From NCBI GenBank assembly GCA_937936785.1, contig CALDDQ010000005.1:1-64000 (forward strand): a DNA stretch of 64,000 nucleotides, given 5' to 3'. The position numbers were made by a program, and so were the translations under genes. The first letter of the stretch is position 1; every line of letters begins with the position of its first letter. Shown piece by piece: positions 1 through 64,000 of this stretch. The notes under the pieces are model-generated. The model was given only the letters and a program-made list of their open reading frames with translations, was not told the DNA's origin and searched no databases. This DNA comes from an uncultured Endomicrobiia bacterium. GTDB taxonomy: Bacteria > Elusimicrobiota > Endomicrobiia > DTEH01.

Positions 1-522
1 GGAGTGCCAACAATAAATGAGCATATAAAAAACATCTATAAAGAAGGTGAATTAAAACAAAGTTCAACTATTCGGAAATTCCGAATAGTTCAAACAGAAG
101 GCAACAGGCAGGTAGAGAGAGAAATAGATTTTTATAATTTGGATGTCATTATATCTGTGGGTTACAGGGTTAAGTCCTTGCGAGGCACACAATTTCGCAT
201 CTGGGCAACGAAAACATTAAAAGATCATTTAATAAAAGGCTATACCATAAATGAAAAACGGCTTTTGCAGACAAAAAGCCAGTTGACCGCACATCTTATA
301 TATTTTACCATTAAAGACCACCCCTTCGTTGATGGAAACAAACGAATCGGCTCATTTTTGTTTGTCTATTTTCTAGATAAAAACAATTATCTCTATAAAA
401 ACATCGGGGAAAAGAAAATCAACGATAATGCCTTGACAGTTTTATCGCTTTTGATTGCAATCAGCGATCCTCGAGAAAAAGATAAACTGATTAAAATCAT
501 TACAAATCTATTAAATGCATGA
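1..522 (+). CDS. RhuM-Fic family protein, 5' partial, internally deleted
   Basis: The reading frame is open at the left edge; the first possible start is a GTG at base 4, but the sequence begins in mid-domain, so the true start lies outside. Residues 1 to about 90 match the RhuM virulence-protein domain (core NLDVIISVGYRVKSLRGTQF). From about residue 95 the protein jumps to the C-terminal part of a Fic domain with the motif HPFVDGNKR. Known RhuM-Fic proteins are roughly 330 residues, so over 100 residues between the two parts are missing while the frame is kept. The Fic histidine and the following acidic and glycine residues are present, but most of the Fic fold is not, so AMP-transfer activity is unlikely. 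The stop overlaps the next start by ATGA. RhuM genes often lie inside restriction loci. GC is higher than in the rest of the window, suggesting transfer. Family is clear; inactivity is inference. Confidence 0.75.
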   Translation, partial: GVPTINEHIKNIYKEGELKQSSTIRKFRIVQTEGNRQVEREIDFYNLDVIISVGYRVKSLRGTQFRIWATKTLKDHLIKGYTINEKRLLQTKSQLTAHLIYFTIKDHPFVDGNKRIGSFLFVYFLDKNNYLYKNIGEKKINDNALTVLSLLIAISDPREKDKLIKIITNLLNA

Positions 523-1208
523 AATTATATTTGCAAAACTTATTAGACGGTATTCCTTTTGAAAACTTACCGGCAAAGTGGCGGGGTTTTGATTTTGCGC
601 GGTTTTCAAAGGATAAAACGCTTTTTGATTTTCAACAAAATGCCTTGAAGAATTCCTTAAAAGCATTGCATTTATATTTCAAGGATAAAAATCAGGATAA
701 AAAAGCGTTGTTTGATCATTATAAGCTCAACGGCTTAGAAGAAGATTTTGACTATGATTTGAAAAATAAAGAAGGCAAAAAAAACGGCAAAGTATCTTTT
801 AGATACGACAAGGATTATCCCGCCGTAGATTCAAAAATTCCTTTCGCTCGCTTTATCAACCGTATGAGTTTCTGGATGGCGACCGGTTCAGGCAAAACAC
901 TGATTATCGTTAAACTGATTGAGATTTTAGGTAAACTCATTACCGAAAAAGAATTGCCTGCAAATGATATTCTTTTTCTGGCGCACCGCGATGACCTTTT
1001 GGAGCAATTCGAAAATCATGTTGATGAGTTTAACAGTTTTAATTTTGACACAAAAATAAACCTTAAAAGTTTAAAGGATTATGAGAGTGTCAAGCGTGAA
1101 AATGCCCTGCCGTTTGCCAAAAAGGAAATTACTGTTTTTTACTATCGTTCCGATTTGATTTCCGACTACACATCAGAAAAAAATCGTCAATTTTCAAAAC
1201 TACGATAA
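519..1208 (+). pseudogene. DEAD/DEAH restriction-type helicase, N-terminal fragment
   Basis: This 229-codon frame holds the N-terminal part of a superfamily 2 helicase of the kind found in type I and III restriction enzymes. It has a Q-motif-like FDFQQNAL at about residue 36 and a Walker A ATGSGKT at residues 121-127. It stops early at 1208, but the homologous sequence goes on in the next frame. The break fits one extra A in the run of seven A at 1177-1183: with six A the protein would read on into the DEAH box. It overlaps the RhuM-Fic gene by 4 bp, as in an operon. The family is usually 800-1000 residues, so even after repairing the shift most of it is missing. A sequencing error could explain the shift alone, but not the downstream loss. 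Confidence 0.7.
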
Positions 1209-1509
1209 TGGCGGCAAGTGGCATATTCTTTTGGACGAAGCGCACAAAGGCGACAAAGAAGACAGCAAACGGCAGATTTTATATTCCATCCTCTCAAGAA
1301 ACGGATTTCTGTTTAACTTTTCCGCCACCTTTACTGATCCGAGGGACTTTGCAACCTGCGCTTTTAACTTCAATCTTTCAAAATTTGTTGAAGAAGTAAA
1401 CGGCAAGCATATTTATGTATCCTCTGCCGAGATTAGCGCATTTCGCAGGCGTGGAGATGGTTGTAGAAAGATTAATGGTTATTCAAGAATATTTGAAAAA
1501 AGAAATTGA
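1184..1509 (+). pseudogene. Helicase continuation after frameshift (DEAH and SAT motifs)
   Basis: This frame carries on the broken helicase. It reads through the DEAH box (Walker B, codons 1234-1245) and then the motif III region FSATFTD near 1315-1335. Recognisable helicase sequence ends near HIYVSSAEISAF at about 1440; what follows to the stop at 1509 is low-quality sequence rich in arginine and glycine. No start codon with a ribosome site precedes it, so it is not an independent gene. Seen together with 519-1208 it gives about 305 codons of a much longer enzyme. The second helicase lobe and any nuclease part are absent. Confidence 0.6.
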
Positions 1510-1663
1510 CGTGAAAAAACAAAGTAGAGATTTTTCATACAACGGGTTTACTATAAACACAAAATTATTACTTAAACCGAGACGATGGATTGCAGATGTT
1601 TTAGAAAATTACAAAAGATATTGGTTTGACAACTTTGATGATTTTGCTAACAAAATAAGTTAA
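1415..1663 (+). pseudogene. C-terminal remnant of an unidentified protein
   Basis: From about 1437 a third frame takes over and runs to a stop at 1663. Its product looks like ordinary coding sequence: a helix-like stretch with VVERLMVIQEYLKKEID and a tail with KPRRWIADVLENYKRYW. I do not recognise the family. The join to helicase sequence at about 1440 is out of frame, so this appears to be the 3' end of another gene brought next to the helicase by deletion. The ATG at 1415 has no ribosome site and lies in the helicase-like part. GC falls back toward the level of the core here. It is more likely a scrap than an expressed gene. Confidence 0.4.
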
Positions 1664-1726
1664 TTTAGAAATTTATATTTTACTACCTTATATACTGCCA
1701 GTTTGCAAAAATTCATACTTTATTCT

Positions 1727-1759
1727 AAAAATAAGATAAAATTTTATTATCTTGTTTTT
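1727..1759 (+). terminator. AT-rich hairpin, possible terminator
   Basis: Two 13-base arms, 1727-1739 and 1747-1759, pair except for one position that can form a G-U pair, around a 7-base loop. The right arm ends in GTTTTT. It could end transcription from the decayed genes on its left. With almost only A-T pairs it would be a weak terminator, so this call is tentative. Confidence 0.35.
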
Positions 1760-1834
1760 AATCTATCGCTAAATTAGACTAAAATTTTTTTTGAAACCTA
1801 ATACTTATTTTTTGCATCTAAAAAATGGAAAAAA

Positions 1835-1863
1835 AGAGATTAAGTCTTTAAAGACTAATCTCT
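1835..1863. promoter_or_regulatory. Inverted repeat upstream of hsp20
   Basis: A 29-base near-perfect palindrome with arms AGAGATTA-GTCTTT and AAAGAC-TAATCTCT and one unpaired A at 1843 or its neighbour. It lies 46 bases before the hsp20 start. On the minus strand it is followed by a run of T, so it would look like a terminator there; on the plus strand it would form a 5' leader hairpin or an operator. It does not match the CIRCE element bound by HrcA. Control of the heat-shock gene is inference. Confidence 0.4.
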
Positions 1864-1895
1864 AAAAATTAAAAAACAAAAAAACTTATAATTTT

Positions 1896-1901
1896 AGGAG
1901 G
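1896..1901 (+). promoter_or_regulatory. Ribosome binding site of hsp20
   Basis: AGGAGG is a full Shine-Dalgarno sequence with 8 bases to the ATG at 1910. It decides the start: an in-frame GTG at 1901 overlaps the site itself and cannot be the initiation codon. Confidence 0.85.
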
Positions 1902-1909
1902 TGGTAACT

Positions 1910-2344
1910 ATGAAAGATATAACAAGATGGGATCCGTTTAAAGAAGTTGTAGATTTAGGTAGTATGGTAGACCGTTTCTTCAACAGAGGGCCATTTTTTA
2001 GAAGGGCAACAGAAGATAGCAAGTGGGTTCCTGCAATAGAAATTGAAGATAAGGATGATAAACTTATAGTAAGAGCTGAAGTTCCCGGAGTGGATAAAAA
2101 AAATATTAAAGTAAACATTGAGAACGATATTCTTACAATAAAAGGTGAAACTAAAAAAGAAGATGAAGTAAAAGAAAAAGGATATTACTATTCAGAGAGA
2201 ACCTATGGTTCATTCTATCGTTCAATATCGTTACCAGCACCTGTTAATAAAAGTAAAGTTAATGCAAACTACAAAGACGGTATTTTGACCATAGAACTAC
2301 CTAAAAGCGAAGAAACAAAAGCGACAGAAATTGAAATCAAATAA
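1910..2344 (+). CDS. hsp20: Hsp20 small heat-shock protein
   Basis: The product is a 144-residue alpha-crystallin-domain chaperone that binds unfolding proteins without using ATP and hands them to DnaK/ClpB-type refolding machines. The crystallin domain runs from about residue 40 to 137, with the family signature near VPGVDKKNIKVNIENDILTI and the C-terminal YKDGILTIELPKSE; an I-x-I tail (IEIK) that mediates oligomer contacts ends the protein. Start chosen at ATG 1910 from the ribosome site just upstream. It is one of only two complete plus-strand genes in the window, stands alone, and is followed by a strong terminator. Two hairpins upstream may regulate it. Its composition matches the core genome, unlike the island to its left. 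Identification is firm. Confidence 0.95.
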   Translation: MKDITRWDPFKEVVDLGSMVDRFFNRGPFFRRATEDSKWVPAIEIEDKDDKLIVRAEVPGVDKKNIKVNIENDILTIKGETKKEDEVKEKGYYYSERTYGSFYRSISLPAPVNKSKVNANYKDGILTIELPKSEETKATEIEIK

Positions 2345-2345
2345 A

Positions 2346-2380
2346 AATAACAAGGCTGGCAATTAGCCAGCCTTGTTATT
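2346..2380. terminator. Bidirectional intrinsic terminator, hsp20 / pfkA
   Basis: A perfect 15-bp stem (2346-2360 with 2366-2380) around the loop AATTA, with the GC-rich core CAAGGCTGGC. It stands between the convergent hsp20 and pfkA genes and has A/T-rich flanks on both sides (TTATTT on the plus strand, TTATTTTTAT on the minus strand), so it can serve both. It is the clearest terminator in the window. Confidence 0.85.
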
Positions 2381-2408
2381 TAGCAAAAATTTGCAAATTA
2401 GTATTTTA

Positions 2409-3371
2409 TTAGTTTATACTTTCTATAATTTTTTTATATTTTAAATCAATTTCTTTTCTATTCTTCAAACACCACAAAGGTTGTGACATTATCTTATTGT
2501 TTTTTATTGCAACAAAAACATTTTTTTTATTTTTTAATATTAAATTAATCGCAAAAACAGCCATTTTTAACGCTAAAATTCTTGATCTACCTGTTGGTTC
2601 TCCACCTCTTTGAATATATCCTAAAGTGCTAACTCTCACCTCAAGACCAGTTGCAGACTCAATTTTTTTTGCAAAAAGTTTACTATCTCCAGCACCTTCT
2701 GCAAAAATTATTATCATTGAAGATTTTCCTTTTTTGTTTGAAAACAAAATTTTTTTTACTACTCTATCAAAATCAATTTTTACTTCGGGAATAACAACAA
2801 CTTCTGCACCACTTGCTGCTGCAATATCCAATGCTAAAAATCCATGTTCCCTACCCATAACTTCTATTACAAAAATCCGTTCAAAACTTGTTGCTGTATC
2901 TCTAATTTTGTCCACAGCTTCAACCGCAGTATCTAACGCAGTATCAAAACCTATCGTTTCATCCGTACCATAAACATCATTATCTATAGACGCAGGAATA
3001 CCTATAACAGAAATTCCTTTTTTTGCAATTCTTAAACCAGCAGATAACGACCCATCACCACCTATTACTATTAAATAATCAATTTTTCTTTGTTTCAAAA
3101 TTTGTACTGCTTTTTTTATTCCTTCCTCTGTCCTAATTTCTTTACATCTGTTACTTTTTAATATTGTTCCACCATGATGAATTATTCCACTAACAGAATT
3201 TGATTTCATCTCAACAAAATCGTTCTCTAATAAACCTGCATATCCACGTTGAATACCATAGATTTTAAGCCCAAAAGATAATCCATATTTTGTTACTGCA
3301 CGGACACATGCGTTCATACCGGGTGCATCCCCACCTGGTGTTACTATCGCTATACTTTTTAACATTTTCAT
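2409..3371 (-). CDS. pfkA: 6-phosphofructokinase, ATP-type
   Basis: Phosphorylates fructose 6-phosphate to fructose 1,6-bisphosphate in glycolysis. The 320 residues match bacterial PFK length. Visible motifs are the N-terminal TPGGDAPGMN for nucleotide binding, GGDGS at 104-108 (glycine after the aspartate, as in ATP enzymes, where PPi enzymes have GGDD), and the catalytic SIDND with Asp130. The position before SIDND is alanine, where ATP enzymes usually have glycine and PPi enzymes lysine. The C-terminal GYIQRGGEPTGRSR substrate-binding segment is present. Two ATG codons (3371 and 3365) are possible and neither has a clear ribosome site. It is the last gene of the minus-strand run and sits 25 bases after the transaldolase-like gene, giving a carbohydrate pair. 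Confidence 0.92.
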   Translation of the reverse strand: MKMLKSIAIVTPGGDAPGMNACVRAVTKYGLSFGLKIYGIQRGYAGLLENDFVEMKSNSVSGIIHHGGTILKSNRCKEIRTEEGIKKAVQILKQRKIDYLIVIGGDGSLSAGLRIAKKGISVIGIPASIDNDVYGTDETIGFDTALDTAVEAVDKIRDTATSFERIFVIEVMGREHGFLALDIAAASGAEVVVIPEVKIDFDRVVKKILFSNKKGKSSMIIIFAEGAGDSKLFAKKIESATGLEVRVSTLGYIQRGGEPTGRSRILALKMAVFAINLILKNKKNVFVAIKNNKIMSQPLWCLKNRKEIDLKYKKIIESIN

Positions 3372-3396
3372 TTTTAATTAATTTTTTTTATTATTT

Positions 3397-4110
3397 TTAA
3401 AATTGCTTTATATTATTATAACCTTTTTTTTCAACTTTTGCCCAATCGGATAAAAATTTTTCTATTCCTTTCGTTGTTAAATCATGATTAAACATTTCTT
3501 CAATAATTTTATAAGGGACAGTAACTGCATCAGCACCATATTTTGAAGATTCAAAAATATGTTTTTTATTCCTTACTGATGCTACAATAACTTTTGTCTT
3601 GAAATTATAGTTTTTATAAACTGTCATAATATCTTTTATCAGATCCAGACCATTTTGTCCAATATCATCCAACCGTCCTACAAAAGGACATATATAATCT
3701 ACTCCTGCTAACGCAGATATTATTGCCTGTTCTACAGAAAAAATTAATGTTATTGCTGTTTTAATAATTTTTTTTGTACGTTTACCATACAACTTTAATT
3801 CTTTAACTGCACAAATTCCATCTTGTGTCATAGGAATCTTTACAACTATATTTGAAGAAAGTTTTACTAATTCTAATCCTTCTTTAATTATATCATCAAA
3901 TTTTGGACTTATAGGTTCTGCTAAGATATCTACTTTTGAGATTTTTAGTATTTGTTTTAATAAATCCTTTTGGTTTGGATTATTGCTTGAAATAGTAGAA
4001 GATAGTTGTTTTACAATCAAAGTTGGATTTGTTGTAACTCCACCCAAAATACCTAAATCATTTACTTTTTTTATTTCATCTAAATTTGCTGAGTCTACAA
4101 ATAGTTGCAT
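3397..4110 (-). CDS. tal: Transaldolase / fructose-6-phosphate aldolase family
   Basis: A 237-residue class I aldolase of the small transaldolase family (TalC/FSA), which moves a dihydroxyacetone unit between sugar phosphates in the non-oxidative pentose phosphate pathway. The N-terminal FVDSANLDEI and GGVTTNPTL are family signatures, and VVKIPMT carries the Schiff-base lysine, Lys91. An insertion rich in Ser and Asn at about 37-47 makes it slightly longer than the usual 215-220 residues. The start at 4110 is set by AGGAGG six bases upstream; a TTG further out at 4125 overlaps that site and is rejected. It lies between kdsA and pfkA. Sequence alone does not separate transaldolase from fructose-6-phosphate aldolase activity. 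Confidence 0.88.
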   Translation of the reverse strand: MQLFVDSANLDEIKKVNDLGILGGVTTNPTLIVKQLSSTISSNNPNQKDLLKQILKISKVDILAEPISPKFDDIIKEGLELVKLSSNIVVKIPMTQDGICAVKELKLYGKRTKKIIKTAITLIFSVEQAIISALAGVDYICPFVGRLDDIGQNGLDLIKDIMTVYKNYNFKTKVIVASVRNKKHIFESSKYGADAVTVPYKIIEEMFNHDLTTKGIEKFLSDWAKVEKKGYNNIKQF

Positions 4111-4145
4111 ATTTTTCCTCCTCAATATATATTATTTAATTGTTC

Positions 4146-4970
4146 TTAATTATTTCTTACTATTTCACTAATTTCTTTTGCTACTTTTAATAATTCTTCC
4201 AGATTATCCAATTTCAACATACTTGCTGCATCACAAAGTGCTTCTTCTGGTTTTGGATGAACTTCTAAAAACAACCCGTCACATCCGGCAGCAGCTGCTG
4301 CACGTGATATTGTAGAAATAAATTGTGGTTGTCCACCAGAAGAATCTTTTGATGCTGGTCCTGGCATACGAACTATGTGAGTAACATCAACAAAAACAGG
4401 ATACCCAACTTCTTTCATAATTGGTATTGAACGCATGTCACAAACTAAATTATTATACCCGAAAACTGTCCCACGTTCTGTTAAAATAATTTTGTCGTTG
4501 CCAGTAGTTAAAATCTTACCAACAATTTTTTTCATATCCCACGGGGCTAAAAATTGTCCTTTTTTTATGTTAATGACTTTCCCTGTTTTTGCAACCTCTA
4601 ATACTAAATCTGTTTGTTGGCATAAATATGCTGGCACTTGAATAATATCCAAAACTTCTTTTGCTTGTGCAACTTCGTTTCTACAGTGAACATCAGAAAT
4701 TACTGCAACAGAAAGTTCTTTTTTTACTTTTGATAAAATTTTTAGTCCTTTATCAATACCTGGACCTCTGTAATATTCTACTGACGAACGATTGCCTTTG
4801 TCATAGGAAGACTTAAAAATAAATGGTATATCAAGTTTTGTTGTAATATATTTAATTTTTTCTGCTGTTTTTAACGTAATTTCTTCTGATTCAATTACAC
4901 ACGGACCTGCTATAAGTACTAACGGATTTTTGTTACCAATTTTTATCTTGTCCATTAAAACTGTTTTCAT
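4146..4970 (-). CDS. kdsA: 3-deoxy-8-phosphooctulonate (Kdo-8-P) synthase
   Basis: Condenses phosphoenolpyruvate with arabinose 5-phosphate to Kdo 8-phosphate, the first dedicated step to the Kdo of LPS. The 274 residues match the family. AGPCVIES near the N-terminus places a cysteine (Cys24) where metal-dependent enzymes have their metal ligand and metal-free enzymes such as that of E. coli have asparagine, so this is probably the metal-dependent class. Further motifs are FKSSYDKGNRSS, the histidine of DVTH, and EVHPKPEEALCD. It follows kdsB with a 5-base gap and has AAGGAA as ribosome site, so the two are surely co-transcribed. Confidence 0.95.
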   Translation of the reverse strand: MKTVLMDKIKIGNKNPLVLIAGPCVIESEEITLKTAEKIKYITTKLDIPFIFKSSYDKGNRSSVEYYRGPGIDKGLKILSKVKKELSVAVISDVHCRNEVAQAKEVLDIIQVPAYLCQQTDLVLEVAKTGKVINIKKGQFLAPWDMKKIVGKILTTGNDKIILTERGTVFGYNNLVCDMRSIPIMKEVGYPVFVDVTHIVRMPGPASKDSSGGQPQFISTISRAAAAAGCDGLFLEVHPKPEEALCDAASMLKLDNLEELLKVAKEISEIVRNN

Positions 4971-4975
4971 AAAAA

Positions 4976-5800
4976 TTATTTCCTTTTAGATTTTATTTTA
5001 ACAATTTCTCTAACTTTTTCTAAATCTGCCAAAGTATCAACAGGAACAGAAGTATCTTTAACTTCTACAACTTTTATTTTATAACCATTCTCCAAAATAC
5101 GTAATTGTTCTAATTTTTCTAACTTCTCAAGTTTACTTTGTGGCATTTTAACATATTTTAACAAAAAATCTTTTCTATAACCATAAATACCTATATGACG
5201 ATATAATTTTTCCTTTTTAAATTTTATATTAAAAAAATTTTCAGTTTGTGGTGAATTATAATTTGAAAATTCTCTTATAAACGGAATTGCATGCCGAGAA
5301 AAAAATAATGCAAAACCTTCTTTGTCAAAAACAACTTTTGCAGTGTGTGGTGAAATATATTCCTCATAATTTTTTATCCTACAAACTGGTGTTATAACAT
5401 TAACACAAACATCCTTTTTAAATTCTAAAATTATTTTTTTTAAAGTTTCTGGCGAAATCAAAGGTTCATCTCCCTGCACATTTAAAATAAAATCATAATC
5501 CTTAGAAATTTGTTCCATTTTAATAACAACTTCAGCAACCCTATCTGTACCACTTTGATGTTTCTTTGATGTCATCATAACTTCTCCACCAAATTTTTTT
5601 ACAACATCAAAAATTCGTCTATCATCTGTTGCAACAATTACTTCGTCAATTAAAGAAACACTTTTCACCCTATTATAAACCCACTGTATCATAGGAGTCC
5701 CTTCTATCAAAACTAACGGTTTTCCCGGTAACCTAGTTGATCCGTAACGAGATGGTATCACTGCCAAAACTCTTATTTTTTTGTTAGTAATTTTTTGCAT
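4976..5800 (-). CDS. kdsB: CMP-Kdo synthetase
   Basis: Activates Kdo with CTP to CMP-Kdo, the donor used by WaaA (gene at 51319-52548). The nucleotide-binding N-terminus AVIPSRYGSTRLPGKPL (residues 13-29) and the metal-binding QGDEP (Asp111) are plain, as is the C-terminal VDTLADLEKVR. At 274 residues it is about 25 longer than the E. coli enzyme; the extra length lies around the segment facing Kdo (residues 165-190). Its start overlaps the end of the heptose kinase gene by 17 bases and it is followed at once by kdsA. The ribosome site is weak, in line with coupling to the upstream gene. Confidence 0.94.
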   Translation of the reverse strand: MQKITNKKIRVLAVIPSRYGSTRLPGKPLVLIEGTPMIQWVYNRVKSVSLIDEVIVATDDRRIFDVVKKFGGEVMMTSKKHQSGTDRVAEVVIKMEQISKDYDFILNVQGDEPLISPETLKKIILEFKKDVCVNVITPVCRIKNYEEYISPHTAKVVFDKEGFALFFSRHAIPFIREFSNYNSPQTENFFNIKFKKEKLYRHIGIYGYRKDFLLKYVKMPQSKLEKLEKLEQLRILENGYKIKVVEVKDTSVPVDTLADLEKVREIVKIKSKRK

Positions 5801-6782
5801 ATTCTTTAATTATGGTCATTAACTCTTCAACTGAAACCGTTGCAGTTCCTACTTTACCAACAACAACACCTGCTGCATAATTTGCAATTTCGCACGCACT
5901 AACCATACTTGCTCCACAAGCCAGTGCTAAAGTTAATGTTGAAATAACCGTATCCCCAGCACCAGTTACATCATAAACTTCTTTTGCACGAGTTGGAATA
6001 TTATGCACCACACCATATTTTTGAAATAATGACATCCCTTTTTCTCCTCTGGTAATTACCACTGCTTCAGATTTTAATTTAGATAAAATTTTCTCACCTA
6101 ATATATAAATTTCTTTATCAGACAAATTTTTTTTGTGTAATCTCATACCTAACACTGCTTCGTTTGTATTTGGAGTAATGACTGTTACATATTTATAATC
6201 CAAAAAATGTTCTATTTTTGGATCAACAGAAATTGGAATACCAAGTTTTTTAGCGATATTAATACATACTTTTAATATTCTCTTGTTAATAATCCCTTTC
6301 CCATAGTCAGATATTAGTATAGCATCCACATTTTTAGATTCTTCCTTAATAAAACTTTCTATTTTATCAAATACTTGAGCAGAAATCTGTATCTTTGACT
6401 CTCTATCAATACGAACCATCTGCTGATTATGTGCTATAATTCTTGTTTTTATCGTAGTTATACGATTATTATCTACAAACATACCAGAAATATCCGAACC
6501 AGCATTAGACATAATTTGTTTAAGTTTAGTTCCGTTAACATCATTACCAACAACTGTTACAATAATTGCATCTCCACCTAAAGAAACTATATTATTTGCT
6601 ACATTACCACACCCACCCGGCATCTCTGTCTCGTGAACAACTTCTACCACAGGAACCGGTGCTTCAGGTGAAATTCGTTCCACATTACCCCAAACAAATT
6701 TGTCCAACATTATATCGCCAATAACAAGTATTCTTTTGGAAGAAAATTTTTTTATAATACTAAACCATTCTCGTATATTCAT
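5784..6782 (-). CDS. hldA: D-glycero-beta-D-manno-heptose-7-phosphate kinase
   Basis: A 332-residue PfkB-family (ribokinase-like) sugar kinase equal to the N-terminal half of HldE/RfaE. It phosphorylates heptose 7-phosphate at O1 on the way to ADP-heptose. GGCGNVANN at 56-64 is the sugar-binding signature and DVTGAGDTV at 271-279 holds the catalytic base Asp277. No adenylyltransferase domain is fused, so a separate HldC-type enzyme is expected outside the window. GmhB (38649-39191) and HldD (36792-37796) supply later steps. AGGAGC seven bases before the ATG is the ribosome site. It leads the kdsB-kdsA-tal-pfkA run. Confidence 0.9.
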   Translation of the reverse strand: MNIREWFSIIKKFSSKRILVIGDIMLDKFVWGNVERISPEAPVPVVEVVHETEMPGGCGNVANNIVSLGGDAIIVTVVGNDVNGTKLKQIMSNAGSDISGMFVDNNRITTIKTRIIAHNQQMVRIDRESKIQISAQVFDKIESFIKEESKNVDAILISDYGKGIINKRILKVCINIAKKLGIPISVDPKIEHFLDYKYVTVITPNTNEAVLGMRLHKKNLSDKEIYILGEKILSKLKSEAVVITRGEKGMSLFQKYGVVHNIPTRAKEVYDVTGAGDTVISTLTLALACGASMVSACEIANYAAGVVVGKVGTATVSVEELMTIIKEYAKNY

Positions 6783-6835
6783 TTTTTGCTCCTGGACTTG
6801 TTGATTTTTCTTGTATTTGAATCTAATCTAAAAAT

Positions 6836-7960
6836 TTACTTCCTAATATAAAGTTTTAACAAATTAACATTTGCAACTGTTTGAACAAAAATGTTAGGAT
6901 CTTGTAAAAACCTTTCTATTATTTCAAAATCTTTTTTTGTCCCATAATTTCCTATTGTTTCTATACAAAATATTTTTACATCAATATCTTCGCTATCTAA
7001 CCCTTTTTTAATCAATTCAATCCCTGTTCTATCAGAAAATCTTAACATTGATGCTGCAGATTCTATTCTAACTACACCATTAACATCATTCATTAGTTCC
7101 ATCAATAAACCTTTAACTATATTAATTTGCGATATTTTTAAAGAATCAGTAGAACCTTTTAATTCTTCACTAAAATAACCTAAAGATCTTGCCAAAGCAG
7201 ACCTAACAGTATCTTCCTTGTCAGTTTTTAAATAAATCATATCTTGAAGTGCAGACAATTCTCCTATTTTGCCTAAACTTAGCAAAGATTCTTCTCTAAC
7301 ATTTTTGTCATAATCTTTCAATCTTAAAACCAATGGATTAACTGCTGGTTTATCTTTCAGCTCACCTAAAATTTTTACCGCTTTTAACCTAATTTTTGGA
7401 TCTGTGTGTTTTAGGCCAGTATAAAAAAATTCCATTAGTTCTGGTAAAGGTTTTGTTTTCTTGTTTTTTGACATAACAGCTAAAGCATAATATGCAGCGT
7501 CAGCAACCATCCCGTCTTCATCTGTAGTTGCTTTTGATACTATTGGTAAAACTTTTTCATCACCAAGTTCTCCTAACATTTTAACTGCTTCTGCACGAAA
7601 CTGGTTTTGTATCATAATTTTTGCACGGCTGATTGGAGAATCTGGAGTTTTAACCACAGGCTTGTCATTAACAATTCCTACCAAAATGTTTATAAACAAA
7701 TTTTCATTGTATACTTTTGAAAGCACATACGCAGATTTTAGTCTTATAATTACATCTTTGCTGTTAGCAAGTTTTTTCAGTTCGGGGACAAAAATAGGTA
7801 ATTTTATATCTTTGATTTGATCTAAAATATATAATTTAGAACTTTTATCTACTGAACTTAATTGTTGAAGTAAAAAAGTTTCTATATCTTTTTGGTTTAA
7901 AGCATATGTAGAAACTATTGTAAAAACAAACAATATTAAAAAATATATATTTTTTTTCAT
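6836..7960 (-). CDS. Exported HEAT-repeat protein
   Basis: A 374-residue protein with a signal peptide (Lys-rich start, hydrophobic residues 5-19, cleavage likely after TYA) and then tandem HEAT/PBS-lyase-type repeats through to the end. Repeat cores such as RLKAVKILGELKD and VREESLLSLGKIGE recur about every 30-40 residues, making a scaffold for protein binding, probably in the periplasm. No enzymatic motif is seen. It stands between tgt and the heptose kinase gene with 56 bases upstream, and no clear ribosome site. Its partner is unknown. Confidence 0.75.
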   Translation of the reverse strand: MKKNIYFLILFVFTIVSTYALNQKDIETFLLQQLSSVDKSSKLYILDQIKDIKLPIFVPELKKLANSKDVIIRLKSAYVLSKVYNENLFINILVGIVNDKPVVKTPDSPISRAKIMIQNQFRAEAVKMLGELGDEKVLPIVSKATTDEDGMVADAAYYALAVMSKNKKTKPLPELMEFFYTGLKHTDPKIRLKAVKILGELKDKPAVNPLVLRLKDYDKNVREESLLSLGKIGELSALQDMIYLKTDKEDTVRSALARSLGYFSEELKGSTDSLKISQINIVKGLLMELMNDVNGVVRIESAASMLRFSDRTGIELIKKGLDSEDIDVKIFCIETIGNYGTKKDFEIIERFLQDPNIFVQTVANVNLLKLYIRK

Positions 7961-8016
7961 TTTTTTGTTTAGAACTTTTTAATAATCACTCTAATAATTA
8001 TGAGTTTAACTAATAT

Positions 8017-9171
8017 TTATCCTTGATTATATTTTTCAAAAAAAATTTTTTTTTCCTCTAAAAACCTACCATCTTTAATTGCTTTCTGCATTTTTTTAAA
8101 CATGTTTATCATAAAAAATGTGTTATGATACGACAATAATCTCATTCCTAACATTTCTCCTGAACGAAAATAATGATGTAATAATCCTTTTGAATAATTA
8201 CTACATACCTCACACAAACATTCACTATCAAGTTTTTCTTCACTATTTCTATATTTTACATTTTTTATATTAATCTTACCACAAGATGTTATCGCTTGCC
8301 CATTACGACCATTGCGCGTAGGTAAAACACAGTCCATAATGTCTAACCCATTTTCTACACATTTCCATACATCCTCGATCTCTCCAACACCCATAATATA
8401 TCTTGGAACATTCTTTGGCAATAGTTCAGACAAATATTCTACAATCTCATACATTAAATTTCTTGGTTCACCAACAGATAAACCTCCAACTGAGTAACCA
8501 TCAAAACCTATCTCTACAATTTCTTCCAAACTTTGTTTTCTTAAATCCTTAAAAACTGAACCTTGAATTATACCAAATAATAACTGTCTACTGTTAATAT
8601 TATTTTGTTGTGTATAATCAGAAATTACAGAATTATTATATGTGAACTGTTTTTTTGATCTTTCAGCCCATAATGTCGTAATCTGAACAGATTTTTTGGC
8701 ATATTCATATTCTGCTGGGTATTCTATACACTCGTCAAGACAATGTATAATATCTGCACCTATAACTTTTTGTAAATCAATAACCATTTCCGGAGTAAAA
8801 AAATGTAATGAACCATCCAAATGTGATTTAAACTCTACTCCATCATCAGAAATTTTTTTTAAATCACGTAAACTATAAACTTGGAAGCCACCAGAATCAC
8901 TAAAAATTGTCCTGTCCCAACCAACAAATTTGTGCAATCCGCTAAACTTCTGTAAAACTTCTATTCCAGGACGAAAATATAAATGATACGTGTTTGTAAT
9001 GAAAGCTTCTACAGCAACATTTTTAAGTTCATCGTAAGTTAAAGTCTTCACTACTCCTAAAGTTCCTACGGGCAAAAATAACGGTGTTGTAAATGTTCCA
9101 GTTTTTGTCATCACTTGTGTAACACGAGATTTAGTTTTATTGTCTTGATACAATATATTAATTTGCTTCAT
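8017..9171 (-). CDS. tgt: Queuine tRNA-ribosyltransferase (TGT)
   Basis: Exchanges guanine 34 of Asp, Asn, His and Tyr tRNAs for preQ1, the base later turned into queuosine. Of 384 residues, DSGGFQVYSL holds the general base Asp92, and DIMDCVLPTRNGR holds the nucleophile Asp280. The zinc site is C318-x-C320-x2-C323 with His349. Two genes on, QueA carries out the next step, so this is a compact queuosine set; the preQ1-making genes are not in the window. No strong ribosome site precedes the ATG. Confidence 0.95.
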   Translation of the reverse strand: MKQINILYQDNKTKSRVTQVMTKTGTFTTPLFLPVGTLGVVKTLTYDELKNVAVEAFITNTYHLYFRPGIEVLQKFSGLHKFVGWDRTIFSDSGGFQVYSLRDLKKISDDGVEFKSHLDGSLHFFTPEMVIDLQKVIGADIIHCLDECIEYPAEYEYAKKSVQITTLWAERSKKQFTYNNSVISDYTQQNNINSRQLLFGIIQGSVFKDLRKQSLEEIVEIGFDGYSVGGLSVGEPRNLMYEIVEYLSELLPKNVPRYIMGVGEIEDVWKCVENGLDIMDCVLPTRNGRNGQAITSCGKINIKNVKYRNSEEKLDSECLCEVCSNYSKGLLHHYFRSGEMLGMRLLSYHNTFFMINMFKKMQKAIKDGRFLEEKKIFFEKYNQG

Positions 9172-9200
9172 TTAATATTTTATAAAACTTTTAGACGAAT

Positions 9201-9860
9201 TTATAAATATTTTATTTTATTAATGTAAAAATTAAAACTTAACCCTAATTTAGCACACGATTTCTTGCAAAAATCTACCCTTGACATAAATATCTCAAAA
9301 TATTCTAATACAGAACAAATTTCTGTATCAATTGTTAATTCTAATACAAGTTGTTTTGTACCTAGCTGAATATTTAAAATATTTTCTGTTACAGCATAAT
9401 GCACATGATCATGTATGTCAAAAAGCATAAAATCTTTCTTTTTTACTCTATCACGAGAAACATCAGTTTTATCTGCAATAGATATTGCTGCAACTAGTTC
9501 TGAAATAGTAATTGTCTGTGGATCTTCATGCATACTTATCAATGGAATAATTTTAAATATATCTTCTTTTGGGATATTTAATTTTGACAAGATTTTGTAA
9601 CTTATTTGAGCACCACTTTGTTCATGATCTTTATATGCTATAGCACAACCAATATCATGTAAAAAAGATGCTGTTTTTGCAATATCTATATCTTTCTCTG
9701 AAAATTTTAATTCTTTTAAGATTTTTTCTGTCCTGTCTGAAACATACTTTGCATGGCGAATACCTTGTTCAGTATATCCTAAAGCAGCAAAATTTTTATC
9801 TGCTTGAGTTATATAAACCAAAACATCATCGTTTTTGGGAACAATATCATAATAATTCAT
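9201..9860 (-). CDS. HD-domain phosphohydrolase, unknown substrate
   Basis: A 219-residue protein with an HD metal-binding domain in residues 30-130: His36, HD at 68-69, His79 and a later HED (about 110-113) fit the usual H...HD...H...H/D ligands. Such proteins cut phosphate esters or anhydrides of nucleotides. No signal peptide or membrane segment. Its ATG overlaps the queA stop (ATGA), and tgt follows 30 bases later, so it is made together with the queuosine enzymes. A role tied to queuosine is not known; a metabolite-repair or nucleotide-clearing role is only inference. Confidence 0.7.
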   Translation of the reverse strand: MNYYDIVPKNDDVLVYITQADKNFAALGYTEQGIRHAKYVSDRTEKILKELKFSEKDIDIAKTASFLHDIGCAIAYKDHEQSGAQISYKILSKLNIPKEDIFKIIPLISMHEDPQTITISELVAAISIADKTDVSRDRVKKKDFMLFDIHDHVHYAVTENILNIQLGTKQLVLELTIDTEICSVLEYFEIFMSRVDFCKKSCAKLGLSFNFYINKIKYL

Positions 9861-10909
9861 AAAATTAACATTGCATCACCATAAGAATAAAATCTATATC
9901 TTTCTTTAATTGCTATTTTGTATAAATCAAGAAGTTTTTCTCTACCAACAAATGCTGATACTAAAACTAAATTTGTAGATTTTGGTAAATGAAAATTTGT
10001 TATTATTCCATTTACAATTTTAAACTTATACGGTGGATAAATAAAATTGTCCACTAAACCATTATATGTAACTACTTTTCTATATCTATTAACTAAAAAT
10101 TCTAAAGTTCTAACTGTTGTTGTTCCAACACACAATATTTTTTTAGATTTTTCAACACAATCATTTATTATATTTGCACTATATTCATCAACTTCAGCTA
10201 ATTCAGGAAACATTTTGTGTTGAGTTATATATTCTACATTTACTTTTTTAAAAGTACTAATTCCAATGTTTAGTTTTATATATACAATTTTTATTCCTTT
10301 TTTCACTAATATGTCTAAAATATTTTTATCAAAATGTAACCCTGCAGTAGGAGCAGCAATTGAATTTCCATCTTTTGCATAAACAGTTTGATATCTTATC
10401 AAATCTTCTTTATTCCTTAAATCGTTATTATTACGTTTAATATACGGTGGCAGTGGAGCTAAACCATATATAGACAAAATTTTTTTTATAACATCTCTAT
10501 CAAAATCGCCCACTAAAATAAACTCACCCGTGTCAGGAACTTGTCTATCAATTTTTAATTCTAAACCTTCTGGAAAAATAATTTTTTGGCCCAATCTTAT
10601 TTTTTTAAATGGAGTAAATAATACCTTTACTTTATTATCCTCGTATGAAGTTATTATCAAAGAAATCTCTGCACCGGTATCTTTTCTACAATTTAGTTTT
10701 CTATTCTCTACTTTGGAATTGTTCAGTACTAAACAATAGTTGTCATCTAAATAATCTGTTATTTTATCAAAAGTTAAGTGAAAAATTTTGTTTTTTTCAC
10801 GAGAAAAAAATAATAATCTTGAAGAACTTCTTTTAAAAGAAGGTTCTTGTGCAACAAGTACTTTTGGTAGTATAAAATTATAATTTTCTATTTTATGTTC
10901 GCTAATCAT
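9857..10909 (-). CDS. queA: tRNA preQ1(34) S-adenosylmethionine ribosyltransferase-isomerase
   Basis: Moves the ribosyl part of S-adenosylmethionine to preQ1 in tRNA and isomerises it to epoxyqueuosine. The 350 residues contain family motifs LNNSKV, GLAPLPPYIKR, the SIAAPTAGLHF segment, VGTTTVRTLE and the C-terminal YSYGDAMLI. It overlaps the SpoIID-like gene by 8 bases at its start and the HD gene by 4 at its end. The order SpoIID-queA-tgt is also seen in other phyla. QueG/QueH for the last step is not here. Confidence 0.95.
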   Translation of the reverse strand: MISEHKIENYNFILPKVLVAQEPSFKRSSSRLLFFSREKNKIFHLTFDKITDYLDDNYCLVLNNSKVENRKLNCRKDTGAEISLIITSYEDNKVKVLFTPFKKIRLGQKIIFPEGLELKIDRQVPDTGEFILVGDFDRDVIKKILSIYGLAPLPPYIKRNNNDLRNKEDLIRYQTVYAKDGNSIAAPTAGLHFDKNILDILVKKGIKIVYIKLNIGISTFKKVNVEYITQHKMFPELAEVDEYSANIINDCVEKSKKILCVGTTTVRTLEFLVNRYRKVVTYNGLVDNFIYPPYKFKIVNGIITNFHLPKSTNLVLVSAFVGREKLLDLYKIAIKERYRFYSYGDAMLIL

Positions 10910-12044
10910 ATTTTTTTATTTTTGTCTTTGGATAATAAAATTCTATTATTTCATTAAACTTTTTCCCAGACAACGACATATAATTTGCTCCCCACTGACA
11001 TAATCCTACTCCATGACCCCAACCACGACCTTTTAATAATATTTTTTTAGGTAATATTTTTATCTCAGTAAACATTGTACTTTTCAATCTGTTATATCCT
11101 ACCAACTCTCTTAATTTGTTTGCTGAAATTTCTACTGTCTTTTTATTACCTACAATCTTAATTTCTTTTACCCGACCTGTTGCTGTTTTGGTATAAACAT
11201 CAATATCAACAATTTTTCCCACTGATAAACCATGTCTAAAAAGTATCTCTTTAAACTTTTCTTTATCAATTTCATACTCCCATTCATAATGTGGTGATTT
11301 CTTACAATAATCACATTTTTTTGCACTAAGATATTTTAATTTGTTTACTCCAGACCAAATATCACTAACATCTTCAACCCAACCACCACAAGTTGCATGA
11401 TAATATGTTTGCACTAAACGATTATTTTCATCTACTACAACTAACCCTTGTGTAGAATCTATTATTTGTTTTATTCTTGGATGCTGAGTTGGATGAACTC
11501 CACCATAAACCTGACAATGAACCGTTGAACAAAAATTGTATCCTTCTTTAATATGTCTATTAAGATTTGAAATAGCATAAGTTCGTGCAATTATTGCCTG
11601 AACTTTTATCATTTCATCTGTCCAAGAAAAATCTATCTCATAAGGAACTACTCCATATAAATATTTTTCTAAACTTAAAATATTTACTATACTAAACCCT
11701 TGTTTTGTTCCAGAAATTATTTCAATCTCACCTTCGTACAATTTTTTGTTTATACTAATTTTTTCAGCAGAACTAAGTTTTATTGGTAACAGATATTCTT
11801 TATTTAAAATTTTTACTTTCTTATTACCAGCATAAATTATTTCTAAAGTATCTTCTACTTTAATTTTTCTTATATTTTTTTCATTTACTTGAATATATAA
11901 CATCTCTCCTCTATTGTATAAATCTAATTTCATCTTTCTAACATCATCTATAAGACCTACTCTTACCCTATCTACTTTTGAAAAACAACGTGTACTAAAA
12001 ACAATTATAACAAGTAAAAATATAACGATTTTTTTTATTATCAT
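10902..12044 (-). CDS. spoIID: SpoIID/LytB-domain exported protein
   Basis: A 380-residue protein with an N-terminal signal sequence (MIIKKIVIFLLVIIVFST) and a SpoIID domain from about 110 to 375. SpoIID proteins are lytic transglycosylases acting on peptidoglycan strands stripped of stem peptides; in non-sporulating bacteria relatives such as LytB act in cell-wall turnover or division. The signature segment VVPYEIDFSW and the final GWGHGVGLCQWGANYMS are clear. A CDYCKK cluster sits in the middle. There is no sporulation context in this window. It overlaps both neighbours (queA by 8 bases, the DUF2905 gene by 4). Confidence 0.85.
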   Translation of the reverse strand: MIIKKIVIFLLVIIVFSTRCFSKVDRVRVGLIDDVRKMKLDLYNRGEMLYIQVNEKNIRKIKVEDTLEIIYAGNKKVKILNKEYLLPIKLSSAEKISINKKLYEGEIEIISGTKQGFSIVNILSLEKYLYGVVPYEIDFSWTDEMIKVQAIIARTYAISNLNRHIKEGYNFCSTVHCQVYGGVHPTQHPRIKQIIDSTQGLVVVDENNRLVQTYYHATCGGWVEDVSDIWSGVNKLKYLSAKKCDYCKKSPHYEWEYEIDKEKFKEILFRHGLSVGKIVDIDVYTKTATGRVKEIKIVGNKKTVEISANKLRELVGYNRLKSTMFTEIKILPKKILLKGRGWGHGVGLCQWGANYMSLSGKKFNEIIEFYYPKTKIKKYD

Positions 12045-12250
12045 TTTCTTTTTATGATGAGATTTATTATTACCGTAAGAATTATACTTAAAATTAAAGA
12101 TGTTACTATAGGAAAGTAAAAAATAAAATTTCCTTTTCTAAAATAAATATCCCCTGGCAATTTTCCAACTAAAAATATTTTTGGAAAAAAAATTGCCAAA
12201 ACACCTATTATAATAAGTACGAGCCCTAAATAAATTAAAAGTTTTCCCAT
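12041..12250 (-). CDS. DUF2905 small membrane protein
   Basis: A 69-residue integral membrane protein with two hydrophobic segments (about 4-25 and 43-65) flanking the conserved GKLPGDIYFRKGNFIFYFP loop that defines DUF2905. Function unknown in all bacteria. It is often found near ruvB, SpoIID and queA, and here its end overlaps the SpoIID-like start by ATGA. Confidence 0.85.
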   Translation of the reverse strand: MGKLLIYLGLVLIIIGVLAIFFPKIFLVGKLPGDIYFRKGNFIFYFPIVTSLILSIILTVIINLIIKRK

Positions 12251-12259
12251 AAACTTCGC

Positions 12260-13249
12260 TTATGGCACTTCAATTACATTTAAAATCTGTTCCACAACAT
12301 TATCAGCACTAATCTCTTCTGCTTCTGCTTCATACGACAAAATTATTCTATGTCTCAAAACATCATATGCAACAGATTTTATATCATCAGGAATAACATA
12401 CCCGCGACGATTTAAAAATGCAAGAACTTTGGATGCAACTATCATATATATTGAAGCTCTTGGAGATACTCCATACATAATCAGTGATTTTAGTTCCGTT
12501 AAATTATATTCCTGTGGTTGACGTGTAGCAAAGATTATGTTTAAAATATATTCTTTCAACTTTTCATCAATATAAATTTCATCAATAATTTTTCTCGCAT
12601 TCAAAATTTCTTTAGGCGTTATAACTGATTTTATTTTTGGCAATTCTTTCCCTGCAACAAGATCTATTATACTTTTTTCTTCATCTTTTTGTGGATAAGA
12701 AATTTTTACTTTTAACATAAACCTATCTATCTGAGCTTCAGGTAACGGATATGTTCCTTCCTGTTCAATTGGGTTTTGTGTTGCTAAAACTAAAAATGGC
12801 TCTTCAAGTTTATATGTTGTATCTCCTATAGTAACTTGTCGTTCTTGCATAGCTTCAAGTAATGCAGATTGTGTTTTTGAAGGAGAACGGTTAATCTCAT
12901 CGGCTAAAATTAGGTTAGAAAAAATAGGACCTTTTTTTATTACAAAATTTGTTGTCTGAGGATTAAAAATTAAAGTTCCTATAATATCAGCTGGTAAAAG
13001 ATCAGGAGTAAATTGTATCCTTTGAAACTTTGTTTGAACAGCTTCAGCAATTGTTTTTATTATTAACGTTTTTGCAAGTCCAGGAACTCCTTCTAAAAGT
13101 ATATGTCCATTACCTAATAATCCTATCAAAATCCTGTCAATAACATAATCTTGTCCAACTACAACTTTATGTATCTCTGATTTTAAATCGTGGATAAAAG
13201 CTGATTCTGAAATTATTTTTTGATTTAATTCTCTTATACTTTGTTCCAT
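12260..13249 (-). CDS. moxR: MoxR-family AAA+ ATPase
   Basis: A 329-residue AAA+ ATPase with Walker A GVPGLAKT (54-61), Walker B LILADEINR and sensor region ATQNPIEQEGTYPLPEAQ, the hallmark of MoxR proteins. MoxR ATPases act as chaperones that load metal cofactors or activate partner complexes, usually with a VWA or DUF58 protein encoded next door. No such partner lies nearby: the downstream gene is DUF2905 and the upstream ones a LapA-like and a coiled-coil protein. AGGAGGT is the ribosome site, so translation should be strong. Confidence 0.9.
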   Translation of the reverse strand: MEQSIRELNQKIISESAFIHDLKSEIHKVVVGQDYVIDRILIGLLGNGHILLEGVPGLAKTLIIKTIAEAVQTKFQRIQFTPDLLPADIIGTLIFNPQTTNFVIKKGPIFSNLILADEINRSPSKTQSALLEAMQERQVTIGDTTYKLEEPFLVLATQNPIEQEGTYPLPEAQIDRFMLKVKISYPQKDEEKSIIDLVAGKELPKIKSVITPKEILNARKIIDEIYIDEKLKEYILNIIFATRQPQEYNLTELKSLIMYGVSPRASIYMIVASKVLAFLNRRGYVIPDDIKSVAYDVLRHRIILSYEAEAEEISADNVVEQILNVIEVP

Positions 13250-13301
13250 TTAATACCTCCTAAAATATTAATTAAATCAAAACAATATCTATATTTTTTG
13301 T

Positions 13302-13511
13302 TTATAATCTAGATCTTTTATTTTTTGATATTATATAAAAAGTACATATTATTCCAATAATTATGCCAACCAAAAATGTTATTAAAATTACAATAGCTAA
13401 CGAACCTTCAAATGTCCATACTAAAAAACTTAAACTAATTAAAGAAGTGTTTTGAACACCAAATACTATTCCTGTCACTAACAACATTAAAGCAAATATT
13501 AGAATTAACAT
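13302..13511 (-). CDS. LapA-domain (DUF1049) small membrane protein
   Basis: A 69-residue protein with two membrane segments (about 2-20 and 38-61) separated by a short loop with the typical VFGVQNTSLISLSFLVW. This is the LapA/YciS family. In E. coli LapA works with LapB in control of LPS synthesis through FtsH and LpxC; no LapB is seen here. It lies between a coiled-coil gene and moxR in the same direction. Confidence 0.75.
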   Translation of the reverse strand: MLILIFALMLLVTGIVFGVQNTSLISLSFLVWTFEGSLAIVILITFLVGIIIGIICTFYIISKNKRSRL

Positions 13512-13521
13512 ATTTTAAATA

Positions 13522-13815
13522 TTATTTTTGGTTTAACTTTTGTTTTGCAGTTTCAAAAGCAATTTTTATATCTTCCCAAGCTTTCTCTATACCAATTTTT
13601 AATTGTGATAGAGCCTCACCACCTGCAACTTTTAGTTTATCTATTTTTTCGTTAATTTCTTCTTTCTTCTTTTTTATTATCTCTACCTGTTTTAACAGTT
13701 CTTCTTTTTTCTCTGTCTTAATATTTTTTATCTGCTCATCAAGTTCTACTAACTTTTTGCTCCATTCCTCTAGTTGCGCAGCCATTTTTTGTATCAAATC
13801 TTTTTTTTGTTCCAT
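13522..13815 (-). CDS. Small coiled-coil protein
   Basis: A 97-residue protein of charged heptad sequence: about residues 10-65 are rich in Lys, Glu, Ile and Leu in a pattern of a long coiled coil, followed by a short amphipathic stretch GGEALSQLKIGIEKAWEDIK. No signal peptide. It resembles small stress-related coiled-coil proteins, but no family can be named with certainty. AGGAGG lies 11 bases upstream of the ATG. Neighbours are the LapA-like and GNAT-like genes. Confidence 0.6.
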   Translation of the reverse strand: MEQKKDLIQKMAAQLEEWSKKLVELDEQIKNIKTEKKEELLKQVEIIKKKKEEINEKIDKLKVAGGEALSQLKIGIEKAWEDIKIAFETAKQKLNQK

Positions 13816-13830
13816 AAAAGTTTAATCCTC

Positions 13831-14952
13831 CTATATTTTTTTCTCATAAACACGATACTTTTTGTGAATTTTAGTACCTAACATTTCCGCTGCACGTATC
13901 ATCATTATGTTATCTTCTAAAATCCATGAAAACTCCCCTTTTTCATAACCACAAGATAACCCTTTTTTTATTGTATCTAAAAACATTACTGTCTCAACAC
14001 CTTTACCCCGGAATTTTTTCTTTACTCCCATTATCATTACACGAATAGATTTTATTTTTTTTCTATAATATAAAAACTTTATAATGCCAAACAAACCTAA
14101 TTTACCATTTAATTTTTTTAATACTTCATTATAATTAGGTACTGCAATAATTATTCCAGCAGGTTCCGCACCCATGTATGCAAAAACTATAAACCTCGGA
14201 TCTACTAAAGGTTTCAACCTAACTGCTTGAGAAATAAATTCTTCTTCTGTCCAAGGCACAAAACCCCAGTTTTTTTCCCATGCTTCGTTATAAATTTCTA
14301 CTGCTACTTTTAGTTCTTTGTCAAAATTTTTTAACTCAACTTCTCTTAAAGTTAACTCTGGATATTTTTTTTTAATCATATCAACAACTTTACTTAACCT
14401 TTCTATTGGCAAAGAACTTTCTTTGTTTAGCCACAGGTACGCATACAAATCCTTAGCTTTTTTCATACCATATTTTGTTAACAAAAAGTTATAATAAGGT
14501 GGATTATGCGGCATCATTAAAAAAGGTTCGGAATCGTATCCTTCACATAATAATCCCATCTCATCATTTGTTGATGGTGATGTAGGTCCTATCATTTTTA
14601 ACATACCTTTTTCTTTTAACCACAACTCTACTGTAGACAACAACATTTCTGTTACTGAGTAATCATTAACACTTTCATAAAATGCAAAAAAACCTGTCTT
14701 CTCATTGTGAAATTTTATAAAGTTGTAATCAATCACACCTGCACACCGGCCTAAGATTTTACCAGTAGCGTCTTCAACATAAAACAACTTTTTTTCTGCA
14801 TGTTTCCAAAACAAATTTTTTTTCTCATCAAACAAAGATATCGTATCACTAATTATTTGTGGAACCCAATACTTATCATCCTTATAAACTTCTGACTGAA
14901 ACTTTATAAATTTCAAAAGTTCTTCTTTTGTATTAACACTTTTAATTCTCAT
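13831..14952 (-). CDS. GNAT-fold protein, candidate ceramide synthase (bCerS-like)
   Basis: A 373-residue protein of the GNAT acyltransferase fold. A typical run GPTSPSTNDEMGLLCEGYDS followed by MMPHNPPYY and KAKDLYAYLW (about 120-175) marks a family often named only N-acetyltransferase. A second acyl-CoA/ACP-type core with PAGIIIAVPNY is at about 270. Bacterial ceramide synthase of Caulobacter also belongs to this fold and amide-links a fatty acyl chain to the sphingoid base. The adjacent upstream gene (12 bases away) is a serine-palmitoyltransferase-like enzyme, which suggests the same role here. That function rests on context and fold memory, not proof. Confidence 0.6.
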   Translation of the reverse strand: MRIKSVNTKEELLKFIKFQSEVYKDDKYWVPQIISDTISLFDEKKNLFWKHAEKKLFYVEDATGKILGRCAGVIDYNFIKFHNEKTGFFAFYESVNDYSVTEMLLSTVELWLKEKGMLKMIGPTSPSTNDEMGLLCEGYDSEPFLMMPHNPPYYNFLLTKYGMKKAKDLYAYLWLNKESSLPIERLSKVVDMIKKKYPELTLREVELKNFDKELKVAVEIYNEAWEKNWGFVPWTEEEFISQAVRLKPLVDPRFIVFAYMGAEPAGIIIAVPNYNEVLKKLNGKLGLFGIIKFLYYRKKIKSIRVMIMGVKKKFRGKGVETVMFLDTIKKGLSCGYEKGEFSWILEDNIMMIRAAEMLGTKIHKKYRVYEKKI

Positions 14953-14963
14953 AACAAACTTTA

Positions 14964-16283
14964 TTATTTTTTTGTAAACCGGTTACCAAAAATTTCTTTC
15001 ATCCATTTTTTTGTTCCTAACACAAACTTAGATACCATACGGCGTGGATACGATCTTTTTAATGATTTTAATTTTATTCTCTTACCTTTATATGTTCCAC
15101 CCGGAATTATATCAAACTGTCTTCCAACCTTTGCAAATTTGTCCAAAACAAACTCAAGTTGTTCATCTGTATGTATTGCCATATAACTTGTTCTAATCAA
15201 TTCCTCTCCTTCAGGAACTGCTGGCGGTAATACCGGTGAAGCAAAAACTCCTTCATCAAACAACGATCTACATACAGCAAAAACTTTTTGTAATCCTCCT
15301 CCAATAACTATTGGAATAATTGGTGTCTGAGAATATCTAGTGTTAAAACCTAAATCTTTAAACCCTTGTAACATTCTATTTGTTATCTCCCACAATCGTT
15401 CTCTACGTTCTGGTTCTTCTTCTATAATATCTAAAGATACAGATATCGCTGCAACTTGAGCTGGAGGTAATGAAGCTGTAAATATTAAAGAACGTGCAAA
15501 ATGTTTTATATAATGAACCACTTCTTCTCTTCCTGCAATAAATCCGCCTATAGAAGCTAAAGATTTGCTCGCAGTAACCATTATTAAATCAACATCAAGT
15601 TCTAACCCAAAATGTTCCGCTGTCCCACGACCGTTTCTACCTAATACACCTAAAGAATGTGCGTCGTCTACCATTATACGAGAATTATAAAATTTAGCCA
15701 ACCGAACAATCTCTGGCAAGTTACAAATATCTCCCTCCATACTAAATACGCCATCTACTACAATAAGTTTTGGTTTGTCTTCATATTTTTTCAATACTCG
15801 TTCTAAATCTTCCATATCATTATGCTTAAACCGCACCATCTCGCCATAAGATAACCTGCACCCGTCAAGAATAGACGCATGATCAAGTTTGTCTGTTATA
15901 ACAACATCTCCTCTACCAACTAATGCTGATATAACACCTTGGTTAACATGATGTCCTGTAGTAAAAAGCGTTGCAGATTCTTTACCAATAAATTTTGCAA
16001 ACTTTTTCTCAACCTCATCATGAATATCTAATGACCCACTTAGAAATCTTGATCCAGTACAACTTGTTCCATACTTTTTTATAGCTTTAATTGAAGCTTC
16101 TTTAACTCGTGGATGTATTGTTAGGCCTAAATAATTATTTGAACAACAAACTATTTTTCGTTCTCCATTAATAATCACTTCTGAAGTTTGTGCAGTAGAT
16201 ATCGGTTTGAAATATGGGTATACACCCATCATCTGTGCTTTCTTCGCATCAGTAAATTTATAACATTTTGCAAAAATGTCCAT
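14964..16283 (-). CDS. spt: Alpha-oxoamine synthase, probable serine palmitoyltransferase
   Basis: A 439-residue PLP enzyme that condenses an amino acid with an acyl thioester. LDHASILDGC holds the PLP-stacking histidine (His135), VDDAHSLGVLG the PLP nitrogen aspartate, and TASKSLASIGG the Schiff-base Lys240. The SKSLASIGG form is nearer to serine palmitoyltransferases than to the GKA(F/L)G forms of BioF and Kbl. No biotin genes or threonine dehydrogenase are near, and the next gene is GNAT-like, pointing to sphingoid base formation. An unusual basic tail of about 45 residues follows the catalytic domain and could bind membrane. AAGGAG is the ribosome site. BioF activity remains an alternative. 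Confidence 0.7.
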   Translation of the reverse strand: MDIFAKCYKFTDAKKAQMMGVYPYFKPISTAQTSEVIINGERKIVCCSNNYLGLTIHPRVKEASIKAIKKYGTSCTGSRFLSGSLDIHDEVEKKFAKFIGKESATLFTTGHHVNQGVISALVGRGDVVITDKLDHASILDGCRLSYGEMVRFKHNDMEDLERVLKKYEDKPKLIVVDGVFSMEGDICNLPEIVRLAKFYNSRIMVDDAHSLGVLGRNGRGTAEHFGLELDVDLIMVTASKSLASIGGFIAGREEVVHYIKHFARSLIFTASLPPAQVAAISVSLDIIEEEPERRERLWEITNRMLQGFKDLGFNTRYSQTPIIPIVIGGGLQKVFAVCRSLFDEGVFASPVLPPAVPEGEELIRTSYMAIHTDEQLEFVLDKFAKVGRQFDIIPGGTYKGKRIKLKSLKRSYPRRMVSKFVLGTKKWMKEIFGNRFTKK

Positions 16284-16360
16284 AATATTATTCTCCTTGT
16301 AACTTATAAAAATATTATTAAATTGTTTTTAGAACAGAATATAACTTTTTTAATTAGAAC

Positions 16361-16783
16361 TTACTTATTACCTACAATGGTTAACAAAATTTCTCTATTA
16401 CGAGGCCGATTGTCAAATTCTATAAAAACAATTTCTTGCCATATTCCAAGTTGTAACTTATTCTCTTTAATAGGAACAGTTAAAGATGGTCCTACTAAAG
16501 ATGCTCTTAAATGTGAAGTTGCATTTCCCTTTACATGAGATACATCGTGTTGATATTTTTTATTTTCTTCAATAATTTTTTTAAACATTTCTTGTGTATC
16601 TATAATCAATCCAGTTTCATATTCCATAGTCGTTACAGCACCTGTTGCACCAGGAACAAATATTGTAATTAAACCTTTTTTAATAGACTGTTCCTTTACA
16701 AAAGAGTCTACCATATCTGTTATATTAACAATATCAATCTCACCTTTGGTATTAAGCTCTATCTTTGAATGTAAAATTTCCAT
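16361..16783 (-). CDS. yjbQ: YjbQ family protein (UPF0047)
   Basis: A 140-residue YjbQ/UPF0047 protein. Family motifs include the GLITIFVPGATGAVTTME segment with its conserved acidic end, NATSHLRASLVG with its histidine, and the C-terminal GIWQEIVFIEFDNRPR. Some members can make thiamine phosphate weakly, so databases call it a secondary thiamine-phosphate synthase; its true role is open. It ends the run that starts with the HD-GYP gene, four bases away. Confidence 0.88.
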   Translation of the reverse strand: MEILHSKIELNTKGEIDIVNITDMVDSFVKEQSIKKGLITIFVPGATGAVTTMEYETGLIIDTQEMFKKIIEENKKYQHDVSHVKGNATSHLRASLVGPSLTVPIKENKLQLGIWQEIVFIEFDNRPRNREILLTIVGNK

Positions 16784-16786
16784 TTT

Positions 16787-18802
16787 TTATTCCGTATCTA
16801 ACCCTAATATCATAGTAGGATTTTCTTTTATCAAATCCAAGAATTTCTCTACTAAAACAGGATCAAACTGTTTTCCTTTATTTTTTTGTAACTCTTCAAT
16901 AACCTCCCTAACTGACATTTTTTTTCTATAGGGTCTATCTGACAACATTGAATCAACTGCATCTGCTATTGATAAAATTCGTGCCCCATACGGTATCTCA
17001 TCTGCTTTTAATCCTTCAGGATAGCCATTGCCATTATAATATTCATGATGATGTTTTACAATTTCCGCAACATCTTTTAAAAATGGTAACGCTTCCAAAA
17101 TTTTAGCACCTTTTATAGGATGCTGTTTAATTTCTTGCCATTCTGTTTCTGTAAGTTTATCAGGTTTGGCTAAAATATAATCATGTATCGCAATTTTACC
17201 TAAGTCATGCAATATTGCTGCTTGAGTTATAACAAAAATTTCTTTTTGTGACAATCCAAGTTCTCTTGCAAGAATTGCAGCATATTTTACAACATCGTCA
17301 GTATGTCCTATTAAATAAGATTCTTTTGATTCAAGAGTCAATGACAATGCACGAATAATTTGTAAATAAGACATATCCAATTCTTTATATAAACAACTGT
17401 TTTGTATTGCTATTGCTAATTGATCCGATAAAGATTTAATTATTTCTATTTCATCTATAGAAAATAATTCCCCATCTCCTTTTCTATCATCCATAGTTAA
17501 TATACCAATAAGTTTTTCATTATAAAATATTGGAATAATAACTACAGCACCAAAAATATTTAACCCTTCAGTAAACTCTTTAAATTTATCTTTTTCTAAA
17601 GTGTGCATTGCAATATCTAACATAAAAGGTTCCTTATTTTTTTCTAACCAACGAATTATTTTTCTATTATTGAAATATAACAAATCTGGCTTAGTAAAAC
17701 CTTTTCCGCTAACTAATTTATAACTTTGTTCTGATTCATTTTTATTATTATCCTTATCTAACAAAAAAATTGCAATTTTTGATACTCCAAAGGTCTGTTG
17801 TATTCTATCTAATACAAATTGTAACATACGGTCAAAATCTAAAATTTCTACTATTGACCTGGCTGTTTCTTGTATTAGTTTCTGGTATTTGACTTTTTTA
17901 CTAAAAATAATACTTCCTAAAAACTTCTCTGCTTTATATAAAATACTTGTTGAAAAAAATATTAAAACTAAAATAATTAAAGATGTTCTGCAACTAGTAA
18001 CATATGACAACTTTATAATGTTAAATAAAAAGTTTAATATTAAATAATGTGAAATAACTATTACGCTCAAAAACACACTATAAAACAAAATTTCATAATA
18101 AAATTTTTCCACGTTTAACAAAAACTGTTTCTTCATAAAAAATAACATTGAAATTATCCATACTAAAGCCCCTACTGGCACTAAATAACTATATGTAGTT
18201 ATACCAAACAATGGTAACATAGCACCAAAAATTAATGCAACAAAAACATAAAACAGTAAACTCATCATAAAATATTTAAAGTATTCTTTTTTATGTTCAT
18301 CTGAATTATTACTACGATACAACTTATACACTAAATATATCGAATAAAATAATGTGGTTATTATCCAAATTCTAAAAATTAAATCCATAATCCCAGATTC
18401 TCTAACTCCAGGATAAACAGAATAAACTTTAGTTATACCTAATGGAGTAAAAGCAGAAATTGTAATTATTGCTGCAATTATGTATTGGATAATTACAATA
18501 GGAGTATATTTTTTATCTCTGTCAAAAACTGTAACTAAATAAAAATAACTTGTTACACAAAAAGCAGATATCCAAGATAACCTAAGAAAAAAAGTTGATA
18601 CAGGAATTTTGTTTGATAAAAACACAGCAAAAAATATGCTCGCAGAAAATATACACGAAAATGCAATTAATAACAAAATAGCCCGTTTTAGGTTAGGGAT
18701 TTGTTTTAACGGAGAATCTTTACACCTATAAATAGAAACAAACAGAATAAATAACCAAATCGTCACTACAGAATTTACTATTAATATTACATCTTTTAAC
18801 AT
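16787..18802 (-). CDS. 7TM-GAF-HD-GYP signalling protein
   Basis: A 671-residue sensor. About 290 N-terminal residues hold seven to nine membrane segments like the 7TM region of some histidine kinases. A GAF domain (about 315-470) may bind a small ligand. The C-terminal HD-GYP domain has HDLGK and then HHEYYNGNGYPEGL (about 585-596), the metal ligands and GYP motif of cyclic-di-GMP phosphodiesterases. It should lower cyclic-di-GMP in response to a membrane or cytosolic cue. No GGDEF protein is in the window. It is not preceded by a clear promoter; the C45 hydrolase gene ends 30 bases before its start. Confidence 0.9.
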   Translation of the reverse strand: MLKDVILIVNSVVTIWLFILFVSIYRCKDSPLKQIPNLKRAILLLIAFSCIFSASIFFAVFLSNKIPVSTFFLRLSWISAFCVTSYFYLVTVFDRDKKYTPIVIIQYIIAAIITISAFTPLGITKVYSVYPGVRESGIMDLIFRIWIITTLFYSIYLVYKLYRSNNSDEHKKEYFKYFMMSLLFYVFVALIFGAMLPLFGITTYSYLVPVGALVWIISMLFFMKKQFLLNVEKFYYEILFYSVFLSVIVISHYLILNFLFNIIKLSYVTSCRTSLIILVLIFFSTSILYKAEKFLGSIIFSKKVKYQKLIQETARSIVEILDFDRMLQFVLDRIQQTFGVSKIAIFLLDKDNNKNESEQSYKLVSGKGFTKPDLLYFNNRKIIRWLEKNKEPFMLDIAMHTLEKDKFKEFTEGLNIFGAVVIIPIFYNEKLIGILTMDDRKGDGELFSIDEIEIIKSLSDQLAIAIQNSCLYKELDMSYLQIIRALSLTLESKESYLIGHTDDVVKYAAILARELGLSQKEIFVITQAAILHDLGKIAIHDYILAKPDKLTETEWQEIKQHPIKGAKILEALPFLKDVAEIVKHHHEYYNGNGYPEGLKADEIPYGARILSIADAVDSMLSDRPYRKKMSVREVIEELQKNKGKQFDPVLVEKFLDLIKENPTMILGLDTE

Positions 18803-18832
18803 ATTTATTATTTATACTAAATTTTATACTAA

Positions 18833-19981
18833 CTATTCAAGATAAAACTCTAAAGAATTTGTTCTACAAGGATTACCAAAAAATACTTTTATTTGTCTTT
18901 GTTTCGGGACAAAAATTAATCCTACTTGAGTAGACAACAACTTCCCATGCCTGCATATTGTATTATCATTTCCTAAATCTTCTCCCAAGTGATCCTTTAA
19001 AATACTATCTAACTCTTTTATACCAATAATTTTATACTTTTTTACAAGTTCTTCAAACCTATTATACCTTAACTCACTCGATTCATGAACACGCCTACCT
19101 TTTAGACCTTCAGGAATATTTTTTTTCTTAAATCGTGCTTCATGGGAAATATCAAACGGTTTTGTCTCTTTACATAAATAATAATTTGTTGCTAATAAAA
19201 AACCTTGATCAGGTTTTCTTATTCCTAAATGTTCTGGTGTTATTTCTACACACACAGCATGATTCGCGCTATCAGCTAAAGTTAAAATAGCACCATTTGG
19301 ATACCTAAAATTTTTTATAAAAGTTATTGCTTCTTCTACATTTGAACATCTTTCTAAAATTTGTTGTACAAGTATTGTTATAGGAATTCGCCTTTCTGTT
19401 TTTTCTGTAGTCAAACCATAATTGTACATTACAACAAGTCCTTTTTCATTCATTCCATCATGAGAACCTACTATTTGTTTATAAGTAACCTCTAAACTTT
19501 TATACCCTTTTTTTGGATTACTCTGTCTTACCAAATGATCCGTTGAAAACTCTGATAAATAATCAAAATTTTTTGCTAAAATTAAGTTTGGCGTTTTTAA
19601 TGAACTTGGTAAAATACATATTGAAGAACAACCTCCTAAAAAATAGGTAGTATCGTTTGACATAACTTCTAACGATTGTATTGCAAAAAGTTTTGCAAGT
19701 GAAGTTTTGGATCCTTCAGATAAACCTTTTATCCTTAAAGAATATTCTGGTAATAAAACTTCTATAGGACGACGCCATCTTTTTAACAATTCGTTTTTTA
19801 ACAAAAATGAAAACAAAGTTTTTGGAATTAATTTTGGTTTTAAGATTTTTATTACTTCTGAGTTGATAAACCTATCATACATATTACTTATTTCACAGGA
19901 AAATTTCTTCCCTTGTTCATAGCCCATATCAAAATAGTCACCTGATACTTTTATATAATTATTCATAATATAATTATCCAT
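18833..19981 (-). CDS. C45-family Ntn hydrolase / acyltransferase-like
   Basis: A 382-residue member of the C45 family of N-terminal nucleophile hydrolases (isopenicillin N acyltransferase and relatives that cleave linear amide bonds). The precursor would cut itself before Cys118 in YFLGGCSSIC, freeing the nucleophile. LILAKNFDY and GSHDGMNEKGLVVMYNY are the following family motifs, where the mature enzyme has its oxyanion and substrate pocket. No signal peptide, so it would act in the cytosol. Its start overlaps the ketopantoate reductase gene by 8 bases. Substrate unknown; a beta-lactam role is unlikely. Confidence 0.75.
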   Translation of the reverse strand: MDNYIMNNYIKVSGDYFDMGYEQGKKFSCEISNMYDRFINSEVIKILKPKLIPKTLFSFLLKNELLKRWRRPIEVLLPEYSLRIKGLSEGSKTSLAKLFAIQSLEVMSNDTTYFLGGCSSICILPSSLKTPNLILAKNFDYLSEFSTDHLVRQSNPKKGYKSLEVTYKQIVGSHDGMNEKGLVVMYNYGLTTEKTERRIPITILVQQILERCSNVEEAITFIKNFRYPNGAILTLADSANHAVCVEITPEHLGIRKPDQGFLLATNYYLCKETKPFDISHEARFKKKNIPEGLKGRRVHESSELRYNRFEELVKKYKIIGIKELDSILKDHLGEDLGNDNTICRHGKLLSTQVGLIFVPKQRQIKVFFGNPCRTNSLEFYLE

Positions 19982-20957
19982 AAATCTTTCTATTCATATG
20001 CTCAATATTTTTTACTAGATCATAAACCATTTCATTTGCTGGTAAATATAAACCATTTTTTGCCGCTAACTTTAAAAGTTTACCGTTTAGAAATTCTATT
20101 TCTGTTACACCTTTGCCATTTATAATATCTTGTAACATTGAATTTATATTATTTTTAGTTTTGTTACAAATTTTCACCACATCATTAAATACTTTATCAC
20201 TTACTTTTATTTTATACTTTCTTGCAACAACAACCGCCTCTTTAACTAAACTTTTTATCAGTTCTATTGTTCCACTTTTTTTGTTGACTAAATCACCATT
20301 TTTTAATCTTGTAATTGTACCTAAAGCATTTATGCTACAGTTTATGATAAACTTTTTCCACAAATGTTCTTTAATGTTACTTACATAACTTATTTTTATA
20401 AAAGGATTTTTAATATTTAACATATCCTTATGTCTAAAATTTTTAGGCAATAATATTTGACCACTGCCTAAAAGGTCTACTTTAAAATTCATTTTTTTTG
20501 TCCCACCAAAAGTTATTATTGATTCTACAACTTTATTTTTAGGAAAAATGTTAGAAATTAATTCCCTGTTTCCTAAACCATTTTGACACGTAACTATCAG
20601 TGTTCTTAAAGAAACATTTTGTTTAATTTCTGTCAGAACTTTTTGCGTGTCATAATTTTTAAGACAAACAAAAAGTATCTTTGCTCCTTTTAAAAGTTTA
20701 CTTACATATTTTTTTGCAACAACATTTTTTGAAAAAAATTTTGTAACCCCTGAAACTAAAACTCCATTCTCATTAATTATTTTTGCTTGTTTACTAGTGC
20801 GAGTTAACAATAAAACCTTGTTTTTTTTAGATAAAAACGAAGATAGTAACAAACCTATAGAACCTCCACCAATAACTGATATGTCAGGTATAACAAGCTG
20901 TGAATTAGAATTTTTTTTTCTATCACAATTTATACCAAAATTCTTTCTATTTTTCAT
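19974..20957 (-). CDS. panE: 2-dehydropantoate 2-reductase (ApbA/PanE family)
   Basis: Reduces 2-dehydropantoate to pantoate with NADPH in the path to pantothenate and coenzyme A. The Rossmann motif is VIGGGSIGLLLS, followed by VCLKNYDT and TCQNGLGN; the C-terminal helical domain has WKKFIINCSINALGTI with the catalytic lysine. The N-terminus is longer than usual by about 25 Lys/Asn-rich residues. I chose the ATG at 20957; a TTG at 20987 in the same frame is possible, and neither has a good ribosome site. Gene overlap with the C45 hydrolase suggests linked expression. Other ApbA-family reductases with different substrates cannot be excluded. Confidence 0.78.
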   Translation of the reverse strand: MKNRKNFGINCDRKKNSNSQLVIPDISVIGGGSIGLLLSSFLSKKNKVLLLTRTSKQAKIINENGVLVSGVTKFFSKNVVAKKYVSKLLKGAKILFVCLKNYDTQKVLTEIKQNVSLRTLIVTCQNGLGNRELISNIFPKNKVVESIITFGGTKKMNFKVDLLGSGQILLPKNFRHKDMLNIKNPFIKISYVSNIKEHLWKKFIINCSINALGTITRLKNGDLVNKKSGTIELIKSLVKEAVVVARKYKIKVSDKVFNDVVKICNKTKNNINSMLQDIINGKGVTEIEFLNGKLLKLAAKNGLYLPANEMVYDLVKNIEHMNRKIYG

Positions 20958-21037
20958 AACATGGTAAGTAAAAAAATCTTTCAACAACTTTAATTAAATA
21001 TTTTCAAAAAAAACGGTGTTATAAAAATTATGATTTA

Positions 21038-22279
21038 TTAACTTATCCCTTTTTCTTGTTTTATTATTTTAATCAGTTGCGGTAAAATTTCAAACATATC
21101 AGCTTCAATACTATATGTTGCAAGTTTCATCATTGGCGCTTCAGGATCTTTGTTTATTGCAACTATTATATCTGAAGAACTCATTCCTACCAAATGTTGT
21201 ATCTGTCCTGAAATACCACAAGCTATGTAAACCTTTGGCGCAACAGTTCTTCCTGTTTGTCCAACTTGGTGAGAATATGGTATCCACCCCGAATCTACAG
21301 CTCCACGAGACGCTCCAACAGCTCCTCCAATTAAATCTGCAAATTCTTCTATCAACTTAAATCCTTCCGCACTACCAACACCACGACCACCAGAAACTAT
21401 TATATCCGCTTCTGCCAAGTTCACTTTTGCAGTTGTGTCTTTTATAAACTCTAAAAATTTTGTCCTGATTTTAGAGTTTGTAAAATCATATTTTTTTTCT
21501 ATAACTTCACCTTTTCTACTCTCATCTTTTTGTAATGGTTTAAAAACTTTATGCCGAACTGTTGCCATTTGAGGTCTGTGCCGAGGTGTTAAAATTGTTG
21601 CCATAACATTTCCACCAAAAGCAGGCCTTGTTTGTAAAAGATTTCTGGTTTTTAAATCTACTTCTAAAGCAGTACAATCTGCAGTTAAACCTGTATAAAT
21701 TCTTGTTGCGACACGACTCGCAAATGAACGGCCTATGTTTGTTGCTCCCATCAAAATTATCTCTGGTTTTTCATCTTTGATCAACCAACTTAACACTTCA
21801 CAATATGGTTCATCTAAAAATTCTTCTAACACAGGATCGTCAACTATATAAACAATCTCTGCTCCATAACTTATAAGTTCATCAACTTTATTTTTTATTC
21901 TATGCCCTAATAATACCGCTGCGATTTTTACATTTAGTTTTTCAGCTAACTTTTTTCCTTCTGCTATTAGTTCAAACACTACAGGCGCTATCTGACCATG
22001 TCGTTGTTCTGCAAAAACCCAAATATTTTTATAACTTTTCATCTCTTCACTAATTTCTATCTTATCTTTCTCCAAATTTATTGCACTAAATTTACACTCT
22101 TCAACACAAGAACCACAGTAAGTGCATTTACCTAAATCTATCACTGCAAGATTTTTTATTTTTCTACCAGATTCTAATTCATGTTCCACTTGTTGCATAG
22201 AAATTGCACCATAGGGACAACTTTTTACACATAAGGTACATCCTGTACATTTGTTGGTTATAACTTCTATCTTATTCAT
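21038..22279 (-). CDS. etfA: Electron transfer flavoprotein alpha, ferredoxin-fused
   Basis: A 413-residue EtfA with an N-terminal domain for two [4Fe-4S] clusters (Cys 11, 14, 17, 21 and 52, 55, 58, 62), then the usual EtfA domains and the FAD-binding C-terminus GGRGVGSAEGF ... GASRGAVDSGW. Ferredoxin fusion links the flavin directly to iron-sulfur electron transfer, as in some anaerobic EtfAB. It follows etfB by 44 bases with GGAGAAAC as ribosome site. No dehydrogenase gene is adjacent, so the electron donor or acceptor is encoded elsewhere. Confidence 0.93.
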   Translation of the reverse strand: MNKIEVITNKCTGCTLCVKSCPYGAISMQQVEHELESGRKIKNLAVIDLGKCTYCGSCVEECKFSAINLEKDKIEISEEMKSYKNIWVFAEQRHGQIAPVVFELIAEGKKLAEKLNVKIAAVLLGHRIKNKVDELISYGAEIVYIVDDPVLEEFLDEPYCEVLSWLIKDEKPEIILMGATNIGRSFASRVATRIYTGLTADCTALEVDLKTRNLLQTRPAFGGNVMATILTPRHRPQMATVRHKVFKPLQKDESRKGEVIEKKYDFTNSKIRTKFLEFIKDTTAKVNLAEADIIVSGGRGVGSAEGFKLIEEFADLIGGAVGASRGAVDSGWIPYSHQVGQTGRTVAPKVYIACGISGQIQHLVGMSSSDIIVAINKDPEAPMMKLATYSIEADMFEILPQLIKIIKQEKGIS

Positions 22280-22323
22280 TGTTTTTGTTTCTCCTAAAAA
22301 TATATATTACTGAAAATTTATTT

Positions 22324-23130
22324 TTATAAAATACCACAAGAATGTAATTTTTCAACTAATTTTTGTGCCATCTCTGTTACATCTTTGCCAAAAATTCGTT
22401 CTCCACCTTGTCTTGCTGGAGGATAAAATATTTTCATAACTTGTGTCGGTGAACCTTTTAATCCAATTTTATCCTCTTCAGCTGCAATCGTCTCTTTATT
22501 CCATTTCAAAACTTGTTTTTTCTTTGCTGCCATCATACCTTTCAAAGTAGGCAAACGTGGTGTATTAATTTCTTTCACTACAGTAATAAGTGCAGGTAAT
22601 GTCATCTCCAAAATATCCGTCCCATCTTCTAACATACGTTCAACATTTATAGTTCCTTGATGGTTTGATTGTGGTGGTTTTATGTCTATAACCTTTTTAA
22701 CATATGCTACATGAGGTATATCCATCTTTTCTGCAACACCAGGACCAACCTGTGCTGTATCACCATCAGAAGCTTGTTTGCCACATATTATTAAATCTAC
22801 ATCACCTAAAAGTTTTGCAGACTGTGCTAATGTATAAGACGTTGCCCAAGTATCAGCTCCTGCAAAACTTCTATCAGAAACTAATATCGCATCATCACAA
22901 CCACGTGATAAAGCTTCCCTCAAGGCAGATTCTGCCTGTGGCGGACCCATGGTTATAACTGTAACTTTGCCACCAACTCTTTCCTTTAACCTTATACCTT
23001 CTTCAATAGCATATTCGTCAAACGGGTTTATTATTGATTCTACACCTTCTCTTTTTAATGTTCCGGTTTTAGGATCTATTTGTACTGATGTAGTTGCTGG
23101 AACTTGTTTTATACAAACTAATATATGCAT
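22324..23130 (-). CDS. etfB: Electron transfer flavoprotein beta
   Basis: The 268-residue partner of EtfA. The N-terminus ILVCIKQVPAT and INPFDEYAIEEG, and the central GKQASDGDTAQVGPGVAE, match the EtfB group of anaerobes in which the beta subunit holds a second FAD and can bifurcate electrons; in aerobic EtfB this site binds AMP. A bifurcating role is therefore plausible but not shown. A strong ribosome site AGGAGGAC lies 8 bases upstream, and a good promoter (23167-23195) before that, so etfBA seems to be its own transcription unit. Confidence 0.93.
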   Translation of the reverse strand: MHILVCIKQVPATTSVQIDPKTGTLKREGVESIINPFDEYAIEEGIRLKERVGGKVTVITMGPPQAESALREALSRGCDDAILVSDRSFAGADTWATSYTLAQSAKLLGDVDLIICGKQASDGDTAQVGPGVAEKMDIPHVAYVKKVIDIKPPQSNHQGTINVERMLEDGTDILEMTLPALITVVKEINTPRLPTLKGMMAAKKKQVLKWNKETIAAEEDKIGLKGSPTQVMKIFYPPARQGGERIFGKDVTEMAQKLVEKLHSCGIL

Positions 23131-23166
23131 AAAAAATGTCCTCCTAATAAAATTTTTTGATTTTTA

Positions 23167-23195
23167 ATTATACAACACGAAAAATTAAAAATCAA
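23167..23195 (-). promoter_or_regulatory. Promoter of etfBA
   Basis: On the minus strand TTGATT (23190-23195), a 17-base spacer and TATAAT (23167-23172) form a near-consensus housekeeping promoter, with the start of transcription expected near 23160 and a leader of about 30 bases to the etfB ATG at 23130. Confidence 0.65.
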
Positions 23196-23286
23196 GATTT
23201 AATATTTTTTCATTAAATTGTTCGTACTTTGTAAGTATTCGGTAGAAATAAAGTTATATTCTTTTATCAAAAAAATTTAAAAAATT

Positions 23287-23688
23287 TTATTCTTTTTCAG
23301 TCGCTATTGCTAACTTTTCTGCCCCGGCAAGTTTTATTTTATCCATAACTTGAACAACTAAACCATGAGGAACTGTTTTATCTGCTCTAATTATAACAAC
23401 TTTTTCTTTATAGTAAGGTAACGCAAGTTTTATTCTATGTTCCAAATTTTCTAACTTAACAGGTTTTTTGTCCATAAAGATTTCTTGTTTGTCATTTATT
23501 GTTACCATCATTTTTTGATGTACTTGTAGTTCAGAAGTTTGAGATTTTGGCAAATTTATTTTTATTCCAGGTTCTACTATAAAAGAAGAAGATATTATAA
23601 AAAATAATAAAACCTGAAATACCATATCTGTCATAGGAGCAAGATCTACTAAAGAAGTTGTTGTTTTGTGTTTTCTATTAAGTTTCAT
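23287..23688 (-). CDS. exbD: ExbD/TolR-type transport protein
   Basis: A 133-residue ExbD/TolR protein with one membrane helix (about 20-40, VDLAPMTDMVFQVLLFFII) bearing the proton-channel aspartate, Asp21 in the MTD motif or the Asp of VDLAP, and a periplasmic domain ending in GAEKLAIATEK. It powers TonB or Tol work using the proton gradient together with ExbB/TolQ, which is missing here, as is TonB. It lies 3 bases after the flippase-like gene. Confidence 0.85.
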   Translation of the reverse strand: MKLNRKHKTTTSLVDLAPMTDMVFQVLLFFIISSSFIVEPGIKINLPKSQTSELQVHQKMMVTINDKQEIFMDKKPVKLENLEHRIKLALPYYKEKVVIIRADKTVPHGLVVQVMDKIKLAGAEKLAIATEKE

Positions 23689-23691
23689 AAT

Positions 23692-24657
23692 CTAATTTTC
23701 CTCTGCTACATTTTTTATTATAGTAAACTCTTTCATTAAATAATATAAACCAAAAACTATAACAGGCAACATACACATTAGATGAAATACTAAACCAAAA
23801 GCTAATCCTAAAGTTTCATCTATACCAAAAATTTTTAGTGCAAAAATACTCATCGCTTCCCAAGTTCCAATATAACCAGGCGAAGATGGCACTAAAACAC
23901 TTAAAACTATAATTGCATGAACTAAAAATGCTGACCAAAAAGAAGGTAAATCTATTCCTAATGATAAACAACATAAATATGCAGTTAAACTATATCCACT
24001 CCATAACAAAAATGTTATAGGCACAATCTTTGATAATAATTTAATATCTTTAAAATTCTCAATTCCAACATAAAAGTTTTTTAATATATTATAAAATTTA
24101 ACATAAAAATGTTTTTTTAACAATAACATTTCTATTTTATTTAAAATTATATTCTTAAATTTTATAATTATAACAATGAAAACTATCAAACCAATAAAAA
24201 TAATTCCTGCCAATGGCAAACTTATCTCTTTCGGCAATATTACATAAAAAGAACCTATAATAATAAATATTATCGGTGGAAAAAAATCTATAAATCGTTC
24301 CATTAAAACTGTAGAAAATGTTAATGACTTTGATAAACCAGATTTCTTTGATAACAAATATGCCTGCACCAAATCTCCAATTCTAAATGGTAAAAAATTA
24401 TTCATTGTTAACCCAACGTTAGTTGATTCAAAAAATAATGATATATTGTATTCTTTATACTGTTTTAAAAACATCCTCCACCTAAAACTTCTCAATAGTA
24501 TCAATAGTATTCCTATAAAAAAAACTATTATTAAATAAACAATCTTTGCAGATTTTATTATTTTAATCACTGATTTAATATCTATAACTTTTAACAACAT
24601 ATAGATTATAACCACACTTATCAAAATTCCAAAGATAAATTTTAACCACTTTTTCAT
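23692..24657 (-). CDS. UPF0104 / lysylphosphatidylglycerol-synthase-TM family membrane protein
   Basis: A 321-residue polytopic membrane protein with about eight hydrophobic segments and the family motifs RSFRWRMFLK, NNFLPFRIGDLVQAYLL and SSPGYIGTWEAM. It equals the membrane (flippase-like) half of MprF-type proteins without the aminoacyltransferase domain. Such proteins probably move lipids across the inner membrane. The start overlaps glyS by 4 bases. Confidence 0.85.
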   Translation of the reverse strand: MKKWLKFIFGILISVVIIYMLLKVIDIKSVIKIIKSAKIVYLIIVFFIGILLILLRSFRWRMFLKQYKEYNISLFFESTNVGLTMNNFLPFRIGDLVQAYLLSKKSGLSKSLTFSTVLMERFIDFFPPIIFIIIGSFYVILPKEISLPLAGIIFIGLIVFIVIIIKFKNIILNKIEMLLLKKHFYVKFYNILKNFYVGIENFKDIKLLSKIVPITFLLWSGYSLTAYLCCLSLGIDLPSFWSAFLVHAIIVLSVLVPSSPGYIGTWEAMSIFALKIFGIDETLGLAFGLVFHLMCMLPVIVFGLYYLMKEFTIIKNVAEEN

Positions 24658-26759
24658 TGTTGTATTAACTCCAATTTTCCTATGTAATCAAATATAATTA
24701 ATACTTTATTCACTATTCTTAACCTATTTATCGCAACAGCGTCTTCTTTATCAAAAACTAAAACTTTCTCAAAAAAGTTGTCAATGGCAGGTTTTAATCT
24801 TATTATTTCATCAATTAATTCTTTAAACTTCTTTTCTTTATAAAACTGTTTAATCTTTACATAAGAATCTGAGATTTTTGATACTAAAAAATTTTCTTGT
24901 GAAAGTTTTAATAAATTTTTATCAATTTCTTGAACAATTTGTTCAAAATTATACTTTTGTTTACCTTGCATCAAAATGTTTTTAACACGTTTGTATATGT
25001 CTATTAACTTATTAAACTCAATATTATTTCTGTACCTATTAACAGTTTCTAAACAAAATATTTTTGAACTAAATTCTCCATCAAAATTAAACATAACAGC
25101 TCTTATCTCATCTATTTTATATCCGTTCGAGGTATAAATATTTTCCACCCTCTGTCTTAGAAAATTTTTTAATAAATCTAAAATATTATCATCATACTTC
25201 TTACTGCAAAAATCACAATATTTCTCAAAAATATCTTTCAATGAGACATCAATCCGTTTCTCAACCATAATTTTAATCAGTCCATCAGCAACTTTTTTTA
25301 AACCAAACGGATCCGATGTACCTGAAGGTAAGTTGTTTATAATAACATTATCTAAAATATCTGAAAATTTAGATGAAATTGCAAATAATATGCTAATATT
25401 ATTTTTAGGTAAAATGTCGTCAAAACTTTTTGGTAAATAATGTTCTTGACATACCACAGCAATCTCATCAGAAATGTTTTGTTCTAAACAATAAAATTTT
25501 CCCATTATCCCTTGAAGTTCCGGATATTCCTGAACCATTAGTGTAGTAACATCATTTTTTATTATACTTGCAGTTTGTGACAAAATATTTTCTTCAAAAT
25601 TATAACCTATTTTTTTATTAAAGTATTGTGCTAAAAATTTTATCCTTAAAACTTTATCATATAAACTCCCTATTTTTGCATTATATATTATGTCTTTTAA
25701 CAATTCTACTCTTTTGACAAAATCTGTCTTTAAATCCGTTTCATAAAAAAATTTTGCATCATTTAATCTCGCTACTAAAACTTTTTCATATCCTTTCTTA
25801 ACATTGATCAAATGTTCAGAACTACCATTTTTTACTCCAATAAAACTGTTTATTAGATCATTATTAGAATTGTACAATGGAATAAACTTCTGTTTTGTTT
25901 TCATACAAGTAGATATTACTTCTTTAGGTAATTTTAAAAATATCTTATCAAAATCACATAAGACACATGTCGGATATTCTACTAATAAATTTATCTCTTC
26001 TAATAATCTATTATCATTATCATACTTCAAATCTTTATTTGAACAAATATTTTCTAACATATTCTTTAAAACAACTAACCTCTTCTCATGATTTACTATA
26101 ACACATTCATTTTCTAAAAGTTCAAAATATCTTTCAGTAGCAGATTTCGATGAATTTCCTTTTATCTTTATCTTTTTTACTGGTAAAGTTTTTAAACCAA
26201 AAGTAGTATCTGTAGTTTTTACTCCTGCAATAGTTGCCTTTATGTTTTCATCACCATAAAAAATTAAAATATTTCGTATTGGTCTTGGAAACTTAAATCT
26301 TTTTTCATTCCAAACCATTGTTTTATCAAAAGATAATTTAGAAATTATATTTTTAACAACCTCAGCAAGAATATCTTTTACATTTTCACCACCAAAAATC
26401 TTTTTAAATGCTAAAAATTTTCCTTTGTTAGTTTCTTTTATGTATAAATTTTTTAAATCTATACTATATTTTTTAGCAAACCCTATCGCTGCACCTGTAA
26501 ACTCGTTATTTTTTATTCCTATGTTTGTATTTGGTCCAATTGTTTCTATTATTTCTTTTGAGGTCTTTTCTTCTAAATTGTTCACATAAATAACCAACCT
26601 TATAGGAGAAACTGAAACTTCTATCTCTCCATATACAATTTTGTATTCCATAAGAACATTTTTTATAATTTCTGGTAACTGTTTATTAACAGATAACAAA
26701 TAACGCACCGGGAATTCCTCTACATAAATTTCTACTAACAAACTTTTATTCTTAATCAT
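24654..26759 (-). CDS. glyS: Glycyl-tRNA synthetase beta chain
   Basis: The 701-residue beta subunit of the bacterial alpha2beta2 GlyRS. The N-terminal EIYVEEFPVRYL, the segment FKFPRPIRNILIFYG, and LQGIMGKFYC with PSGTSDPFGLKKVADG are family marks, the latter from the HD-like domain; the C-terminal part binds the tRNA anticodon. It follows glyQ with a 10-base gap. Both subunits together form the enzyme for Gly-tRNA(Gly). Confidence 0.96.
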   Translation of the reverse strand: MIKNKSLLVEIYVEEFPVRYLLSVNKQLPEIIKNVLMEYKIVYGEIEVSVSPIRLVIYVNNLEEKTSKEIIETIGPNTNIGIKNNEFTGAAIGFAKKYSIDLKNLYIKETNKGKFLAFKKIFGGENVKDILAEVVKNIISKLSFDKTMVWNEKRFKFPRPIRNILIFYGDENIKATIAGVKTTDTTFGLKTLPVKKIKIKGNSSKSATERYFELLENECVIVNHEKRLVVLKNMLENICSNKDLKYDNDNRLLEEINLLVEYPTCVLCDFDKIFLKLPKEVISTCMKTKQKFIPLYNSNNDLINSFIGVKNGSSEHLINVKKGYEKVLVARLNDAKFFYETDLKTDFVKRVELLKDIIYNAKIGSLYDKVLRIKFLAQYFNKKIGYNFEENILSQTASIIKNDVTTLMVQEYPELQGIMGKFYCLEQNISDEIAVVCQEHYLPKSFDDILPKNNISILFAISSKFSDILDNVIINNLPSGTSDPFGLKKVADGLIKIMVEKRIDVSLKDIFEKYCDFCSKKYDDNILDLLKNFLRQRVENIYTSNGYKIDEIRAVMFNFDGEFSSKIFCLETVNRYRNNIEFNKLIDIYKRVKNILMQGKQKYNFEQIVQEIDKNLLKLSQENFLVSKISDSYVKIKQFYKEKKFKELIDEIIRLKPAIDNFFEKVLVFDKEDAVAINRLRIVNKVLIIFDYIGKLELIQQ

Positions 26760-26769
26760 ACTAAAATTT

Positions 26770-27627
26770 TTATTTTGAATTTTTATTTTTTATATTATCA
26801 AGATACTTTTGTGCAACTTTGTTTGCCAAACTTCGCACTTGTAAAACATAGTTTGTCCTTTCAGTTAAAGATAAAATACCTCTCGCATCTAATAAGTTAA
26901 ACATATGAGAACATTTTAATACAAAATCATATGCCGGAATAACTAAATCGTTTTCTAACAATCTTAAACATTCTTTATAATAATCTTCAAAATGTCTTTT
27001 TATCATTTCTACATTTGAAAGTTCAAAATTGTATTTTGACCATTGTTTTTCATCTTCAATATGTACATCGCCATAAGTTATTTTATTATTCCACAAAATG
27101 TCAAAAACAGAATCTTTATCCTGAGAAAACATTGTTAATCTTTCTAAACCATAAGTTATTTCTACAGAAATCGGCTCTAAATCTATTCCACCAACTTGCT
27201 GAAAATATGTAAACTGTGTAACCTCCATACCATCTAACCACACTTCCCAGCCTAACCCCCACGCACCTAATGTAGGAGATTCCCAATCATCTTCTACAAA
27301 TCTTATATCATGTTCATTAATTTTTATTCCTATACTTTCAAGAGATTTAAGATATAAATTTTGTACATTTGATGGTGAAGGTTTTAGAATTACTTGATAT
27401 TGATAATAATGTTGCAACCTGTTCGGATTTTCTCCATAACGTCCATCTGCAGGACGACGAGAAGGTTCCACATACGCAACACACCATTCTTGCGGACCTA
27501 AACATTTTAAAAATGTTGCCGGATTAAATGTTCCTGCTCCTTTTTCTGTGTCGTATGGTTGCCATAAGATACAATCCTGTTTTAACCAAAACTTGTTTAA
27601 ACTCATTATTATAGATTGTAAGTTCAT
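26770..27627 (-). CDS. glyQ: Glycyl-tRNA synthetase alpha chain
   Basis: The 285-residue catalytic subunit that activates glycine with ATP. It starts in the usual way ([14 protein letters not shown]) and contains [32 protein letters not shown] and [18 protein letters not shown], the class II core motifs. Start is set by this alignment. It is placed between recO and glyS in one run, as in many bacteria where recO and glyQS are neighbours. Confidence 0.97.
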
Positions 27628-27637
27628 AATTTATTAT

Positions 27638-28387
27638 TTAATTTATAGTTTTTAAATTATAGTGTGCATAATTGCACAAATATTTATATATAATTTTTTT
27701 TATCTCTTCAAAAATTTCTTGTTCTATTTGTAAATTATCTGCTTCTTCTCCTGAAATTTTGTAAAATTTTTGTAATAATTCAATAGATTTTTTAGAAACT
27801 TTCATTTTGTTATCAAATGAAAAATCTTTTTTTTTAAAACAATTTGTACACAAAACACCAGAGTTTATAAAATCAAACCCAACCGATAAACTATTTAGAT
27901 CAGATTTACAAATCACACAATTATATAAATGTGGTTTATAACCACAAAGATTTATGAATCTTAAAACAAATGCTATAAAAACCTTTTCTGGATTTTGAGA
28001 ATTACCAAGAACTTTTATTACTCGTTTTAATAATTCATATTTTTTTTCATCTGAAATTAAATCTAAAGTAAAACTATCCATAATCTCTAAAACTCTACAC
28101 AAATTTAGATATTTGTCATAAAATAATTTTGTATTATCACAATTTAACAAAACCTTTCCTCCAATAACCTTTGACCTATAATTACCATTAAAATTTTTTA
28201 TAAAATATACTTGTGCTTCTATTTCATTACCAATATCTGTTAATGCCAATAATTTTGCATTGTGTTTTTTTACACTTTTGAACATAACTTTAACCTTTCC
28301 AAACTGTAATGTGTATAAAACTATTATTTTATCATAATCATTTATATCATATTTATTTAGAACTATTCCTTGAACATTTTTATACAT
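27638..28387 (-). CDS. recO: DNA repair protein RecO
   Basis: RecO (249 residues) anneals single strands and helps RecR load RecA at gaps. The N-terminal OB fold has GIVLNKYDINDYDKIIVLYT and GKVKVMFKSVKK. A zinc site is formed by CVIC at about 157-160 and CTNC about 20 residues on. The body is helical. It is encoded 2 bases after mgtE and 10 before glyQ. Confidence 0.9.
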   Translation of the reverse strand: MYKNVQGIVLNKYDINDYDKIIVLYTLQFGKVKVMFKSVKKHNAKLLALTDIGNEIEAQVYFIKNFNGNYRSKVIGGKVLLNCDNTKLFYDKYLNLCRVLEIMDSFTLDLISDEKKYELLKRVIKVLGNSQNPEKVFIAFVLRFINLCGYKPHLYNCVICKSDLNSLSVGFDFINSGVLCTNCFKKKDFSFDNKMKVSKKSIELLQKFYKISGEEADNLQIEQEIFEEIKKIIYKYLCNYAHYNLKTIN

Positions 28388-28389
28388 TA

Positions 28390-29790
28390 TTAATGCAATC
28401 CTCGTAATTGTGGCAAAATTATCTGCGCAATTTTAAAATACACAATTAAACCTATTACATCTGCTACTGTAGTAATTATAGGTCCTGCAAAAACAGCAGA
28501 ATCAATACCAATTTTTTTAGATAATAATGGCAGTGCTACTCCAGTAGAAATTGACAACAAAATTACCACAACCATACTTAAACCTACAACAACTGCTAAT
28601 AAAACACCTTCACCTATAAGATATGCTCGGAAAAACGCTACAAATCCTACTAACAACGCCATTATTAAAGATGCTACAAGTTCTAATTTTACAATCTTCC
28701 ATACATTCTTAAATGTAACATCACCTGTAGCAAGACCTCTTATTATTGTAACAGATGTTTGAGAACCTGCATTACCACCTGTATCTAACAACATCGGTAT
28801 AAAAAAAGTTAGTGACACAACAGTTGCTAGTGCTGATTCAAAAGTTTGCAATACACTACCAGATAAAAAATTTACTACTGCAAGAAAAATTAACCACCCT
28901 ATTCTTCTTCTAACCAAATCAAACGAAGTAGAATTTGCATACTTTATTTCTTCTCCACCTTCAGCTGACATTTTTCCCACACTATAAATCTGTGTAGTAT
29001 TTATTGTATTAATTATATCAATTACATCATCAACTGTAATTATACCTATAAGTCTATCGTTATCATCAACCACAGGCGAAACTATTAAATCATATTTTGC
29101 AAACATCTTTGCAACTTCTTCCAAAGGTGTATCTGGTTTTGTTTTAATAAAATTAACCGAACTCATTATTTCAGAAACTTTTATATCTGAAGGTGCAGCT
29201 ATAAGTTTGCGTAAACTTATCCCACCTAACAGTCGGCCTTCATTATCAATTACATAAAAAGTGTTCATATCAGAATATTTTCTAAATTTTGATAATGAAT
29301 GTATTTTTTCAATAGATTGTTTAACTGACATTGTCGGACTTAATGAAATATAATACGTATTCATCACAGAACCGGCAATGTTTTCGTTATATTTTAAATT
29401 GTTTTCTACAACGATAAGTTCTTCTTTTTTTATTAAATTAAGCAACTTTTTCTTAACTCTTTCTGGAAGTTTTTTTAATAATTTTGTTTTCTCATCCACA
29501 GGCATATCAGTTAACAAATTTTCTAACGGATTTGTTTCCATGTTTTCAATTAAAAAAATCTGTTCTTGTGGTTCTAAATCTTCAAATAAAGCCACTGCAC
29601 GATTTGAGTTTAATAATCTAAATACAATCAATTTTTCTTCAAGTTCAAAATTACTAAATCCTTCTGCTAAATCTGTTGGATGAATTTCGTTAATAACATC
29701 TTTCAGTGCTTTAAAATTTTTTTCTTTGATCAACTGCTTTATTTCCGGGATAAGTAATGCCCAGGCCTGTAATCTTGTATCCTTTTTCAT
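28390..29790 (-). CDS. mgtE: Magnesium transporter MgtE
   Basis: A 466-residue Mg2+ channel: N-terminal MgtE-N helical domain (about 30-135), two CBS domains that sense cytosolic Mg2+ (about 140-260), and five membrane helices with DTGGNAGSQTSVTIIRGLATG, the pore signature. GGAGA lies upstream of the ATG. Two CNNM/CorC genes precede it in the same run, which makes a divalent-cation set. No M-box-like leader fits in the 19-base gap. Confidence 0.95.
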   Translation of the reverse strand: MKKDTRLQAWALLIPEIKQLIKEKNFKALKDVINEIHPTDLAEGFSNFELEEKLIVFRLLNSNRAVALFEDLEPQEQIFLIENMETNPLENLLTDMPVDEKTKLLKKLPERVKKKLLNLIKKEELIVVENNLKYNENIAGSVMNTYYISLSPTMSVKQSIEKIHSLSKFRKYSDMNTFYVIDNEGRLLGGISLRKLIAAPSDIKVSEIMSSVNFIKTKPDTPLEEVAKMFAKYDLIVSPVVDDNDRLIGIITVDDVIDIINTINTTQIYSVGKMSAEGGEEIKYANSTSFDLVRRRIGWLIFLAVVNFLSGSVLQTFESALATVVSLTFFIPMLLDTGGNAGSQTSVTIIRGLATGDVTFKNVWKIVKLELVASLIMALLVGFVAFFRAYLIGEGVLLAVVVGLSMVVVILLSISTGVALPLLSKKIGIDSAVFAGPIITTVADVIGLIVYFKIAQIILPQLRGLH

Positions 29791-29809
29791 AACATAAAAT
29801 CTCCAATAC

Positions 29810-31033
29810 TCATTTTTTTGTTGTCTTAACTCTTTTTATTACTTTATTAGTAGTATCCAGTATTTCTATTTCTAAATTTTCTAAAATTATCTTTTCTCCA
29901 ACAACCGGCATACGACCTAATTTAGTTATTATATAACCACTCAATGTCACAACCTCGTCATCATTAAATCTTGAACCAAAAAAATCATTTATCTTTTTTA
30001 AACTCTCGTCTCCCATCACAATATAATCTTGTACATTCAAACGAATAATTTTTTCTTCTTTAACATCATATTCATCATAAATTTCACCAAAGATTTCTTC
30101 TATAATATCTTCTATTGTAACAATACCCATAGTTGCTCCATATTCGTCCACAACTACCGCTAAATGATTTTTACCCTGCTTGAATTGTTTCAAAATATCA
30201 ACTACTTTAGCTGTGTTTATTACAAAATATGGTGGTCTTATTATATCATCCAACAATAACAAACTTTTGTTCTGCATCGCAACCGTTATATCTTTTGTAT
30301 ACACAATACCTATTATATTGTCTATACTACCACGAAAAACTGGCACTCTGGAAAATTTTGTGTTACTAAGTTTTTCTATAATTTCTTCTATTGAAGCATT
30401 ACTGTTAATAGCAACAATATCCTCTTTTGGAACCATAATTTCATAAATTCGTTTATCTGCCAGTTCAATTACATTTGCAAACATTTTTTGTTCTTCTTGT
30501 GAAACATTTTCATCTTGTTTTATTAATTCTTTTAACTCTTCAGAAGAAAGAAACGGATCTTCTTTAGATTTCTCTCCAATAAAAAAACTTAATATAAAAG
30601 AACTAAAACTCACTAAAAAATTTGTTAATGGAATTATTGTTTTACTAAAAAGCACTAACCTTTTTATCCCAAAATTTAAAATTTTATCCGAGTTGGAAAA
30701 CGAAATCATTTTCGGTAATATCTCACCAAAAATTAATAACACTAATGTTGAAATTATAATATTTATATTTAAACTATTACTAAGAACACCAACTCCAGCA
30801 CAAGCAAAATTTGTCCCGACCAAAATTGTTGCTAATATTAACGCAGGATTCTTTTCCCAAATTTCTATGTATCCTTTAATCTTATCATTTATAAATTTTC
30901 TTTTTGCACTATATCTTAACAATGCAGTTTCTATACCAGCAAAATATGCTAAAATTATTACAAATATAAAATATATTATTACTTTTATAGTTATTATAAT
31001 GTTATTTGCTGACTGCCCTAATATCATATTCAT
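29810..31033 (-). CDS. CNNM/CorC-family protein (second of tandem pair)
   Basis: A 407-residue protein of the CNNM/hemolysin C family: N-terminal DUF21 membrane domain (about 15-180, three to four helices), a CBS pair (about 205-330) with KFSRVPVF and HLAVVVDEYGATMGIVTIEDIIEEIFGEIYDEYD split by CBS loops, and a C-terminal CorC/HlyC domain (GYIITKLGRMPVVGE). Family members act in Mg2+ or Co2+ export. It overlaps the first CNNM gene by 32 bases and the ATG at 31027 is an alternative start. Confidence 0.9.
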   Translation of the reverse strand: MNMILGQSANNIIITIKVIIYFIFVIILAYFAGIETALLRYSAKRKFINDKIKGYIEIWEKNPALILATILVGTNFACAGVGVLSNSLNINIIISTLVLLIFGEILPKMISFSNSDKILNFGIKRLVLFSKTIIPLTNFLVSFSSFILSFFIGEKSKEDPFLSSEELKELIKQDENVSQEEQKMFANVIELADKRIYEIMVPKEDIVAINSNASIEEIIEKLSNTKFSRVPVFRGSIDNIIGIVYTKDITVAMQNKSLLLLDDIIRPPYFVINTAKVVDILKQFKQGKNHLAVVVDEYGATMGIVTIEDIIEEIFGEIYDEYDVKEEKIIRLNVQDYIVMGDESLKKINDFFGSRFNDDEVVTLSGYIITKLGRMPVVGEKIILENLEIEILDTTNKVIKRVKTTKK

Positions 31034-31994
31034 CTAATATATCTCCTACAACTTCTTCTATAATATCTTCTAAAGTTATTATTCCTACAAACTTTTTGCT
31101 ATCATCTACAACCTTTGCAATGTGTATCTGTGTATTTTTGAACTCTTTAATAGCATCTTTTGCTTTAGTGTTAATATTAAATTCCAATATCGGATGCACT
31201 AAATCTGATACAGAACATTCTATCCCAGAAGAACACAAATAAAATAAATCTTTAACCATTGCAAATCCTATAATTTTTTCATCATTCCCATCACATAATG
31301 GAACACGGGTTTTGCCTGTTTCTATTATTTGTTCCATAATTGTTGAAATATTTTTATTTGTAATATTTACCATTTCTACTTTGATTTTTGGGGTCATAAT
31401 ATCCTTTATACGAATTTCGTTAAATTTTATTGCACGTTCAAATAATTCGTTTATGTCTTTGTGAAAAATTGTTTTTGAAGAATCTGAAATAGTTTTTTTT
31501 AATTCTTCTATTTTAGTAAAAAATGTTGCTTCTTCTTTTTTTATATGTTTTTCTACTAAATAAAAAATTGGCAAAAAAATTATTAATATTAAATAGTGAA
31601 TTACATATATCGGTAATAAAATTATTTTTGTAATTCGTTCAGGAAAATTTTTAGATAAAACTTTCGGAATTAATTCTGCAAAAATTATTATTGTTATAGT
31701 TACCATTATCCAAACAACAAACTCTTTTATTTCTAAAGAAACTTTTATCGGTAAATGAACAAATAAATCTGTTGAATATGAACTTATCAACAAATTAACC
31801 ATTGTATTCCCTAAAAGTATTGCAATGATAATTCTATATGGACGACAAATCCAAAGTTTTAATGCAGAACGTAACCACTTGTGTTTATTATACAACTTTC
31901 TTATTTTGTAATCAGACAATGATGTTAAAGCAGATTCTGAACCAGAAAAAAATGCTGACATCAACAACAAAAAAAGTATCATTATTATAAACAT
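31002..31994 (-). CDS. CNNM/CorC-family protein (first of tandem pair)
   Basis: A 330-residue paralogue of the next gene with DUF21 membrane domain (about 1-150) with SAFFSGSESALTSLS, and a CBS pair (about 195-325), but no C-terminal CorC/HlyC domain, so it ends about 75 residues earlier. Two unequal paralogues side by side may form a heteromer. It starts within ybeY (10-base overlap), matching the ybeY-ybeX order of E. coli, where ybeX is a corC-like gene. Confidence 0.88.
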   Translation of the reverse strand: MFIIMILFLLLMSAFFSGSESALTSLSDYKIRKLYNKHKWLRSALKLWICRPYRIIIAILLGNTMVNLLISSYSTDLFVHLPIKVSLEIKEFVVWIMVTITIIIFAELIPKVLSKNFPERITKIILLPIYVIHYLILIIFLPIFYLVEKHIKKEEATFFTKIEELKKTISDSSKTIFHKDINELFERAIKFNEIRIKDIMTPKIKVEMVNITNKNISTIMEQIIETGKTRVPLCDGNDEKIIGFAMVKDLFYLCSSGIECSVSDLVHPILEFNINTKAKDAIKEFKNTQIHIAKVVDDSKKFVGIITLEDIIEEVVGDILDEYDIRAVSK

Positions 31995-32407
31995 ATGTTT
32001 AGTTTTTTTATTATTTTAGTAGCGAAATTTTGCATTTTTATTTTATCTTTCTTTGTATAATCTTCCATACCATATAAATGTAATAGTCCATGAACTAATA
32101 CAAAAATAAATTCTTTTTTTATTGTATTATTATAATATTTAGATTGTTTTATAATTTCTTCTACAGAAATTATAATCTCTCCTTCATATTTTGTATAATT
32201 AAAACTAATTACATCAGTAGTTGTGTTTTTGTTAAAAAACCTTTTGTTTAAATCCCTTATTACTTTGTTATTAACTAGAACAATATTTAACTCAACTTTA
32301 TTTGAATCTTTTTTAAATAAATATTTTATAACTTTATAGACAATTTGTTTTATTTTGTTAACTGATATTACTTCCCTTTTAACTTTACAAACTATATTTA
32401 TTAACAT
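31985..32407 (-). CDS. ybeY: Endoribonuclease YbeY, variant metal site
   Basis: YbeY (140 residues) is a metal-dependent RNase for 16S rRNA 3'-end maturation and ribosome quality control. TTTDVISF is typical. The zinc motif is normally H-G-x-L-H-L-x-G-Y-D-H; here it reads HGLLHLYGMED, so His106 and His110 are kept but the third ligand is Asp116. Asp can bind zinc and such forms exist in some lineages, so activity may remain. It lies 3 bases after the PgpH-like gene and overlaps the CNNM gene by 10 bases. Confidence 0.85.
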   Translation of the reverse strand: MLINIVCKVKREVISVNKIKQIVYKVIKYLFKKDSNKVELNIVLVNNKVIRDLNKRFFNKNTTTDVISFNYTKYEGEIIISVEEIIKQSKYYNNTIKKEFIFVLVHGLLHLYGMEDYTKKDKIKMQNFATKIIKKLNICL

Positions 32408-32410
32408 AAA

Positions 32411-33961
32411 TTATTTGTCATCACTATGATAAGTTCTTAAATGGTAAAAACTTGTTAACATATGAGTCATAATATTTGCCATTTGATATAAATCCCTTAG
32501 CGTAATTGGCGAATCATCAAACTGTCCTTCAACAAACTTTGTGTTTATTACTCGCTCTACTGTTTCTTTTATTTTTGGCACATCTGGTTCTGAAATACTA
32601 CGACATGCTGCTTCACAAGAGTCCGCTATCATTACAATTACAGCTTCTTTAGTTTGTGGTTTAGGACCAGGATATCGCAATCTTTCTTCCATACCGTCAA
32701 TGCCTAACTGTAACGTTTTTTCATAAAAACCGTGGATCAAACAATCTCCATGATGCTGTTGTATAATGTCAATAACAACCTTGTCTAACTTATACTTTTG
32801 AGCCAAAGTTACTCCTTCTTTAACATGATTTATAATAATTAAACTTGATAGGGAAAGATTTAACTCTTTATGCGGATTTTGAGTTGAGATCTGGTTTTCA
32901 ATAAAATATTCTGGTTTTGTTAATTTACCAATATCGTGATAGTAACCAGCAACTTTGCATAAAAGAGAATTTGCATTAAGTTCTACTGCTGCCTGTTCTG
33001 CTAATGAAGAGACTATTATTGAATGATGGTATGTTCCTGGAGTATCAGTTATCAGTTGTTTTAATAACGGATGATTAAAATTAGCAAGTTCTACTAATTT
33101 AATGTTTGTGGTACGACCATATATCGTTTCTATTGGATTTAAAAAAATTATAACTATTAACCAAGACAAAAGTCCTCCTAACAAATTGCCAAATACAATG
33201 TCTATTATAGAAACTCCAGATGATAAAGTATATTCGTTAATTTTAAATATTCCAGGTTCTATTTTTGGCCTTAATATAAAAGCTAAACTCACCGCTATAA
33301 AAATGTTTATTAGTGTAGATTTTGAAATTACTGTAACAATATCTTTCCTAGAAAAAATTTTAACTGACATTTTTGTAACATATAAAGAACTAAGAAGAAA
33401 AAAAATAAAGTATTCAAATGACCAACCAAATAACCATGAACAAATTGACGACATTAAAATTGCATAAATTCCACCCCAAAAATCATTGATAAGTAATGTT
33501 ACAAGTAATGTGTATCCAAACACGGGTATAAAATAAAAAGAAAACATTCCCACTATACGCAATAAATATGTAGTTGCAAAATTTAAAATTACAATAGACC
33601 AAAATATAACAATTTGTCTTCTATATTCCTCTAAATTCGTTAAATATGAACTTCTAAGTTTTTCTATAAAATGTTTTATTGAAAACCATACTAAAAAAAT
33701 AAAAATTAAAATATTAATAATTTTTACTAACACATAAATTATTGTAGAATTTAATATATACGGTTGAGTTAAAATATATATTCCTGTGAAAATTATAATA
33801 AACAAAAAAACTAACAACCACTCCGGCAAATGAAATCTACTTTTTTCTACTTTACCCTTTGCCCTGCTAATGTAATAGTTTTCTAAGTACTCTATTCGTT
33901 CTAATAATTTTATTACTAACGGTTTGGTTTTAATTAACAAAGAAAAAATTTTTTTAATCAC
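32411..33961 (-). CDS. pgpH: PgpH-type 7TM-HD protein, short form
   Basis: A 516-residue membrane protein with several hydrophobic segments in 45-290 and a cytosolic HD domain after about 300: TPGTYHHSIIVSSLAEQAA, YYHDIGKLTKPEYF, and QQHHGDCLIHGFY supply the metal ligands. PgpH proteins cleave cyclic-di-AMP. The usual family is 700 or more residues with a large outside domain between the first helix and the 7TM region; that domain is missing, so this form would lack its outer sensor. It overlaps phoH by 8 bases. Confidence 0.85.
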   Translation of the reverse strand: MIKKIFSLLIKTKPLVIKLLERIEYLENYYISRAKGKVEKSRFHLPEWLLVFLFIIIFTGIYILTQPYILNSTIIYVLVKIINILIFIFLVWFSIKHFIEKLRSSYLTNLEEYRRQIVIFWSIVILNFATTYLLRIVGMFSFYFIPVFGYTLLVTLLINDFWGGIYAILMSSICSWLFGWSFEYFIFFLLSSLYVTKMSVKIFSRKDIVTVISKSTLINIFIAVSLAFILRPKIEPGIFKINEYTLSSGVSIIDIVFGNLLGGLLSWLIVIIFLNPIETIYGRTTNIKLVELANFNHPLLKQLITDTPGTYHHSIIVSSLAEQAAVELNANSLLCKVAGYYHDIGKLTKPEYFIENQISTQNPHKELNLSLSSLIIINHVKEGVTLAQKYKLDKVVIDIIQQHHGDCLIHGFYEKTLQLGIDGMEERLRYPGPKPQTKEAVIVMIADSCEAACRSISEPDVPKIKETVERVINTKFVEGQFDDSPITLRDLYQMANIMTHMLTSFYHLRTYHSDDK

Positions 33962-34895
33962 TTATTTTTTCCCACATCTCATAAGCTTTTATTATTTTTT
34001 TTACTAATTTATGTCTTATAATATCGTGTTCGTTAAAAAATATAAATTTTATTTCATCTAAATTTTTTAGAATTTTTGATATCTGAACTAAACCAGAATT
34101 TTGTTTGTTGTCAATATCTACCTGAGTTATATCCCCTGCAATAACTAATTTAGAGTTTGTTCCCAACCTTGTTAAAAACATTTTCATTTGTTCTGGAACT
34201 GTATTCTGTGCTTCATCTAATATAATAAATGCATCATTTAAAGTTCTGCCACGCATATATGCTAAAGGTATAATTTCAATAATTTCTTCGTCTAAATATC
34301 GTCTTAACTTATCCTGACCTAATAATATAAAAAATGCATCGTACAACGGTTTTAAATATGGATTTATTTTGTCATAAAGATCTCCAGGTAAATAACCTAA
34401 CTTTTCACCAGCTTCTACAACAGGACGTGTTAAAACTATTTTTGAAACCTCTCCTTGCTCAAATTTTAACAAAGCAGACATCACAGCTAAAAAAGTTTTT
34501 CCTGTACCAGCAGGTCCTATTGCTATTACTATATCATAATTATCAATATTTTCCATATATAATAATTGTGTTGCTGTTTTTGGTTTAATTATCTCGCCTG
34601 TGAAAGTTAAATACTCATACTTTTTTAATGAAACATTTTTTTTAAAATATCCTGTATGCATCATTTCCACCTTCATTTTATTAGTAGAAGTAGACATATT
34701 TTGTAACTCTAAAAAAGTTTTCTCAACACCATCTTTATTGCCAATAATTTCCACTTCGAAACCTTCTCCTGTAGGAATTGGATAATAATATATCTGTACT
34801 TTGTGAGTTTTTTCTAATATTTTAATATTCTTATCTTGTTCACCAAGAATGTTTAACAAATTCTTTTGAGTTGGAACATATAATATTCGTTTCAT
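33954..34895 (-). CDS. phoH: PhoH-family ATPase
   Basis: A 313-residue PhoH/YbeZ ATPase, a P-loop protein with GPAGTGKT (127-134), Walker B FIILDEAQNT and VIAGDITQVD. An N-terminal KH-like domain (about 15-75) may bind RNA. In E. coli YbeZ and YbeY form a complex on the ribosome. Here ybeY follows with the PgpH-like gene between them. Starts by ATGA overlap with aspS. Confidence 0.94.
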   Translation of the reverse strand: MKRILYVPTQKNLLNILGEQDKNIKILEKTHKVQIYYYPIPTGEGFEVEIIGNKDGVEKTFLELQNMSTSTNKMKVEMMHTGYFKKNVSLKKYEYLTFTGEIIKPKTATQLLYMENIDNYDIVIAIGPAGTGKTFLAVMSALLKFEQGEVSKIVLTRPVVEAGEKLGYLPGDLYDKINPYLKPLYDAFFILLGQDKLRRYLDEEIIEIIPLAYMRGRTLNDAFIILDEAQNTVPEQMKMFLTRLGTNSKLVIAGDITQVDIDNKQNSGLVQISKILKNLDEIKFIFFNEHDIIRHKLVKKIIKAYEMWEKISD

Positions 34896-36652
34896 TTCTT
34901 ATCTTTAAACATTAGCCCAAGTTCAATTAACTGTTTCTTATCTACTTCTGATGGTGCACCACTTAACATACAAATTCCTTTTTGAGTTTTTGGAAATGAA
35001 ATTACATCTCTTATACTTTCATTACCAGTTAATATTGCAACCATCCTGTCAAAACCGATAGCTAAACCACCGTGTGGCGGTGCACCAAAACTTAATGCAT
35101 CAAGCAAAAAGCCAAACCTGTTTTCTATATCTTCACTTGATATTTTTAATAAACTAAAAATTTTTTTTTGTAACTGCAAATCATGAATTCTTATACTACC
35201 TCCGCCAAGTTCTACACCATTTAGTACTATATCGTAAGCGCAAGATTTTACTTCCAACGGTTTTGTTTCCAAAATATCTAACTGTTTATAATTTGGCATT
35301 GTGAATGGATGATGAACACTTACAATCTTTTTTTCTTCATCAGAATATTCAAATAACGGAAAATTTATTATCCATAAAAATTTATATTCATTCTTGTCTT
35401 TTATTAATCCTAATTCTTTAGCCAATCTTTGTCTTACTAAACCTAATAACTCACAACTTTTCCGATGTTCTCCTGCAGAAAAAAATATTATTTCATTCCC
35501 TACTAACTTTAATTTTTCTTTCAAAGAATTTAGTTCTAATTCAGAAAAAAATTTTACTATATTCGATTCAAATTTGTTTTCTTTATATTTCATCCACGCA
35601 AGACCATTACCACCACAACTCTGAACAAAAGAAATATAATCGTCTATCTGCTGGCGAGAAAAGATATATCCTTCAGGAATAACTATAACATTTATACTAC
35701 CTTTATTGTCAATAATACTCCTAAACACTTTAAACTGTGTATCCAAAAATATAGATGTTACATTTACAATTTCTAAACCATATCTTAAATCTGGTTTATC
35801 TGTTCCATACTTTGAAATAGCTTCTTCATAATCCATCCTCAAAAATGGAATTTCTATTCTTTTCCCTGTAACATATTCAAAAATGTCACATAAAAGATTC
35901 TCGGTAATACTCATAACATCTTGCTGTTCTACAAAAGACATCTCAAAATCTATCTGTGTAAACTCCGGTTGTCTATCTGCTCTTAAATCTTCATCCCTAA
36001 AACATCTAACAACCTGGAAATATTTGTCAATTCCACCAACCATTAAAATTTGTTTAAACAATTGTGGAGATTGTGGAAGAGCATAAAATGTTCCTTTATT
36101 CAACCTTGAAGGAACTAAAAAATCTCTCGCTCCTTCAGGAGTTGATTTTGTCAACATCGGTGTCTCTATCTCTAAAAAACCATTTTTTACAAAAAAATTT
36201 CTTGTTATTGATAATAAATCGCTTCTTAGTTTTAAAACTTTATATACAGCATCTCTTCTAATATCTAAATATCTATACTTTAATCTCAACTCTTCTGAAA
36301 CATCAGTATATTCAGAAATATCAAATGGCAATATACTACAACTGTTCAAAATTTCTAATTCTTTTACAATGACTTCAATCTCGCCAGTGTAAATCTTTTT
36401 ATTCTCTGTTCCTAAAGGTCGTTCTCTTACATATCCAACAACTTTTATCACAAATTCATTCCTTAATTTTTCAGCTTTTTCAAACAAAGATTTATCCTCT
36501 GGTTGAAAAACAACCTGCACAATACCTTCTCTATCTCGCAAGTCTATAAATATCACACCACCATGATCACGTCTTGAATGCACCCAACCAAATAATGTTA
36601 TTTCTCTACCTACAAATGTTTTATCTAATTGCCCACAATAAAATTGTTTCAT
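34892..36652 (-). CDS. aspS: Aspartyl-tRNA synthetase, bacterial type
   Basis: A 586-residue class II synthetase: N-terminal anticodon OB domain, catalytic core with YRYLDIRRD, FRDEDLRADRQPEFTQ and the C-terminal motif 3 FGAPPHGGLAIGFDR, plus the GAD insert (about 285-410). His30 in RRDHGG is the residue linked with non-discriminating enzymes that also charge tRNA(Asn); E. coli, which is specific, has Leu there. AGGAG is the ribosome site and a good promoter is 60-90 bases upstream, so aspS heads the phoH-pgpH-ybeY-CNNM run. Confidence 0.96.
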   Translation of the reverse strand: MKQFYCGQLDKTFVGREITLFGWVHSRRDHGGVIFIDLRDREGIVQVVFQPEDKSLFEKAEKLRNEFVIKVVGYVRERPLGTENKKIYTGEIEVIVKELEILNSCSILPFDISEYTDVSEELRLKYRYLDIRRDAVYKVLKLRSDLLSITRNFFVKNGFLEIETPMLTKSTPEGARDFLVPSRLNKGTFYALPQSPQLFKQILMVGGIDKYFQVVRCFRDEDLRADRQPEFTQIDFEMSFVEQQDVMSITENLLCDIFEYVTGKRIEIPFLRMDYEEAISKYGTDKPDLRYGLEIVNVTSIFLDTQFKVFRSIIDNKGSINVIVIPEGYIFSRQQIDDYISFVQSCGGNGLAWMKYKENKFESNIVKFFSELELNSLKEKLKLVGNEIIFFSAGEHRKSCELLGLVRQRLAKELGLIKDKNEYKFLWIINFPLFEYSDEEKKIVSVHHPFTMPNYKQLDILETKPLEVKSCAYDIVLNGVELGGGSIRIHDLQLQKKIFSLLKISSEDIENRFGFLLDALSFGAPPHGGLAIGFDRMVAILTGNESIRDVISFPKTQKGICMLSGAPSEVDKKQLIELGLMFKDKK

Positions 36653-36712
36653 TAAATATCTCCTGTTATTATAAATATGTGTTAATTATCTTTTGATTTT
36701 ACAAAATTTTAT

Positions 36713-36741
36713 ATTATAATACAATAAATTCAGATATACAA
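36713..36741 (-). promoter_or_regulatory. Promoter of the aspS operon
   Basis: On the minus strand TTGTAT (36736-36741), 17 bases and TATAAT (36713-36718). Transcription would start near 36706, about 54 bases before the aspS ATG. The position in a gap of 139 bases after hldD agrees with a new transcription unit. Confidence 0.6.
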
Positions 36742-36791
36742 AGTATAATTTCGGTAGTATTTTTTGTTATGTATTAAAAAAACTATACTTT

Positions 36792-37796
36792 TTAATAATC
36801 TGACAAAAATTTATTTTTTAGAATATAATCTTGGATATACTCTCTAATCGCAATAGCAAAATCAGTAGGTTCTTTTTTATATCCACAATCTCTTATTTTT
36901 TTTACTTCTGCTTTGGTATAATACTGATATTGATTAATAATGTTTGGAGGCATATCTATGTATTCAATATGAGGTTTTAGTCCTAAAGCAAAAAAAACAT
37001 TCTCCACTAACGAATTAAATGTGTATGCATTACCTGTCCCGACATTAAATATTCCATTTTGCGACCTATTTTCATAAAAAAACATCGTCATATCAACAGC
37101 ATCTTTTATATAAACAAAATCTCTTAGTTGTTCTCCATCTTTATAATCTGGCCTATGTGACTTAAATAATTTTACCTTTTTTATCTCAGAATCATTTTGT
37201 GACATTATTTGTTCATAAGCTTTAATAACAAAACTTCGCATTTCTCCTTTATGATACTCATTAGGTCCAAATACGTTATAATATTTCAACCCCACAACTT
37301 TATTTAAAATTCCATTTTGTTTTAACCATAAATCAAACATATGTTTACTATATCCATACATATTTAACGGCTTTAGTAAATATAACCTTTCCTCATCATC
37401 AGAAAAACCTAAACTTCCATCTCCATAAGTTGCCCCACTTGATGCGTAAATAAATCTTATATTTTTTCTTACTGAAAATTTTGCAACTTCTTTTGAATAT
37501 TCAAAATTGTTTTTTACATAATATCTTTTGTCCGGATTAATGGTAGATGAACATGCTCCCATATGAAATATTGTGTCAATATTCAAATCGTCATAATTTC
37601 CTTCCAATAAATTTTTTAGAAAATCTTCTTTTTCTATATAATCTGAGAATTTTAACTTAACCAAATTTTTCCATTTATCAGATATACCTAAAGAATCTAC
37701 TACTATTATATTGTCAAAACCTTTCTTGTTTAAAAACCAAACAATTGCACTGCCTATAAATCCTGCTCCACCTGTAACAATTATTATTTTTTTCAT
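36792..37796 (-). CDS. hldD: ADP-L-glycero-D-manno-heptose 6-epimerase
   Basis: A 334-residue short-chain epimerase converting ADP-D,D-heptose to the L,D form for LPS core. The NAD(P) site is VTGGAGFIGSAIV; HMGACSST, YASSGATYGDG and YGYSKHMFD contain the catalytic Ser, Tyr and Lys. This pattern separates HldD from GalE. GAGGA lies upstream of the ATG. It ends the envelope run that begins with the GT39 gene at 45610. Confidence 0.93.
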   Translation of the reverse strand: MKKIIIVTGGAGFIGSAIVWFLNKKGFDNIIVVDSLGISDKWKNLVKLKFSDYIEKEDFLKNLLEGNYDDLNIDTIFHMGACSSTINPDKRYYVKNNFEYSKEVAKFSVRKNIRFIYASSGATYGDGSLGFSDDEERLYLLKPLNMYGYSKHMFDLWLKQNGILNKVVGLKYYNVFGPNEYHKGEMRSFVIKAYEQIMSQNDSEIKKVKLFKSHRPDYKDGEQLRDFVYIKDAVDMTMFFYENRSQNGIFNVGTGNAYTFNSLVENVFFALGLKPHIEYIDMPPNIINQYQYYTKAEVKKIRDCGYKKEPTDFAIAIREYIQDYILKNKFLSDY

Positions 37797-37850
37797 TTTA
37801 ATAAATCCTCATTAATTTGTTTAATTTAAATTTTTTATCATTATCAAAAA

Positions 37851-38630
37851 TTAGTTATAATTATATTCTTCAAGAATAGCATATACAGAACCTATAAAAA
37901 TTTTTGTTTGCATCTTTACTGGAATATGTTTTTCATCATCTGTCAACCAAACAAACATTTTTCCTCTTATCCTAAACAATGAAAATCTTTCTTCATCAAC
38001 CTTAGGCTCTAATTTTAAACATTTAAACTTTTTATCACCAATTTTTATTTCCTCTTGCTTTAGTACTGAAACAATCATCGGATATGATACCTTGCCAGAG
38101 TAAACATCCATTAAATATTTCTCTCCAACATTTAAGTTTTGTGTTCTTAAATAATATAATGAAGAAACTATATCTTGTACGTATTGTGGAATAGAACCAC
38201 TTTTATTTTCTAAAATAGAATACCAAAATCCATTTTTTTGGTCAAACAAAATGTATTCTTTAGATACTCGGCCTGATTCGTTCTGATCACTTACAAATTT
38301 TAGTGAATATAAACCATTATAGTCAAGAAAAGATTCTGTCCTGTTTCTAACTTTGTAAATAACATCCATCGAACTATTAGAAGTAGTTTGAGTAACAATA
38401 TGATAAACTTTTCTTCCATTAACAACAGTTTCGTTACAGGTCATAACACTTTCTCCTGCAGGAACAAATTCCCATTGTATTTTAAATTTCAACCTTTCGT
38501 GTGAAGGTAAAACCCGTTCTCCTATTATTCTAAGAGAATCTGTCCCAGAAAAAATTTTTTGTTCTAAATCAGTTGAATATAAAATTTTAAACACTAAAAA
38601 AAATAAAATGACAACAATTGATTTTTTCAT
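37851..38630 (-). CDS. DUF3108 exported protein
   Basis: A 259-residue protein with a signal peptide (hydrophobic 4-17, then YSTDLEQ) and a DUF3108 domain (about 45-255), a beta-rich fold seen in periplasmic or outer-membrane proteins of Gram-negatives. The motif AGESVMTCNE and RTESFLDYNGLYSLKF are typical. Function unknown; the place between gmhB and hldD suggests an envelope role. Confidence 0.75.
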   Translation of the reverse strand: MKKSIVVILFFLVFKILYSTDLEQKIFSGTDSLRIIGERVLPSHERLKFKIQWEFVPAGESVMTCNETVVNGRKVYHIVTQTTSNSSMDVIYKVRNRTESFLDYNGLYSLKFVSDQNESGRVSKEYILFDQKNGFWYSILENKSGSIPQYVQDIVSSLYYLRTQNLNVGEKYLMDVYSGKVSYPMIVSVLKQEEIKIGDKKFKCLKLEPKVDEERFSLFRIRGKMFVWLTDDEKHIPVKMQTKIFIGSVYAILEEYNYN

Positions 38631-38648
38631 TTTTTAGTATATTATATT

Positions 38649-39191
38649 TTAACATTTTTTTTCAAGGCTGATAATCTTTTTAGCAGCTGAAGAAAAGGTT
38701 TTTACTATATAATCAGGTTTTACTGAAAAATTTTTTAACTTTTTTCTTTTAATCAAAATTGTTTTTATACCTAAATTTTTTCCAAATTCTATATCTGTTG
38801 GCAAATCTCCTATCATAAAAGATTTTTTCTTGTCTATCAACGAAATTATGTTTTTTACCATACCTATTGCAGGTTTTCTACAACCACATTTTTCTTCTGG
38901 ATGATGCGGACAAAAGTAAATCTTAAAAATTTTTATACCTTTTGATTTTAGGATTTCTCTAATTTTTTTGTGTATTAAAATAACATTTTTTCTGCTAACA
39001 TATCCTCTTGCAATACCGGACTGGTTTGTAACTATTACAAACTTGTATCCTGATAACTGTAGTTTTTTCATTGACATAAATATATCTTTATAAAATTTTA
39101 TTTCCTTTGGATTATTTAAATAAATTTTATCTTTAATTATTGTACCATCTCTGTCTAAAAATATTATAGGTAGATTAACATTTCTTTCCAT
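38649..39191 (-). CDS. gmhB: Heptose-1,7-bisphosphate 7-phosphatase
   Basis: A 180-residue HAD phosphatase removing the 7-phosphate before ADP transfer. FLDRDGT carries nucleophile Asp13 and acid Asp15. The zinc loop has Cys94, His96, Cys102 and Cys104 in CPHHPEEKCGCRKP, the mark of GmhB as against histidinol phosphatase relatives, to which it is related. Overlaps lpxK by 28 bases at the start. Confidence 0.92.
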   Translation of the reverse strand: MERNVNLPIIFLDRDGTIIKDKIYLNNPKEIKFYKDIFMSMKKLQLSGYKFVIVTNQSGIARGYVSRKNVILIHKKIREILKSKGIKIFKIYFCPHHPEEKCGCRKPAIGMVKNIISLIDKKKSFMIGDLPTDIEFGKNLGIKTILIKRKKLKNFSVKPDYIVKTFSSAAKKIISLEKKC

Positions 39192-40237
39192 ATATCATTC
39201 CCTTCGAGTATTGTTAACTCTATGTTTAAAATATTAATCTTTTTTTTAGTATCTTCATTCATTGTTTCTAATATTTTTTCTATCCTTACTATATCTTTTT
39301 TCGTAGTAATTACAGGTAATTCATTAGAAAAAATTTTTGTTAAATCGGAAGGTTTATACCAATAATGATCTTTAAAAAAATATTTTTTATCTATACTAAA
39401 ATTGTTTTGTTTTAATACAAATTCTAAAGATTCAGGAAATCCTATGCCAGAAAAAATATTAATTTTACAATTTTTTTCTCTAAAAACATCTACTAAAACT
39501 TCATCATTATTAAAAAAATTAATTATTGACTTTGCAGTATAAAATGTAGTTACTAATTTTATATTTTTATTAATACCAAATATTTTACGTTTAATCTTAT
39601 AAACTTCTTTTGAATCAACCATATCAACATGGTTTAACACTACAATATCTGCTCTTTTAACACTGTCTTTAAACGATTCTCTTAAATTACCAAGTGGAAA
39701 AAAAAAGTTGTCCCAAAAATTTTTGTTAACATTTATAATTAAAATATTAAAATCTTTGTGAAAAGTATAGTTCTGATAACCATCATCTGAGATTATAAAT
39801 TCCGGATTAAAATTTTCTATTGCAAAAGATATTAAATCTTTTTTTTTCTTACCCACTACAACAGGAACTTTTAGTTCTTTAAACAACATTGTAGCTTCGT
39901 CACCATAAGTTTTAGAATCTATTTCATTCAAATTTTTTTCTCCTGACAAAAATAAAATATTTTCTTTTGATTTCCTTTTGTATCCACGTGTTATAATAAC
40001 TACTTCCTTATTATTTAACTTTAAATCTCTGACAAGTTTTTTTACAACTTCAGTTTTCCCTGTCCCACCTAATGTGAAATTGCCAATACAAATAACTTTT
40101 GTTCTAGTGTAAAATATTTTAATATTTTTATTTATATATTTTGACAAAATTAAAATTATTATATAATAAAATCCACTTAATAAAAACAAAATTGGAAATA
40201 AAAATATTCTCAAAAAATTTATTAAATTTATTTTCAT
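39164..40237 (-). CDS. lpxK: Tetraacyldisaccharide 4'-kinase
   Basis: LpxK (357 residues) phosphorylates lipid A disaccharide at the 4' position on the inner membrane. An N-terminal helix (about 8-33) anchors it; the P-loop is GNFTLGGTGKTEV (52-64), followed by DEATMLFKE and SDDGYQN with the catalytic Asp. It lies 2 bases after the LpxL-like gene. The LpxA, C, D and B steps are not in the window. Confidence 0.93.
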   Translation of the reverse strand: MKINLINFLRIFLFPILFLLSGFYYIIILILSKYINKNIKIFYTRTKVICIGNFTLGGTGKTEVVKKLVRDLKLNNKEVVIITRGYKRKSKENILFLSGEKNLNEIDSKTYGDEATMLFKELKVPVVVGKKKKDLISFAIENFNPEFIISDDGYQNYTFHKDFNILIINVNKNFWDNFFFPLGNLRESFKDSVKRADIVVLNHVDMVDSKEVYKIKRKIFGINKNIKLVTTFYTAKSIINFFNNDEVLVDVFREKNCKINIFSGIGFPESLEFVLKQNNFSIDKKYFFKDHYWYKPSDLTKIFSNELPVITTKKDIVRIEKILETMNEDTKKKINILNIELTILEGNDIWKEMLIYL

Positions 40238-40239
40238 AA

Positions 40240-41133
40240 CTATTTTTTTTCAACAGGTCTTGTCTTCCAACGTTTGTGTAACCAAAAATAATGTTGTGGA
40301 TACTTTGAGATATATTCTTCTAACCTCTTAGTAAAAGTTTCTGTTAATAAAAATACATCTTTTTCTTTGTTTCCTGTCAATTCTACTTTTATTTCTTCAA
40401 AATAAATATCGTGATATTTTCTATCATTACTTGGAACATCAACTGCAAGAATTATCCTCGCACCAGATTTTATTGCAAACCGAGCTGCACCTGTAGGTGT
40501 AGAAGCTTTTTTGCCAAAAAAGTTTACAAATACTCCACTACCAAGGGCATCCTGATCTGAAAGAATTCCTACAAATTCGTTTTTCTTTAACACTGTCAAC
40601 ACATCTCTTAACGCAGATTTTCTTGGAATAAGATTTATTCCTTGTTTAGATCTATAATCGTTTAATAATTTGTCAGCAAACTTGTTTCTTTGTTCTCCAA
40701 TTATAAAATTTATTGGATATCCCAAGAAAAAAATTGATGTCCCCATCAATTCCCAATTTCCAATATGCCCTGAAACAAAAATTCCACCTTTTTTTTGTAA
40801 CAAAACTTTATCTAAACATTCTATATTGTGTATTTTAAGCATTTTTATAATTTTTTTTGACGAATATGTTGGTAACAAAATTATTTCAACAACAGTTCTG
40901 CCAAAATTTTTATACACTTGATGGGCAAGAGAATATAATTCTTTAACTGATTTTGTATTTCCGAATGCAGTCTTTAAATTTTCTAAAACAACTTTAACTC
41001 TAATTCTTAAAACATAAAAAACAAAATCTGCAACTCTGTCTATCAAAAAAAAATTTATTTTCAAAGGTAAAAAACGGACTATGGAACAAAAAATCAGTAA
41101 CACAACATATTCAATAATATGTTTTATAATCAT
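40240..41133 (-). CDS. lpxL: Lipid A biosynthesis acyltransferase (LpxL family)
   Basis: A 297-residue late acyltransferase adding a secondary acyl chain to lipid A. A membrane helix lies near the N-terminus (8-30), and the catalytic HX4E is SGHIGNWELMG with His123 and Glu128. The tail PQHYFWLHKRWKTRP is typical. I place the start at ATG 41133, where it makes a 4-base ATGA overlap with the DUF362 gene, rather than at a TTG at 41163. Confidence 0.9.
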   Translation of the reverse strand: MIIKHIIEYVVLLIFCSIVRFLPLKINFFLIDRVADFVFYVLRIRVKVVLENLKTAFGNTKSVKELYSLAHQVYKNFGRTVVEIILLPTYSSKKIIKMLKIHNIECLDKVLLQKKGGIFVSGHIGNWELMGTSIFFLGYPINFIIGEQRNKFADKLLNDYRSKQGINLIPRKSALRDVLTVLKKNEFVGILSDQDALGSGVFVNFFGKKASTPTGAARFAIKSGARIILAVDVPSNDRKYHDIYFEEIKVELTGNKEKDVFLLTETFTKRLEEYISKYPQHYFWLHKRWKTRPVEKK

Positions 41134-42302
41134 TTTCTTTTTACGACTTTGTCTGCTAACCAACTAAGACGAACATTTATAGCATAATAATTACACAACT
41201 CATGACAACACATACAAGTAATACATTTTTTACGGTTAACTCTTGGATATTTGCCTATCATCTCAATTGCCTCTACAGGACAACTTTTTACACACATCTT
41301 ACAAACAACACATTTAGATTCGTTAATTTCAGGATATGTCCATATTAGTTTTGACATTAAAGAAACAAACCATTGAGGAAACATTTTTAATATTGCATTT
41401 GACGGTTTTATAAAATCTTTTTGTACAAAGTCAAATAAATTCTCTCCCAGAATTTCAATTTTAGACAAATCGCTTTCACCTAAACCTTGTTTATTAGCTA
41501 TCTTTGTGGTAGGAATCTCATTTGGATCTTTGAACCCTATTATTTTGCTTGCTACACTATCAACTGCAACTGCATCTTTACCTGCCACTATAACTGCAAA
41601 CTTTTTTATTCTTCCAGCAGAAGGTCCATTACCATCCATACCATAAATACCATCAAAAATTGATAATCTTGGTTTTATTATTGAAAATATGTCAACCAAC
41701 AATTGTGAGAAATTATCTGGATGTATTGCTTGTTTATGATAAGTTGATTTTCTAAGTCCAGGAACACATCCAAATAAATTCTTTATTGCTCCTGTAAAAA
41801 GTATCATTCCATGAGTTTTTAGTTTTGGGACTGTTATTACACAATCAAAAGACATTACAGTTTTAGAAATAAAAACTTCCGGAGTATATTTTCTATTTTT
41901 TATTCTAAATATTTCAACTCCACCAGTTTCAAAACTTACTAATTTTGCTCCTTCTTCATCACAGACTTTAGTTAAACCACTTTCCAACCAGTATTTATCA
42001 ATAGTAGCTAATAAACGTGTTGATTCGTTAGAACCAACAACTGCACCACCAGGACTATCTCCTACAAAAGGTATCCCACCAGCTTTTTTCACTAATCTAA
42101 TAATTGCACGAACAATTTCAGGATGTGTTGTAACTGCTTTTTCTGGTTTTTTTGGCGAAAGTAAATTCGGTTTTATTAACACATTTTCACCAGTTTTTAT
42201 AAAACTTGTAATTCCACCTAACAAATTTATTGCTTCTTCAACTTTTTTACAAACTAGTTCTTTTTCATAATTATCACATCTTACAACTGAAACTTTTGGC
42301 AT
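41130..42302 (-). CDS. DUF362 protein with two [4Fe-4S] ferredoxin clusters
   Basis: A 390-residue protein: DUF362 domain (about 1-290) with the segment KPNLLSPKKPE and LKTHGMILFTGAIKNLFG, then a C-terminal 2[4Fe-4S] region with CVVCKMCVKSCPVEAI and CITCMCCHELC. Function unknown. No signal peptide. Overlap with lpxL (ATGA) and the place in an envelope run suggest linked expression, but no known enzyme of lipid A needs it. Confidence 0.82.
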   Translation of the reverse strand: MPKVSVVRCDNYEKELVCKKVEEAINLLGGITSFIKTGENVLIKPNLLSPKKPEKAVTTHPEIVRAIIRLVKKAGGIPFVGDSPGGAVVGSNESTRLLATIDKYWLESGLTKVCDEEGAKLVSFETGGVEIFRIKNRKYTPEVFISKTVMSFDCVITVPKLKTHGMILFTGAIKNLFGCVPGLRKSTYHKQAIHPDNFSQLLVDIFSIIKPRLSIFDGIYGMDGNGPSAGRIKKFAVIVAGKDAVAVDSVASKIIGFKDPNEIPTTKIANKQGLGESDLSKIEILGENLFDFVQKDFIKPSNAILKMFPQWFVSLMSKLIWTYPEINESKCVVCKMCVKSCPVEAIEMIGKYPRVNRKKCITCMCCHELCNYYAINVRLSWLADKVVKRK

Positions 42303-42325
42303 TTTTTACTCCTAATTATTTAGTA

Positions 42326-43120
42326 TTAAATTCCAAAAAATATTTTTATATAAAAATCTAATTTATTAAAAAAATCTTTAACACTCATAGCAGAAATTTC
42401 TTTCCATTCAATACGTGGCAATAAATAAACATTTGAATTTTTGTCTATTAAACCATTTTTTGTAGTACAACTTGTTAAATACCCTAATTCTGATAACACT
42501 TTTTCATAATCTTTAAAATACTTGCCAAAAGGATAACAAAAATGTTTTATCTCTATACCTAAAATTTCAGAAAGATTGTGTTTAGATTTTTTCAATTCTG
42601 CTAATATAATATTCTCATCAACTTGACTTAAATCAGGATGTGACATTGTATGCGAACCAATTTCAAAAATATCTTGTATATTTTTTAAATCTTCAACTGA
42701 CATATGTTGTGCCTCAGGCATGTAGGGATATGAAAATTTTTTACCGATTGCATTTACTGTCATAAATATTGTCGCTTTAAAATTATATTTTTTAAGTATT
42801 GGATATGCAAACTCTAAATTATTTTTATATCCGTCATCAAACGTTATACTAAAAGTTTTTGGAATAATACTATTTTTTTCAATGTTGTGCTTCATTTTTT
42901 CTAACGAAATTGTCCTATAACCTCTATCATACAAAAACTTCATCTGTCTGTCAAACGCTTCCGGTGAAACATATAAACTTTTATATCCTCCTTTGTATGG
43001 CTCAACTCTATGATAAATTAGTATAAATGACTTATTTTTATACTGTAAAATTAAAAAATAATACACCATAAAAAAAACAACTGTTAAACCTATAATCTTT
43101 TTTATTAAATCATTTTTCAT
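42326..43120 (-). CDS. Membrane-anchored polysaccharide deacetylase
   Basis: A 264-residue protein with one N-terminal membrane helix (about 9-24) and a NodB-homology deacetylase domain. SITFDDGYKNN holds the catalytic Asp and metal Asp, SHTMSHPDLS the H-x3-H metal pair, and FCYPFGKY the later motif. It would remove acetyl groups from a cell-surface glycan in the periplasm. Start at ATG 43120, 11 bases into the GT4 gene; a GTG at 43171 is less likely. Confidence 0.88.
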   Translation of the reverse strand: MKNDLIKKIIGLTVVFFMVYYFLILQYKNKSFILIYHRVEPYKGGYKSLYVSPEAFDRQMKFLYDRGYRTISLEKMKHNIEKNSIIPKTFSITFDDGYKNNLEFAYPILKKYNFKATIFMTVNAIGKKFSYPYMPEAQHMSVEDLKNIQDIFEIGSHTMSHPDLSQVDENIILAELKKSKHNLSEILGIEIKHFCYPFGKYFKDYEKVLSELGYLTSCTTKNGLIDKNSNVYLLPRIEWKEISAMSVKDFFNKLDFYIKIFFGI

Positions 43121-44210
43121 AAAAAATTTTTTTGTACACAATTTCATATTCTTTAACCATTCTACTAACACTAAATATCTCTTTATTCATATTACAAATA
43201 TTATTTGCATAAAAACCATAATTACTTATAACTTTTAATATCCCAGAATACAAATTCATATAATCACCTGCATCAACAAAAATACCATAATCTTCACTAA
43301 TCAATTCCATCAATCCACCAACTTTTGTTGCAACAAATGGTTTGTTATAAAACAATCCTTCTAAAATGCTCTTTCCCATACTCTCAAAATAAGAACTGGA
43401 TACAATTATGTCTGATGCTATAAGATAATCTTCTATATTATCTTTAAATCCTACAAAAAAAATATAATTTTCAAGTTTGTTTTCTTTAATATATTCTTTC
43501 AACTTACTACAAAATATTTTATCTTCTTCTTTGCCAATAATTATCAATTTTACTTTTATTTTTTTATCAATCAACATTTTAACAGTTTTTAAAACTAAAT
43601 CATGCCCTTTAATTTTTTCTATTCTCGCTATAATTGCTAACAAAATAGTATCTTTGCCAATCTGGTAATAACCTCTAATTTTATCTCTTATCTCTAATCT
43701 TTCATTTTCAGAAAATTCTTTTTTATTAACACAATCATAAATAGTTGTTATTTTATTTTCTTCAACTTTAAAATCTTTAACTATAACCTCTTTAACTTGT
43801 CCAGACACAGTTATTATATGATCACAATTTTTGTATAGATATTTATTAATAATTTTTTTTAAACCTTTTTTTCTGTAAATCACATTACGAGTGATAATTA
43901 TTTTTTTATTAAAAATTTTAGATACCAACAAACATATCCAATAAAATTTTGGTGAATGAACATCTAAAATATTAATTCTTTGATTTATTATTATTCTAGC
44001 TACTTTAAATATTGACCACAAACCTATATCAAACTTAGGATTAATATTATAAATCTCAACTGTGTCTTTTAACAAAATGTTTAATCTACTTGTAGGTAAA
44101 CAACATAAAATTATTTTATGTCCTAATTTTTTTAATTCTCTACAACAAAAATAAACTCGTTCAGCACCACCGGACCAATAAGGCGCTGCATCAAATATTG
44201 CTATTTTCAT
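43110..44210 (-). CDS. Glycosyltransferase family 4
   Basis: A 366-residue GT-B glycosyltransferase. GGAERVYFCCRELKKLGH at the N-terminus and the C-terminal donor-site SSYFESMGKSILEGLFYNKP with the E-x7-E pair place it in GT4. It builds an LPS or surface sugar chain at the cytosolic face. The donor cannot be read from sequence. It overlaps the GT39 gene by 4 bases. Confidence 0.9.
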   Translation of the reverse strand: MKIAIFDAAPYWSGGAERVYFCCRELKKLGHKIILCCLPTSRLNILLKDTVEIYNINPKFDIGLWSIFKVARIIINQRINILDVHSPKFYWICLLVSKIFNKKIIITRNVIYRKKGLKKIINKYLYKNCDHIITVSGQVKEVIVKDFKVEENKITTIYDCVNKKEFSENERLEIRDKIRGYYQIGKDTILLAIIARIEKIKGHDLVLKTVKMLIDKKIKVKLIIIGKEEDKIFCSKLKEYIKENKLENYIFFVGFKDNIEDYLIASDIIVSSSYFESMGKSILEGLFYNKPFVATKVGGLMELISEDYGIFVDAGDYMNLYSGILKVISNYGFYANNICNMNKEIFSVSRMVKEYEIVYKKIFYEK

Positions 44211-45610
44211 TTCTCACATATGTAAATATTATATTTTCTTATTATATTATTATCTCTCACAGCATCATAATTATCTACAAGTATAATTTTTTTATAAACA
44301 TCACTATTAGGCATCGGGGTTTTTACATCTGATTCGTAATTTATACAAATGGCTTCTTGTGGATAATTTTCATTATTCCATACTGAAAACTGTTTCTCAT
44401 TATAAAATATTTTTGCTGGTTTATTTATATAGTATTGAAGTTCTGATGCTAACTGTAGAGTAGTAGAAACTATGGGTTTATCAATATCTTTAGAATCAAG
44501 AAATATTGCAAACTCTTTCCAACCATAAAACCAGTTTGTAGGATCTGTTAATACCCACATCTTGTTAAATTTTTCTAAAGGTAATATTCTAATCCATGCT
44601 TGTAAATATAATAAAAAAACTAATGTTATAGAAAATGTTGCAGCAAATGTTAAAAAAATATTTTTTAGTTTTGATTTTTTTTCTACAAAAAATATTGCAC
44701 ATAAAACTGATACCGTTGGATATGAACATATAGGCCAGTTCATTTCAGCTAAAGTTTTATAACTGGTTATTGCAAAAACTGTAATTGGTAGTATAGAAAA
44801 AATACCTAAAAATAATTTTTTTCTTGATTTGGAAAATATTGACACATAAGTTAATACTAAACACACAAAACCTAAAAACAGTCCCATTGCTGCTGCTTGA
44901 CCTACAAAATATGATATTATATTATTGAAATTTCCAGAAATATTAGGTATCCCATGAAAAAACTGAAATTTAAATGAAATCCAATTGTTATTATAATTCC
45001 AAAGTATTACTGGCAAAAATATTATTATTGATAATATCAACACTAAATAAGGTCCAATATTAAACAATAGTTTTCTATCTTCTTTAGATAAAATTAAAAA
45101 AATAAAAATACAGACCAACAAAAAAATACCATTATATTTTGATAACATTGTTAAACCAACAAACAATCCGCTAACTATCCAATAAAAAATTTTATTTTTT
45201 GAAATAGATTCCCAAATAAAATATAATGATAATATCCAAAAAAACATTAGTGGTATATCAGGAGTAATAATAAAACTTGCACCTAACATTGGAAATAAAT
45301 TAAAAATAAACAAAGACATATTAGCAACTTCTTCATCATTAAACATTTTTCTTACCAACTTCCACATAATATAAATTCCAAAAACAAAAGTTATCAAAGA
45401 AGATAAACGAACAAAAAATTCTGTATTAAAAAAAATTGTGGTTATTCTTATAAAATATGCTACCATCGGTGGATGATCAAAATATGATAAATCAAGATTC
45501 TTTGACCACAACCAATAATATGCTTCATCTGGGTGCAATTGAAGTTTTGCAGATAAAATTAATCTAAATATGGTAAGAATTAAAATTAAAATAAAAATAA
45601 ATCTTTTCAT
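44207..45610 (-). CDS. GT39-type membrane glycosyltransferase (minus-strand copy)
   Basis: A 467-residue ArnT/PMT-like enzyme with about ten membrane segments. HPDEAYYWLWSKNLDLSYFDHPP in the first outer loop carries the catalytic DE and the conserved HPP. It transfers a sugar from a polyprenyl-phosphate donor to a lipid or glycan at the periplasmic face. It starts the minus run that leads to hldD. The upstream gap of 80 bases to the divergent GT39 gene must hold its promoter, but none is clear in this AT-rich stretch. Confidence 0.88.
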   Translation of the reverse strand: MKRFIFILILILTIFRLILSAKLQLHPDEAYYWLWSKNLDLSYFDHPPMVAYFIRITTIFFNTEFFVRLSSLITFVFGIYIMWKLVRKMFNDEEVANMSLFIFNLFPMLGASFIITPDIPLMFFWILSLYFIWESISKNKIFYWIVSGLFVGLTMLSKYNGIFLLVCIFIFLILSKEDRKLLFNIGPYLVLILSIIIFLPVILWNYNNNWISFKFQFFHGIPNISGNFNNIISYFVGQAAAMGLFLGFVCLVLTYVSIFSKSRKKLFLGIFSILPITVFAITSYKTLAEMNWPICSYPTVSVLCAIFFVEKKSKLKNIFLTFAATFSITLVFLLYLQAWIRILPLEKFNKMWVLTDPTNWFYGWKEFAIFLDSKDIDKPIVSTTLQLASELQYYINKPAKIFYNEKQFSVWNNENYPQEAICINYESDVKTPMPNSDVYKKIILVDNYDAVRDNNIIRKYNIYICEK

Positions 45611-45653
45611 TTTTTTTCTTAATATATAATTTATATAAATTTAACAATATTTG

Positions 45654-45683
45654 TTGAAAATAAGAATTTAAAATTTGTACATT
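45654..45683 (+). promoter_or_regulatory. Possible promoter of plus-strand GT39 gene
   Basis: TTGAAA (45654-45659), 18 bases and TACATT (45678-45683). Initiation would then fall at about 45690, the base before the ATG, so the message might be leaderless; no ribosome site is seen upstream. The call is weak as the region is almost only A and T. Confidence 0.3.
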
Positions 45684-45690
45684 ATTTAAT

Positions 45691-47145
45691 ATGAATAAGT
45701 TTATTTCTTTTTTCACAAAACCTATAATACCATTTTTAACTGTAGTAATTTTTGCTTCTTTTGGAATGTTTTCTAAACTCGGTGATACAGAATTGCAACC
45801 AATGGGTTCTGCAACACACGCTGCAATTTCTCGAGAGATTTTAAGGAGTAACGATTGGTTAACATTAAGATGGCCTTTTGTAGGTGATTTTTATCAATTT
45901 CCACCACTGTTTTTTTGGTTACAAGCAATAACTTTTAAACTTTTTGGGATAACAGACATTACTGCTAAATTAACTTCTTCTTTCTTCGGTTTTTTAGTAA
46001 TCTTAGCAACTTATTATCTTGGTAAACTATTTGTTGATGAATATGTTGGATTTTTATCATCTATGACTTTAATTTTAACACCATACTTTTTTCGTCATTC
46101 AAGAAAATGTGAATTAGAAACTATATTGATTTTTTTTATCACTTTAGGAATTATTTTTTTTGTCTTATCAGAAAAGAAAAAAAATGATAAATTTTTGCTA
46201 CTTACTGGACTGACCACAGGATTAGGTTTTTTTGCAAAAGGGCCACCTGCTTTTGCTGTCTGGGGAACAATTTTTGTTTATTATATAATTACAAAACAAT
46301 TTAAAAAATTTTATAACTTATATTTTATACTTGGTCTTGTATTAACTATAATAATCCCTTTTACTTGGATAATACCTCAAATAATTTATCGTGGGGATGC
46401 TTTTTATAAAGGTTTTATCATAAACCAAGTATTAGGGAAAATATATGGCGGTGACAGACCTGCAACAAATTTAGTTGAAAAAATATTAAATTACACATTT
46501 TATTTTAGAGCATTTTATTCGTATTACTTACCATGGAGTGTTACAGGAATATTTGGTATTATTAAAATTTTTAAAGAAAAAATAGATAATTTAAAAATAT
46601 TAATACTGTGGGCCATTGTTGTTTGGGTAGGTTTTACACTTCCTGGATATAAAGATGATTATTACCTATTAGCCATGTTTCCAGGTTGGGCTGTTATAAA
46701 TGGTTTTATTTTTAAGTATTGGACACAAAAATTTTTTAAAAAAATTATTCTTACAACTTCATTACTATCTATAATTTTTGCAGTTATAACTATTTTTACT
46801 CCAATAAAGTTTGATAAAACAAGAAATCCAGAATTTAAAATTTTAGCCTCTTATGTGAAAAAAGTTGTTCCTGAGACAGAAAGAATTGTAACTTATAACC
46901 TATACCCTTATGATATGATGTCGTTATTTCCATGGTATTTTGACAGAGGAATTATTGCTTTGTCTAATGATGAAAAACAATTTTTAGAAATAACTTCTTC
47001 TCCAGATTTGAAATTTGTATTTTTCAAAGTTGAAGATTATGAAAACCTTAATTTCAAAACCAAACTATATCCGATTTTTTACTGTGGAAGATTTATTCTT
47101 GCGAGTAATATTAAAATTTTAGAACCAAAAATAATCAACTTATAA
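45691..47145 (+). CDS. GT39-type membrane glycosyltransferase (plus-strand copy)
   Basis: A 484-residue ArnT-like protein with about ten to twelve membrane segments. The first loop reads THAAISREILRSNDWLTLRW, then YQFPPLFFWL (equivalent of KPPL/HPP) and, further on, GFFAKGPPAF. The classic DEA(R)Y at the loop start is replaced by GSATHAA, with the acidic residues shifted upstream (DTEL). The only coding gene on the plus strand between 2345 and the right edge. No ribosome site. It ends by sharing six bases with the O-antigen ligase gene. Confidence 0.85.
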   Translation: MNKFISFFTKPIIPFLTVVIFASFGMFSKLGDTELQPMGSATHAAISREILRSNDWLTLRWPFVGDFYQFPPLFFWLQAITFKLFGITDITAKLTSSFFGFLVILATYYLGKLFVDEYVGFLSSMTLILTPYFFRHSRKCELETILIFFITLGIIFFVLSEKKKNDKFLLLTGLTTGLGFFAKGPPAFAVWGTIFVYYIITKQFKKFYNLYFILGLVLTIIIPFTWIIPQIIYRGDAFYKGFIINQVLGKIYGGDRPATNLVEKILNYTFYFRAFYSYYLPWSVTGIFGIIKIFKEKIDNLKILILWAIVVWVGFTLPGYKDDYYLLAMFPGWAVINGFIFKYWTQKFFKKIILTTSLLSIIFAVITIFTPIKFDKTRNPEFKILASYVKKVVPETERIVTYNLYPYDMMSLFPWYFDRGIIALSNDEKQFLEITSSPDLKFVFFKVEDYENLNFKTKLYPIFYCGRFILASNIKILEPKIINL

Positions 47146-48309
47146 TTTAACAACTTTTTCTTTTGATAATAAAAATAATATTCCAATAAAAAACCAAAAC
47201 ATATACATAGTCTCACCCCATAAAACATTATCGACCAAACCATGTAAATAAAAATCTATCACAACACCTAAAATACCAAATACTATTGGAATTTTGTTTT
47301 CTTGCACTAATTGCAAAATATATATTATGATCAAAAACATTATAGTTAATAACAACAAAATTCCTATTAACCCAGACTCAACAAAAGTGTTAAGGTAAAC
47401 ATTATGAGAATGAAAATGTGCCTCTCCATAATAAATATCTTTTTTAGATAAGAGTTTTTGAAAACTGTTAAAACCATAACCCAAAATAGGACTCTCTTTA
47501 ATCATTTCTAATGACCATACCCAGATATTTTTCCTCCCACCTTGTGGATCATTTTGTGTATCCTTTATTCTATTTCTAACAGGATTAAAAATTATTAATA
47601 TTGGTAATACTATTATAAAAAATAATCCTTTCCAACCAAATTTGTAAATTGTTATTACCAAAACACCCAAAATTGCACCCATCCACGCTCCTCGAGTAAA
47701 AGTTAAAATTAATGCTATCACACTTAAAATAAAACTAATTAAAAAAAATTGTTTTTCTTTTAATTTTTCTTTGTTAGTAAATATAAAATTGCCATATATG
47801 AAAGGCACCATCATACCTAAAACTCCTCCTAAAGAATTGTAATATCCCATTGTACCTCTTATTCTATAATTTGGAATTTTTATTTTATGTGTAAAATCTA
47901 TTCCTGTAAAATACTGTAAAGTACCATATATAGATTCTAAAACACAAAAAAGTATAATTAAAAAAATTATTTGTTTAAAAAATTTAGAATCTATATTTTC
48001 TTGGACATTTATAACCGCAAATATAAAAAAAATTGGTCCAACAAATTCTATTAATTTTAAAATTCCTCTCTTAGGTTCAATTCCAAAAATTGTCACTAAA
48101 AAATTCCAAATTATAAAAATTAAACAAAACAAAAATATTTTTTTTGTTTTGTTATTAGTATAAAAAAATATTTTCTCTTTTGATAAAACTAATATTAATA
48201 ACCCTATAATAGATATCCACAATCCTAATTGCATCCCACTAATACCTATGCAAGCAAAAATTGTATATACCACTAACCCTATCTTTATTATCTTACGTCC
48301 TATATTCAT
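47140..48309 (-). CDS. O-antigen ligase / polymerase family (Wzy_C)
   Basis: A 389-residue membrane protein with about ten helices and the Wzy_C domain; GYGFNSFQKLL and HFHSHNVYLNTFVESGLIG contain the conserved arginine-poor loop and His of ligases. WaaL links polymerised O-chains to lipid A-core at the periplasmic face. Wzy polymerases look alike, so ligase is likely, not certain. It follows three GT9 genes. The stop codon overlaps the convergent plus-strand gene. Confidence 0.83.
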   Translation of the reverse strand: MNIGRKIIKIGLVVYTIFACIGISGMQLGLWISIIGLLILVLSKEKIFFYTNNKTKKIFLFCLIFIIWNFLVTIFGIEPKRGILKLIEFVGPIFFIFAVINVQENIDSKFFKQIIFLIILFCVLESIYGTLQYFTGIDFTHKIKIPNYRIRGTMGYYNSLGGVLGMMVPFIYGNFIFTNKEKLKEKQFFLISFILSVIALILTFTRGAWMGAILGVLVITIYKFGWKGLFFIIVLPILIIFNPVRNRIKDTQNDPQGGRKNIWVWSLEMIKESPILGYGFNSFQKLLSKKDIYYGEAHFHSHNVYLNTFVESGLIGILLLLTIMFLIIIYILQLVQENKIPIVFGILGVVIDFYLHGLVDNVLWGETMYMFWFFIGILFLLSKEKVVKL

Positions 48310-48313
48310 TTTT

Positions 48314-49300
48314 TTATACCATATTTTCTACAGTTTCTACTACTTCATCAGTAGAAATTAATTTCATACATTTGTTATCTGTGCAATATTTCATTTTGTT
48401 TTGGTTACATGGTGAGCAATCTGTTTTATGAGAAATTATTTTAGCATTCTCACCTCTTATCCCATAACAAAAATCACTTCCCGGGACATAAAGACCAACA
48501 GTTTTCACTCCTAATGCATTCGCTATATGAATTCCACCAGTGTCAACTGAAACATATATATCACATCTTTTAACTAAACATACAAATTCTTTTAAACTAG
48601 TCTTGCCAATAAGATTTATAAAATTTTTATCATTAATTCTACTTGCTACATAATTTGAATATTTTATACCATTTTTTGTTCCAAAAAGTATAACTTTGAA
48701 ACCTTTGTATAACATTTTTTTTATAAATTCTATGCAATATTCTTTAGGCCAGTTTCTGGCATTCTCACCAACTACAGTAAAATTTACTCCTAAAATTTTT
48801 CTATCCTCCTTAATAATATCATCAAATTGTGTCTGAGTATCTTTTATGTATATTTCTGTTTTTTTGTCCTCAATATTAAATTTATACTTTTGTAGAATAT
48901 ATAAGATATAATCAACGTAATGTTTTTTTTCTTTCTCTACAACTTCTTCTGTTAAAAAAATCTTTCTATAATCATGAGCATAACCTATTCTATTTTTTAT
49001 CCCAGCAAAAAAACTTATAAAAGCAGATTCAAAACTTCCTGAAATCAAAAATACAGTATCAAAACACTCTTTTCTTAAATAACTTATAAATTTTATTTTT
49101 TCTAACAAAGTTTTACAATCATAAACAATAATTTTATTAACATAAGGACATTCTTTGACCAAATCATAAACTAATGGTTTTACACATAAAACAATGTATG
49201 CATCGGACAAATTTTTTCTCAACTCTCTATAAAATGGAGTAGATAAGACAAAACTACCTACAGTATCTGCACCTCTAATTAAAATTCTTTTAAATTTCAT
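48314..49300 (-). CDS. GT9 (heptosyltransferase-like), copy 1
   Basis: A 328-residue GT-B enzyme of family 9, like WaaC/WaaF/RfaF, adding heptose from ADP-heptose to the LPS core. KRILIRGADTVGSFVLSTPFYRELR is the N-terminal acceptor-site pattern; DTGGIHIANALGVKTVGLY is the donor-site motif. The tail has DCSPCNQNKMKYCTDNKC, a Cys cluster shared with the other two copies. It overlaps copy 2 by 11 bases. Confidence 0.88.
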   Translation of the reverse strand: MKFKRILIRGADTVGSFVLSTPFYRELRKNLSDAYIVLCVKPLVYDLVKECPYVNKIIVYDCKTLLEKIKFISYLRKECFDTVFLISGSFESAFISFFAGIKNRIGYAHDYRKIFLTEEVVEKEKKHYVDYILYILQKYKFNIEDKKTEIYIKDTQTQFDDIIKEDRKILGVNFTVVGENARNWPKEYCIEFIKKMLYKGFKVILFGTKNGIKYSNYVASRINDKNFINLIGKTSLKEFVCLVKRCDIYVSVDTGGIHIANALGVKTVGLYVPGSDFCYGIRGENAKIISHKTDCSPCNQNKMKYCTDNKCMKLISTDEVVETVENMV

Positions 49301-50303
49301 CTTTTAACCATATTTTAACTGTGTCTATAATATTCTTTATATCAAATTTTTTTATACATATATATTTTCTATTACAAACATTTTTATGACATGGATTACA
49401 AATGTTAGAACTATAAATTATTTTTACATTCTCATTATACGGTCCATAATTTTTTGGATCAGTTGAAGTAAAATATATAATTACCTTAGTGCCAACGGCT
49501 TGTGCTATATATGCAGGACCACTATCAGGTGTAATAAGTAATTTAGATGCCTTTATTAAACAAGACAATTCTTTTAAATTAAGTTCACCAAAAAAACTTT
49601 TTACGCCTAATTGTTGTAAAATATTTTCATACAAACCTTTTGATTCTTTGTTGCCAACAATGACTATTTCATAATTTAAAAATGTCTGTCTAACTTTTTG
49701 TATTAAATTTTTTTGTTGTTCTAAAGTAAGCACCTTTGTTTTTCTTGAAGATGAAGGGTTTATTAATATTATATTTTTATTAAAACTTATATTGTTACTT
49801 AATAATTTCTTATTCAAAGATCTTTTAACTTCTTCTTCATCAAATCCATATAGGTATATCTTACTTAAATCAGGATTATATTGATTTTCAATTTTAAAAA
49901 AATCTTTTAGCAATATTTTTGATAATAAATAACACTTGTATCTATAAGATCCGTCTACGTCTCTACTTAATACTTTTGTTAAAAACATTTTTGACAACTC
50001 TTGGTCCATTCCTATACTATACTTTGGTCTTATAATAAAACTTAGATATGAATTATAAAATGTTGTTCTAAAAAGTAAACATACATCAGGTTTTAACAGT
50101 TTTATATTTTTTTGTAAAAACTTTTTTTCATCCTTAAAAAACATTCCTGAAATATCCGGATTGTCTTCAACTAAAACACTATATACTTTTTTTATGACTA
50201 CAAATATTTTTTGTTCTGGTAATGTAGATTTTAAAAATCTTATTGCAGGAGTGGTCATTAAAATATCACCTATATAATTTGGAAGAAAAATTAGTATTGA
50301 CAT
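49290..50303 (-). CDS. GT9 (heptosyltransferase-like), copy 2
   Basis: A 337-residue GT9 enzyme: FLPNYIGDILMTTPAIRFL at the start and TPDSGPAYIAQAVGTKVIIYF near residue 255 are the two family motifs. The C-terminus has ICNPCHKNVCNRKYICIKK. Order and similarity suggest that the three GT9 enzymes add successive core sugars. The protein is acceptor-specific in ways that cannot be read here. Confidence 0.88.
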   Translation of the reverse strand: MSILIFLPNYIGDILMTTPAIRFLKSTLPEQKIFVVIKKVYSVLVEDNPDISGMFFKDEKKFLQKNIKLLKPDVCLLFRTTFYNSYLSFIIRPKYSIGMDQELSKMFLTKVLSRDVDGSYRYKCYLLSKILLKDFFKIENQYNPDLSKIYLYGFDEEEVKRSLNKKLLSNNISFNKNIILINPSSSRKTKVLTLEQQKNLIQKVRQTFLNYEIVIVGNKESKGLYENILQQLGVKSFFGELNLKELSCLIKASKLLITPDSGPAYIAQAVGTKVIIYFTSTDPKNYGPYNENVKIIYSSNICNPCHKNVCNRKYICIKKFDIKNIIDTVKIWLKDEI

Positions 50304-50317
50304 ATAAATTTTAAGAT

Positions 50318-51322
50318 TTATCTAAAAAAATTATCTTTTATAAACTCAAACACTTCTTCAACTTCAATATTGTCCATGCATTTGTAATTTTTACATTTTG
50401 CTTTAATATCACAAGGGGAACATTTATAATATTTATAAATATATTTTGAGATTTTATTATACGGATAATACCACTGCGGATTTGTTGCACCAAATATTGC
50501 AAGTACAGGTTTGTTTAATGCAGCTGCAATGTGAATTATTCCACTATCGTTACCTATAACCATCTTACATTGTTCTATGATAGCAATTGTTATATTTAAA
50601 TCTGTTTTTCCAACCAAATTTATGTTTTCATACAAAACATCTTTAACAACATTTTGTACTATTTTTTCTTCATCACTTGTACCAATAAATAAAGGTAATA
50701 TTTTAAACTTTTCACACAACATATTTATTAACTGCGAATATTTTTTTGCAGGCCAAATTTTATGTTTACCTCTACTACTTACATTAAATAGAACTATGTT
50801 ATCTGTTTTATTAATTAATTCTGTGGCTTTGTTTCTTCCTTCTTCAGTAGTCTTTAACCATGGCAACATATCCATTGGTTGTGCTAATTGTTTGTTTTTA
50901 CACAAATATTTAGCAACCTCATAGTTTCTATCTACAGCATGTTGTTTAGAATTATATAAAACTACAGGTTTTTCTATCATCCAAGAAAATTCCCTCAATA
51001 ACGGACTGGCAACTTTCTCTCTTGCTCCAGATAATCTATTTAAAATTGCACTTCTTAACAATCCTTGTAAATCTATAGAAATATCATAATTTTCTTTTCT
51101 AACTATAGAAACTATTCTAAAAAACTCTTTTATTCCACCATCTCTATCCCACGAAATTATTTTGTCTATGTAATCTACATTTTTTAGTATCACCTCAAAT
51201 TTTGAAAACACAAGCCAATGAATAATGTTATCAGGAAATACTTTTTTTAAACTCATAGCAACCGGTAATGAATGTATTATATCACCTATTCCTGATGGTT
51301 TAATAATGAGTATTTTTTTCAT
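50318..51322 (-). CDS. waaC: GT9 (heptosyltransferase-like), copy 3, WaaC-like
   Basis: A 334-residue GT9 protein. ILIIKPSGIGDIIHSLPVAMSL, ISIDLQGLLRSA and GNDSGIIHIAAALNKPVLAIFGATNP are close to heptosyltransferase I. It follows waaA by a 4-base ATGA overlap, which supports addition of the first heptose to Kdo. The final Cys cluster is KCSPCDIKAKCKNYKC. The exact number in the chain is inference. Confidence 0.82.
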   Translation of the reverse strand: MKKILIIKPSGIGDIIHSLPVAMSLKKVFPDNIIHWLVFSKFEVILKNVDYIDKIISWDRDGGIKEFFRIVSIVRKENYDISIDLQGLLRSAILNRLSGAREKVASPLLREFSWMIEKPVVLYNSKQHAVDRNYEVAKYLCKNKQLAQPMDMLPWLKTTEEGRNKATELINKTDNIVLFNVSSRGKHKIWPAKKYSQLINMLCEKFKILPLFIGTSDEEKIVQNVVKDVLYENINLVGKTDLNITIAIIEQCKMVIGNDSGIIHIAAALNKPVLAIFGATNPQWYYPYNKISKYIYKYYKCSPCDIKAKCKNYKCMDNIEVEEVFEFIKDNFFR

Positions 51323-52548
51323 ATTTGTTTCAAAATATATTCAACATTTTTTTTTGTAACACCTTTTAATGACATTATAACTTCCTTCGCATTTTTACCT
51401 AAAACATTTCTTTTCTCAACATCTTTTTTTAAATCTAATATTGTAAAATAAAGTTGTTCCAATGTTTTTATTTGTATACAGGCATTCTTTTTTTTTAGTA
51501 AAAAAGATACTTCTAAAAAATTTTTTATATATGGTCCAAATATAGTTGCTTTACCTATACTTGCAGGTTCTATAATACTATGTCCTCCATACGGTAACAA
51601 TGTCCCACCAACAAAAACAACATCTGAAATATAATAATATTTTTTCAACTCTCCAAATGTATCAACTAAAATACAACTTATGGTTTCAAAATTATTTTTT
51701 ATATTAAATAACTGTGAACTTTTTTTGTATTTTATATTTTTTTGTACCAATATACTTTCATATACTGACAAACTATTTAAGTGTCTTGGAGCTAAAATTA
51801 GTTTTATGTTTTCTTTTACTAAACTTTCAACATAATTTTTAAAAAAAATTTCTTCACCTTCTCGCATGCTACCAAAAGTTGTAATAAAATCTGTTTTATT
51901 AAAACCGAAATTTTCTTTACTAATCTGTTGAGTATTATTATCTTCTACATCGTCGTACTTCATGTTACCAGTGACAAAAATTTTTTTCTCACTACAGAAC
52001 TTTTTAAACCGTAAATAATCAATTTTTTCTCTGACATATAAATAATCAATTTTTTTAAATACACTTCTAAATATAAATTTAAACATATTCAACAAAACTA
52101 CTGTTTTTAATGTTAATCTTCCATTTAACAAAAAAATTTTACATCCAAATTTTTTTGCATAATATATATAATTTGGCCACAACTCCGTTTCTAAAATTAA
52201 CAAAACTTTAGGCGATGTTTTTCTTATAAATTTGTTTGTAACTAAAAAATAGTCTATTGGAAAAACATATGTTTCTTTATGTTTTTGTTCTACAATTTTT
52301 TTTATCTCAAAATTTGTTACTGACAACAAAATTTTTTCTTTTGCTATCCCTGCAGAAACTGCAAATTCTTCAATTAATCTTAATGCAATATTTACTTCAC
52401 CAAGTGAAGCGCAGTGTATCCAATAATCGTATTTTCTATTTGGAAACTTAAATTTAGATTTAACCAAATATTTTCTTAAAATAAACCACGAACCAGGAAA
52501 AATTGTTATAAAAATCAATGTCAAAATAATATTGTATAAAATAATCAT
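51319..52548 (-). CDS. waaA: 3-deoxy-D-manno-octulosonic acid transferase
   Basis: A 409-residue Kdo transferase (KdtA/WaaA). One N-terminal membrane helix (about 3-25) is followed by the acceptor motif CASLGEVN with its catalytic Glu, and ETELWPN, GNMKYD, and VFVGGTLLPYGGHSIIEPA. It links CMP-Kdo, made by KdsB, to lipid IVA. It is flanked by 4-base overlaps with pgpA upstream and the WaaC-like gene downstream. Confidence 0.95.
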   Translation of the reverse strand: MIILYNIILTLIFITIFPGSWFILRKYLVKSKFKFPNRKYDYWIHCASLGEVNIALRLIEEFAVSAGIAKEKILLSVTNFEIKKIVEQKHKETYVFPIDYFLVTNKFIRKTSPKVLLILETELWPNYIYYAKKFGCKIFLLNGRLTLKTVVLLNMFKFIFRSVFKKIDYLYVREKIDYLRFKKFCSEKKIFVTGNMKYDDVEDNNTQQISKENFGFNKTDFITTFGSMREGEEIFFKNYVESLVKENIKLILAPRHLNSLSVYESILVQKNIKYKKSSQLFNIKNNFETISCILVDTFGELKKYYYISDVVFVGGTLLPYGGHSIIEPASIGKATIFGPYIKNFLEVSFLLKKKNACIQIKTLEQLYFTILDLKKDVEKRNVLGKNAKEVIMSLKGVTKKNVEYILKQI

Positions 52549-52979
52549 AGAGTCAACCTTAATATAATATTTGTTATTACTGCCGCAATTATATCGTCTA
52601 TCATTATACCTAAACCAGAAGAAATTTTTTGTGTTTTTTTAAATCCGATTTTCGTAATATCTAAAAACCTGAACAACAAAAAACCTATTACTAAATGCTT
52701 AATTTGCAATATATTTATTCCCCACATCGATATTAAAAAACCTAACATCTCATCAACAACAATTTTACTATCATCCTTTTTTTCATAATATTTCTCAGCT
52801 AACGAAGAAATCCTTACCCCACAAAAAAATATCAATATTACTATAAATATTTGTAAGTACAAAGTTTGTTTTGAAAACAAAAATACCAATGGCATAGTTG
52901 CTAAAGTAGCAAAAGTTCCAGAAGCAGGCAAGTATCCTATATAAAAGTATGTAGCAAAAATTTCAATTAAAAATTTCAA
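52545..52979 (-). CDS. pgpA: Phosphatidylglycerophosphatase A
   Basis: A 144-residue PgpA that dephosphorylates phosphatidylglycerol phosphate to phosphatidylglycerol in the inner membrane. It has the domain start YFYIGYLPASGTFATLATMP, DDSKIVVDEMLGFL with catalytic acidic residues, and the terminal GLGIMIDDIIAA. It overlaps pgsA by 4 bases; the two do consecutive reactions. Confidence 0.93.
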   Translation of the reverse strand: MKFLIEIFATYFYIGYLPASGTFATLATMPLVFLFSKQTLYLQIFIVILIFFCGVRISSLAEKYYEKKDDSKIVVDEMLGFLISMWGINILQIKHLVIGFLLFRFLDITKIGFKKTQKISSGLGIMIDDIIAAVITNIILRLTL

Positions 52980-53554
52980 TTTTTTCTAAACTGTTCTCTA
53001 ATATATTCACGGTATTTAAAAACATATAAAATACCTGACAATAAGGTAAACAAAGAAAGAATTATCATAGAATTTCTTGGAAACATTTTTATAAAAAATT
53101 TATCTATACCAATATTTTTTATCTGATGATCAAAAGTTAATATTAACATTATTGCAATTATAACAATATTCTGTAATATAGTTTTTATTTTGGCCATTCT
53201 ATCTGCTGGAATTGGTTTATCATAATTTAAACTTCTAAGCCATGTTATTATATAATCTCTCACCACAACAATTACAACGGTCCATACAGGAATTTTTAAT
53301 TGTTCAAACCCTAAAAAAGTTATCAACGCTGTTGTTATCAACAACTTGTCTGCTAACGGATCTATTGTAGCACCAATTTTTGTAACTGAATTTTGTTTCC
53401 TTGCAATTATTCCATCAATTGTATCCGTAATACCTCCTAGAACAAATATACACAACGCTAATAATTGTGTCACAACTGTATCCGTTAACATAAAACCTAA
53501 AAAAATTGGTACTAAAAAAATTCTTCCTAAAGTAATTTTTGTAGCTAAGTTCAT
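52976..53554 (-). CDS. pgsA: CDP-diacylglycerol-glycerol-3-phosphate 3-phosphatidyltransferase
   Basis: A 192-residue CDP-alcohol phosphatidyltransferase making phosphatidylglycerol phosphate. The signature DTIDGIIARKQNSVTKIGATIDPLADK (D-x2-DG-x2-AR-x8-G-x3-D-x3-D) is complete. Several membrane helices follow. It heads the run pgsA-pgpA-waaA-GT9s, a direct link between phospholipid and LPS genes. Confidence 0.95.
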   Translation of the reverse strand: MNLATKITLGRIFLVPIFLGFMLTDTVVTQLLALCIFVLGGITDTIDGIIARKQNSVTKIGATIDPLADKLLITTALITFLGFEQLKIPVWTVVIVVVRDYIITWLRSLNYDKPIPADRMAKIKTILQNIVIIAIMLILTFDHQIKNIGIDKFFIKMFPRNSMIILSLFTLLSGILYVFKYREYIREQFRKN

Positions 53555-53580
53555 TTTATAATATTAACAAATTTTTTAAT

Positions 53581-54267
53581 TTATTTTAGTTCAATAATTT
53601 TTGTTTCTGAATTCTTTTTTATTACAAACATATCTTCTAACACTTCAAAATCTGTTTCAAAACCAAAAAGTTCTGTATCAATTATATATTTTTCAGAAAT
53701 CATTGAAACTTTTTCCGGAAATAAAGATTCTTTATTAATCCACATTATAAAACGTATTTCTCCTGGCCGCAATCCAACTTTTTTGTCCTTATAAACTTTA
53801 CCTTTAGCATATCTTGTAGACAAAACATAATATTTTTCTTCCTCATTTACATATTTTAATCCTATTTTTTTCACAACTTCTGATAAATTATATCTTTGCT
53901 CCTTGGAAAATATCAATGGAAATATGTTTGTATTCTGTTTGATATACTTGTCTAATAATGTTGAATAAATTATATTTTCATTTTTATTTTTTAAATATAA
54001 ATTATTTCCTTTAACGACAATTATCTGTTGAAAAGGTTCTTTTATCTCTAACCTTAATTGGTCTGGAAACATATAAATAAACTCTGATTCAATTGTATAA
54101 ATTTCTTCAAGATCTACTATATTTATAAATTGGCGATATTGTGCTTTTATTTTTGTTATACTTAAATCCTTTTTTTCCAGATCTGAAATTAATGTGTCAA
54201 ATTTTATCGCATGTATAAAATTTACTGACAAAATTGTTATAAGACCAATTTTAAAAAATTTTTTCAT
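53581..54267 (-). CDS. lolA: Outer-membrane lipoprotein carrier LolA
   Basis: A 228-residue periplasmic carrier that takes lipoproteins from LolCDE to the outer membrane. It has a signal peptide (MKKFFKIGLITILSVNFIHA), then the LolA fold: IKAQYRQFINI near 40, and FMYFPDQLRLEIKEP-like sequence at about 65-80. Longer than the E. coli form (about 180 mature). LolB is not in the window. Confidence 0.83.
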   Translation of the reverse strand: MKKFFKIGLITILSVNFIHAIKFDTLISDLEKKDLSITKIKAQYRQFINIVDLEEIYTIESEFIYMFPDQLRLEIKEPFQQIIVVKGNNLYLKNKNENIIYSTLLDKYIKQNTNIFPLIFSKEQRYNLSEVVKKIGLKYVNEEEKYYVLSTRYAKGKVYKDKKVGLRPGEIRFIMWINKESLFPEKVSMISEKYIIDTELFGFETDFEVLEDMFVIKKNSETKIIELK

Positions 54268-54282
54268 TGTATAAGTTTATAC

Positions 54283-56508
54283 TTACTCGTCTATATTAAT
54301 CTTTTTTAGTTCATTATTAACTTTCTCTAAATCTATATTCCAACGATTGGTTCCTTCTGGCTTATAGATATATCCTCTGACTTCTAACAAACTTAAAATA
54401 TCTGTAGCCTTAGATGAAGAACCAAAATGTGCTTTCAACAAATCCTGTGAAACTCTATTTCTTTCTTTTATTAATAACAATGCTTTGTATAAATCTTGCA
54501 TTTGTTTTAATTCTTTTTCTTTTGGTTGTTCATAAACTATTGTTTTTGATAATGATTCATAATAAGGTTTTATATTTTGTGACTTGATAAAATTTACTAT
54601 AGAATCAATCTCTTCTTCAGAAACATATGCACCTTGTAACCTTATAGGTCTTGGCTCGCCGGAAGGTAAAAATAACATATCTCCTCTTCCTAACAATTCC
54701 TCTGCTCCATTTGTATCTAATATTACTCTTGAATCTGTTTTTGACAAAACCTGAAACGCAATCCTTGCAGAAAAATTTGCCTTTACAACACCTGTAATAA
54801 CATCTACAGAAGGACGTTGTGTTGCAAGCACAATGTGTATTCCCACTGCCCGAGCCATTTGTGCTAACCTTTGTATAGAATCTTCAACTTCTTTTGGTAC
54901 GGTTAAGATTAAATCAGCAAATTCGTCTATAACAACTAAAATATAAAATTCTTCAGGTTCGTTTCTATCACGCATTTTTTCATTATAACCTTCAATATTA
55001 CGAACACCTACACGGGCAAATTTTTCGTATCTTTGTTCCATAACTTTCACTAATCCTGACAACGATTTCGATGCTTCTTTTGGATTGGTTATAACTTGTG
55101 CATTAACAGATTCTTTGTTTGGATCATAAATGTGCGGTATACCGTTATAATTAGTTAGTTCCAACCTTTTTGGATCTATCATCAAAAATTTTAAATTATC
55201 TGGAGAACATTTATATAACAAGGATACTATAATAGAGTGTATTCCAACACTTTTTCCTGAACCTGTTGCACCGGCAATTAACAAGTGTGGCATTAGGGTA
55301 ATGTCAGATACATAAGATTTCCCTTCTACTGTCTTGCCAATTGCAATTGGTAGTTTCATTTCAAGAACATTGTTTTTATATTCTTCTGATTCAAGTATTT
55401 CTCTTAATTTTACAATTCTTGTCTTAGGATTTGGTATTTCAACACCTATTGTACCTCTATCTGCCAATGGCGCAATAATTCTTATACTATCTGCTCTCAT
55501 TGCTAATGAAATGTTATCTTTCAAAGATAACACCGAATGAACTTTTATTCCAGGTTCCAATTCTAACTCGTACATTGTTACAACAGGTCCTGAGGTAATA
55601 TTTACAACTTTTGCATTAATATTAAATTCTTTTAATGAGTTTTCTAACAATGTAGCTCTTGATCTTAAATCTATTGGTGTTGTTATTTGTGTCTGTTCCA
55701 CTGACAACAAATCTATTGGAGGAGTTTTGTAATTACTTTTTTGTATAATTTTTGATACATTTTTGGTATCAGATTTTAAAACTTTTTTTTCTATCTCGTT
55801 TACATTTTTTTTATTATCTATACGACTATCCTGTTCTGGCTTAATATTAGTATTAGGCGTAATTGTAGATGTAATATATTTTTGTGTTTGATTTTGTTGA
55901 GTTTTTTCTCTGGTAATATATCGCGAAATTTTTTGTGATTGAACAATAGCGTTTTCAACTTTTCGTTTTGCTCTTAAAAGAGAAATTTCTTTATACCAGG
56001 TATATATATCTGAACGAATTGTTAAATACGCCTGCCAGAACAATTCAACAATGGAGATTTCTAACATAACAGATGCAACGAATAAGAATAAAATTATTAT
56101 TCCTATGCTCCCAAATATCTCACCAAAAATTCTACTAAAAATCATCAAAATGTTGTTGCCCAACCAACCGGAATGTTCTGAAGATATTTTTAATATATTG
56201 CTAACAATTTTAACAATTCCAGATGAAAGAATAAATAGTATCAAAGACAATATTATGTCAGTTTTAAAATTACGTTTCTTAGACTTTAAATTATACCACA
56301 CCCAGTAAAAAATTAATATCGGAATAAAAAACCTATTAACACCTGTAAATTTATAAAATATTTCATTAATTTTTTGTCCCAAAATTCCTGTATCCGAAGG
56401 TCTTAAAAATCCGTATAAAATAAATATTCCAAACGATATTATACCTACCAATAACCAAACATTTTTTGGTGCACTGGTTCTTGAATATAAACGACGAGAA
56501 TATCTCAT
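54283..56508 (-). CDS. ftsK: DNA translocase FtsK
   Basis: A 741-residue FtsK/SpoIIIE protein: four membrane helices in the first 160 residues, a linker, then the motor with Walker A GATGSGKSVGIHS (about 412-424), Walker B VVIDEFADLI and TQRPSVDVITGVVKAN. The C-terminal winged-helix gamma domain (about 675-741) binds the guiding DNA repeats. It moves chromosomes at the septum. It follows the small winged-helix gene by 9 bases. Confidence 0.95.
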   Translation of the reverse strand: MRYSRRLYSRTSAPKNVWLLVGIISFGIFILYGFLRPSDTGILGQKINEIFYKFTGVNRFFIPILIFYWVWYNLKSKKRNFKTDIILSLILFILSSGIVKIVSNILKISSEHSGWLGNNILMIFSRIFGEIFGSIGIIILFLFVASVMLEISIVELFWQAYLTIRSDIYTWYKEISLLRAKRKVENAIVQSQKISRYITREKTQQNQTQKYITSTITPNTNIKPEQDSRIDNKKNVNEIEKKVLKSDTKNVSKIIQKSNYKTPPIDLLSVEQTQITTPIDLRSRATLLENSLKEFNINAKVVNITSGPVVTMYELELEPGIKVHSVLSLKDNISLAMRADSIRIIAPLADRGTIGVEIPNPKTRIVKLREILESEEYKNNVLEMKLPIAIGKTVEGKSYVSDITLMPHLLIAGATGSGKSVGIHSIIVSLLYKCSPDNLKFLMIDPKRLELTNYNGIPHIYDPNKESVNAQVITNPKEASKSLSGLVKVMEQRYEKFARVGVRNIEGYNEKMRDRNEPEEFYILVVIDEFADLILTVPKEVEDSIQRLAQMARAVGIHIVLATQRPSVDVITGVVKANFSARIAFQVLSKTDSRVILDTNGAEELLGRGDMLFLPSGEPRPIRLQGAYVSEEEIDSIVNFIKSQNIKPYYESLSKTIVYEQPKEKELKQMQDLYKALLLIKERNRVSQDLLKAHFGSSSKATDILSLLEVRGYIYKPEGTNRWNIDLEKVNNELKKINIDE

Positions 56509-56517
56509 TATTTTTGT

Positions 56518-56721
56518 TTATTTTAGTTTTACAACTAAAGTATTTTCTTGTTCAGTTATTATAATTTTTCCTTCTCTTGCTAGCCATCCTAATGCTAAAT
56601 ATAATTCAGTATTGCTAAAATTTAAGTTAAATTTAATTTCCAATATATCAGTAAAACTTTGTTTTTGGTTCAAATATGTCCAAACTTTTCCTGCATTTGT
56701 CCCTATTACTGACATCTCCAT
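56518..56721 (-). CDS. Small winged-helix protein (DUF2582-like)
   Basis: A 67-residue one-domain winged helix: IGTNAGKVWTYLNQ ... ELYLALGWLAREGKI is the pattern of DUF2582, a family of unknown role, probably DNA-binding or protein-binding. AAGGCGAG is a fair ribosome site 6 bases before the ATG. It lies between accB and ftsK. Confidence 0.72.
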   Translation of the reverse strand: MEMSVIGTNAGKVWTYLNQKQSFTDILEIKFNLNFSNTELYLALGWLAREGKIIITEQENTLVVKLK

Positions 56722-56747
56722 TTTTATCTCGCCTTAGATATTTAAAT

Positions 56748-57212
56748 TTATAACGGTTCTATCAAGAAAAGTTTTGTCCCAGTATTAACAGATGAACCGT
56801 TTACACACAAAACTTTTATTATCTTACATTTTTTATCTGACTTAATTTCGTTCATAACTTTCATCGCTTCAACTATACAAACTGTTGTTCCTGCAGATAT
56901 AACATCTCCTTCGTTGACAAATGGTGGACTATTGGGTGAAGGAGAAATATAAAATACTCCGTTTATTGGAGAAGTTATAGTTTCTCCAACAATTTCTTCT
57001 TTTTTATCTAATTTTATTTTTTGTTTTGGCGCATTATCTCTATCTATTTTTTCAATTATTAATTCTTGCTTTTTTGAAATACGTTTTATTTTTATCTTCC
57101 CAAAAGAAGTTTTCATTTCTACCTCAGCAAGATGTGATTCTAACATAGTAGAATAAACTTCCTTCAACTGTTGTACAAGAATTGTTTCTAATTTATTATT
57201 ATTTTTTGCCAT
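56748..57212 (-). CDS. accB: Biotin carboxyl carrier protein of acetyl-CoA carboxylase
   Basis: A 154-residue BCCP. The C-terminal biotinyl domain (about 78-154) has the biotin site EAMKVMNEI, with Lys118 as the attachment point (Val in place of the usual Met after it). The SPINGVFYISPSPNSPPFVNEGD thumb is plain and typical of AccB rather than of pyruvate carboxylase. It is fed by AccC, which is not adjacent as it usually is. Directly after pnp with 1 base between. Confidence 0.9.
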   Translation of the reverse strand: MAKNNNKLETILVQQLKEVYSTMLESHLAEVEMKTSFGKIKIKRISKKQELIIEKIDRDNAPKQKIKLDKKEEIVGETITSPINGVFYISPSPNSPPFVNEGDVISAGTTVCIVEAMKVMNEIKSDKKCKIIKVLCVNGSSVNTGTKLFLIEPL

Positions 57213-57213
57213 A

Positions 57214-59388
57214 TTATTTATACCCTTCTTTAATTGCTTGTTTTCTTGATAACGAATATTTACCTTCAGCAGACACTTCTAAAACTTTTACAAAAATTTC
57301 ATCTCCTTCTTTTAATACTGAAGCAACATCATGAACTCTGTTCTCAGAAATCTGTGAAATGTGTAACAAACCTGTTTTCCCTGGTAAAATCTCTACAAAA
57401 GCACCAAATTCTGCAAGTTTAATAACTTTACCTTTATAAATTTTTCCTTCTTCGACATCTTTTGTTTGTAGCTCAATTCGTTCAACAGCATCATTTAACA
57501 TTTCTTCATTCTCTGCTGAAATAAATATTTTACCATTATCGTCTATATCAATCTTTGCTTGAGTTTGTTCTATTATTTGTTTAATATTTTTTCCACCTGG
57601 TCCTATTAACCCACCTATCTTTTCCTGCGGAATTTGTATCAACTTTATCTTAGGCGCATATTGTGAAACGGTACTTCTTGGTTGAGAAATTGTATTATCC
57701 ATAATATCCAGAATTTTTAATCTTGCTTTTCGGGCTTTCTCTAATGATTCTGATATTATATCCAGACCTATGCCTTGAACTTTTATATCTAATTGTATTG
57801 CAGTAATACCATTTTTTGTTCCTGCAATTTTGAAATCCATATCTCCAATATGATCTTCTAAACCAGCAATATCAGTTAAAACTATATATTTATTTTCACT
57901 ACACACTAAACCTATAGCAACTCCTGCAACAGCAGATTTCAGTTTTACTCCTGCATCAAACAATGCTAACGACCCACCACAAACTGATGCCATAGATGAT
58001 GAACCATTAGATTCTAAAATATCCGAAACTACTCTTATTGCATACGGAAAACTATCTTCTTTTGGTAACATTGGATGTATAGCTCGTCTTGCTAACATAC
58101 CATGTCCTAATTCTCTTCGGGAAACACCACGTTCCGGACGAACTTCACCCGTTGCAAAACCTGGAAAATTATAGTGAAATAAAAAACTTTCTTTATATTC
58201 TCCTGTCAACTCATCCATTATCTGCATATCAGAAGATGTCCCCAAAGTTACCGTAACTAATGCTTGTGTCTGGCCACGTTGAAACATCGCAGAACCGTGT
58301 GTTCTAGGTAAAATGCCTACTTTACAATTTATCTCTCTAACATCTTCAACACCACGACCATCAGGACGAAAAGATTTTTCTACAATTTCTCTCCGAGCAA
58401 CATCTCTAAAAATTGTATACAAAACTTTTTCTTTTAATTTTTCTTTCATTTCACGATCTTCTAACAAACCTTTACTTAAAAATTTCTCATCAAGTTTTAT
58501 TAGTTCTAACAAATTTTTATACTTTAAATCTCTTTCTTCTTTATCTTTTATTCTTAATAAACTAACAATTTCAGATTCCACGGTTTTAGTATTTTCTTCT
58601 ACTAACGAAGATAGATCATAATCTAAAACATATTCAAACTTTTTTTTGTTTATATATTTACTTAAAGCAACTTGAACTTCAACAAACGGACTTATAAAAT
58701 TTTGTATATGTTTTATCGCATCTAAAATTTCTTCTTCTAAAATTTCTAAACCTTCCAATTCTATCATCAAAACTTTTTCATCTTTAAAACTTACTACAAA
58801 ATCAAATTCTGTAACATCTAACTCTTGCAAAGTGGGATTTAAAATATATTCTCCATTAATTTTTCCTAACCTAAAACATGTTATTGGTCCAGAAAATGGT
58901 ATATGAGAAATTGTCAATGCAGCTGAACAACCTAAAACTGCTAACACAGTTGGATCATTTTCTAAATCAAAAGATAAAACTATAACATTAACCTGCACAT
59001 CACGGTTTGTTTCTTTCAAAAACAGCGGTCTTAAAGTTCTGTCAATTAAACGTGAAACGTGTATTTCATGATCTCTAGGTTTTCCTTCTCTTTTAAAAAA
59101 ACCACCCGGAATTTTACCAGCTGCATAATTACGTTCTCTGTAATCTACCATCAATGGCACAACATCTTCTTCAAAAATTTCTTTATTTGACTCTTTTTTT
59201 GAAACCACACAACATAAAACACTTGTTCCACCACAGGTAATTTTAACAGAAGCATCTGCTTGTTTAGCAAGTTCTCCAAATTCAAATTCTATAGTTTTTT
59301 CTACTTCTTTTATCTCAATAACTTCCTTTTTATCATTAAAAACTGCAGTTTTTGTTTTAAATTTTATTTCTTTTTTAATAACTTCCAT
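57214..59388 (-). CDS. pnp: Polyribonucleotide nucleotidyltransferase
   Basis: PNPase (724 residues), a 3'-5' phosphorolytic exonuclease of mRNA turnover. Two RNase PH-like domains with a helical linker, then a KH domain with KIGGLIGPGGKNIKQI (about 565-580) and an S1 domain from about 625 with KGKVIKLAEFGAFVEI. FSLENDPTVLAVLG-type and RERNYAAGKIPGGFFKREG segments are typical. rpsO precedes with 17 bases; AGGAGA is the ribosome site. Confidence 0.97.
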   Translation of the reverse strand: MEVIKKEIKFKTKTAVFNDKKEVIEIKEVEKTIEFEFGELAKQADASVKITCGGTSVLCCVVSKKESNKEIFEEDVVPLMVDYRERNYAAGKIPGGFFKREGKPRDHEIHVSRLIDRTLRPLFLKETNRDVQVNVIVLSFDLENDPTVLAVLGCSAALTISHIPFSGPITCFRLGKINGEYILNPTLQELDVTEFDFVVSFKDEKVLMIELEGLEILEEEILDAIKHIQNFISPFVEVQVALSKYINKKKFEYVLDYDLSSLVEENTKTVESEIVSLLRIKDKEERDLKYKNLLELIKLDEKFLSKGLLEDREMKEKLKEKVLYTIFRDVARREIVEKSFRPDGRGVEDVREINCKVGILPRTHGSAMFQRGQTQALVTVTLGTSSDMQIMDELTGEYKESFLFHYNFPGFATGEVRPERGVSRRELGHGMLARRAIHPMLPKEDSFPYAIRVVSDILESNGSSSMASVCGGSLALFDAGVKLKSAVAGVAIGLVCSENKYIVLTDIAGLEDHIGDMDFKIAGTKNGITAIQLDIKVQGIGLDIISESLEKARKARLKILDIMDNTISQPRSTVSQYAPKIKLIQIPQEKIGGLIGPGGKNIKQIIEQTQAKIDIDDNGKIFISAENEEMLNDAVERIELQTKDVEEGKIYKGKVIKLAEFGAFVEILPGKTGLLHISQISENRVHDVASVLKEGDEIFVKVLEVSAEGKYSLSRKQAIKEGYK

Positions 59389-59405
59389 AGTATCTCCTAA
59401 AAAAT

Positions 59406-59669
59406 TTATAAACCAATTGTTTTGACTAATTTTTCATAACTCTCTTTGTTAGTCCTTTTTAGATATTTTAATAATCTTCTTCTTTGTCCTATCATTCTTA
59501 AAAAATTTCTCCTGGTTAACAAATCTTTTTTATTTTTTTCAAAATGTTTTGTTAAAATAGAAATTTTTTCTGACAACAAAGCAATTTGTACTTCTATTGA
59601 CCCACAATCTTTTTCGTTTTTACCAAACTTGTTAATTGTTTCTTTAACTATTTCTTTGTTTAATACCAT
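59406..59669 (-). CDS. rpsO: 30S ribosomal protein S15
   Basis: S15, 87 residues, a primary 16S rRNA-binding protein. The core GSIEVQIALLSEKI, LLTRRNFLRMIGQRRRLLKYL is plain. I set the start at 59669, as GGAGGG at 59680-59685 lies at the right distance; an in-frame ATG at 59687 overlaps that site. The rpsO-pnp pair is kept across bacteria. Confidence 0.97.
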   Translation of the reverse strand: MVLNKEIVKETINKFGKNEKDCGSIEVQIALLSEKISILTKHFEKNKKDLLTRRNFLRMIGQRRRLLKYLKRTNKESYEKLVKTIGL

Positions 59670-59699
59670 AAAAATTTTTCCCTCCATAAAAAATTATTA

Positions 59700-61694
59700 T
59701 TATTCCTCAGACTGTGTTTTACTTTTTTCATATTCGTCAATTAACGGTTGTGCTAAATGTGTTGGCAATTCTTCATAATGGCTTAGTTTCATAGTAAACT
59801 TTCCCGATCCTTTAGTAATACTTCTTAAATCCATAGCATACGCATGCATCTCACCTAATGGAATTTGTGCTTTAATTCTTTGTTTTTTACCATCTTTGTC
59901 CATAGACATTATCCTACCTCTACGACTGTTAATATCGCCCATAACATTGCCCAAATATTCATCTGGAACTAAAATTTCCGTGTCCATAATTGGTTCTAAA
60001 ATGCACGGTTTGGCATCAATAAAACCTTTCTTTAGCGCCATTCTTCCTGCAATCCTAAATGCCATATCAGAAGAATCTACCTCATGATATGAACCATCAA
60101 ATAGTGTAACTCTTATATCTACTACAGGATACCCAGCAATTACACCATCTGACATTTTTTCTACTATACCTTTTTCTACCGATGGAATATAATTTTTTGG
60201 TATTGCACCACCAAAAATTTTGTCTACAAACTCAAATCCTTTACCACGTTCCATAGGTTCTATCTTAATTAAACAATGACCATATTGTCCTCTTCCACCA
60301 GATTGTTTTTTATACTTACCTTCAGCTTGTGCAGTACCTTTGACTGTTTCTTTGTATGGCACCTTTGGTTTTGACAGTTCCAAGTCTAAATTATACCTTG
60401 ATTTTACTCGTTTCATTATTATGTCCAACTGCAAAGTTCCTATACCAGATACAACCATTTGTCTGGTCTCAGGATTGAATTTAAATTTAATTGTTGGTTC
60501 TTCTAATGCAATATTGTTAAATGCACTACCAATTTTTTCTTCTTCACCTTTAGATTTTGCCATTATAGACATTTCTGTTAATGGTTCAGAAAAAACTATA
60601 CGTTTAACTTTTTCTGCTAAACTTTTATCACCTAACAAATCATTTGTCCTGGTTTCTTTTAATTTTATCATTGCACCAATATCACCTGCTATAATTTCTG
60701 TAGTTTCAACACGTTTTTTACCTTGCAAAAAAACTAACTGTCCTACACGTTCTGAAGTGTTTCTTGTAATATTTTGTATATCTGCACCTGGAATTAGTTT
60801 ACCATAATAAACTTTTACATAATTCATTTGTCCCATACCAGGTTCACTAGTAGTCTTAAATATTAATGCCAATGGCGATGAAGTTTTTTCATTAACCAGT
60901 TCAGATTCTGCAGCAGTTTTTGCGTTTAAACAAACAAATTCTAACAATTCGTTTACTGAAACAATTTTTGTTGCAGAACCAAAAAATGCAGGAATCAACT
61001 GTCCTGATATAAATCCTACCCTAATAACTGAACTTAAAATTTGTGAATCTATTTTTTCATTACCTAAATATTTTTCCATTAACTTTTCATCATTACTAAC
61101 AACATTTTCTAAAAATTTTTCATATAAATTTTTTGCACTTTTACCACCATCGTTACTATCAAAAAAATTTAAGATTTCATTTATACCAGACCCCAATTTT
61201 ATTGGAACAGTAATAGGAGTGATTGTTAACTCAGTTTTTTCTTCAACACCTTTTACAATTTTATCCAATTCAAGATTTTCTTTGTCTAACTTGTTTACAA
61301 AAATTATAAATGGTAACTTTTTTTCTTTCACTGATTCAAGAACATTTATTGTCTGAGCATCAATCTCGCCATCACCAGATATTACTAAAATACAATTTTC
61401 TACCACTGTCAACGCAGATTCTAGTTCTCCAACAAAATCTGGATATCCAGGAACATCTATTAAATTAATCTTTTTGTCTTTATAATTAAAACTTATAATA
61501 GAAGAGTTTATTGAAATCTGTCTTTCTATTTCATCTGAATTATAGTCCGAAATTGTATTACCCTCTTGCACACTACCAACTCTATTAGTTAAACCAACAA
61601 TATTGGCAATACTTTCTACCAAAGATGTCTTACCTGTAGCACCAGAACCTACAACGGCTATATTGATAATATCTTTCGAACTTTTAACTTGCAT
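59700..61694 (-). CDS. fusA2: EF-G-like translational GTPase (EF-G2 group)
   Basis: A 664-residue EF-G paralogue, about 30 residues shorter than true EF-G. GTPase domain: G1 GSGATGKT (16-23), G3 DVPGYPDF with Tyr84 in place of the catalytic His of DTPGH, and G4 NKLD (134-137). Domains II to V follow (KPKVPYKETVKG, GGRGQYGHC, GGAIPKNYIPSVEKG, EILVPDEYLGNVMGDINSRRGRI). Tyr at this site is known in the EF-G2 group, whose job is unclear. Strong ribosome site GGAGGA. It lies between ribF and rpsO. Confidence 0.85.
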   Translation of the reverse strand: MQVKSSKDIINIAVVGSGATGKTSLVESIANIVGLTNRVGSVQEGNTISDYNSDEIERQISINSSIISFNYKDKKINLIDVPGYPDFVGELESALTVVENCILVISGDGEIDAQTINVLESVKEKKLPFIIFVNKLDKENLELDKIVKGVEEKTELTITPITVPIKLGSGINEILNFFDSNDGGKSAKNLYEKFLENVVSNDEKLMEKYLGNEKIDSQILSSVIRVGFISGQLIPAFFGSATKIVSVNELLEFVCLNAKTAAESELVNEKTSSPLALIFKTTSEPGMGQMNYVKVYYGKLIPGADIQNITRNTSERVGQLVFLQGKKRVETTEIIAGDIGAMIKLKETRTNDLLGDKSLAEKVKRIVFSEPLTEMSIMAKSKGEEEKIGSAFNNIALEEPTIKFKFNPETRQMVVSGIGTLQLDIIMKRVKSRYNLDLELSKPKVPYKETVKGTAQAEGKYKKQSGGRGQYGHCLIKIEPMERGKGFEFVDKIFGGAIPKNYIPSVEKGIVEKMSDGVIAGYPVVDIRVTLFDGSYHEVDSSDMAFRIAGRMALKKGFIDAKPCILEPIMDTEILVPDEYLGNVMGDINSRRGRIMSMDKDGKKQRIKAQIPLGEMHAYAMDLRSITKGSGKFTMKLSHYEELPTHLAQPLIDEYEKSKTQSEE

Positions 61695-62592
61695 AATATC
61701 CTCCAGTTTTATTTATTAATATTTTTTTAGCAACTGCAATATCTTTAAACATATTCAATTTCAATTCGTCTAAACTATTAAATTTTTTTTCATCTCGGAT
61801 TTTTTTTATTGGACGAAAAAATATACTCTTTAAAACTTTGCCAATTTTTTTATCTAATATATGAACCTCACAAATTATTTTTTTTGTGTTTTTTACTGTA
61901 GGACTATTTCCAACATCTGCTACAGAAAAATATTTTTTGTTATTCAACCTACATTCTCCAGCCAAAATACCTCTTGGTAAAATTAAGTTTGATGATATTT
62001 CAAAATTTATTGTTGGAACACCTAATTTTTTCCCTAACCCTTTCCCTTTGACTATTTTACCTGTTATAAAATATTCTCTACCTAACAACCTTTCTACTAA
62101 CAAAAAATTTGCTTCTGAAATATATTTTCTTATTACAGAAGAAGAAATTCGTTTTGCCTTTTCGTTTTCGTTATCATTAAAACAAACATCATTTATGACA
62201 AATAATAAAACTTTATATCTTTTACACAAAGATTTTAAAACATCAATTGTACCACTTTTTTTATAACCAAAACAAAAATCTTCCCCCACAAAAATTGTTC
62301 CAACTTTTTGTGGTAACAAACACTTTTCAAAAAATTTTTCAGGTGAAAACATTTTAATTCTTTCAAAAGACAATATTTTAACTTCTTCTACTCCAAGATT
62401 TCTTATCAATTCTACTTTTTTGGCTATAGGATATATCAACCCTTGAGAATTTTTTGCTACTTTATCAAAAGTTATAACTTTTGAAACTAAGTTGTTTAAA
62501 CTAGAATACTTTAAAACATGTTTTATTAACCTTTGGTGTCCTAAGTGCATCCCGTCAAAAAATCCTATTGTCAAAACACTTTTTTTTTGCAT
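61684..62592 (-). CDS. ribF: Bifunctional riboflavin kinase / FAD synthetase
   Basis: A 302-residue enzyme making FMN and FAD. N-terminal FAD synthetase has GFFDGMHLGHQ (10-20) and later the RISSSVIRKYI segment; C-terminal riboflavin kinase has GKGLGKKLGVPTINFE. The EF-G-like gene starts 11 bases before its stop. In other bacteria truB precedes ribF; not here. Confidence 0.95.
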   Translation of the reverse strand: MQKKSVLTIGFFDGMHLGHQRLIKHVLKYSSLNNLVSKVITFDKVAKNSQGLIYPIAKKVELIRNLGVEEVKILSFERIKMFSPEKFFEKCLLPQKVGTIFVGEDFCFGYKKSGTIDVLKSLCKRYKVLLFVINDVCFNDNENEKAKRISSSVIRKYISEANFLLVERLLGREYFITGKIVKGKGLGKKLGVPTINFEISSNLILPRGILAGECRLNNKKYFSVADVGNSPTVKNTKKIICEVHILDKKIGKVLKSIFFRPIKKIRDEKKFNSLDELKLNMFKDIAVAKKILINKTGGYYAS

Positions 62593-62604
62593 AATAAACG
62601 AAAA

Positions 62605-63594
62605 CTAATCTAAATGTTTAATTCTACCTAAAACTTTTCTTTTTACCTCTTCCATATTCCCAAAAACTGTTGCACCACTGGCATTTGGATGTCCCCCACC
62701 AGAAAATTGTTCTGCAAAATTACGAACATTGATTTTGTCTGAGCGAAAACTTACCTTTATATAACCATCTTTATCTTCTCTAAAAAATATTGCAATATCT
62801 ACATCTTTTATAGATATTGCAAAGTTTATAAATTCTTCAGTATCTGTTGCATTAGTATTAGTATCTTCAAACATCTTCAAATCTGCTTCTATATAACTTA
62901 CTACATATCTACCAACTTTTTTCAACTTTATACTTTGCAAAACTTTACCTAATAAAATTGTACTTGCTATACTTTTGTTACCGTAAATGTTTTTGTAAAC
63001 ATAAAATGTATCTACACCATATCTTAAAAGTTTTGCAGAAGTTTCAAACACATGAGCATCTGTGTTCGCCCACTGAAATTTACCTGTGTCAGTTACTATA
63101 CCTACATATAAACATAAAGCAATTTTTTTATCAATAGCAAAATTGTTATTTTCTAATATATCAAAAATTATCTCTGCACAGGATGCATATCTCGGATAAA
63201 TTATGTTCAACCAACTATTTTCATTACTTGTTTTATTTGAATTTTGATGATGATCAATATTAATTATGTTTTTAAAACTTGAAAAATCTAATTTAAATCC
63301 TACTCTTGCAATATCTGAACATTCTAAAATTATTCCTAAGTCATATTTTTTGCTTATATGATTACCAAATTTTATACTTTTAATATTTGGTAAAAAATCA
63401 TAACAATCTTTAACTTTGTCATTCATCACAATATCAATATTTTTTTTACCCAGTTTGTTTAGTACACATTTTAATGCTAATGAACTACCAATAGTGTCAC
63501 CATCAGGTTTTGAATGACCAGTAATAAAAATTGTTTTGCTACTATTTATTAATTCAAAAAACTTTTTTGAAAAATATTCACTTACCTTCTTCAT
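62605..63594 (-). CDS. nrnA: DHH-family phosphoesterase NrnA
   Basis: A 329-residue DHH/DHHA1 enzyme. GHSKPDGDTIGSSLALK (25-41) and IDHHQNSNKT are the metal-binding parts; GGGHPNASGA in the DHHA1 domain binds substrate. NrnA degrades short RNA (nanoRNA) and 3'-phosphoadenosine 5'-phosphate. It overlaps rbfA by 17 bases, as in the conserved infB-rbfA-nrnA order. Confidence 0.93.
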   Translation of the reverse strand: MKKVSEYFSKKFFELINSSKTIFITGHSKPDGDTIGSSLALKCVLNKLGKKNIDIVMNDKVKDCYDFLPNIKSIKFGNHISKKYDLGIILECSDIARVGFKLDFSSFKNIINIDHHQNSNKTSNENSWLNIIYPRYASCAEIIFDILENNNFAIDKKIALCLYVGIVTDTGKFQWANTDAHVFETSAKLLRYGVDTFYVYKNIYGNKSIASTILLGKVLQSIKLKKVGRYVVSYIEADLKMFEDTNTNATDTEEFINFAISIKDVDIAIFFREDKDGYIKVSFRSDKINVRNFAEQFSGGGHPNASGATVFGNMEEVKRKVLGRIKHLD

Positions 63595-63934
63595 CTTTTA
63601 TCTTGTCTAACAAGTTTATAACTTTCTGCGATTGTTCTAAAAATTCATCATATATAAATCTTACTTCTACAGCTTTTCTTAAAAAAAGTTTTTTAGCTAA
63701 TTGTGATCTAATAAAACCCTTTGCACTTTTAAACATACTCTGAGCATCTAACTTCATCTCTGGTTTTAGTACAGAATAATATATTTTTGCAATATCTAAA
63801 TCTTTTGTAACTTCAACATAAGTAATTGTAACAAAAGCGCTTCTTGGATCGTTCATCTCGTGTAACAAACTTGCCACTTCTTTATGAACCAAACTTTTTA
63901 TTCTATCAGCACGACTATAACTTGCATTTCTCAT
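63578..63934 (-). CDS. rbfA: Ribosome-binding factor A
   Basis: A 118-residue KH-type factor for 30S maturation. RADRIKSLVHKEVASLLHE, FVTITYVEVTKDLDIAKIYYSV and LFLRKAVEVRFIYDEFLEQSQKV are RbfA marks. The ATG at 63934 is preferred over a TTG at 63943, as it agrees with the usual N-terminus. No clear ribosome site, and 16 bases separate it from the infB-like stop, in line with coupling. Confidence 0.95.
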   Translation of the reverse strand: MRNASYSRADRIKSLVHKEVASLLHEMNDPRSAFVTITYVEVTKDLDIAKIYYSVLKPEMKLDAQSMFKSAKGFIRSQLAKKLFLRKAVEVRFIYDEFLEQSQKVINLLDKIKDEEGK

Positions 63935-63950
63935 CTGTTTCAAAATTTTG

Positions 63951-64000
63951 TTAAATATCTTTCACCATCTGATAACTTTCAACAACATCATTCTCTTTAA
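63951..64000 (-). CDS. infB: Probable translation initiation factor IF-2, C-terminal end only
   Basis: Only the last 16 codons lie in the window. They read KENDVVESYQMVKDI and a TAA, which fits the end of IF-2 (acidic segment followed by E-x-Y-x-x-V). Position just before rbfA supports infB, since infB-rbfA is an old conserved pair. The evidence is short, so the name rests mainly on context. Confidence 0.5.
   Translation of the reverse strand, partial: KENDVVESYQMVKDI

Follow-up and report, generated by a model that had tools for sequence, protein, structure and literature searches.

Does a pair of neighboring genes in an uncultured member of the Elusimicrobiota encode the core of a sphingolipid pathway? 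Bacterial sphingolipids were long thought to be rare. Some Elusimicrobiota have small genomes and live inside the flagellates of termite guts as intracellular symbionts. The window analyzed here is a stretch of 64,000 nucleotides (C5:1-64000) from a 1.56-Mb genome in 25 contigs that is 96% complete and falls in the same class as the Endomicrobiaceae, and statements on genome-wide presence or absence come from searches of this host genome. The first gene of the pair (14964..16283, minus strand) encodes an Spt-type alpha-oxoamine synthase of 439 amino acids, a predicted 3-ketosphinganine synthase (serine palmitoyltransferase, SPT). The second (13831..14952, minus strand) encodes a 373-amino acid tandem-GNAT N-acyltransferase of the YghO/bCerS family, a predicted bacterial ceramide synthase. 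The first-pass annotation, which had read the pair as a ceramide module, placed 12 bases between the two genes; the gap is 11 bp (14953-14963). The reading itself is supported. The pair very probably encodes both enzymes for the cytoplasmic part of bacterial ceramide synthesis, and the ketone would be reduced by a CerR homologue whose gene lies at another site in the genome.

The two genes are part of a longer run on the minus strand. Domain and family models identify a YjbQ-like gene (UPF0047) immediately upstream (16361..16783, minus strand), followed by a gene for a GAF-HD domain protein of the predicted cyclic-nucleotide phosphodiesterase type (16787..18802, minus strand). Next is a gene for a C45/AAT-type Ntn acyltransferase or hydrolase (18833..19981, minus strand) that scores 165 bits to NF040521 (cut-off 85). 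Speculatively, its product might be an N-acyl-amide enzyme. The order AAT, HD-GAF, YjbQ, Spt, GNAT, MoxR is kept in all five genomes (5/5) of the window's family. Among the neighboring genes of the window, neither an acyl carrier protein (ACP) gene nor a reductase gene adjoins the pair, as had been noted at first pass.

The top curated model for the synthase is NF047600 (SerpalmtaseCFB). The score of 530 bits is under the curated cut-off of 640, which is an annotation threshold and not a biological feature, and thus no curated model names the protein. TIGR01825 (394 bits), bioF (392 bits), and Kbl (308-369 bits) score lower. In the PDB, the best sequence match is the Sphingobacterium SPT (3a2b, 406 bits), and the lower matches are a Thermus enzyme (303 bits), Sphingomonas SPT (265-281 bits), and cysteate acyltransferase (CAT; 246-248 bits). 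The AlphaFold model superimposes on 3a2b with a TM-score of 0.97 at 1.4 A and 49% identity over the catalytic domain. The first-pass annotation had called the enzyme serine-palmitoyltransferase-like from the motif SKSLASIGG and Lys240, and both the motif and the residue number are correct. Lys240 (codon 15564..15566, minus strand) aligns with the PLP-binding lysine in SKSLAS of Sphingobacterium multivorum SPT, and the SPT-type motifs DHASI, DDAHSLG, GSRFL, SKS, PAVP, and IRTS are kept relative to 3a2b.

One superfamily holds all of these enzymes, and the high scores of the bioF and Kbl models would also fit a housekeeping enzyme of the BioF, Kbl, or HemA type that lies beside an unrelated acetyltransferase. 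A tree was the check proposed at first pass, and in a maximum likelihood tree of 40 sequences the synthase groups with Spt. The branch that separates the Spt side from Kbl and TIGR01825-like enzymes has support of 96/92, and that side also takes in CAT and one unassigned Bacteroides plasmid enzyme. A union of the synthase with BioF was rejected in AU tests (p 0.0004), as was one with Kbl/TIGR01825 (p 0.002). In the host genome, bioB has no match over the cut-off and tdh has no match, and a BioF or Kbl enzyme would therefore be without its pathway. Assignment to BioF, Kbl, or HemA is rejected by the tree, the AU tests, and the failure to find bioB and tdh. The linkage of Spt with GNAT and CerR genes, conserved over many phyla, also argues against a chance neighbor, and we give the housekeeping reading next to no weight.

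A closer relative has to be weighed within the Spt side of the tree. CAT forms the neighboring clade, and the separation of the Spt clade, including the Elusimicrobiota, from CAT is weakly supported (89/37). The tree places them apart, and a clade uniting the Elusimicrobiota with CAT is only borderline in the AU test (p 0.051). If the synthase used cysteate, as CAT/SulA does, the GNAT protein would N-acylate capnine and the product would be a sulfonolipid. The PDB scores given above favor SPT over CAT by a wide interval (406 vs 246-248 bits), and the synthase does not share the CAT-type columns GYPAGSR/AYPMGAR and FAK. We regard a sulfonolipid pathway as very improbable, and SPT is the preferred identity.

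The neighboring protein matches no Pfam or NCBIfam model, and a PDB sequence search with it gave nothing significant. Its homology to E. coli YghO spans the entire protein (34% identity over 384 columns, E 3e-72), and full-length homologues are found in many phyla. Its structure is predicted with a pLDDT of 93, and the Foldseek matches are tandem GNAT enzymes. The Caulobacter ceramide synthase bCerS is known as CC_1154, which we take to be the same protein as CCNA_01212. CC_1154 is an N-acyltransferase and one of five genes required for dihydroceramide formation in Caulobacter, and yghO (ECD_02850) is its E. coli counterpart (PMC9386255). The link from the GNAT protein to the Caulobacter enzyme runs via YghO and this published statement of homology. 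The first-pass annotation had named the ceramide synthase family for this protein and had considered that it might instead fall in a family without such members; its relation to YghO, the counterpart of CC_1154, bears out the former (PMC9386255). In some Elusimicrobiota, a second GNAT paralogue that is ~29% identical is present (L082:7981-9222 and similar loci), and it is away from Spt in the one locus that was read.

How often the two genes travel together was assessed in the best 80 named relatives of the GNAT protein, which come from many phyla and for which the flanks were fetched. An Spt gene is found in the flank of 49 of these 80, within 500 bp in 46, and a nearby Spt is always on the same strand as the GNAT gene. 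Both Spt and CerR are in the flank in 42/80. This co-location is far beyond chance. A different function for the GNAT relatives that lack a nearby Spt is unsupported: all 23 such genomes tested (23/23) encode a strong Spt elsewhere, and in the GNAT tree Spt-linked genes are interspersed with unlinked ones. Co-occurrence within the phylum was surveyed in 150 sampled Elusimicrobiota genomes, where Spt was counted as strong at E <= 1e-110. Both genes are present in 126 genomes, GNAT only in 4, Spt only in 1 (at a contig end), and neither in 19 (Fisher p 3e-19, uncorrected for relatedness among genomes that are not independent).

Variation of the locus was also seen within the phylum. In other Elusimicrobiota families (L070-L080), the pair is preceded by a cytidylyltransferase-like gene and, where tested, by biotin carboxylase and biotinyl carrier protein genes, which connect it to the supply of malonyl-CoA. 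Three genomes of the Endomicrobium group show deletion or degradation of Spt at its position between CerR and GNAT (L195 in G001, L061:8894-9138 in G017, and L196 in G122). CerR and GNAT are intact in two of these three loci and broken in the third. One possible reading of this loss is that long-chain bases are scavenged from the host.

The first-pass annotation proposed a genome search for AcpR and CerR. The search recovered CerR; for AcpR, the E. coli query returned only a weak ACP match (30 bits, on C3). The CerR homologue (C3:386-1441) shares 47% identity with a CerR that is linked to Spt in another genome (G066) and scores 269 bits, vs 48 for the next-best epimerase. That CerR is missing from the host genome is therefore rejected. 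The three genes lie in the order CerR-Spt-GNAT in most sister families of the class, but the window's own family has CerR apart from the pair. It is also away from the pair in the four relatives of this family, where a stop and a contig break interrupt one copy. The start of the C3 contig (L111:1-225) has repeats of ~36-40 nt at 66-nt spacing, which lie at the contig end and resemble the terminal part of a CRISPR array.

The sole small ACP found in the host genome looks housekeeping, and an AasR query of the genome, run as a search without a positive control, found nothing. AcpR and AasR have been described as partners of the rhodobacterial SPT, and thus the absence of AcpR is no deficit here (PMC9386255). 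The synthase is of the CFB type, for which the rhodobacterial AcpR/AasR pair is not expected.

From these data, we propose a pathway for the ceramide backbone in which the CerR gene is separated from the other two. Spt would form 3-ketosphinganine by condensing a long-chain acyl thioester (CoA or ACP) with an amino acid, which is most likely L-serine. The tandem-GNAT protein would then acylate the amine with a second chain to yield 3-keto-ceramide, and the product of C3:386-1441 would reduce the ketone. The direct basis for this pathway is homology, tree position, predicted fold, gene linkage, co-occurrence, and the presence of the third gene; the reaction, substrate, step order, and product are taken from characterized relatives and are put forward on that analogy. 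Reduction is reportedly placed before acylation by other authors. The order given above follows the scheme with Spt and bCerS as cytoplasmic enzymes and a later reduction of the product by CerR (PMC11087976).

The amino acid is the step at which a different product could arise. Bacterial Spt can use alanine, and lysine has been suggested, according to one report (PMC11334938), and the choice of amino acid substrate cannot be read from the sequence here. With alanine, N-acylation by the GNAT protein would lead to a 1-deoxyceramide, and another amino acid would give another ceramide analogue. The nearest characterized enzyme is an L-serine SPT, and its active-site motifs are conserved in the synthase, which makes an analogue unlikely, though clearly less so than a sulfonolipid. 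L-serine and a ceramide backbone remain the preferred reading.

The known systems differ from this one mainly in how the genes are arranged. The five-gene dihydroceramide cluster of Caulobacter and E. coli consists of spt, acpR, epi/cerR, aasR, and aca/bcerS. The host genome has Spt, bCerS, and a CerR homologue in common with this cluster, and it differs in the unlinked CerR, the lack of a detected AasR homologue, and the housekeeping appearance of its only small ACP. In E. coli, the locus reads spt, acp, epimerase, acyl-AMP ligase (FAAL), and yghO, with yghO encoded on the other strand as the last of the five genes. This locus (as L035:3525-9122) is found with at least 80% of the query covered in 4039/5426 complete E. 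coli genomes. The Sphingomonas GNAT gene is near Spt, about 6 kb away. The Elusimicrobiota GNAT gene, in contrast, lies directly beside Spt, and it shares with bCerS and YghO the full-length homology, the tandem-GNAT predicted fold, and the linkage to Spt. In Rubrobacter and on Streptomyces plasmids, Spt and GNAT are likewise direct neighbors on the same strand; there, the NAD-dependent reductase (CerR) follows them in the cluster, whereas the window's family has it at another site.

Besides its score under the NF047600 cut-off, the synthase differs from S. multivorum SPT and its family in a C-terminal tail. The first-pass annotation had described a basic tail, and the protein does run 47 residues beyond the end of the Sphingobacterium match (residues 393-439; 14967..15107, minus strand), with a net charge of +15 and an amphipathic segment, KKWMKEIF. 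A similar tail of 32-51 residues with a charge of +6 to +15 is found in 25 of 87 Spt sequences, and these 25 share a KKW(M/I)KNL(F/W)-like amphipathic segment. All but one of the tail-bearing proteins (24/25) are assigned to the Elusimicrobiota. In the same comparison of 87 sequences, the tail is absent from the Bacteroidota Spt and from the sampled Endomicrobium Spt, and one Myxococcota Spt has a tail of a different kind. AlphaFold places a helix at residues 415-436 with low confidence.

Caulobacter Spt is soluble and bCerS is peripheral to the membrane, which makes a membrane tether a reasonable reading of the tail (PMC11087976). We propose that the basic amphipathic tail may hold Spt at the membrane. 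A broader model, which we offer tentatively and hold at somewhat under even chances, is that the ceramide machinery of the Elusimicrobiota is membrane-tethered, with Spt kept next to bCerS on the inner membrane by its conserved C-terminal helix, whereas the Caulobacter Spt is soluble. The pathway would be ancestral in much of the phylum under the same model, and some Endomicrobium lineages would now be losing it through deletion of Spt.

This kind of pathway is already known from other bacteria, and its occurrence in the Elusimicrobiota is apparently unreported. A metagenome study raised the number of candidate sphingolipid phyla to 40 from Spt sequences (PMC11334938). In the searchable literature, no published statement was found on sphingolipids or Spt in the Elusimicrobiota or Endomicrobium, and the searchable papers mentioned neither the near-universal presence in the phylum nor the extra basic tail on Spt. 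The Elusimicrobiota-type basic amphipathic tail is the most novel element of the system, and it provides a concrete hypothesis for how a bacterial Spt may be kept at the membrane. For lipid analysis, a cultured or enriched species of the phylum offers a direct test case. About five in six of the sampled Elusimicrobiota genomes, small ones included, keep both Spt and bCerS, and by implication these bacteria benefit from the lipid.
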